A DNA stretch of 33,593 nt from Candidatus Nomurabacteria bacterium (GTDB lineage Bacteria > Patescibacteriota > Minisyncoccia > Phycocordibacterales > UBA9973): the NCBI GenBank assembly GCA_027347985.1, contig DAIEQH010000003.1, positions 1-33,593 on the forward strand, read 5' to 3'. Position 1 is the stretch's first letter. The number at the start of each line of letters is the position of its first letter. The notes under the pieces are model-generated. The model ran no database searches. It was not told the origin of the DNA and worked only from the letters and a program-made list of their open reading frames with translations. Position numbers and translations under genes: made by a program. Shown one piece after another: positions 1 to 33,593 of the stretch.

Positions 1-15
1 TGGTGTTGTAAAATT

Positions 16-1860
16 TTATTTTCCGTATAGCATATGCCCAGCAAGCATAAGATTATCTTTACCGATTAAATCGTCGACCAAAAGTGGCAATTCTACAATC
101 GGAGCGGTAAAACGTCTATCCATTTCCACTAGATATTTTTCTTGCATTGCTTTTCTCTTCCTTAGATAATCATTCGTAATAATTGATTTTGGCAGAATGA
201 AATTTGCCACAACAAGACTGGTAGGGACACCGATAGTTAGAAGTTCATCCATAGCCCGAGCCGCTTCTTCAATCGGAGTGGATTCAGGATACATCACGAA
301 ACTGAAAGTCGTTTGATTGATATCCTGTATCATATCAATGACTTCTTTGAAACGAGACTTGGTAATTTTATCAATTTCTGTTTCACCAGTTGAAGAAAAA
401 GTTTTGATTTCTATTTGCTTGCTCCAATCAACTGGCAATTCTAAAAGCCTCAATGTGTGTCCAGTCGGGGCGGTATCAAAGACGATAACTTCAAAATCTT
501 TTCGGGTGGCAAAATCAATAAACTTCTCGAAAGTAGCCATTTCTTCCGTGCAGGGCGAATTCAATTCTTCTTCAATAGCAATCACTCTTTGTTTGTCATA
601 TTTTTGTCTGGCCTCAACTAAAATTTTTTCTTTATATTCGGCAACCGCCTTAACTGGATCGATTCGACAAGCCCATAAACTTTTTTCACCATTGATTAAA
701 GTGGGCTGATCACTCACATCCTGCTCAAATATCTGGCTTAAGTGAGAAGCTGGGTCAGTTGTTAAAAGCAGAGTTTTATAACCTTGTTCGGCAATCCACA
801 AACCCGTTGCCGCCGCTACTGAAGTTTTTCCCACTCCTCCCTTGCCAGCAAAAAAGATTGTTCGTCTTTTATTGTTTTGAGGAATGAGTAATTGTTTTAT
901 TTTCTCATCAATTTTAGGAATATCGTCCAATGCAAATTTACTTTTATCTATAGTTATTTTTACTGGCTGATAATCTTTTAATTTAAGAGCTTGCTCGTGA
1001 AGTTTTTTGCCCATTTTTATTAATGATTTTTCACCCTTAATTTCGCCTGGTTCAAGCTCTATTAAAGTAATAGGGATAGAAAATTTGTTCTTTATAATTT
1101 CCAAAAACTCCTGCTGTTTGGCAAAACGCGCCAACATAAATGGATTATTGCAAACATCCTGAGGGTAAATGCCATTGATAATGAGTTCTTGTGAAGTAAT
1201 TTTAAGTTTAAGAAGTTCTGCTATTGAGCGTTCGGCTTCATAAATAGGGGTTACTTCAGGTCGTAGGACAAAAACGAATGTAGTTCTGGAAGTATCCCTC
1301 ATGGCTGCGATAGCTTGATCAAATTTAGCCTTTGACTCAGCCAGAGCAGCGGCTGGACCAATACAGGTTTCTCCACCGCCTTCTTTAGCGGCCTTTTCAA
1401 TAACACCACTCCATTCTACTGGCAACTCCAGAAGTCGCAGCGTATGTCCAGTCGGGGCAGTATCAAAAATCACTATTTCATATTCGGGTTTTTGTAAAAA
1501 GTCGGTAAAACGATCGAAGGCGGCCATTTCTGCCGTGCAAGGTGAATTCAATTGTTCTTCCAAAACCATAAAACTTTCTTCAGGAATCAAACCACGAAGC
1601 GGAGATAGCGTTCTTTCTTTATATTCAGCCGTAGCAACATCTGGGTCAAGTTCCATTGCAAAAAGATTTTCAGTTGTTTTAATTTTCGTAATCTTGTGAC
1701 CAATTTCTTGCTCAAAAACATCCGCTAAATTTGAAGCTGGGTCAGTGGTAACAATGAGAGTTTTTTTGCCAAGACCCGCGAAATATATCGCACTTGAAGC
1801 GGCCATTGTTGTTTTACCTACGCCGCCCTTACCTGAAAAGAAATAAAATTTCGTATTCAT
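16..1860 (-). CDS. arsA: ArsA-type arsenite efflux ATPase, tandem duplicated halves
   Basis: Two P-loops (FFSGKGGVGKTTMAASSA and FFAGKGGVGKTSVAAATG) and two VIFDTAPTGHTLRLLELPV motifs; start refined to MNTKF, directly after the arsD stop. Confidence 0.95.
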   Translation of the reverse strand: MNTKFYFFSGKGGVGKTTMAASSAIYFAGLGKKTLIVTTDPASNLADVFEQEIGHKITKIKTTENLFAMELDPDVATAEYKERTLSPLRGLIPEESFMVLEEQLNSPCTAEMAAFDRFTDFLQKPEYEIVIFDTAPTGHTLRLLELPVEWSGVIEKAAKEGGGETCIGPAAALAESKAKFDQAIAAMRDTSRTTFVFVLRPEVTPIYEAERSIAELLKLKITSQELIINGIYPQDVCNNPFMLARFAKQQEFLEIIKNKFSIPITLIELEPGEIKGEKSLIKMGKKLHEQALKLKDYQPVKITIDKSKFALDDIPKIDEKIKQLLIPQNNKRRTIFFAGKGGVGKTSVAAATGLWIAEQGYKTLLLTTDPASHLSQIFEQDVSDQPTLINGEKSLWACRIDPVKAVAEYKEKILVEARQKYDKQRVIAIEEELNSPCTEEMATFEKFIDFATRKDFEVIVFDTAPTGHTLRLLELPVDWSKQIEIKTFSSTGETEIDKITKSRFKEVIDMIQDINQTTFSFVMYPESTPIEEAARAMDELLTIGVPTSLVVANFILPKSIITNDYLRKRKAMQEKYLVEMDRRFTAPIVELPLLVDDLIGKDNLMLAGHMLYGK

Positions 1861-1861
1861 A

Positions 1862-2170
1862 TTATTTTTTATTAATAAACTTTTTAAATTCTTCAAGCGT
1901 TGGATATGCGCTGGTTTTAACGATTTTTCCTTCGTAAGTTGTGATTGGCAATATTTTTAGTTGCTGTTCTTGGATTAGTTTTATAACCTTAGGATTTTCT
2001 TTGAATTTTTGTGGGCTTTGAGTGATAAGATAACGTTCAACCTCTATACCCAACTTTTTAACTTCCGCTAATGTGTCTTGTAAGCTAATAAGCGTTTGGT
2101 CTGGGTTAGGACCGCATACGCCAGTTGAACAACACATTGGTGGATCATAAATGACAATTTTTTTACTCAT
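1862..2170 (-). CDS. arsD: ArsD arsenite metallochaperone / regulator
   Basis: N-terminal IYDPPMCCSTGVCGP motif with the Cys-Cys...Cys arrangement; lies between arsR and arsA. Confidence 0.95.
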   Translation of the reverse strand: MSKKIVIYDPPMCCSTGVCGPNPDQTLISLQDTLAEVKKLGIEVERYLITQSPQKFKENPKVIKLIQEQQLKILPITTYEGKIVKTSAYPTLEEFKKFINKK

Positions 2171-2191
2171 ATTGTTTGTTTAAATTAATGC

Positions 2192-2494
2192 TTAGCATTT
2201 TAATTTCTTTTCTTTTGTTATAATAATTTTTGTCAATAATTTATTTAATTCTTTTATCCTTTCTCTGTTAAGCGAATAATAAATCCATTTGCCTTCTCTG
2301 CGGTTTACGATCAAACCACCTTGCCGTAAAATTCCCAAATGGTGCGACACTAGATTTTGCGGAAGTTTTAATTCTTCGAATATTTCACAAACACATTTAT
2401 CTCCCGAAGCCAGAAATAGAACAATCCCAAGCCTTGTATTGTCGCTCAAGGCTTTTAACGGTTCCAGGAAAGTTTTTTGTTTCTTATTGTTCAT
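2192..2494 (-). CDS. arsR: ArsR/SmtB family metalloregulator
   Basis: LKALSDNTRLGIVLFLASGDKCVCEIFEEL...LVSHHLGILRQGGLIVNRREGKWIYYSL: winged helix with CVC metal box. Confidence 0.93.
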   Translation of the reverse strand: MNNKKQKTFLEPLKALSDNTRLGIVLFLASGDKCVCEIFEELKLPQNLVSHHLGILRQGGLIVNRREGKWIYYSLNRERIKELNKLLTKIIITKEKKLKC

Positions 2495-2499
2495 AACAA

Positions 2500-2531
2500 C
2501 ACATCAAATTATATTGATATGATATCATGTG
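2500..2531. promoter_or_regulatory. Putative ArsR operator (imperfect 32-bp palindrome)
   Basis: CACATCAAATTATATTGATATGATATCATGTG begins 6 nt upstream of the arsR ATG; outer arms CACAT/ATGTG with partial internal dyad symmetry. Confidence 0.5.
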
Positions 2532-2562
2532 GAAAGTAGATTGTAAAGAAGTATTTTAATTT

Positions 2563-3894
2563 TTATGGGTTAAGCGATATTTTCTTATTATTCAACAATA
2601 TTCTACTTTTTAAGCATCCCAATAATTCTCTCTTCTGAATATCTTCTCCCTCCTGTAATACATACTTAGCATAACTCCGTATATCGACACCAGATATATT
2701 CACCTTCTCTTTGGTACCCAGAAAAAATTTCTGCATTTTAGTAAATTTCTCAACATCAGCCTTAATTTTTTGTTTGATTTCAATTTCGTTGATATTAAGA
2801 TTTTCTATTAGATTTTCAAACTGTTTAATTAATTCTTTTTCTTCAATGTAGCCACATTTACAATTACCGTCTTTCGCTTTACTACAACCATAGTAGACAT
2901 AACGATGAGTGTTTCCATTTTTATGCTTCTTAAACTTCTCGCAAGCCGAAATGCCAGAATCACATAAACCACAAGCCATCATTTTGGTAAAGGCAAATTC
3001 TTTTCCTTCGGATCTCAAGATCTGGCTTTTAACTTGTTCTTGTACTAAATCGTAAAGTTCTTTAGTAATGATCGGTTCATGTTTGCCTGTGTACCAATTA
3101 CCACTGTTTCTGGGATATTCAAAAATTCCATAGTAAAAAGTATTACTCAATGTTCTATATAAATTACCCAAGCTAAGATGTTTCTTACCGGCGGCCGTTT
3201 TGAAATTGAGGTCAAATCTTAGCCAGTTGTAAACCTTCCTACCACTCCATTTTTCGTAAGCAACTTTCTCAAAGATTTTTTTGATAATGTGACCTCTCTC
3301 GGGATCTATAATTACCTGACACTTCCTATCCATCATTTTTTGATTTAAATATCCGGTTGGAGCTACGCCAGGCCATAGTCCCATTTCAACTCGGGTGCGT
3401 AATCCTCTTTTTACATTCACGCTTTTATTATCATTTTCTAGTTTAGCTTGCGAACAGAGAATCATCAAAAGAAACTTTTCATTTGGTGAATTTTTAAAGT
3501 GCTGTCCGTAAGTGCGAATCTCCATTAATAACTTTTGATCCATGAGGTCAACAATACTTCCTAAATCGCCAGCGTTTCTACTTAATCTATCGGGTGCCCA
3601 GGTCAGAATTCCATTAAATCTTCCTCGTCGTATATCTTCAAGAATTTCTTTGTAAACAGGTCGTTGCCCTGACTCTTTTGCCGAGTGAGATTCTCGCCTA
3701 ATTTCTACAACTTCCAATCCTTCTCTTTCAGCCATGCTAAGCATTTCTTTGATCTGGGAATCAATAGACAAAACTTGGCGTTCTTCTGATTCAGTACTTT
3801 TTCGTGCATACAAAACGTATTTAATTTTTATAGTTGGAGCAATAGCCATAGTGCCTATCAATCCAACATCTGCTTGTTTTTCCATGCCCGTCAC
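2563..3894 (-). CDS. Large serine recombinase (resolvase domain + recombinase domain + zinc ribbon)
   Basis: YVLYARKSTESEERQVLSIDSQ with catalytic Ser region, ILTWAPDRLSRNAGDLG, Cys cluster CGLCDSGISAC...CSKAKDGNCKC. Start may be the internal Met (MAIAPTIKIK, about 3849). Confidence 0.92.
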   Translation of the reverse strand: MTGMEKQADVGLIGTMAIAPTIKIKYVLYARKSTESEERQVLSIDSQIKEMLSMAEREGLEVVEIRRESHSAKESGQRPVYKEILEDIRRGRFNGILTWAPDRLSRNAGDLGSIVDLMDQKLLMEIRTYGQHFKNSPNEKFLLMILCSQAKLENDNKSVNVKRGLRTRVEMGLWPGVAPTGYLNQKMMDRKCQVIIDPERGHIIKKIFEKVAYEKWSGRKVYNWLRFDLNFKTAAGKKHLSLGNLYRTLSNTFYYGIFEYPRNSGNWYTGKHEPIITKELYDLVQEQVKSQILRSEGKEFAFTKMMACGLCDSGISACEKFKKHKNGNTHRYVYYGCSKAKDGNCKCGYIEEKELIKQFENLIENLNINEIEIKQKIKADVEKFTKMQKFFLGTKEKVNISGVDIRSYAKYVLQEGEDIQKRELLGCLKSRILLNNKKISLNP

Positions 3895-3991
3895 GATATC
3901 AGACTGGTTGGGTAAGTAAAGCTAGCATCGTTGGCAACGTGTTGGTAACTTTCCTTAACAAAATAGCTAGTCTGCGATAGGGTTGGGTTGG

Positions 3992-4018
3992 AATAATAGC
4001 TTAAAAAGTGCTATTATT
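3992..4018. terminator. Hairpin, possible terminator
   Basis: AATAATAGC-TTAAAAAGT-GCTATTATT, 9-bp perfect stem, followed by TCTTT on the + strand. Confidence 0.35.
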
Positions 4019-4078
4019 TCTTTACAAATTAATATTATTCAAAAGGCCTAACCCCTTGGAATTTCTGAGGATATGGTC

Positions 4079-4094
4079 TAAAAACTCGCTACAA
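4079..4094 (+). repeat. 16-bp exact direct repeat, copy 1 (TAAAAACTCGCTACAA)
   Basis: Identical to 4208-4223; part of it forms the 5' arm of the 12-bp hairpin. Confidence 0.8.
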
Positions 4095-4207
4095 GATAAA
4101 GAACCCTTCGTCAGGGTACTTGTAGCGAGTCATAATCGGAAACGGTTATGGGTGGGTCGCAAGATCCATCGCCCGGCGGAGGGCTCTTTGTCTATCTGCT
4201 AGGGTAT

Positions 4208-4223
4208 TAAAAACTCGCTACAA
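4208..4223 (+). repeat. 16-bp exact direct repeat, copy 2, ending 3 nt before the ATG at 4227
   Basis: TAAAAACTCGCTACAA, identical to 4079-4094. Confidence 0.8.
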
Positions 4224-4226
4224 AAT

Positions 4227-4817
4227 ATGTATAAAAGAATTCCAGTGATAAAACTCACTGGAACTGAACAATTCAAGAATGTAGGAAACAAAAATTTCTC
4301 TGTACTTGAGTTTTGGCGTTATGGATTTTCAAATCTTAATTCAAATGTTCTACGGGGAGCGCTAGCAGAATTTATTGTAGAAAATGCCTTAAGAAAAAAT
4401 AATGAAATTGATATTCGTAACCCATGGGGCGACTCGGATGTAATTTCTCCAAACGGAAAAAAGATTGAAGTGAAATGCTGTTCGTATATTCAGGATTGGG
4501 ATCAAAATGATTTTTCAAAAATTCTTTGGAGTGGTCTTAAAGCTAAGAGTTTATACTGGTCATCAGCAGTTAGTGCTTTTCCAAGAAGTCCTGCTGATTT
4601 TAAATCAGATATTTATGTACTGGCTCTTTTCAAGCACCAAGATCATACGACGCTCGATATACTTGATATGGACCAGTGGTGTTTTTGGGTACTGGCGAAA
4701 GAAAAAATAAAAGAGATAACAAAAAATGGGAACAGTATATCGCTTGTTAAACTTCAAAAATTTAATCTCGAGCCAATATCTTTTAATCTTCTATCAGAGG
4801 CTATATTGAGCATCTAA
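4227..4817 (+). CDS. PD-(D/E)xK-like nuclease family protein (putative)
   Basis: RGALAEFIVENAL...NPWGDSDVISPNGKKIEVKCCSYIQDWDQ: conserved E, D and ExK arranged as in PD-(D/E)xK folds. Confidence 0.6.
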   Translation: MYKRIPVIKLTGTEQFKNVGNKNFSVLEFWRYGFSNLNSNVLRGALAEFIVENALRKNNEIDIRNPWGDSDVISPNGKKIEVKCCSYIQDWDQNDFSKILWSGLKAKSLYWSSAVSAFPRSPADFKSDIYVLALFKHQDHTTLDILDMDQWCFWVLAKEKIKEITKNGNSISLVKLQKFNLEPISFNLLSEAILSI

Positions 4818-4822
4818 TTATT

Positions 4823-6274
4823 TTATAGTGCGTCAAATCTTGGTCCTTTAAATACAATTCCTCTGGCACCCCTACGACAATCTTTTTCTGCAATCTTTCC
4901 AAGAAGCAAAGAAAAAGCGTCAGCTAGGTCATCATGTTTTTCAATGCCAAAATTAAGTAATTGTTGGATAAGTATTTCCGCTCCTTTTTTGGGAAACAAT
5001 ACTTTTCCAGACTCTACCAGAAAACTAATAGATGTCAGTCGTCCGTACTTGTCATTGATAGATCGTACTCCCTCAGCAAGGTAATTTTGATGTTTAAGGT
5101 GATTTACAAAGGAAATTTGAAAACCGTTATCTTCAATAAAAAGCTTACTTCGACCAAGCGAAGCCGATATGGCTTTTGCTTGTTCAAGTATCTCCTGTGT
5201 TGTAAGTCTTTTGTTAATAATGTTGGGTAGAATATATACTCGTAGGTTCTCTCCGCGACTGCATACCTTAGCTGAAACCATGGCCGTATAATCTGCGTGG
5301 TCTTTAAGAGAAATGGCTAAATCAATACCAGTAGCGTAATAGCTATGAAAGCTATCGGGTGGTAGTAAATCATAATACTGGATCCATTCTCGTTTTATGG
5401 GTTGGTCTTCATTGCTGACGATATTAAGAAGGTATTCGCGTTGCCAAGCAATTTCATTTCCTGCTTTTCGTTTTTCTCTTTCAATATCTTCCATTGTAGG
5501 ATATTTACCGGGCCACAAGATTTGACCGTCTTTGATAAGCGAATACTCCTTAAAAATTCCATCTATCATTTTATTTTCAATATTTTCCTTGATACGCATG
5601 AGTAACGAATCTTCATGTAGGAGATTCCCGGCAATAACAAATCTGGTATTTTTCTGACCGATAGGGATAACTTCTCCGGTCCACCACTCGTAGGTTTTGT
5701 TCCTGCCTTCCCGTGTTCTTGTGGATTCTATATTTTCCAGATCGTCTCCAATCACCAGATCAGGGCGGTGTTGATTGTGTCTCATTCCACGAATACTCTG
5801 CTCGGAAGAAGCGGCGGTAATTCGGGCGTTTAATTTTGAAAACACTAAAGTCGAGGAACCCCATTCGTTAGACACCTCGCGAAATGGTCCAAGGTCATTC
5901 TTAAGAAGCACATTACTTTCAAGTTCGTTACGCAAGCTCATCATGAATTGTTTTGCTTGAGCCTGGGTTTGAGCAAGAATGAGGACGAATTTTTTCTGTT
6001 GTTTCCCGAGGATTGCCCAAATGGGGTAGGAGGTAGTCAGAATAGTAGATTTACTACTGCCACGGAAACTTACAATATAGAAGTTTCCAAGACTTTCGTT
6101 TTGGGTAAGATTGAATATTTCGTTGTGAAATAGAGCTGTCGGAGATGTGACATAATGGGCGAAATAGAAGTGAAAGAAATACCAGTGGCTATCTTTAGTT
6201 ATCGCCGTTCTTACTTTTTTGTCCTTTAGCATTTTTTCCACTAATTTTTGCTGAATCATTTGAATTGTTTTCAT
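4823..6274 (-). CDS. Phage terminase large subunit
   Basis: Walker A-like VSFRGSSKST, Walker B-like LVIGDDLEN, C-terminal nuclease-like TGIDLAISLKDHADYTA and ...KHDDLADAFSLLL. Start refined to MKTIQM. Confidence 0.88.
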   Translation of the reverse strand: MKTIQMIQQKLVEKMLKDKKVRTAITKDSHWYFFHFYFAHYVTSPTALFHNEIFNLTQNESLGNFYIVSFRGSSKSTILTTSYPIWAILGKQQKKFVLILAQTQAQAKQFMMSLRNELESNVLLKNDLGPFREVSNEWGSSTLVFSKLNARITAASSEQSIRGMRHNQHRPDLVIGDDLENIESTRTREGRNKTYEWWTGEVIPIGQKNTRFVIAGNLLHEDSLLMRIKENIENKMIDGIFKEYSLIKDGQILWPGKYPTMEDIEREKRKAGNEIAWQREYLLNIVSNEDQPIKREWIQYYDLLPPDSFHSYYATGIDLAISLKDHADYTAMVSAKVCSRGENLRVYILPNIINKRLTTQEILEQAKAISASLGRSKLFIEDNGFQISFVNHLKHQNYLAEGVRSINDKYGRLTSISFLVESGKVLFPKKGAEILIQQLLNFGIEKHDDLADAFSLLLGKIAEKDCRRGARGIVFKGPRFDAL

Positions 6275-6665
6275 ATTTATTTTGATTATCGCTAATAATA
6301 GTTGTGCCAAGTCTAAGGGCTTCACGCACAATTTTCTTTTGTTCAGGGGTTAATTCTTCCGTATCTTCCTTGGTGGTAATTTCTATCGTATTTTTGTAAT
6401 TGTCATTTCGATGTTTTAACCAGAAGCTGATGGCGGGGTAATTTTTTTCCTTAATAAGGGTTAATAACTGGCTCTCGCTCATGTCGTTTACCAGAGCGAC
6501 ACCGTCAACCAAAGCCTGATCCATTTCTTTAGAAAATTTAGGATCCTCTTTTTTCCAACGGTAAACACTATTTCTAGATACTCCGGTTTTTTCACAGGCA
6601 ACTTGCACGATTGGAACTTTTCTGAGTTCCGCGAAGAAACCATCTTGTAATTTATTTTTCTTCAT
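6195..6665 (-). CDS. Terminase small subunit-like, HTH-containing
   Basis: N-terminal HTH (VACEKTGVSRNSVYRWKKEDPKFSKEMDQAL); immediately upstream of and overlapping the large terminase. Confidence 0.7.
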   Translation of the reverse strand: MKKNKLQDGFFAELRKVPIVQVACEKTGVSRNSVYRWKKEDPKFSKEMDQALVDGVALVNDMSESQLLTLIKEKNYPAISFWLKHRNDNYKNTIEITTKEDTEELTPEQKKIVREALRLGTTIISDNQNKYENNSNDSAKISGKNAKGQKSKNGDN

Positions 6666-7935
6666 GGATTATTTTTACTTTATTACCAGTAAGCTTCTCG
6701 TACCGACGAATCACGAGATCGCAAAATATTGGCTCAAGTTCTATTCCATACACACGGCGATTAAGTTGTTCTCCGGCAACGAGTGTACTACCGGAACCAA
6801 GAAAACTGTCGAGAATAATTTCGCCAAGCCTGGTACAACGACGAATGGCCTTGTTGTGAAGTTGGGGAGGTTTTGAAGTTGCATGCTGTTCTTGATTTTT
6901 ACCAGATAGGCGTTTTTCCATCCATACACTTAAATGGTCGGATGCTTCATCTAGAAGATTGTTGCCGGTGGTCATTTCTTTATTCATAACCTCGTTCAGA
7001 TTTTGAATATTGGGAGCAATATACGGTCGTCCGCGAATTCCATAGGTGCATGGCTCATAACACTTGTTAAATGCAACCGTAGGAACAGGGTTCTGAGAAT
7101 TTTTTAACCATAAGCACACACGTTTGTTTTCAATACCAAGTTCACGGTAAAGTTCTTGGATTAATCCGATAAAAATTTGATCCGACCAGTAGAATATATG
7201 TGTATCTTTTTTGGCTACCAGAAGAGCGTTCACCATGCTTTTACGTAGAAATTCCTTGTAAGCCTTGTCTGTTCGATTGTCTATAACATTTCCACCGTAC
7301 TGTGCTTTTCCACCGATGCCTCCATTGTAATCGAGTGAAATATTATACGGCGGATCGTTATATATCATGGAAACTTTTTCATTTCCAAGCAGTCTTTTGA
7401 GAGCCAGTGGATCTTCAGCACTACCGCAAATTAATTTATGCGGACCCATAATAATCAGGTCGCCTAGTTTAGTTTTTGGAATCTTGATTTTGGCAAGCTC
7501 GGCTTTTTCGTCAAAATCATCATCTTCCGCTTCCAAATTTTCAGTCCATAATTTTGACAGATCAGCATCAGGAAAACCAACATCGCTTAATAGGTCCATT
7601 TGAAAAGATTTTAATTTCTCAAAGTCCCATTCGCCGTCGTTTAAATTACTTTCTAGAGCAATTTTTTCTCGTTCTTCATTGGAAAGTCTACGGTTAGGGG
7701 TAAGCACATTCACTTCCGTAATTCCGAGTTTAGTGAGAGCGGCCTTGCGTTGATTGCCGGACAAAATAGTATTGTCCTGGTCGACTACAATCACACTGTG
7801 AAAACCACGATCCTTAATTCGTTCCATTAATTGAGATAATTTCGCTTTTCCAATCTTGCGTGGGTTTTCTTTCCATACCTTCAAATCTTTAACTTTTTTA
7901 ACTCCCGAACTCCACACCAATTTTATTTTAGACAT
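6652..7935 (-). CDS. ParB/Srx-like domain fused to a DNA methyltransferase
   Basis: N-terminal WKENPRKIGKAKLSQLMERIKDRGFHSVIVVDQDNTILSGNQRKAAL (ParB-like); C-terminal IYNDPPYN and LDSFLGSGSTLVAGEQLNRRVYGIEL (amino-MTase motifs IV and I). Confidence 0.9.
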   Translation of the reverse strand: MSKIKLVWSSGVKKVKDLKVWKENPRKIGKAKLSQLMERIKDRGFHSVIVVDQDNTILSGNQRKAALTKLGITEVNVLTPNRRLSNEEREKIALESNLNDGEWDFEKLKSFQMDLLSDVGFPDADLSKLWTENLEAEDDDFDEKAELAKIKIPKTKLGDLIIMGPHKLICGSAEDPLALKRLLGNEKVSMIYNDPPYNISLDYNGGIGGKAQYGGNVIDNRTDKAYKEFLRKSMVNALLVAKKDTHIFYWSDQIFIGLIQELYRELGIENKRVCLWLKNSQNPVPTVAFNKCYEPCTYGIRGRPYIAPNIQNLNEVMNKEMTTGNNLLDEASDHLSVWMEKRLSGKNQEQHATSKPPQLHNKAIRRCTRLGEIILDSFLGSGSTLVAGEQLNRRVYGIELEPIFCDLVIRRYEKLTGNKVKIIHEEK

Positions 7936-7941
7936 AATTTT

Positions 7942-8007
7942 TTGCTGTTAAACTAATAAAAGCACCTCCAATTCTAAAATGGTTTAATGCTTTTAAAAAT
8001 TCAGCAA
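7942..8007 (-). other. Long imperfect hairpin in the leader of the ParB-MTase gene
   Basis: TTGCTG/CAGCAA outer stem and TAAAAGCA/TGCTTTTA inner stem; on the minus strand the loop side carries GGAGGTG about 30 nt upstream of the ATG. Confidence 0.35.
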
Positions 8008-8081
8008 CAAAAAAAAGACTGAATCAAAAAAACATAAAGCCAATTTAGTTAGGTTTACATTTCCTTAATCCAATCTTCTTT

Positions 8082-8124
8082 CGACACAATAGTATTTTGA
8101 GACAGTGCTCGATCTATTGTGTCG
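8082..8124. other. 11-bp perfect inverted repeat with 21-nt spacer
   Basis: CGACACAATAG (8082-8092) ... CTATTGTGTCG (8114-8124), in a ~400-nt gap between divergent gene blocks; flanked by AATTTAGTTAGGT / ACCTAAATT partial outer arms. Confidence 0.6.
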
Positions 8125-8345
8125 CAGTTGTTTTGATTAGACCTAAATTAATTAACCATTTATACTTTTGAATGAGTATGGTTGCCCAGCACTTTAGATC
8201 AATTAATTTTGGAATATTTTAAGTTAAAAAGGTACTAACCTAATAATATCACGTAGTAAAAAGGAGTCAACCGACTGTGGAATTAATCATATGTGGTTAC
8301 ACAATAAAGAGTGGAAAAATCAAGGGAAAATGATAAAATAATCTT

Positions 8346-11300
8346 ATGTCTAGCAAAGACAACATTAATGAATCAGAAAAACCTCTTGATAACGCAAAAG
8401 GAGTATTGAAATTTTCAAGTGATCGCCAAAAAAAGATATGGCGTGCGTTGGCAAAGTTACATCCAAAATTTGGCAAAAAAATTGCTAGTATTTTCGAGGG
8501 CATAATACTTGCGTTAAACGACAATAACCCTGAAAAAATTTCTATTGTTTCTCACTTAGCAAGAGAACTTACTGAAGTTCTACCTATATACATTTCCGGT
8601 ATTCCAATAAGACAAAAGAGAGCGACTGACGATGAAATCAAAAAAGGTTTGAACAATATATTAAAGATGCTAAAAAGCGGGAAGAAATCTGATGAAAAAA
8701 TAAAAGATGTTGTTGAGAATCTCATAGCACAAATACCAGAACAAAAATCTCAACGTGAACAATTAAGAAAAATTGTTGACTCACATAAGGTTCTCGGATC
8801 TCGCCCATCTTATCTTAACGATGAATTTATAAAGCAATGGATGATAGTAAATAGATATTTTTTAAAATACTGTCATCATAGTGAATTGAAAAACTTACGT
8901 GACGATCCATTTTCTGAGGCAGAACTTAATGCAAATTTGAATACCTTTGAAGTGTTGATCTATAGAATTTTAGTAAAGGAACCGTTTTTTGACACTATGA
9001 AAGAGATAGATAGGCTTATGGGCATAGATAATCCCATAGAAAGAGACGCAGACGAGTTAATGAGACACATAGTAGAACCACAACATCGCAGATATTTTTT
9101 TGAGAGATGCGATAATCCAAATTGGCTAAACCTTTTGAACAAGAGAAATGCCTTTTCTTCCCCACAAGAACCTCTAAAAAAAGACGGATACATACAGTTT
9201 ATTCCATGGCCAGAATCAAAATATTTAGTGAGGGTAGCACATAAAAAACCCTTAGAGGTTTATAAAATAATAGAAAAATTAACATCTGATAACCAGACGG
9301 TATTGTACGACTTTTTAAAAGCCGCATTGGATTCACCTGTAAACATTTCCGCTATGTATGCAAATTTAATTGTAAAAAAGAAATGGCTACAAGGTCCATA
9401 TAATTTAAGTTTGCCAGATCAAGTTGCAGATCTAATGGAAAAACTTGCAAAAGGTAAAAAAGGGAAAGAGGCACTTTATCTTGCCAATGAACTATTTAGG
9501 TTAAGAATAGACAAGCAACGTGCCCCTAAAGATCGAGATGAATTGAGATTTTTCCATCCAGATGCAAAACCTTACTACGACGAATGGCAATTCAAAGAGA
9601 TTGTCGGTAAAAAAACGAAGGAACTTGCTAAAATAAAACCAAAAGAACTATTCAATACATACATTCAAAAACTAAAAGAAGCCATCGAACTTGAAAAACG
9701 AGGGAATAAAGATGGTAATTTCTATGAATACTCACACATTTGGAGACCAAATTTATCTATATCAAGAAACAAAACAGAGGATGCAAAAAATATTTTACTT
9801 GATGGTATTATTCAACTAATAGAACAGTATAAAAATGATCCTGTAATACTAAAACAATTTTCCGTTGTCCTTCGTAAATGTTCTTATGCTCTTTTCAGAA
9901 GAATTGAGATGTTTTTGTATAAGTTTGATTCTAATATTTTTACCAAAGAGTCAGAAAAGATATTAAGAAATAGAAGAATAATAATCGCTTACAATTTGAG
10001 ACGTGAATATCTACCGCTACTTGAAATCATGTACGACAAAATCTCTACCTCTTCAAAGAAATATATTTTAAAAGTCATAGAAGGAGGCCCTGATTTCAAG
10101 AAACCCAAAGATTATACAGACGAACAATTTGAGAGGATGACATCCAATTGGAAATCTCTCTACCTATCTCCCATAAAAGACAAACTTTCAAAGGGGTATT
10201 CAGATAAATATAGTAAAATAATTAAAAAATATGATAAACCAATTGACGATGATGGCGAAATGACAGTTTGGGATGGTGGTAAAAGTCCAATTTCGGCTGA
10301 AGATCTTTCGAAATTAGACGCTGATGAAACCCTGAAATACTTAGCCGATTACAAAATGCCAGATGATCCTTTTGGAAGGCACTCCTCTTCTGGTTTGGGC
10401 ATGATATTTTCCGGCCTTGTTGCAGAAAATCCAGAAAAATATGTTCCAACAGCGAAAAACTTTTTTGAAAGAAAAACTCGTCCAATATATTTTTATCATT
10501 TAATACATGGATTAAGAGAATCATTGGTAAAGAAAAAGTGTTTCAGTTGGAAACCAATTATAGAACTATGTTATAGAATCGTAGTAAAAAAAGAATATAA
10601 TTCAGAGCCTGTAAATAACGACGAACAAGACTGGAATTCTGTAAGACTTGCCATTGCCGATTTCTTAGGAAGAGCATTGGGGGATGATACTTGCGAAATC
10701 CCTACCATATTTAGAAAAGAAATATGGGATATAGTATCAAATCTAGCGGAAGATCAGGACCCCACCCCTGAGTATGAACATAAAGATAGCGAAGGCGGCT
10801 TAGATCCTATGACTCTAGCAATAAATACAGTGCGTGGAGAAGCCATGCATGCAGTTGTAAATTATGGTCTTTGGATTGCTCGAAATCTTCCAGATAAATC
10901 TATTGAGGTAAAGATGCCAGAAGAGATGGAAGAATTACTCAATAAGCATTTAGATATTAAACAAGATCCCTCATTGGCCATCCGTTCAGTGTATGGATGG
11001 AGATTACCCAATTTACACTATTTAAATAAACCTTGGATAGAAAAAAATAAAGAAAAGATTTTTGCAAAAGACTCGCCGGATTATCTACTGGCAGCATGGG
11101 AAGGATATTTAGCCAATAATATTCTTAAGGAAGTATTTTCTATACTTAAGCAACAATATTATGACTTTATTCCATATCTAGGGACTCTTGAAAAGAAAGG
11201 GTATCGTGCGGCAGATATAGATCAACGGTTTCCACAACATGTGGCAGTTATTTATGCAAATGAACCAGAGCATGAAGATTTTGTAGATTATTTTTTTAAA

Positions 11301-11816
11301 ACAGCTCCTGTAAAAACTCGCGCAGAAGCAATAAATTTTATCGGCCGAGTAATATTAAGACAACTTGAAGCATTCCCAAACAAAGAAGAAGTTAAAAAAA
11401 GGTTGGGCAATTTATGGGATAAAAGAATTTCTCTTTCTGAAGAACAAACTGAAACGGAAGAACTAAAAGAATTTGGTTGGTGGTTTAAAGTAAGCCCATT
11501 CTCTAAAAAAGAGACTTTGGAACGAACTATAAAAACCCTCAAACTCATTAAAGGTGTTATTAACGTACCCTACGAAATTGCAGAAGAACTCAAAATATAT
11601 GCTAAGGAATTGCCAGTTGAAACTATCACCTTGCTTGATTTAATTGTTAGAGCAGAGAGAGAGAATTACGAGCATCTTTATAAAAAGGAAGAGTATAGAG
11701 AAGTTATAAAGATAGTAAAAGCTACCGGGAACAAAACAGCAAACAAGATTGTTAAAGATCTTATTAATTATTTAGGGTCAATCGGGTTGATTGATGATTT
11801 CAGAGACCTTCTCTAA
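8346..11816 (+). CDS. Large (1156 aa) helical protein of unknown function; candidate defence component
   Basis: Uninterrupted ORF with no obvious P-loop. C-terminal FGWWFKVSPFSKKETLERTIKTL...DLIVRAERENYEHL...NKTANKIVKDLINYLGSIGLIDDFRDLL resembles, from memory, C-terminal regions of large STAND/SIR2-linked defence proteins. Confidence 0.5.
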   Translation: MSSKDNINESEKPLDNAKGVLKFSSDRQKKIWRALAKLHPKFGKKIASIFEGIILALNDNNPEKISIVSHLARELTEVLPIYISGIPIRQKRATDDEIKKGLNNILKMLKSGKKSDEKIKDVVENLIAQIPEQKSQREQLRKIVDSHKVLGSRPSYLNDEFIKQWMIVNRYFLKYCHHSELKNLRDDPFSEAELNANLNTFEVLIYRILVKEPFFDTMKEIDRLMGIDNPIERDADELMRHIVEPQHRRYFFERCDNPNWLNLLNKRNAFSSPQEPLKKDGYIQFIPWPESKYLVRVAHKKPLEVYKIIEKLTSDNQTVLYDFLKAALDSPVNISAMYANLIVKKKWLQGPYNLSLPDQVADLMEKLAKGKKGKEALYLANELFRLRIDKQRAPKDRDELRFFHPDAKPYYDEWQFKEIVGKKTKELAKIKPKELFNTYIQKLKEAIELEKRGNKDGNFYEYSHIWRPNLSISRNKTEDAKNILLDGIIQLIEQYKNDPVILKQFSVVLRKCSYALFRRIEMFLYKFDSNIFTKESEKILRNRRIIIAYNLRREYLPLLEIMYDKISTSSKKYILKVIEGGPDFKKPKDYTDEQFERMTSNWKSLYLSPIKDKLSKGYSDKYSKIIKKYDKPIDDDGEMTVWDGGKSPISAEDLSKLDADETLKYLADYKMPDDPFGRHSSSGLGMIFSGLVAENPEKYVPTAKNFFERKTRPIYFYHLIHGLRESLVKKKCFSWKPIIELCYRIVVKKEYNSEPVNNDEQDWNSVRLAIADFLGRALGDDTCEIPTIFRKEIWDIVSNLAEDQDPTPEYEHKDSEGGLDPMTLAINTVRGEAMHAVVNYGLWIARNLPDKSIEVKMPEEMEELLNKHLDIKQDPSLAIRSVYGWRLPNLHYLNKPWIEKNKEKIFAKDSPDYLLAAWEGYLANNILKEVFSILKQQYYDFIPYLGTLEKKGYRAADIDQRFPQHVAVIYANEPEHEDFVDYFFKTAPVKTRAEAINFIGRVILRQLEAFPNKEEVKKRLGNLWDKRISLSEEQTETEELKEFGWWFKVSPFSKKETLERTIKTLKLIKGVINVPYEIAEELKIYAKELPVETITLLDLIVRAERENYEHLYKKEEYREVIKIVKATGNKTANKIVKDLINYLGSIGLIDDFRDLL

Positions 11817-11820
11817 TTTT

Positions 11821-13584
11821 ATGGCAATAAATACAAAAATAGTTACACATCTTACTTACAAAGAACTCTTTGATTCTTTTGAAAAAAACGGAACTGTTTT
11901 TCCAATAAGTATCTTGAAGGCAAGCGAAGATATTGAAACACAAATAGAATATCTGCTGACTAACATGAATCCCGTTGAAATGACACAGTTCAGTTCTTTT
12001 CTTAACATGATATGCCAGACAAGAGATACTGATAAAACCATGATTAGAGGCATATCGCTATTGGAAGAAACCGGGATTATTCAAAAAGGAAGAGGCTTCT
12101 CAAATAAGATAGTTTTTCATAGAGAGAACTTATTAAACCTGATCGGGCAAATACTTTCTAAAAAATTAAATGGTAAAGATCAATTAACAGGACCTGGACA
12201 TACGGCGAACCAGAAAAAATACACAGAGGCTATTTTATTAAATAATGATCTGGCGAGCATGGAAGCTGAAGCAAACGGCACGAAAAATGGGATTTTTATC
12301 CGTGATTATTTTATAAGAGAATATCCCCACTATTACCTTCCTGATATTGCTAGGCTTATGTATGGGCATAGGATAGTTCGTTATAGATATTGTTTTGAAC
12401 AATTGCTTCCAAACTTAGACAAAGTAAATATAGACGAAATAAATAAAGGAATTAATGCCTTTGAACAAAATTCAGGAGTAACACTTCAGGAATATATAAA
12501 AGTTCTTAATAGCCTTTATGCTTGGTTTTTTGAGATCCCTTTTCAGAACGAGAAAAATCCACCTGCTCTAGGTACTCAAAAATTTGGTTTCGATTTTCAA
12601 CATTTGAGTTCATTTTACATACAAGCATCTTTGTTTAAGCAAGATCCGTCATTTCTTAAAGCAATTAGTCATTTATCAAAAGATATTAATGCACTAAGGT
12701 CTGCATTGGAACAAGAGGATCAAAGGCCGAGGGATCCAATAACTGGATACAATAAATATATTCGGGTGTTTTTTGATAACCCTGTATTTAAAATATCAGA
12801 AGATTTTTACTGTATCATAGACCTAAAATTTATTATTGAGAACGTATGCGGCGGATTACTTTGGAGAATTAAAAGTGAGGGAAATTTGCAGAATTTTAAA
12901 TCAGCTTATGGTCGTCTTTTAGAAAAGTATTTCCAATTTATAATTCAGAATATTTTTAAGAATACTAAGGTCAGCTTTGGGGAAACTGCTGGAGCTGACG
13001 CCGTAATCGAAACCGATGATTGCATCTTCGTTATGGAATTTACTACGGAATATTATAGACTGTCTTCTTTGTATAACCCAACGGCTGATGGTTTTCTAGA
13101 TGACGCTTATCGTATTTTGTTCAACACAGGTAAGGATGATCCTAGAGCAAGAAATAAAGATGATAAAGGAAAATTAATTAAGCTTAATCAATACATTGAA
13201 GATAATAAAAGTAAGGGTAAAAAAATTATCCCAGTTATCGTTACCGAAAACTTTTTAGGTAATCATGATTTATTTAATGAATTTGATAATTTCTGCAATT
13301 CAGAAATAGCAACAAAAAATCTTACAAACTTAGAAGGGATACCCCCAATGTTTCTATGTTTAGATGATCTTGAGACTTTTTGGGGTCTGTTTGATCCAAA
13401 GGACGCGGTTAAGGGATTTGTGGGCTTTAATGACTACTGGGTATCAAAAGAAAAGGAGTCCTTATTCCATAATCCTTCCTCTGGAATGTGTAAATTTATT
13501 GAGGAAATAAATAATAAAGAACCTAGAATAAATAATCATGAATTTGCTGATTTTTTCTCACCCAAGCAAACATTTAAGGAATAA
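11821..13584 (+). CDS. Hypothetical protein with possible degenerate PD-(D/E)xK domain
   Basis: YGRLLEKYFQFIIQNIF...SFGETAGADAVIETDDCIFVMEFTTEYYR: E...D-x-x-I...E-x-T layout, with Thr where Lys is expected. Start alternatives 11791 or 11821. Confidence 0.5.
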   Translation: MAINTKIVTHLTYKELFDSFEKNGTVFPISILKASEDIETQIEYLLTNMNPVEMTQFSSFLNMICQTRDTDKTMIRGISLLEETGIIQKGRGFSNKIVFHRENLLNLIGQILSKKLNGKDQLTGPGHTANQKKYTEAILLNNDLASMEAEANGTKNGIFIRDYFIREYPHYYLPDIARLMYGHRIVRYRYCFEQLLPNLDKVNIDEINKGINAFEQNSGVTLQEYIKVLNSLYAWFFEIPFQNEKNPPALGTQKFGFDFQHLSSFYIQASLFKQDPSFLKAISHLSKDINALRSALEQEDQRPRDPITGYNKYIRVFFDNPVFKISEDFYCIIDLKFIIENVCGGLLWRIKSEGNLQNFKSAYGRLLEKYFQFIIQNIFKNTKVSFGETAGADAVIETDDCIFVMEFTTEYYRLSSLYNPTADGFLDDAYRILFNTGKDDPRARNKDDKGKLIKLNQYIEDNKSKGKKIIPVIVTENFLGNHDLFNEFDNFCNSEIATKNLTNLEGIPPMFLCLDDLETFWGLFDPKDAVKGFVGFNDYWVSKEKESLFHNPSSGMCKFIEEINNKEPRINNHEFADFFSPKQTFKE

Positions 13585-13617
13585 TAGGGTAAGCCTGGGC
13601 AAAAGGTTTAATAAAAA

Positions 13618-14067
13618 ATGTTGGAACTTATAGATAGAAATTTAAAAATGATTAACATAGAACACGCAAGAGATTTTATACAAAAGCATCAAGATCAAGT
13701 TACTGATCTTTTTATTACCTATCAAATGATAGAAATGATGTTTTTTCTTAAACTTCACTTACCTGGGATATCAGAGATAGAAAACAGAGAAGATTATTTA
13801 GAGGGAGTAAATAAACAAATTAATTCAAAAACTTTTGGGAAATTAAAAAAAGTTTATTTAGAAAAATATCCCAATGACAAATATCAGTTGATTTTTGATA
13901 TGGAAGTTGTCGCAATACAAAGAAATAGTTTTATGCATTCTTTTTGCATGATTTTAGTCTTATGGGAAAATCAAGAAGAGATGAATACATGGGGAAAATT
14001 TCTTTTAGATGACTTTACAAAACAAGCTCATAATTTACTGGAAAAAGTATATGAATTACCAAATTAG
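13618..14067 (+). CDS. Small helical protein with HEPN-like R-N-x3-H motif
   Basis: VAIQRNSFMHSFCMILVLWENQ: RNSFMH fits the HEPN R-(N/D/H)-x3-H motif between predicted helices. Confidence 0.5.
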   Translation: MLELIDRNLKMINIEHARDFIQKHQDQVTDLFITYQMIEMMFFLKLHLPGISEIENREDYLEGVNKQINSKTFGKLKKVYLEKYPNDKYQLIFDMEVVAIQRNSFMHSFCMILVLWENQEEMNTWGKFLLDDFTKQAHNLLEKVYELPN

Positions 14068-14096
14068 GTAATATAATCATCTTCGTTTCTTTGTGT

Positions 14097-14102
14097 TATA
14101 AT
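14097..14102 (+). promoter_or_regulatory. Extended -10 promoter (TGTTATAAT), leaderless start
   Basis: TATAAT 6 nt upstream of the ATG at 14109. Confidence 0.55.
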
Positions 14103-14108
14103 AAAAAT

Positions 14109-15248
14109 ATGGAAAACAATATCTTAAATTTATTTAATGAATTTCTAAAAAATTATGATGTGGAATCTAAGGATGCATTGTGGTCAGAACAGAGCTTAAA
14201 ATTTAGAAATTTTTGGCAAGATAAAATTTTCTCTCATTCCAAAGATGAGCTTAATGATACAGAGACTGATGAAATTATTAGGATATTAGATAGGAACGGT
14301 AGAGGTAATACAAAAGAGAGTGAGGCAGTGGCAAAAGCCATGATTGCTCAAGGTGCTTGGAGAAGAATGTTTAATGAACTAAAAAACAAACAACCATTAC
14401 ACGAATGTCTAGACAGAATATTTAAAAGCTCTGGGGATGAAAGAGAGAAGTTAATTAATCAACTATATAAATTAAATGAAGGAAATCGCAATAATTTAAC
14501 TGGACCAAGTGGCAACGCAATCAATGATATGATTTTTGCCTGGGACCCATCTTCTAATCTCAGCATTATATCCTTAAACGATCGCAAGAAAGTTCTTGAA
14601 TATTTTGGATTTGAAAATCGTACAGTTTTTGAAAAAGATTCAATTGGAGAAAAAATTGTTAAATCAAATGAAGATATTATTAAAGGTTTTAAGTCTTTAA
14701 GTATATATGGATCACCAAGAACAGTAAGCACATTTTTGTATTCAATCAATGTACAATCTCTTTGGAAAACTGAATCTGAAAAAGAGTTTACAAGCGTAAG
14801 TGAAGAAAAACCATCTCAAATAATAGGTGAAAATGAATCTTCGGATCAGACTTTGTTTTATATGGAAAAAGAACTTGAAAATTTTTTAATCAAAAACTGG
14901 GAAAAAACTGAATTGGGTAAAAAATATGATTTGATTGAAGAAGATGGAAAATTCAGCCAGCAATACCCAACTGGAGTTGGCCCAATAGATATTTTAGTAA
15001 AAGACAAAAAAGATGGAACATATATCGTGATTGAATTAAAGAGAAATCAAACAAGTGACGATACTATAGGTCAATTAGCTAGATATATGGGGTGGCTTAA
15101 AGAAAATAAAACAAACGGAAAAACAGTAAAAGGAATAATTATTACAGGAGGATATGATGAAAGACTTTATTATGCATCCCAAATGCTAATTGGTTGTGAA
15201 ATATACATATATCAGGTTGATTTCAAATTAAAAGAATTTAAAGAATAG
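14109..15248 (+). CDS. NucS/DUF91-like PD-(D/E)xK nuclease domain protein
   Basis: C-terminal YPTGVGPIDILVKDKKDGTYIVIELKRNQTSDDTIGQLARYMGWLKE: D...ExK...QLxRY motif. Start refined from the ORF track to MENNILN. Confidence 0.75.
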   Translation: MENNILNLFNEFLKNYDVESKDALWSEQSLKFRNFWQDKIFSHSKDELNDTETDEIIRILDRNGRGNTKESEAVAKAMIAQGAWRRMFNELKNKQPLHECLDRIFKSSGDEREKLINQLYKLNEGNRNNLTGPSGNAINDMIFAWDPSSNLSIISLNDRKKVLEYFGFENRTVFEKDSIGEKIVKSNEDIIKGFKSLSIYGSPRTVSTFLYSINVQSLWKTESEKEFTSVSEEKPSQIIGENESSDQTLFYMEKELENFLIKNWEKTELGKKYDLIEEDGKFSQQYPTGVGPIDILVKDKKDGTYIVIELKRNQTSDDTIGQLARYMGWLKENKTNGKTVKGIIITGGYDERLYYASQMLIGCEIYIYQVDFKLKEFKE

Positions 15249-15307
15249 TGACAATCAACTGCAACTTTTGTATCTGATTTTATGTCACTTTTGTCACTTT
15301 CTAGGGT

Positions 15308-15393
15308 GCTCGAGACGCGTCGTTTTGGTATAATAAAATTATTAGAAATAACATTACTGGGCAAGGAACTAAAAGGTTCTAGCTCGAGAACGC
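15308..15393. repeat. Imperfect direct repeats GCTCGAGACGC / GCTCGAGAACGC flanking a promoter-like segment
   Basis: 15308-15318 and 15382-15393, with TTGGTATAAT between them (TATAAT 15329-15334). Confidence 0.4.
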
Positions 15394-15407
15394 CCGCAGA
15401 GATATTT

Positions 15408-16373
15408 TTATTCCAAAATTAGTTTTTTGAATTCCTCTACCATGGGGACTTGTTCTGGTTCTAGACCATATTCTAGGGCTAGATAATAGGCAGTCCAGTC
15501 GGCCAAGAGAAGGGAAGAGAAAATTTTATGCCAGACATTTTCGTTTTTTATTTCTATCGTTTCAACTTTTAAATTGCGGTCTTTATATAATTTTTCCAAG
15601 ACTTGCATCCTTTTTAGTATTTTTGGATTGTCTCCCATATCTTTCAAAATAATAAAATAGAATTTATTACTTAATTCTTTGGTTGAATCTACCACATCAA
15701 AACCCGTCATCTCATTGTGATTTAATTCAGGTAAGACATTATGAAAAGCGGGGATTTTTCCTGTTTCATTAAATTTTATTTTCCAAATTTCTGCCAAAGA
15801 GGAATTATGATTTGAAGCATAGATAACAGGAACATAATTTTTCAATTTCTTTGCGAAACTTTTTCCAGCCTCCTCATAATCAAGTGGATTTAAAGTTGCT
15901 TCTAGGCCACTTGTTTCTTTTAATGCACTTTCTTCACCCATTACTTTCAAGAGTGCTTTAATAGAAAGGCCTAAAGCCATACGAGGTTGAAGCCTCACAT
16001 TTGGCATTTCTATATACGGAGTATTATTTTCCTTAGCTAGAGATAATAATTTACCACCAGCGACAACTACAACTATGTCTAGGTTTTTTTCTTTCGCCTC
16101 TAAGTAAGCATTAATTACTTCTTCTGTATTTCCAGAATAAGAACTTAAAATGACAAGTTTATTTTTTAATGCCTCATCTCCTAGTGGCAAACAATAATCA
16201 TGACGAATAATGATATCAATTTTGGGATTCCAAGTTTTTAGAATTTGAGCTGCCAAAGCAGAGCCACCCATACCAACCAAGATAAACTCTTTTTTGGCAA
16301 CAAATTTGTCGAGATTTTTAATCTCTGGTTCATATGAAAACTGTTTATTGAAGTTTTTTATTGATTCGTACAT
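15408..16373 (-). CDS. Bifunctional phosphoglucose/phosphomannose isomerase-like (SIS domain)
   Basis: LVGMGGSALAAQILKTW...VILSSYSGNTEEVINAYLEA...FNETGKIPAFHNVLPELNHNEMTGF. Confidence 0.85.
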   Translation of the reverse strand: MYESIKNFNKQFSYEPEIKNLDKFVAKKEFILVGMGGSALAAQILKTWNPKIDIIIRHDYCLPLGDEALKNKLVILSSYSGNTEEVINAYLEAKEKNLDIVVVVAGGKLLSLAKENNTPYIEMPNVRLQPRMALGLSIKALLKVMGEESALKETSGLEATLNPLDYEEAGKSFAKKLKNYVPVIYASNHNSSLAEIWKIKFNETGKIPAFHNVLPELNHNEMTGFDVVDSTKELSNKFYFIILKDMGDNPKILKRMQVLEKLYKDRNLKVETIEIKNENVWHKIFSSLLLADWTAYYLALEYGLEPEQVPMVEEFKKLILE

Positions 16374-16377
16374 TACT

Positions 16378-16998
16378 TTATTTTAGCATGTTTTTATTTT
16401 TTAATTTATTGTAGAGAAAGGAAACAATTGTTGGCAAGAATGAAATAAACACTATGCCCAATAATATTGGTAGTAAATATGTATCAATATTTGGAATCTG
16501 TTGCCCTAGAAAATATCCAAGTAAAGTAATACCCGTGGCCCAAATCAATCCACCGAGAATATTGTATGAGATGAAAGTTTTGTAATGCATTTTGCCGACG
16601 CCAGCGAGTATTGGTATAAAAGTACGTACGACAGGGATAAAACGTGCTAAGACGATAGCTTTTTTGCCATGCTCTCTATAAAAATCCTCAGCTTCAGCAA
16701 TGTGTTTTCTTTTAAAGAAAAAAGAATCATCGTGCGAAAATATTTTTGGTCCAACTTTAAAACCAAATAAATATCCGATTTGGTCGCCCAAAACGGCGGC
16801 GAAAGTAACGACTAAAACCAGTAAAGCAATATTGAAATAACCTTGAGAAGCAAGCAACCCTGCAGAAAAGAGGAGAGTATCTCCCGGAAGAAAAAAACCA
16901 AAGAATAAGCCAGATTCAGCAAATATAATAAAGAAAATGCCGAAATAACCTATTGCTCTAATCAATATTGGTAAATCAATATTTAATATAGATTCCAT
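16378..16998 (-). CDS. DedA family membrane protein
   Basis: FAESGLFFGFFLPGDTLLFSAGLLA...LGDQIGYLFGFKVG...ARFIPVVRTFIPILAGVGKM. Confidence 0.92.
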   Translation of the reverse strand: MESILNIDLPILIRAIGYFGIFFIIFAESGLFFGFFLPGDTLLFSAGLLASQGYFNIALLVLVVTFAAVLGDQIGYLFGFKVGPKIFSHDDSFFFKRKHIAEAEDFYREHGKKAIVLARFIPVVRTFIPILAGVGKMHYKTFISYNILGGLIWATGITLLGYFLGQQIPNIDTYLLPILLGIVFISFLPTIVSFLYNKLKNKNMLK

Positions 16999-17060
16999 CC
17001 CATTAGAAATTTTTAATTAATAATTTTTGTCTCGTTTGCGAAATTTCTAACGGGACAAGT
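16999..17060 (-). repeat. ACTTGTCCCG hairpin element, copy A (upstream of dedA)
   Basis: Minus strand: ACTTGTCCCGTTAGAAATTT...AAATTTCTAATGGG directly followed by ATG. Confidence 0.85.
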
Positions 17061-17063
17061 AAT

Positions 17064-17822
17064 TTATTTTAATGCAGCGTCAATTTTTGGCTTTACACTA
17101 GAAAGTGGCTCTGCTCCATCAATAGTACTGACAACTTTTCCATCTTTCAAAATATATCCTTTTGGTGTGCCTGTCACTCCTGCTCCAGTGCCTTCAGTTT
17201 TAGAATCAGCAATAGCTTTTTCGTATTTATTGCTATCTAAGCATTGGTCAAAAGTTGTAGAATCTAAACCGAGATTTTTAGCAAAAGATTTTAAGTTTGG
17301 ATCAGAAAAAGCTCCTTGGTTTTCTCCATTTTGGTGTGAGTAAAGATAATCGTGGAATTCCCAAAACTTACCTTGATCTCCAGCGCATCTTGCTGCCTCA
17401 GCAGACCTGATTGATTCTGGTCCCAAAAATGCCCAATCACGATAGACAAATAAAACTTTTCCGTCCTTTACATAATTCATAACTTCAGGCAAAAATGGAG
17501 TCCAATTTGGGTCGTTCTTTTTCAGATATTGTATTACAGCTGAATCAGCTTTTAAAGAGCCGAAGATTGCTCCACAGAAAGGACATTGAAAATCTTCGTA
17601 TAAAATAATTGTAACTTTTGCTTTTGGATTTCCGAGCGCCATGTCTTCTTTTGTTACGGGAGCTGGTGTTCCTGTCACAGCTACATTGCCATTTGCTGGC
17701 ACATTTGTAGAAGGCGGTGTACTTCCTTTTAATAAAATTGCTCCGGCTATTAAAACTCCAGCGACGACGATAGCCATAGGGATTGAAAAATTGTTTGGTT
17801 TTGTGTTTACTTCTATTTCCAT
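17064..17822 (-). CDS. DsbA-family thioredoxin-fold protein, membrane anchored
   Basis: N-terminal TM segment; VTIILYEDFQCPFCGAIF with CPFC active site; GVTGTPKGYILKDGK cis-Pro region. Confidence 0.9.
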   Translation of the reverse strand: MEIEVNTKPNNFSIPMAIVVAGVLIAGAILLKGSTPPSTNVPANGNVAVTGTPAPVTKEDMALGNPKAKVTIILYEDFQCPFCGAIFGSLKADSAVIQYLKKNDPNWTPFLPEVMNYVKDGKVLFVYRDWAFLGPESIRSAEAARCAGDQGKFWEFHDYLYSHQNGENQGAFSDPNLKSFAKNLGLDSTTFDQCLDSNKYEKAIADSKTEGTGAGVTGTPKGYILKDGKVVSTIDGAEPLSSVKPKIDAALK

Positions 17823-17948
17823 AAAAATTTATTGTATAAGTTTGTAATGCTTAAGTATAACCTGTAGTGAAATTTTTAGCAAAAATTCTGCTATAAAAAT
17901 GTTAAAAGCCAAGCCTTTAACATTTTTTAAAGTTCGATTTTGTTGTGC

Positions 17949-17954
17949 TATAAT
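17949..17954 (+). promoter_or_regulatory. Extended -10 (TGCTATAAT), leaderless start
   Basis: TATAAT 7 nt upstream of the ATG at 17962. Confidence 0.55.
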
Positions 17955-17961
17955 AGCCCTT

Positions 17962-18459
17962 ATGACACCTTTCGAGAAAATAAAGCAAAAAATATGGGAT
18001 TTTATATATAGCTTCTTTCTGCCTGTTCGCACCTTCCTTTTAAAATTAGGCATTATTTGGCATAAAAAGGGAAGACAAAAATACCATATCGGCTGGCTTG
18101 CTCCTCATAAAACCCTAGAAGGTCTTAAAAAACATCTTTTTGACAAGTGGGGATTTGGCAATCACTTTATCGCTTGGATAGATGAAGACCAAGTGCTTTC
18201 TTGGAGGAAACTAACAGATTTTGAAGACCAGTATCATTTACGAGTTTACAAAGATGGAGAAATTTGTGGACATTTTGAATACACTCCCGAAGCACACCCT
18301 CTTGAACATTTGGAAGAGAAGGGAGAAATAAATAAAAAAGGAGACTTCTTAAAATTCTTGGGAGACTTTGTAGTTCAAAAGAAACATATTTCACATCTCA
18401 AAATGGACCCAAATGCTTTTGATCCGAAGTCAGAAATTACGATAGAAAAAGAAAAATAA
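17962..18459 (+). CDS. Hypothetical protein
   Basis: ORF with promoter placed for a start at MTPFEKIKQK; followed immediately by the HAD gene. Confidence 0.7.
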   Translation: MTPFEKIKQKIWDFIYSFFLPVRTFLLKLGIIWHKKGRQKYHIGWLAPHKTLEGLKKHLFDKWGFGNHFIAWIDEDQVLSWRKLTDFEDQYHLRVYKDGEICGHFEYTPEAHPLEHLEEKGEINKKGDFLKFLGDFVVQKKHISHLKMDPNAFDPKSEITIEKEK

Positions 18460-18460
18460 A

Positions 18461-19483
18461 ATGAACGATTTTTTTGAAAATTTTAATCAAACTCATGGAC
18501 TGGAAAAAAAATTTATATCTGTTCAATCAGAATTAGAAGATGTAAATGGTAATAAAAAAGATATAAAGATTGAACTTATGGAAGACGGTAATCCGCGAGC
18601 CGTAGCTTTTTTTGATATAGATGGTACACTGGCGCACCTTGATAGTATTCATGGCAAAGCTATTGCAAAACTTTTTCCTGAAGAGAAGCCAAAAGAGCTG
18701 GAGAAAACATATTATGGAGGTTTTAAATTAGGAAATTCTTTTCGGGAATTTGATAGAATGCGAGGAATTTATATTGATAAAAATCATCCGGAATGGAGAG
18801 ACCCAGAAATTTATTTAAAAGAACGCTTTGCTAAACATAGTAAAGAAATAGATGAACCGGGGAACGAGGCACATGAAATAGCAGCAGAGATTTTAAAAGC
18901 TTATGGAGAGATGGCAGGGAATGTCGCTGATGAAATTTATAAAGAGAATAGAGAGGAATTTAAGCAATCGAATATTGAACCGATTTTTCATTTAGCTAAA
19001 ATATATCAGAAGCTCGGCATACCAATGGTCGGCTTTACCGCTAATGCAAAAATATTTGTAGATAAACTAGCGAAATACTTAGGACTTTCAGATTTATTTA
19101 TAGATATTGCGACAGATGAAACAATGTCTGGAGGAGGAAAAGAAAATGCAATTCATTATTTAATAAATGAATTAGAAGAGAAAGGAATCAAAGTCCCTAA
19201 GGACAGATTAATATTTGTAGGTGATTCTATACGAGGAGATATAGGTAGTAGTATCACTGCACGATTAAAAGACAAAGAAATCCATGGGCAAGGAGTTTTG
19301 GTCTTGAAAGATAAAGACGCTCTCATTCAAATCAAAAAACAGATTAATGAAGACTCGGATTTAAAATCTATAGTTGACTCTATTGATATACATGGATTGG
19401 TAGTAAGCGATGTTCCGTTGGACGAAAAGGGCAACCCAATGTTGCTTTCTCGCTTTAGAAATAAATTTTTAGAGAAACTATAA
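18461..19483 (+). CDS. HAD superfamily hydrolase
   Basis: VAFFDIDGTLAHLDS (motif I), VGFTANA (motif II region), LIFVGDSIRGDIGSS (motif IV). Confidence 0.85.
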   Translation: MNDFFENFNQTHGLEKKFISVQSELEDVNGNKKDIKIELMEDGNPRAVAFFDIDGTLAHLDSIHGKAIAKLFPEEKPKELEKTYYGGFKLGNSFREFDRMRGIYIDKNHPEWRDPEIYLKERFAKHSKEIDEPGNEAHEIAAEILKAYGEMAGNVADEIYKENREEFKQSNIEPIFHLAKIYQKLGIPMVGFTANAKIFVDKLAKYLGLSDLFIDIATDETMSGGGKENAIHYLINELEEKGIKVPKDRLIFVGDSIRGDIGSSITARLKDKEIHGQGVLVLKDKDALIQIKKQINEDSDLKSIVDSIDIHGLVVSDVPLDEKGNPMLLSRFRNKFLEKL

Positions 19484-19484
19484 T

Positions 19485-19529
19485 CTGTCAAACATCTCTG
19501 TCAAACACCCGATGTTTGACATTTGACAG
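19485..19529. terminator. Bidirectional hairpin between convergent genes
   Basis: CTGTCAAACATCTCTGTCAAACACCCGATGTTTGACATTTGACAG: 9-bp TGTCAAACA/TGTTTGACA hairpin plus alternative 11-bp pairing and outer CTGTCAAA/TTTGACAG. Confidence 0.6.
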
Positions 19530-19531
19530 GC

Positions 19532-20725
19532 TTATTTCATTTTAGACTCTGGCATTGCGTAATCCCAAAGTTTGCCCGCAACATTGTTTGACTTTCCAAA
19601 AAGAGGGTAGTGATGCAGATCTATGAAAGGTAAACTATTGCATTCAATTATTCCGCAATGTTGCTCGGTATACCATGGTTCTTCTATTTTTTCTATAATG
19701 AGGTCAACACCGACGAGTGGGTCTTTCAAATATGCTCCCAATTTTTCTAACATTTTTACATTTTCCGGATGGATTATTTCTGTCACTTCTGTCGTCGTGC
19801 CACCTATACCACGGCTAGTTTTTTGAGAAAAAGTAATGACTTTGCCGACGGCTGGGATATCTTCCATTTTTATTCCTTCACGTTTCAACTCAACTTCTGC
19901 ATCTGGGTCAATAACTATTTTGTGGAAGATTGGCCCTTTTCTTTCAGGTCTATCATTTTCTTTATCCATCAATTCTTTTAGAGTGTGAATTCCATCTCCT
20001 GTCACTTCTGGCTGGTCTCTTCTTACCACGCCGACTAATTTACCATTTACTAAAGTTGCTCTAAAAAGATAGCCTCGTAGTTCTTCTTCTATCACCACGA
20101 GTGGGGAAAGTTTTTTTGCTTTTTTAAATCCATAAATTAATTTTTCAGGAGTATCGATATGTATAAGAGTATGACGAGAACGCGAACCTAAATTTGGTTT
20201 AGTAATGACTGGTTTAGTTATTTCATTAAATATTTTTAATGCTTTTCTTTTTGTAAAAGCTGTTCCGCCTCTTGCTACTGGCAAACCTTCTTTTAAAAAT
20301 TTCTTTTTCATTATCCCTTTGTTGTCCATCCAATTTATGGCATCTCCGCTTTCAGTATCATTGTCTCCACGAGGTAGTCCATCAAAATTTATTACTTTAC
20401 CTTTGTATTCTGCGATGAAAGAATCTTTTATAGGACCCATATGAAATTCCTTCATTTTTATTCCACGTCTTATAGCTTCATCCCAAAAACATTTTGTACG
20501 CAAAGAATCCTGACTATCTGGCCTTTCTGAAAAATGAGCAAACCCTAAAAAGACCATTGTTTTTAAAAAGGGGATAGAAGCTTTACTTGATATAGCCTCA
20601 GCGGTGCTTTTAAAAAGCATTTCCATAATATTAAAAAAAGGTTGACCAATGTAGCTCATTACGACAGACATATAAGCTATAGCATGACTCTCTTGCGCTG
20701 GTTCGCAATCTTTACAATATTTCAT
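19532..20725 (-). CDS. ATP-grasp domain protein (cyanophycin synthetase/RimK-like)
   Basis: LPVARGGTAFTKRKALKIFNEITKPVITKPNLGSRSRHTLIHI...VIEEELRGYLFRATLVNGKLVGVVRRDQPEVTGDG...VGVDLIIEK. Confidence 0.8.
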   Translation of the reverse strand: MKYCKDCEPAQESHAIAYMSVVMSYIGQPFFNIMEMLFKSTAEAISSKASIPFLKTMVFLGFAHFSERPDSQDSLRTKCFWDEAIRRGIKMKEFHMGPIKDSFIAEYKGKVINFDGLPRGDNDTESGDAINWMDNKGIMKKKFLKEGLPVARGGTAFTKRKALKIFNEITKPVITKPNLGSRSRHTLIHIDTPEKLIYGFKKAKKLSPLVVIEEELRGYLFRATLVNGKLVGVVRRDQPEVTGDGIHTLKELMDKENDRPERKGPIFHKIVIDPDAEVELKREGIKMEDIPAVGKVITFSQKTSRGIGGTTTEVTEIIHPENVKMLEKLGAYLKDPLVGVDLIIEKIEEPWYTEQHCGIIECNSLPFIDLHHYPLFGKSNNVAGKLWDYAMPESKMK

Positions 20726-20733
20726 ATCTCATA

Positions 20734-21990
20734 TTATACACGAACATTATATTTCCCGGAAACTATCCATTTATAAGTCGTCATTTCTTTTGGCCCCATT
20801 GGACCACGAGCGTGGATTTTTTGAGTAGAGATTCCTATTTCAGAGCCAAGACCGAAAACAGCACCATCTGAAAACCTAGTAGAAGCATTTACATAAACAA
20901 CAGCAGCGTCTATCTCTTGCAAAAACTTTTCAGCATTCTTTTTATTTTCTGTCAGTATTGCTTCTGAATGTTTTGATGAATATTTGTTAATAAATTTTAT
21001 CGCCTCGTCAGTATTTGAAACTATTTTGATAGACATTTTTTGACTTAAGAATTCTCGTCCAAAATCTGTTGCTTTTGCAATTTTTAAAAGATTTTTTTGA
21101 TAAACATTTTCTAAAATTTTATAACTTTCGGTATCTGCAAATAGTTCAACATTTTTCTTTATAAGAAGTTTAGCTACTTTTGGCAAAAATTCTTTCGCAA
21201 TATTTTTGTTTACTAGAAGCGTATCTAACGCATTACATACACTTGGACGTTGTGTTTTTGCATTGAAAATAATTTCAGCAGATTTTTCCAACGATGCACT
21301 TTCGTCTACATACGTATGACAAACTCCAGCGCCAGTTTCTATGACAGGCACCGTAGCGTTTTTCCTGACGAAATCTATAAGGCTCTTACCTCCACGTGGG
21401 ATAATGATATCTACTAAACCATTAGCAGAGATTATATCTAAAACAGCGTCTTTTATTTTTGGGTCGATAAATTGGACTATTTCAGAGTTAATATTACTTT
21501 TTACTAAAGCATTTTTTATAAGTTTATGAAGGATGATATAACTCTCTCTTGCCTCCTTACCACCTTTTAATATGATTCCATTAGCAGACTTTAAACATAT
21601 AGCAGCGACATCTGTCGTTACATTTGGACGTGATTCATATATAACACCAATGACACCGATAGGGACTCTTTTTTTACATATTTTTAAACCAGATAGTTCT
21701 TTACAGTCAAAAATTTCTCCTATAGGGTCTTTCATTTTTATTAAGTTCTCGATTTCTTTTGCCATTCCTTCTATACGTTTCTCATTTAATAGAAGACGAT
21801 CATACATTTCATTATTTTTTGAGAGTTTTTTTAAATCTTTTGTATTAGCTGTAATAATTAGTTTTTTATTTTTGAGTAATTCTGCACTTAGATTTTTTAG
21901 GATTAAAATTCTTTTAGTATGTGGTAAAAGGCCGAATGATTCTGAAGCGACCCTTACATTATTTAGTTGTTTTAGTATTTTTTTATTCAT
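20734..21990 (-). CDS. proA: Gamma-glutamyl phosphate reductase
   Basis: KKRVPIGVIGVIYESRPNVTTDVAAICLKSANGIILKGGKEA...RPSVCNALDTLLV...RFSDGAVFGLGSEIGISTQKIHARGPMG. Confidence 0.95.
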   Translation of the reverse strand: MNKKILKQLNNVRVASESFGLLPHTKRILILKNLSAELLKNKKLIITANTKDLKKLSKNNEMYDRLLLNEKRIEGMAKEIENLIKMKDPIGEIFDCKELSGLKICKKRVPIGVIGVIYESRPNVTTDVAAICLKSANGIILKGGKEARESYIILHKLIKNALVKSNINSEIVQFIDPKIKDAVLDIISANGLVDIIIPRGGKSLIDFVRKNATVPVIETGAGVCHTYVDESASLEKSAEIIFNAKTQRPSVCNALDTLLVNKNIAKEFLPKVAKLLIKKNVELFADTESYKILENVYQKNLLKIAKATDFGREFLSQKMSIKIVSNTDEAIKFINKYSSKHSEAILTENKKNAEKFLQEIDAAVVYVNASTRFSDGAVFGLGSEIGISTQKIHARGPMGPKEMTTYKWIVSGKYNVRV

Positions 21991-22001
21991 TATTATGTTT
22001 T

Positions 22002-22745
22002 TTATTTACTTAATTCTTTAGCTCTTTTATATGCAGAATTCACCGCTTCTAATATAGTTTTATCAAAATTCTTCTTTTTGAAAACTTTTAAGGCTGCTTC
22101 CGTTGTTCCGCCTTTTGAAGTTATTTTATTTATAAGCATAGAATAATCAGATTCTTTACTGAGTAGGGCAGAAGCCAAAAAAGTTTTTTCTACTAAAATT
22201 TTACTTTCTTTTAGAGTTAGTCCGAGATTTTTTGATGCCTTAAATAAATAATCTGCCAGAAGAATAAAATAAGCAGGACCACTTCCAGATATGGCTGTAA
22301 CTTTATTTATTACATCTTCGTCTTTTACTTCGAAGTTTTCTGTTATTTTATTTATGAAACCTTTTACTTTTTTAGTTTCAAGTGAAGATAAACCTTCTTT
22401 TTTCCAAGCGGCGATACCAAGGCCCATAGAAAGTCCTAGGTTGGGCATCATCCTGACTATTTTTTTATGACCAGAAAGACTGAAAAGTTTTTTAATAGGG
22501 AAACCAGCCATAATTGAGAGCAATATTGTTTTTTTATTAATTCCATATTTTTTAAGTTCTGATATGGCATTAATTGCATCTTGAGGTTTTACAGCCAAAA
22601 TTATGAAATCAGATTTTTTAATACCGCTTAAATCCTTTTTATCTATATCAACAGTAAAAATCTTGATTGAAGAATCTTTTGAAAGAGTTTTTGCTATTGC
22701 TTTACCCATTGTGCCGTAGCCTATAATTGTTACGTTTATTTTCAT
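22002..22745 (-). CDS. proC: Pyrroline-5-carboxylate reductase
   Basis: IGYGTMGKAIAKTL Rossmann motif; KIVRMMPNLG; VTAISGSGPAYFILLADYL; ITSKGGTTEAAL. Confidence 0.93.
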   Translation of the reverse strand: MKINVTIIGYGTMGKAIAKTLSKDSSIKIFTVDIDKKDLSGIKKSDFIILAVKPQDAINAISELKKYGINKKTILLSIMAGFPIKKLFSLSGHKKIVRMMPNLGLSMGLGIAAWKKEGLSSLETKKVKGFINKITENFEVKDEDVINKVTAISGSGPAYFILLADYLFKASKNLGLTLKESKILVEKTFLASALLSKESDYSMLINKITSKGGTTEAALKVFKKKNFDKTILEAVNSAYKRAKELSK

Positions 22746-22814
22746 CCCATTAGAAATTTTAATTAATAAACTTCATCATTATAACATGTCCGTTAAATTT
22801 CTAACGGGACAAGT
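22746..22814 (-). repeat. ACTTGTCCCG hairpin element, copy B (proB/proC intergenic)
   Basis: Minus strand: ACTTGTCCCGTTAGAAATTT...TGTTATAAT...ATTAATTAAAATTTCTAATGGG-ATG; occupies the whole stop-to-ATG gap. Confidence 0.88.
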
Positions 22815-23567
22815 TTATTTTTTAGCTGTGAATATTGTGCCAGAAAAATTTTTCCCCAAAGCTTTAATAAGTATATCTTTTTCTTTTCCATTACCTACTA
22901 ATGTTTCTACTCCATGGCCTGTCGCATATTTAGCTGCCTCTACTTTTGAAATCATTCCCCCTAACCCTAAGTCAGACTTATTAGGGGAGCAAAGCTTTTT
23001 GATTTTTGAATCGATAGTAGTTACTTTCTTTATAAGAAGCGCATTTTTGTTGTGGTCTGGATTACAAGTGAAGAGACCATCTTGATTGGTTAATATGATT
23101 AATTTATTTGCCTTGAGCCCGGCTGCTATTTTTGCTCCTAGGTTGTCGTTGTCTCCTATTGTCAAATCTTCGGTCTTCATCACATCATTCTCATTTATAA
23201 TAGGTAAGATTTTATGAGAAAGCATAGCTTCAATATTATGGACGAAATTTTTAAAACGTTCATGGTTTGTCAAATCATCGCTCAAAATTAAAATTTGTCC
23301 GATTGAAATGTTATGTTTTTGTGCTTCGCGATAATAATCGTGTATTAAGATTGGCTGTCCTATAGCAGCAGCGATTTTTTTTCTATGTGGATTGGTGAAG
23401 GGGACACTTGGAAGTCCTGCTCCGACAGCGCCTGAAGATACGAGTACGACTTCTATCTGTCGTTTTAATAAAACAGATATTTCCTTAACAAGCTTACTTA
23501 TTTTCTTTTGATCAAGGCCATTTTTGCCCGCAATGACTTGAGTTCCAACCTTTATAACTATTCTCAT
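22815..23567 (-). CDS. proB: Glutamate 5-kinase (no PUA domain)
   Basis: RIVIKVGTQVI, VLVSSGAVGAG, IINENDVMKTEDLTIGDNDNLGAKIAAGLKA, GGMISKVEAAKYATGHGVETLVGNG; 250 aa, ends after the kinase domain. Confidence 0.93.
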   Translation of the reverse strand: MRIVIKVGTQVIAGKNGLDQKKISKLVKEISVLLKRQIEVVLVSSGAVGAGLPSVPFTNPHRKKIAAAIGQPILIHDYYREAQKHNISIGQILILSDDLTNHERFKNFVHNIEAMLSHKILPIINENDVMKTEDLTIGDNDNLGAKIAAGLKANKLIILTNQDGLFTCNPDHNKNALLIKKVTTIDSKIKKLCSPNKSDLGLGGMISKVEAAKYATGHGVETLVGNGKEKDILIKALGKNFSGTIFTAKK

Positions 23568-23684
23568 CTTTCAATCTTATATTACTTTGGGGAGATTGTA
23601 ATGTTGACAAGAATAATATTGCGTGATACTATTTATATAGACGAAATAATAAAGCACATTTAAAAATTTATTGTGGAGAAAAAA

Positions 23685-24196
23685 ATGTTAACAGACTTAG
23701 TAGTTGGAACGATAGGTTCTATCATAGGCCTAAAATTAGGCTTTGGTTGGAATTCTATTATAATTTTTCTTGCTGCTATCGCCATAGATGGAGATATTGT
23801 AATAAATGAGTTATATAGAATATTTATTAAGAAAGAAAAAAGTTTGGTATTAAAAACTTTCTTGATGAAAATTCTTACACTCATAAGTTCATACTTCATT
23901 TGCCACTTTTGACGACACCTATAGTTTTTATTGTCGGGTTGCTATATAGTGGGTCCTCTTTGTTTGCTCTACTAGTATCTTTTGTTCTTTTGTTCCATTT
24001 TATACACGATACTTTGGATGATAATTTTGATGGAGTAAGTTGGCTCTATCCGTTCAAAAAAGATGTGTATAAAATAAAGCACAGACATTTAGAAAAAAAG
24101 AGCAGAGAAGAATTAAAAGAAGAGGCAAAAAAATTAGCAGAAAGGCCTAGGAGTTCAAAAAAGATTTTTAAGGATAATACTTTCTACACATTTTAA
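23685..24196 (+). pseudogene. Frame-disrupted membrane-bound metal-dependent hydrolase-like gene
   Basis: ORF 23685-23912 and the frame ending at 24196 are contiguous parts: LVVGTIGSIIGLKLGFGWNSI...INELYRIFIKKEK // KFGIKNFLDENSYTHKFILHLPLLTTPIVF...FHFIHDTLDDNFDGVSWLYPF. The shift maps near an A6 run at 23836-23841. Confidence 0.7.
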
Positions 24197-24200
24197 AAGA

Positions 24201-24226
24201 GCCCAGTAAAATTAATTTTACTGGGC
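24201..24226 (+). terminator. Intrinsic terminator
   Basis: GCCCAGTAAAATTAATTTTACTGGGC followed by TTTCTGCTTTTT. Confidence 0.85.
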
Positions 24227-24260
24227 TTTCTGCTTTTTGGGAGATTGACAGGGCCAGGGG

Positions 24261-24276
24261 ATAGTAGTACTACTAT
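24261..24276. promoter_or_regulatory. 16-bp perfect palindrome
   Basis: ATAGTAGTACTACTAT, upstream of the gene at 24329. Confidence 0.45.
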
Positions 24277-24328
24277 AGATAGTTGATAGATATTTGACAA
24301 AAAAAGAAAATAAATAAAAGGTGACAAA

Positions 24329-24718
24329 ATGAAAAAGGATTTTAAAAATCCTCAATTAGAAGAGGATTTGAAAAAATTTATGAGTCATTGGGAGACTCAA
24401 AAAGACCCAAAATTTCAGTCAGACTCTCTGGACATAGAGGTCTCAGAGTATGTTGACGAAGAAACATTGATTGTTATTTTTCGTAGAGAAATAATAACAA
24501 AAGAAGAGGGTCTTTGTTTATATTCAGTGATTTGCATCTTTAGACCAAAAGATGTCGAAGTTTTAAGTAACAAAAAGTATTACCAAAAAGCGCCGGTGTA
24601 TTATAATGCTGGTGACAAAATTTTTGATTTGTTTCACGTGGAAAAAACAGGAACAAAAATTTTAATAACGGCTATTAGTTTTGATGGTCGAGACAAAGTT
24701 TTTTCATATCAATTTTAA
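24329..24718 (+). CDS. Hypothetical protein (129 aa)
   Basis: ORF with SD-like AAAGGTGA upstream; isolated between two terminator-like hairpins. Confidence 0.7.
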   Translation: MKKDFKNPQLEEDLKKFMSHWETQKDPKFQSDSLDIEVSEYVDEETLIVIFRREIITKEEGLCLYSVICIFRPKDVEVLSNKKYYQKAPVYYNAGDKIFDLFHVEKTGTKILITAISFDGRDKVFSYQF

Positions 24719-24723
24719 ATTCT

Positions 24724-24744
24724 GCCCAGCAAAACAAGCTGGGC
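24724..24744 (+). terminator. Intrinsic terminator
   Basis: GCCCAGC-AAAACAA-GCTGGGC followed by TTTCTTCTT. Confidence 0.8.
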
Positions 24745-24753
24745 TTTCTTCTT

Positions 24754-24787
24754 GTCTACTAACTTTCCATATGAAAAGATAGTAGAC
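24754..24787. other. 34-bp near-perfect palindrome
   Basis: GTCTACTAaCTTTCCATATGAAAAGaTAGTAGAC between the ends of two convergent genes. Confidence 0.5.
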
Positions 24788-24817
24788 ACTTAACCGAACG
24801 CCTGGCGTTTGGCTATT

Positions 24818-25477
24818 TTAATGCGCCACGGTGAAAGCGATTATTTTTCTGGCGCCGTTTTGTTTTAATATTTTTTTTGCTTCAGTTAAGGTCGCACCAG
24901 TAGTGAGCACGTCATCTATTAGGATTATGTTTTTGTTTTTTATAAGTTCAGGATTCTTTACAGCAAAAGAATCTGAAAGATTTTTCAACCTATCTCGTCT
25001 TTCTTTAATATTGGCCTGATGTTCTGTCTCTTTTATTTTTATCAAAATGTCTTTCTCTAATTTCCAATCTACGCCATGGCGTAGATTATTTATTTCTATT
25101 AATTTTTTACAAATTAATTCTGCTTGATTATAACTACGCTCCCGATATCTTTTTTTAGAAAGGGGAATGGGTATCAAAATTGGTTCACGAAAATTGCTCA
25201 TCACACTTAATTCCGAAAGTTCTTCTAATATCTTGTCATAAATAATCTCCGCGAAAACACTGGCTAATCTTTTTTTGCCTTTATATTTCAAAAGCCAAAT
25301 AGATTTTTTGATAGGTGGATGGCGATAGTCAAATAATGGAAATATCCAATTAGCACTTTCTCTTTCTGCTGAAGGAGAATCCGAAAGGCATTTTAGACAC
25401 AAGTCTGAATCTTTTTTTCCACAAGAAATACAATTCACAGGGAAAATGATGTTTAGTATGGTGTCTAATATAAGCAT
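24818..25477 (-). CDS. comF: ComF family phosphoribosyltransferase
   Basis: CISCGKKDSDLCLKCL zinc ribbon, NIILIDDVLTTGATLTEAKKIL PRPP motif. Start refined to MLILDTILN because the longer ORF runs into pilM. Confidence 0.88.
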   Translation of the reverse strand: MLILDTILNIIFPVNCISCGKKDSDLCLKCLSDSPSAERESANWIFPLFDYRHPPIKKSIWLLKYKGKKRLASVFAEIIYDKILEELSELSVMSNFREPILIPIPLSKKRYRERSYNQAELICKKLIEINNLRHGVDWKLEKDILIKIKETEHQANIKERRDRLKNLSDSFAVKNPELIKNKNIILIDDVLTTGATLTEAKKILKQNGARKIIAFTVAH

Positions 25478-25482
25478 TGTGC

Positions 25483-25492
25483 TATAATTATA
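25483..25492. promoter_or_regulatory. Overlapping divergent -10 boxes (comF / pilM)
   Basis: Palindrome TATAATTATA: TATAAT on + (25483-25488) and on - (25492-25487) in a 31-nt divergent intergenic gap. Confidence 0.6.
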
Positions 25493-25508
25493 TGCATAAT
25501 TTAAGAAA

Positions 25509-26636
25509 ATGGATAATCCAATTAAAAACTTTTTTTCAGGTTTGAATCTTTTTAAGGCTGGCGAGAGCGACAGTGCCATAGGTGTGGATATAGGTTCTTC
25601 TGCCATTAAAGTTGTTGAAATAAAAAAGAGAGGAGGCAAAGCTATACTTGAAACTTATGGAGCTATTTCACTTGGTTCTTATGCTGAGACGGAAGGAGAA
25701 CGAGTCACCAACTTGCCAGTTGAAAAAATTACGGAAGCCCTAAAAGAGGTTTTAAAACAATCTGGGGTAGCGACAAAATCTTCTGCTTTTTCCATTCCAG
25801 TACGATCAAGTTTAATTTTTACTATTTCATTGCCTGCCCAAGTCAAGAAAGAGGAAATTCCAATGATAATACCGACGGAAGCTCGCAAATATATTCCTGT
25901 ACCCATCACTGAAGTTTCTTTAGATTATTTTATTTTACCTAAAAAAGAGCCTTCTTATGAAGAAGCTAATAGTGGAAAGTTGTCGACAGAATTAGGAGAA
26001 AATACAGAAGTTTTAGTCGTTGCGATTCAAAATGATGCAATTTCTAAATACCGTTCTATTGTTTCAGAATGTAATTTGGAAGCTGGATTTTTTGAAATTG
26101 AAACCTTTGCTTCTATCCGAGCAAATTTTGAACATGAACTTTCTCTGGTGCTCTTGATGGATTTTGGGGCTTCGAGTACCAAGCTTTCTCTGGTTGAATT
26201 TGGTATGGTGAAAAGTCATCACATAATAAACAGGGGAGGAGCGGATATCACGGCTTCAATTGCGGGGTCTTTAGGTATTTCATTTGGAAAAGCTGAAGAA
26301 ATGAAAAAAGAATATGGCCTTTTTGAAAATGAAGCTGAAAAAGAATTAGCAGACATAATCAAAACGCATATAGACTATATCTTTTCAGAAACTAATAATG
26401 TATTATTAGGACATGAGAAAAAATATGACAGAACTATTAGTAAAGTCATATTCACAGGTGGCGGATCACTCTTAAAAGGACTTAAAGAAGTAGCTTCAAA
26501 TAGTTTTCGAGCAGAGATAGAAATAGGGCATCCTTTTTCTAAAGTTGGTGCCCCAGAATTTTTACAGAAAGTTCTTGAGACGACAGGTCCAGAATTTGCA
26601 GTTGCATTAGGTTTAGCCTTGCGAAAGTTACAATAA
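25509..26636 (+). CDS. pilM: Type IV pilus assembly protein PilM
   Basis: AIGVDIGSSAIKVVEIKKRGGKAILETYGA; actin-like ATPase fold; LLMDFGASSTKLSLVE; VIFTGGGSLLKGL. Confidence 0.93.
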   Translation: MDNPIKNFFSGLNLFKAGESDSAIGVDIGSSAIKVVEIKKRGGKAILETYGAISLGSYAETEGERVTNLPVEKITEALKEVLKQSGVATKSSAFSIPVRSSLIFTISLPAQVKKEEIPMIIPTEARKYIPVPITEVSLDYFILPKKEPSYEEANSGKLSTELGENTEVLVVAIQNDAISKYRSIVSECNLEAGFFEIETFASIRANFEHELSLVLLMDFGASSTKLSLVEFGMVKSHHIINRGGADITASIAGSLGISFGKAEEMKKEYGLFENEAEKELADIIKTHIDYIFSETNNVLLGHEKKYDRTISKVIFTGGGSLLKGLKEVASNSFRAEIEIGHPFSKVGAPEFLQKVLETTGPEFAVALGLALRKLQ

Positions 26637-26664
26637 GTGAGATAATAAGTAGGTAAATAAAATC

Positions 26665-27264
26665 ATGGAGCAAAATTTTCAAACATCTTTTATACCGAAG
26701 AAGCCAATGATAGAAGAACGAGTGAAAGTGTCACGACCAGTTGGTCTCGTCACTATTATTTCTATTTTTATTTTCTTTACTGTGGTCATTGCTTCAGGAG
26801 GTCTTTATTTTTATGACGGTATTTTAAAGAAAAATATTGTCCAAATGGAAAATGATTTAAATTTGGCAAAAAATCGTTTTGAACCTTCAAAAATAATTCA
26901 ACTTCAAGTTTTGGACAAACGTCTCAATGCCTCAGAAGAAATTTTGTCTAAACACGTTGCTATCTCTCCTATATTTGAAGCGTTGCAGGCTTTGACAATG
27001 AAGACAGTCAGCTATACCAGTTTTAGTTACAGTTTTGATGACACTAAAAAGAAAGGAAATATTAAAGTAGATATGAAAGGTATAGCTATAGGATACAAAT
27101 CTGTAGCTTTACAGTCGGACCTCTTTGCAAAAAATAAATATTTGATTGATCCAGTTTTTTCCAATCTTTCTTTAGATGACAAAGGCAACGTGATGTTTGA
27201 TTTGGAGTTTTCGGTCGATCCGAATTTTATTGATTATAAGAAGATACAAGAAGCTACAAATTAA
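26665..27264 (+). CDS. pilN: PilN-like inner-membrane pilus protein
   Basis: Position after pilM, single N-terminal TM then coiled coil. Confidence 0.65.
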   Translation: MEQNFQTSFIPKKPMIEERVKVSRPVGLVTIISIFIFFTVVIASGGLYFYDGILKKNIVQMENDLNLAKNRFEPSKIIQLQVLDKRLNASEEILSKHVAISPIFEALQALTMKTVSYTSFSYSFDDTKKKGNIKVDMKGIAIGYKSVALQSDLFAKNKYLIDPVFSNLSLDDKGNVMFDLEFSVDPNFIDYKKIQEATN

Positions 27265-27266
27265 TC

Positions 27267-27854
27267 ATGTTTAAATTTATTTTACCAGCTAGTTTAATAG
27301 GAGTTGCCATTGCAGGATTTTTCATTTTTGCTGATCCGCTTTATCAAAGCATTTCAGGAGAGAGAGCCCAAATAGCATCTTATGACGAAGCCTTAAGTAA
27401 TTCTAAGGCCCTTGAAGCGGAGAGAGATAAATTAACTCAAAAATATAATTCTTTCGATCCTGATAATTTGGCCAAACTTCAAAAACTTCTTCCAGATAAT
27501 GTAGACAATATTCGTTTGATTTTAGAAATAGAAAAAATAGCATTGCCGTATGGTATGGCTCTTAAAGATGTGAAATACGACACAACAAGTAGTAGTACGG
27601 TAAATTCACAAATAGGTGGGATGCAAACTGAGACAGGATTAAACAAAAATTATGGCACTTGGAATTTAGAATTCTCCACTCAAGGTACATATAATAATTT
27701 TATTAGTTTTCTAAAAGATTTAGAGAGTAACCTTAGAATTGTAGATGTGTCTTCTGTCCAGTTTTCTTCAAGTGGTAATTTAGGTCTTAATCCGAGCGTT
27801 CCAGAGGCTTATAAATATAGTTTTAAAATTAAGACTTATTGGTTAAAAAATTAA
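27267..27854 (+). CDS. pilO: PilO-like pilus protein
   Basis: N-terminal TM, coiled coil, KLQKLLPDNVDNIRLILEIEKIA and YNNFISFLKDLESNLRIVDV typical of PilO. Confidence 0.75.
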   Translation: MFKFILPASLIGVAIAGFFIFADPLYQSISGERAQIASYDEALSNSKALEAERDKLTQKYNSFDPDNLAKLQKLLPDNVDNIRLILEIEKIALPYGMALKDVKYDTTSSSTVNSQIGGMQTETGLNKNYGTWNLEFSTQGTYNNFISFLKDLESNLRIVDVSSVQFSSSGNLGLNPSVPEAYKYSFKIKTYWLKN

Positions 27855-27863
27855 AACAAAAAT

Positions 27864-28313
27864 ATGGCAAAAATAAAAAACATTATAATATTTGGAGTGA
27901 TTGCGATAGCTTTGATTTTGGTCTATATTTTTTTTATTAAACCATCTCCTGATACCGCTAATTTAGTTTCTTCCACTTCTTCTGCCACTACTCCAGACAC
28001 AAATGTTGTAAGCCAAAACTCCGCAGTTGCTCAGGATCTCTTGTCTTTGTTGTTGAGTGTAAAAAGTATCAGGTTAGACGATTCTATTTTTTCTGATAAA
28101 GCATTTACTAGTTTACATGACTCTAGTATTTTACTTACTTCTCCGGGGAATGAAGGAAGACCCAATCCTTTTGCTCCAATTGGTTTTGATGCTCTTCCTG
28201 TTTCTCAGATTCCTCCTCCTTCTACAACTCCAGAAGTTTCTACGCCTTCTGCCACGGTTCCTATAGCCCCTTCAGTGCCTGTTGTACCAAAAACAACTAC
28301 CAAAAAGTTATAG
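27864..28313 (+). CDS. Membrane-anchored pilus-operon protein (possibly PilP-like)
   Basis: N-terminal TM, GRPNPFAPIG motif, Pro/Ser/Thr-rich tail; located between pilO and pilB. Confidence 0.55.
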   Translation: MAKIKNIIIFGVIAIALILVYIFFIKPSPDTANLVSSTSSATTPDTNVVSQNSAVAQDLLSLLLSVKSIRLDDSIFSDKAFTSLHDSSILLTSPGNEGRPNPFAPIGFDALPVSQIPPPSTTPEVSTPSATVPIAPSVPVVPKTTTKKL

Positions 28314-28320
28314 ATAAATT

Positions 28321-28392
28321 ACTTGTCCCGTTAGAAATTCTGTGGGCATGTTATAATGATAATATGATTATTAATTTAAAATTTCTAATGAG
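28321..28392 (+). repeat. ACTTGTCCCG hairpin element, copy C (upstream of pilB)
   Basis: ACTTGTCCCGTTAGAAATT...TGTTATAAT (28352-28357)...ATTATTAATTTAAAATTTCTAATGAG-ATG. Confidence 0.88.
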
Positions 28393-30144
28393 ATGAGTTT
28401 TTTAGAAGAATTAGTAAAAAAGGGCTTAATCAATAAAGGCCAAATAAGTGAAGCTAAAAATCTTGCGAAAGAGAAATATAATGGTGATATTGACGAAGCC
28501 TTAGATGAACTTGGAGTTCCAGAAGAAAAAATCCTTGAAACAAAAGGAGAGTATTTAAAAATACCGATAAAAAAAATTGATATAAAAAAAGTATCTTTTG
28601 ATGTTCTAAAATATATTCCAGAAGATGCAGCTATCTATTATCATTTTGTTCCTCTTCTCTTTAAAGATGGAATATTAGAAGTTGGTATTTTAGACGGAGA
28701 AAATCCACAAGTGATAGATGCTTTGCAATTTATTTCGGCTAAGTCGGGTATCCCTTTTAAGGTTTTTCTCATTTCTAACTCTGACTATAAAAGCTTAATG
28801 GAAAGTTATAAAAGTATGTCTATAGAAGTGGGGGAAGCACTAAATGAAATTAATAAAGATAAAGAGGATAATGATACCAAGAGTCTAAGTGAAGCAAGTT
28901 CTCTAGATAAAGAAATAAAAGAGATAAAAGGAGACGAAACAAAGATAGTAGAAGATGCCCCGGTTATAAAAATTGTCGCTGTCATGTTGCGTAATGCTAT
29001 TGAAGGAAATGCTTCTGATATACACATAGAAAATACAGGAGAAAAAGTAAAAATACGTTTTCGTGTAGATGGTAGCCTGCATACGACAATAGTATTACCC
29101 ATGAATATTTATAACGGCATAATCGCACGTATAAAAATTTTAGCTAAGTTGCGTTTGGATGAAAAAAGAAAACCTCAAGATGGATCTTTCAGTACGACTC
29201 TAGATGGACACAAAATAGATTTTCGTGTTTCTACCATGCCTGCCTATTATGGTGAAAAAGTCGTTATTCGTATTTTGGATGCAGAAAAGGGGGTAAAACC
29301 TTTAGACCAATTAGGATTATCAAAAAGAAACTTAGAAATGTTGAGGGATGCGATCAAAAAACCGTATGGCCTTATTTTGATTACTGGGCCTACAGGTTCT
29401 GGAAAATCCACCACTCTTTATTCAATGATGAATGAATTGGACAAAGAGACGAGCAATATTGTTTCCTTGGAAGATCCGGTGGAATATCATATGCCAGATA
29501 TCAACCAGTCACAAATGATGCCTGAAATAGGATATACTTTTGCTTCTGGGCTTCGTTCTATTCTTCGTCAAGACCCAGATGTTATAATGGTTGGAGAGAT
29601 ACGTGATAAAGAAACAGCTCAACTTGCCATTCAAGCAGCTTTGACAGGTCACCTCGTTTTGTCTACTCTTCACACTAATAGCGCCATCGGTGCAATACCT
29701 AGATTGGTAGACATGGGTGTCGATCCTTATCTTATAGCACCAACTCTTATTTTGTCTGTTGCTCAACGTTTGGCTAAAATGACATGTCCTTCTTCTCGTA
29801 AACTTGTTCCAATGGAGGAGAGCGTTAAATTGCAAATAGAAAGCGAATTAAAGGATTTACCAGAAAAATTTAGAAAAGAGATAGAAATCAAAAATGAAAT
29901 GTATGATGTTGTGCCATCTCCAGATTGTCCTTCTGGCACTCGTGGTCGTATTGCTATTTTTGAAATGTTTAAAATAGGTAAAGAAATGCAACAAGTAATA
30001 CTGAAAAATCCAGTTGATGATGAAATATACAAAGTAGCCCGCAACGATGGAATGCTAATGATGAGAGAAGATGCTATGCTAAAAGCAATAAATGGTATTA
30101 TTCCTTATAAAGAGGTTTTTGGATTTATTAATGAGAATGAATAA
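28393..30144 (+). CDS. pilB: Type IV pilus assembly ATPase PilB
   Basis: GLILITGPTGSGKSTTLYSMM, SLEDPVEY, LRSILRQDPDVIMVGEIRDKETAQLAIQAALTGHLVLSTLHTN; N-terminal MshEN-like domain. Confidence 0.95.
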   Translation: MSFLEELVKKGLINKGQISEAKNLAKEKYNGDIDEALDELGVPEEKILETKGEYLKIPIKKIDIKKVSFDVLKYIPEDAAIYYHFVPLLFKDGILEVGILDGENPQVIDALQFISAKSGIPFKVFLISNSDYKSLMESYKSMSIEVGEALNEINKDKEDNDTKSLSEASSLDKEIKEIKGDETKIVEDAPVIKIVAVMLRNAIEGNASDIHIENTGEKVKIRFRVDGSLHTTIVLPMNIYNGIIARIKILAKLRLDEKRKPQDGSFSTTLDGHKIDFRVSTMPAYYGEKVVIRILDAEKGVKPLDQLGLSKRNLEMLRDAIKKPYGLILITGPTGSGKSTTLYSMMNELDKETSNIVSLEDPVEYHMPDINQSQMMPEIGYTFASGLRSILRQDPDVIMVGEIRDKETAQLAIQAALTGHLVLSTLHTNSAIGAIPRLVDMGVDPYLIAPTLILSVAQRLAKMTCPSSRKLVPMEESVKLQIESELKDLPEKFRKEIEIKNEMYDVVPSPDCPSGTRGRIAIFEMFKIGKEMQQVILKNPVDDEIYKVARNDGMLMMREDAMLKAINGIIPYKEVFGFINENE

Positions 30145-30195
30145 GTTGTTTATATGTGCTATCATTAAAAGTATATTTATAATATAATAATATAT

Positions 30196-30603
30196 ATGGA
30201 GGGAGAAAAGAAAAAAATTTTAATAGTAGACGACGATACATTTCTTTTAGATATGTATGCATTTAAGTTTAGTCAAAATAATTTCGAGGTTCATACTGCC
30301 CCTGGCGGGTTGCAGGCGATCGAAAAACTAAAAGATAATCTTAACCCAGATATTATTATGATGGACATAATAATGCCAGAAATGGATGGTTTTGAAATGT
30401 TGGAAAAAATAAATAAAGAAAATTTATCTCCCAGTTCTATAAAAATAATTTTGTCTAATAAAAGCCAACAAGCCGATATCGAAAGAGGTAATAGTTTAGG
30501 AGCTTCAGGATACATTGTAAAAGCAAATTCCACGCCTCAAGAGGTCATAGAACAGGTAGTGGATATTTTATCAAAAAAAACTGTTAAAACAATTACGAAT
30601 TAA
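30196..30603 (+). CDS. Stand-alone response regulator receiver domain
   Basis: ILIVDDDTFLLDMY, PDIIMMDIIMPEMDGFEML, IILSNKS, GYIVKA; no output domain. Confidence 0.93.
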   Translation: MEGEKKKILIVDDDTFLLDMYAFKFSQNNFEVHTAPGGLQAIEKLKDNLNPDIIMMDIIMPEMDGFEMLEKINKENLSPSSIKIILSNKSQQADIERGNSLGASGYIVKANSTPQEVIEQVVDILSKKTVKTITN

Positions 30604-30616
30604 CAATTACGAATTA
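30589..30616 (+). repeat. 14-bp tandem repeat x2 (ACAATTACGAATTA)
   Basis: 30589-30602 and 30603-30616 identical; unit overlaps the receiver gene stop codon. Confidence 0.75.
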
Positions 30617-30627
30617 CAAATTAAAAA

Positions 30628-31686
30628 ATGGATTATAAAAAAGAACTAGAAGAACTTATTTTGACAGTCGTTCATGAGAACGGATCTGATTTGCATTTAG
30701 GCGTAGGAAAAGTTCCTGCCATTCGTGTCGCAGGAGAACTCTTTTTTCTTTTGAAGCATGCAGTTTTAACAGAAAAAGATGTTGTCGGAATTTTGGGTGA
30801 AATTTTAGATAAAACGAAATTAGATAAATTTATGGAAGAGCAAGAAATAGATTTCTCTTATGATTTTCGTGGAGAAGTTCGTCTTCGTGGTAATGCTTTT
30901 TTCCAAAAAGGTTTGATAAGTGTTGCTTTGAGGTTAGTCCCGCAAGTAAAATCTCTTTCCGATTTGCATTTGCCCCCAGTTATTGCTGATTTAGCTCGTA
31001 AGAAACAGGGGTTTTTTTTAGTAGTTGGTCCTGTAGGGCAGGGTAAGTCAACTACACTTTCAGCCATGGTTAATTTGATAAACAATGAACAAGCACGACA
31101 TATCATAACAATTGAAGATCCGATTGAATATATGTTTACTCCCAATAAATCAATTATTAATCAAAGAGAAGTCGGTATTGATACTAAAGATTTTCACACA
31201 GCACTTAAATCAGTTTTTCGTGAAGATGTGAATGTTATAATGATAGGTGAAATGCGTACTCCGGAAACGATTTCTACTGCTGTCTCTGCTGCAGAAACAG
31301 GACATTTGGTCCTTTCCACTCTTCATACTAATAATGCTTCACAGACAATAGACAGAATTATTGATTCTTTCCCAGGGAATCAACAAGATCAGATTCGTGT
31401 TGAACTCGCTTCTAGTCTAATTGGTATTTTTTCTCAAAGACTCATTCCTAGAATCACTGGTGGTCTCATTCCTGCTTATGAATTGTTATTAAACAATAAT
31501 GCTGTTTCTAATTTAATTCGCGAGAAACGCACCAAAGAGATAGATGTAGTTATAGAAACAGGGATGGAATCCGGAATGATAGATTTAAACCACTCTCTCC
31601 TCGAACTTGTCCGTGCTGGAGAAATTACCATAGAAAATGCTTATCAATTTTCACTTAATCCAAAAGGCCTAGAGCGTATTTTGTAA
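30628..31686 (+). CDS. pilT: Type IV pilus retraction ATPase PilT
   Basis: GSDLHLGVGKVPAIRVAGEL, VVGPVGQGKSTTLSAMV, TIEDPIEYMF, GEMRTPETISTAVSAAETGHLVLSTLHTN. Confidence 0.94.
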   Translation: MDYKKELEELILTVVHENGSDLHLGVGKVPAIRVAGELFFLLKHAVLTEKDVVGILGEILDKTKLDKFMEEQEIDFSYDFRGEVRLRGNAFFQKGLISVALRLVPQVKSLSDLHLPPVIADLARKKQGFFLVVGPVGQGKSTTLSAMVNLINNEQARHIITIEDPIEYMFTPNKSIINQREVGIDTKDFHTALKSVFREDVNVIMIGEMRTPETISTAVSAAETGHLVLSTLHTNNASQTIDRIIDSFPGNQQDQIRVELASSLIGIFSQRLIPRITGGLIPAYELLLNNNAVSNLIREKRTKEIDVVIETGMESGMIDLNHSLLELVRAGEITIENAYQFSLNPKGLERIL

Positions 31687-31689
31687 ATT

Positions 31690-31762
31690 ACTTGTCCCGT
31701 ACTAAATTTTTGATTACGGGAATATAATGATAAATATTAATAATTAAAATTTTAGTACCGGG
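31690..31762 (+). repeat. ACTTGTCCCG hairpin element, copy D (upstream of pilC), divergent stem
   Basis: ACTTGTCCCGTACTAAATTTT...TATAAT (31723-31728)...ATTAAAATTTTAGTACCGGG-ATG; both arms changed together relative to copies A-C. Confidence 0.85.
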
Positions 31763-32968
31763 ATGTTATTCAAATATAAAGCAGTAGACGACAAAGGAAT
31801 ACAAAAATTAGGGGAGATTGATGCTCAAAATCGTGATATTGCTATAACCGGACTTCAACATAGAGGGCTCATTGTTATTTCTATTGAAGAAGAAGGCAAA
31901 AAATCTTTTTTGAAATTTGCATTTTTTGAAAAAGTACCGATGAAAAGTGTTGTTATTCTTTCTCGTCAGATTTCAACTTTATTCGGAGCACAGGTTTCTG
32001 CTTTAAAAGCTTTTACGATGTTGGCTGCTAGTACAGAAAATAAACCATTAGCAAAAAAACTTACAGAGATAGGGGATGACTTACAAGCAGGTATTTCTAT
32101 TTCTGGTGCCTTAGCAAAACACCCAGATGTTTTTTCTGATTTTTATGTGAACATGGTGAAAGTAGGAGAAGAAACTGGAAAATTAAATGAAACTTTTGAT
32201 CATTTGGCAAATTATTTAAATCGTCAATATGAACTTACTTCAAAAACGAGAAATGCTCTAATCTATCCTATATTCGTTGTCTGTACATTTTTTGTAGTGA
32301 TGGGGCTTATGTTTGTCGTAGTTATTCCAAAACTCTCTGCTATCATTCTTGATTCTGGACAAGATCCTCCGATTTATACAAAAATTGTTATTGCGCTTTC
32401 AAACTTCTTTGTAAGTTATGGTTTTCTAGTTCTTATTTTTTTAGTACTTGCAGGTGTGTGGCTCTGGAGACTTTCTAAAACAGAAAAAGGTAAAATTTAT
32501 ATTGATAAAATGCGTCTTTCTATCCCAGCAGTAGGAAATCTTTACAGGAGGCTTTATCTTTCTAGAATTGCAGACAACATGGACACTATGCTTACTTCTG
32601 GTATCCCTATAGTTAGAGCTATTGATATTACCTCAGATGTCGTTGGTAGTAGGGTTTATAAAGAAATTTTAAAAGAAGTGGCAGATGGAGTGAAGTCTGG
32701 TCTTGCTTTTTCTGTTGCTTTTGAAAAACATGCAGAAGAGGTCCCAGGGATTATGATTCAAATGATAAAAGTGGGGGAGGAAACGGGTTCTTTAGGACAG
32801 ATTTTGAAAACTTTGTCAGATTTTTATAAAAAAGAAGTTGATGATGCTATTGATACTTTGGTTGGTTTGATCGAACCAGTCATGATTGTCGTTTTAGGCT
32901 TGGGAGTAGGTATACTCTTGGTCTCTGTTTTGATGCCGATTTATAATCTTGCTGGGGGGATACAGTAA
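31763..32968 (+). CDS. pilC: Type II secretion/type IV pilus inner-membrane platform protein PilC
   Basis: Two GspF-like repeats (FYVNMVKVGEETGKLNETFDHLANYL and IMIQMIKVGEETGSLGQILKTLSDFY); three TM segments. Confidence 0.94.
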   Translation: MLFKYKAVDDKGIQKLGEIDAQNRDIAITGLQHRGLIVISIEEEGKKSFLKFAFFEKVPMKSVVILSRQISTLFGAQVSALKAFTMLAASTENKPLAKKLTEIGDDLQAGISISGALAKHPDVFSDFYVNMVKVGEETGKLNETFDHLANYLNRQYELTSKTRNALIYPIFVVCTFFVVMGLMFVVVIPKLSAIILDSGQDPPIYTKIVIALSNFFVSYGFLVLIFLVLAGVWLWRLSKTEKGKIYIDKMRLSIPAVGNLYRRLYLSRIADNMDTMLTSGIPIVRAIDITSDVVGSRVYKEILKEVADGVKSGLAFSVAFEKHAEEVPGIMIQMIKVGEETGSLGQILKTLSDFYKKEVDDAIDTLVGLIEPVMIVVLGLGVGILLVSVLMPIYNLAGGIQ

Positions 32969-33057
32969 AAAAGACTGTGGATAACTATCTTGCACTTATG
33001 TTATATAATTAAATTATTAGAGTGAGTCGAAATTTATTATTAAATAAGATTATAACT

Positions 33058-33540
33058 ATGAAAAGAATTAATTATAAAAAAGGTTTTACATTGATTGAAC
33101 TTTTGGTTGTTGTTGCTATCATCGGTATCTTAGCTTCAGTTGTTTTAGCATCTTTAAATAGCGCTAGAACAAAAGGTTCTGATGCTGCTATAAAGGCTGC
33201 TATGAGTAATGCTCGTGCACAAGCTGAGCTTTCTTATGATACAGCTCAATCATACACAGGCACTTGTGCTGCTATCAGGCCTATGGTTTTGAATGCTTTG
33301 CAAAAACTAAATTCGGCCGCAACAGCTGCTAACATAAACGAAGTTCTTACCACAGCTTATGCGTATAGTAATGTGGGAACATCACCTGCTGCAACTTGCC
33401 ATGAGACTTCAACTGCTTGGGCAGCAATAGTTTCGTTGAAAGCTCCAGTAAATGCTGGTGCTGGTGGTTGGTGTGTTGATAGTACTGGTGCTTCAAAAGA
33501 ATCAACAGCTCTTGCTGGAAGTGCAACTTCTTGTCCATAA
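33058..33540 (+). CDS. Type IV prepilin / pseudopilin
   Basis: [31 protein letters not shown] prepilin peptidase and N-methylation motif. Start refined to MKRINYKKG. Confidence 0.93.
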
Positions 33541-33593
33541 TTTATTGGAAATTTCTTAAAAACAAAGGCCATTCTGACTTAAAGTTAGGGTGG

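Follow-up and report, generated by a model that had tools for sequence, protein, structure and literature searches.

The window, which is the whole 33,593-nt stretch of DNA that was analysed, contains a compact array of hairpins between a divergent serine integrase gene and the gene of a putative PD-(D/E)XK nuclease. A cmscan search identifies the array at 4045-4170 (+) as a bona fide LOOT RNA, a known Rfam family (RF03000), with a score of 83 bits against a gathering score of 46.4 and with model positions 1-121 all covered; the original prediction had recognised no known family. The helices and both GNRA loops that it described are present, the loops lying in P3 (4131-4150) and P4 (4151-4170). 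Folding against shuffled controls, which it had proposed as a check, places the + strand of 4040-4230 at -73.9 kcal/mol, below all 200 dinucleotide shuffles (-47.5 ± 4.3 kcal/mol; z = -6.1, 0/200 as low), and the reverse strand at a z of merely -2.3. Besides the Rfam family, two further characteristics were absent from that prediction: the loop of the long hairpin can pair with 4171-4192, and a copy of the P2 5′ strand directly precedes the start codon. The features of the locus are:

2563-3894, - strand: divergent serine integrase (Pfam Resolvase/Recombinase; phrog_95 integrase)
4012-4017, + strand: predicted extended -10 box, TG-n-TATTAT (scan; aligned LOOT upstream regions)
4024-4034, + strand: 5′-terminal element ACAAATTAATA (consensus ACAAYTKAATA), with the predicted transcript start at 4024
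4045-4170, + strand: LOOT RNA, P1-P4 as in the Rfam model (cmscan RF03000, 83 bits)
4045-4078, + strand: P1 hairpin with a CCUAAC/UAUGG internal loop, a putative variant of the 11-nt GAAA-tetraloop receptor
4084-4095, + strand: R, the 5′ strand of P2, ACTCGCTACAAG
4096-4118, + strand: L, the apical loop of P2, which can form the apical hairpin P2a (4103-4117) or P5 with L′
4119-4130, + strand: R*, the 3′ strand of P2, CTTGTAGCGAGT, complementary to R and R′
4131-4150, + strand: P3, CATAATCG-GAAA-CGGTTATG
4151-4170, + strand: P4, GGTGGGTC-GCAA-GATCCATC, whose loop varies in the family
4171-4192, + strand: L′, the 3′ strand of P5, with a T-rich run at its end, beyond the Rfam model (duplex energies, covariation)
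4213-4223, + strand: R′, an exact copy of R that is also complementary to R* and lies 3 nt upstream of the ATG
4227-4817, + strand: 196-aa PD-(D/E)XK restriction-endonuclease-like protein, the putative controlled gene

Rfam assigns LOOT the type 'Gene; sRNA' and models only P1-P4. No function for LOOT was found in the literature searched, a scope outside which the original description, reportedly dated 2017, lies. The host of the window belongs to the Patescibacteria, which are ultra-small bacteria. The family is found in 84/382 genomes across this phylum and in 0/14 control genomes. Its spread is patchy and often multi-copy, with LOOTs in 45/100 relatives and up to 7 copies in a ~0.7 Mb genome; these counts are lower bounds, as one LOOT (L193, G003:C15:20858; 64.6 bits) escaped the strict-filter whole-genome family search. 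The comparisons that follow use 143 Patescibacteria LOOTs, oriented and with their flanks.

Across these LOOTs, P1 follows the pattern CCUAA[A/C] ... [C/U]AUGG, with CCUAA on its 5′ side in 133/143 and AUGG on its 3′ side in 128/143. The P3 loop is GAAA in 133/136 of the hairpins found, and the P4 loop varies among GAAA, GCAA, UUCG and GUAA. Variants of the 11-nt GAAA receptor that are related to LOOT's P1 motif have been measured (PMC11381326). In comparison to that receptor, the CCUAA, AUGG and GAAA segments are conserved and the closing pair differs from CCUAAG/UAUGG. Because the P3 loop and the P1 motif resemble a tetraloop and its receptor, the P3 tetraloop likely docks to P1, by analogy with known receptors.

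The Rfam model omits a further helix, P5, formed over 17-20 bp by the P2 apical loop and the stretch immediately 3′ of P4, and followed by a U-run. The mean duplex energy of P5 is -24.7 kcal/mol with a LOOT's own partner and -13.2 kcal/mol with the swapped partner from another locus. In a 62-sequence alignment, 92.0% of cells are paired, double changes occur at 17/17 pairs, and the covariation score is 0.576, compared to 47-52% paired and covariation scores of at most 0.19 when the partner is slid by 1-3 columns. P2a, the local apical hairpin of the same loop, is under selection too (p <= 0.05 in 76% of loops). P5 occupies nearly the whole P2 loop and leaves linkers to P2 that average only about 0.5 and 1.9 nt, so that P2 and P5 should not be able to form in full at the same time. 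Covariation in P5, the apical hairpin and linkers of 0-2 nt together indicate two conserved helices; on geometric grounds these look mutually exclusive and the RNA bistable, although a partial P2-P5 pseudoknot may form. The calculated energies of the two states are close (-60.4 and -58.8 kcal/mol), and the minimum-energy fold is state A (P2 closed) in a longer window fragment and state B (P5 closed) in 4045-4198; the folding energies therefore leave the polarity of any switch unsettled.

The sequence following P5 is T-rich, with longest T-runs averaging 4.35 compared to 2.40 in genes. A GC-rich stem lies directly before a U-tract, as in an intrinsic terminator, with the 5′ strand remote and the U-tract often interrupted. 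Because it ends in this U-run, P5 resembles, as predicted from sequence, a terminator whose two strands lie about 50 nt apart; the U-runs that are short or interrupted (UUUUUGC, UUUGUGU), which are frequent, count against this reading.

A same-strand ORF of at least 45 aa that starts with ATG begins 30-80 nt past the Rfam model in 122/140 LOOTs, compared to 13/142 when the opposite strand upstream is examined and 34/139 for control positions within the downstream DNA. LOOT is accordingly found where riboswitches and other cis-acting leaders are found, as a conserved structured RNA 5′ of a same-strand gene, and its sequence context points to a cis-acting leader rather than a free sRNA. Three options had been offered for the array, and this position makes a cis-regulatory leader the best supported of them. 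The 125 downstream genes are diverse; recurrent products are DNA methyltransferases, staphylococcal-nuclease-like nucleases, DUF4352 and zinc-ribbon proteins, and superinfection immunity or exclusion proteins, including a host-surface Ltp lipoprotein. Ltp is a known superinfection exclusion factor whose gene belongs to a lysogeny module and is transcribed from the prophage (PMC3952083). A leader peptide that would begin at the AUGG conserved in P1 was considered and rejected, as its frame often stops after 2-9 codons.

The sequences upstream of LOOT carry a predicted promoter. Aligned, they show G at -14 and TATAAT at -12 to -7, followed by a conserved ACAA. Across 100 genomes, the exact pattern of promoter and 5′ element (with a TDAATA end) occurs 41 times, at 22 LOOT, 13 SAM-I and 1 T-box leaders and 5 sites elsewhere, compared to 19 occurrences of the reversed pattern; the T-box leader matches below its Rfam gathering score (41 versus 93 bits). 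Moreover, at least 9/11 positions of the element are matched in 18/20 SAM-I leaders compared to 66/1338 random windows. Because LOOT has this promoter and 5′ element in common with SAM-I leaders and one T-box leader, LOOT groups with established cis-acting leaders. The -10 box with ACAAYTKAATA (window 4012-4034; L190, L194, L197 and L234) is rarely seen ahead of ordinary genes.

In the window, ACTCGCTACAA at 4084-4094, within the 5′ strand of P2, is repeated at 4213-4223, just ahead of the ATG at 4227. The sequence downstream of a LOOT exactly matches the reverse complement of its own R* over 9 nt or more in 36/143 cases, compared to 14/19378 (0.07%) when partners are swapped, and over 11 nt or more in 21/143 compared to 0 swapped. 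About 26% of LOOTs, including the window's, carry R′; because about 74% are without it, masking of the start codon cannot be how LOOTs work in general. In 35/37 cases R′ ends within -4 to +5 nt of the ATG, with 28 distinct R′ sequences, and 0/30 R′ genes tested have a Shine-Dalgarno-like motif. At stem positions that distinguish R from the complement of R*, R′ agrees with the complement by 6:1. Further, the nuclease gene is preceded by four different R/R*/R′ triplets at four loci (the window, L169, L171 and L172), and such differing, co-matching triplets are what selection for R*:R′ pairing would predict.

Among LOOTs without R′, several have a pre-ATG segment complementary to the U-run and its next bases (L045, L046, L049, L059 and L071, and further L073, L074, L087, L095 and L135), for example UUUUUGCGU/ACGCAAAAA and UUUUUGUGU/ACACAAAAA, in many cases flanking a UUUAUAAAUA spacer. 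Such complements of at least 7 nt occur in 10/80 LOOTs, compared to 5% in swaps. Pre-ATG complementarity to other LOOT segments showed no enrichment worth claiming in LOOTs without R′, and pairing between the 5′ element and the pre-ATG segment was rejected, with own and swapped partners scoring alike.

The same observations can be read as those of a trans-acting sRNA, where P5 would be its own terminator and R* a seed that binds R′ on the neighbouring mRNA, or on that of an incoming relative, for instance to confer superinfection immunity. Rfam's type for LOOT agrees with this reading, P5 and its U-run would terminate an RNA of ~170 nt, R* complements the start region in 36/143 LOOTs, and an 8-nt R* is common to just 1/83 within-genome pairs. 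We nevertheless consider it unlikely: the ATG follows LOOT at a nearly fixed, short spacing that leaves little space for a second promoter, the leader position in 122/140 counts against a free-standing sRNA of the Rfam type, and the 5′ element of LOOT also marks known cis leaders. Within genomes, R* is shared in 1.2% of pairs, which is not below the 0.56% between genomes, and selection against cross-talk is thus not apparent. No avoidance of a common R* among the LOOTs of one genome was seen (1/83 pairs); such avoidance would have pointed to action in trans.

The genes around LOOT are those of prophage-like elements. The window itself has the serine integrase, terminase subunits, a ParB-methyltransferase and a Dsr1-like defence gene. 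In particular, a ParB-like domain fused to a DNA methyltransferase (6652-7935) lies beside the terminase genes, a combination that recurs among other LOOT-bearing elements; 8346-11816 encodes a 1156-aa protein resembling the antiphage defence protein Dsr1 (PADLOC E = 8e-49), and a gene with a NucS-like domain follows at 14091-15248. Across 20 genomes, the serine recombinases within 3 kb of a LOOT are all upstream and divergent (13 vs 0). Within 12 kb, 29/48 LOOTs have an upstream divergent serine integrase, 19/48 have no upstream integrase, and the other three arrangements together account for 8 cases. The proteins sampled from nine regions with a LOOT and an integrase include 10 integrases, terminase subunits, ParB-like proteins and S24/LexA-type repressors, and LOOT cargo includes restriction, methylation and superinfection-exclusion genes. 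Because integrases, terminases, ParB-like proteins and repressors surround LOOTs, their cargo is placed near the integrase of prophage-like elements. The suggestion of a mobile-element ncRNA holds as far as this location, and nothing beyond location was borne out. A search of phage and plasmid records for similar DNA gave no match.

This setting also raises the alternative of a DNA-level recombination or target-site element, with LOOT as a structured insertion site or cassette boundary, since LOOTs divergently adjoin serine integrases and loci with a common integrase can lose similarity inside LOOT where the cargo changes. That appears very improbable: R′ matches the complement of R*, not R, by 6:1 at discriminating positions, its distance is fixed relative to the ATG but not relative to the integrase, 19/48 LOOTs have no upstream integrase within 12 kb, and P5 covariation with conservation of the GAAA loop and its receptor motif favours selection at the RNA level.

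The call of a PD-(D/E)XK nuclease downstream is plausible. The protein has the conserved residues E48, D71 and EVK 81-83, and among PDB folds its AlphaFold model, of modest quality, comes nearest to the NhoI restriction endonuclease (E = 5e-3, prob 1.00). Searches with the nuclease sequence against Pfam, PADLOC and the PDB gave nothing, and its single-sequence fold was uninformative (pLDDT 34). The earlier suggestion that the RNA works with this nuclease, as its guide or cofactor, is largely refuted already and retains hardly any probability: four homologues (76-83% identical) do have a LOOT directly upstream, but none precedes the 59%-identical homologues L173 and L174, very many unrelated genes follow most LOOTs, and the consistent linkage to one effector family that marks OMEGA-type guide RNAs is not seen.

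Overall, LOOT is probably a cis-acting 5′ leader of a cargo gene in a prophage-like element, working as a two-state switch of terminator and start codon. Comparison among LOOTs supplies their position as leaders, the helix P5, the complementarity of R* to R′ and the use of one loop by P2a and P5. From these we infer the following sequence of events. Transcription would begin at the predicted start, 4024, and the long hairpin P2 (R:R*, with P2a) would be the first to form, occupying the loop L, in a core probably stabilised by the P1-P3 tetraloop-receptor contact. In this state A, RNA polymerase would read through and the start codon would be free (ON). In state B, L′ would capture L, creating the terminator-like P5 of 17-20 bp with its U-run and opening P2; in about a quarter of LOOTs, including the window's, the freed R* would then pair with R′ and block initiation (OFF), a double lock where R′ exists. 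Some ligand, protein or kinetic effect would shift the balance between A and B. The group with U-run complements (for example L046, L049 and L087) does not simply fit this polarity, and the putatively controlled genes share no single pathway, which counts against the explanation.

A broader proposal is possible rather than probable: LOOT may represent a new riboswitch-like leader class through which prophage-like elements of Patescibacteria let a common signal, such as infection or lysogeny state, govern their restriction, methylation and superinfection-exclusion cargo, using a double lock of split terminator and start-codon mask, with the mask sequence co-evolving with the leader for each gene. 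The candidate phyla radiation is a huge and mostly uncultured group; if the proposal is true, its phage-borne defence and accessory genes would have a common RNA control layer. More immediately, the orphan LOOT family shifts from a 'free sRNA' towards a 'switch before prophage cargo', and naming the competing helices base by base makes its function testable with simple reporters.

The LOOT family was already known, and the window RNA spans the full Rfam model (83 bits); new to it are the prophage setting and leader position, the 3′ strand L′ that completes P5, the start-codon copy R′ in about a quarter of LOOTs, and the shared 5′ element. The P3 GAAA loop and the P1 CCUAA[A/C] ... [C/U]AUGG pattern resemble the GAAA/11-nt receptor pair of the group I intron P4-P6 type, where the classical receptor (CCUAAG/UAUGG) closes with a G.U pair and LOOT has A.C or C.U. 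LOOT differs from riboswitch platforms in having no known ligand and controlled genes without a common pathway, and in a terminator-like helix whose 5′ half lies in an apical loop, about 50 nt before its 3′ half. In common with the SAM-I and T-box riboswitch leaders of the same genomes, it appears as a one-gene 5′ leader with helices that should exclude each other, a U-run after the late helix, and the same promoter and 5′ element.
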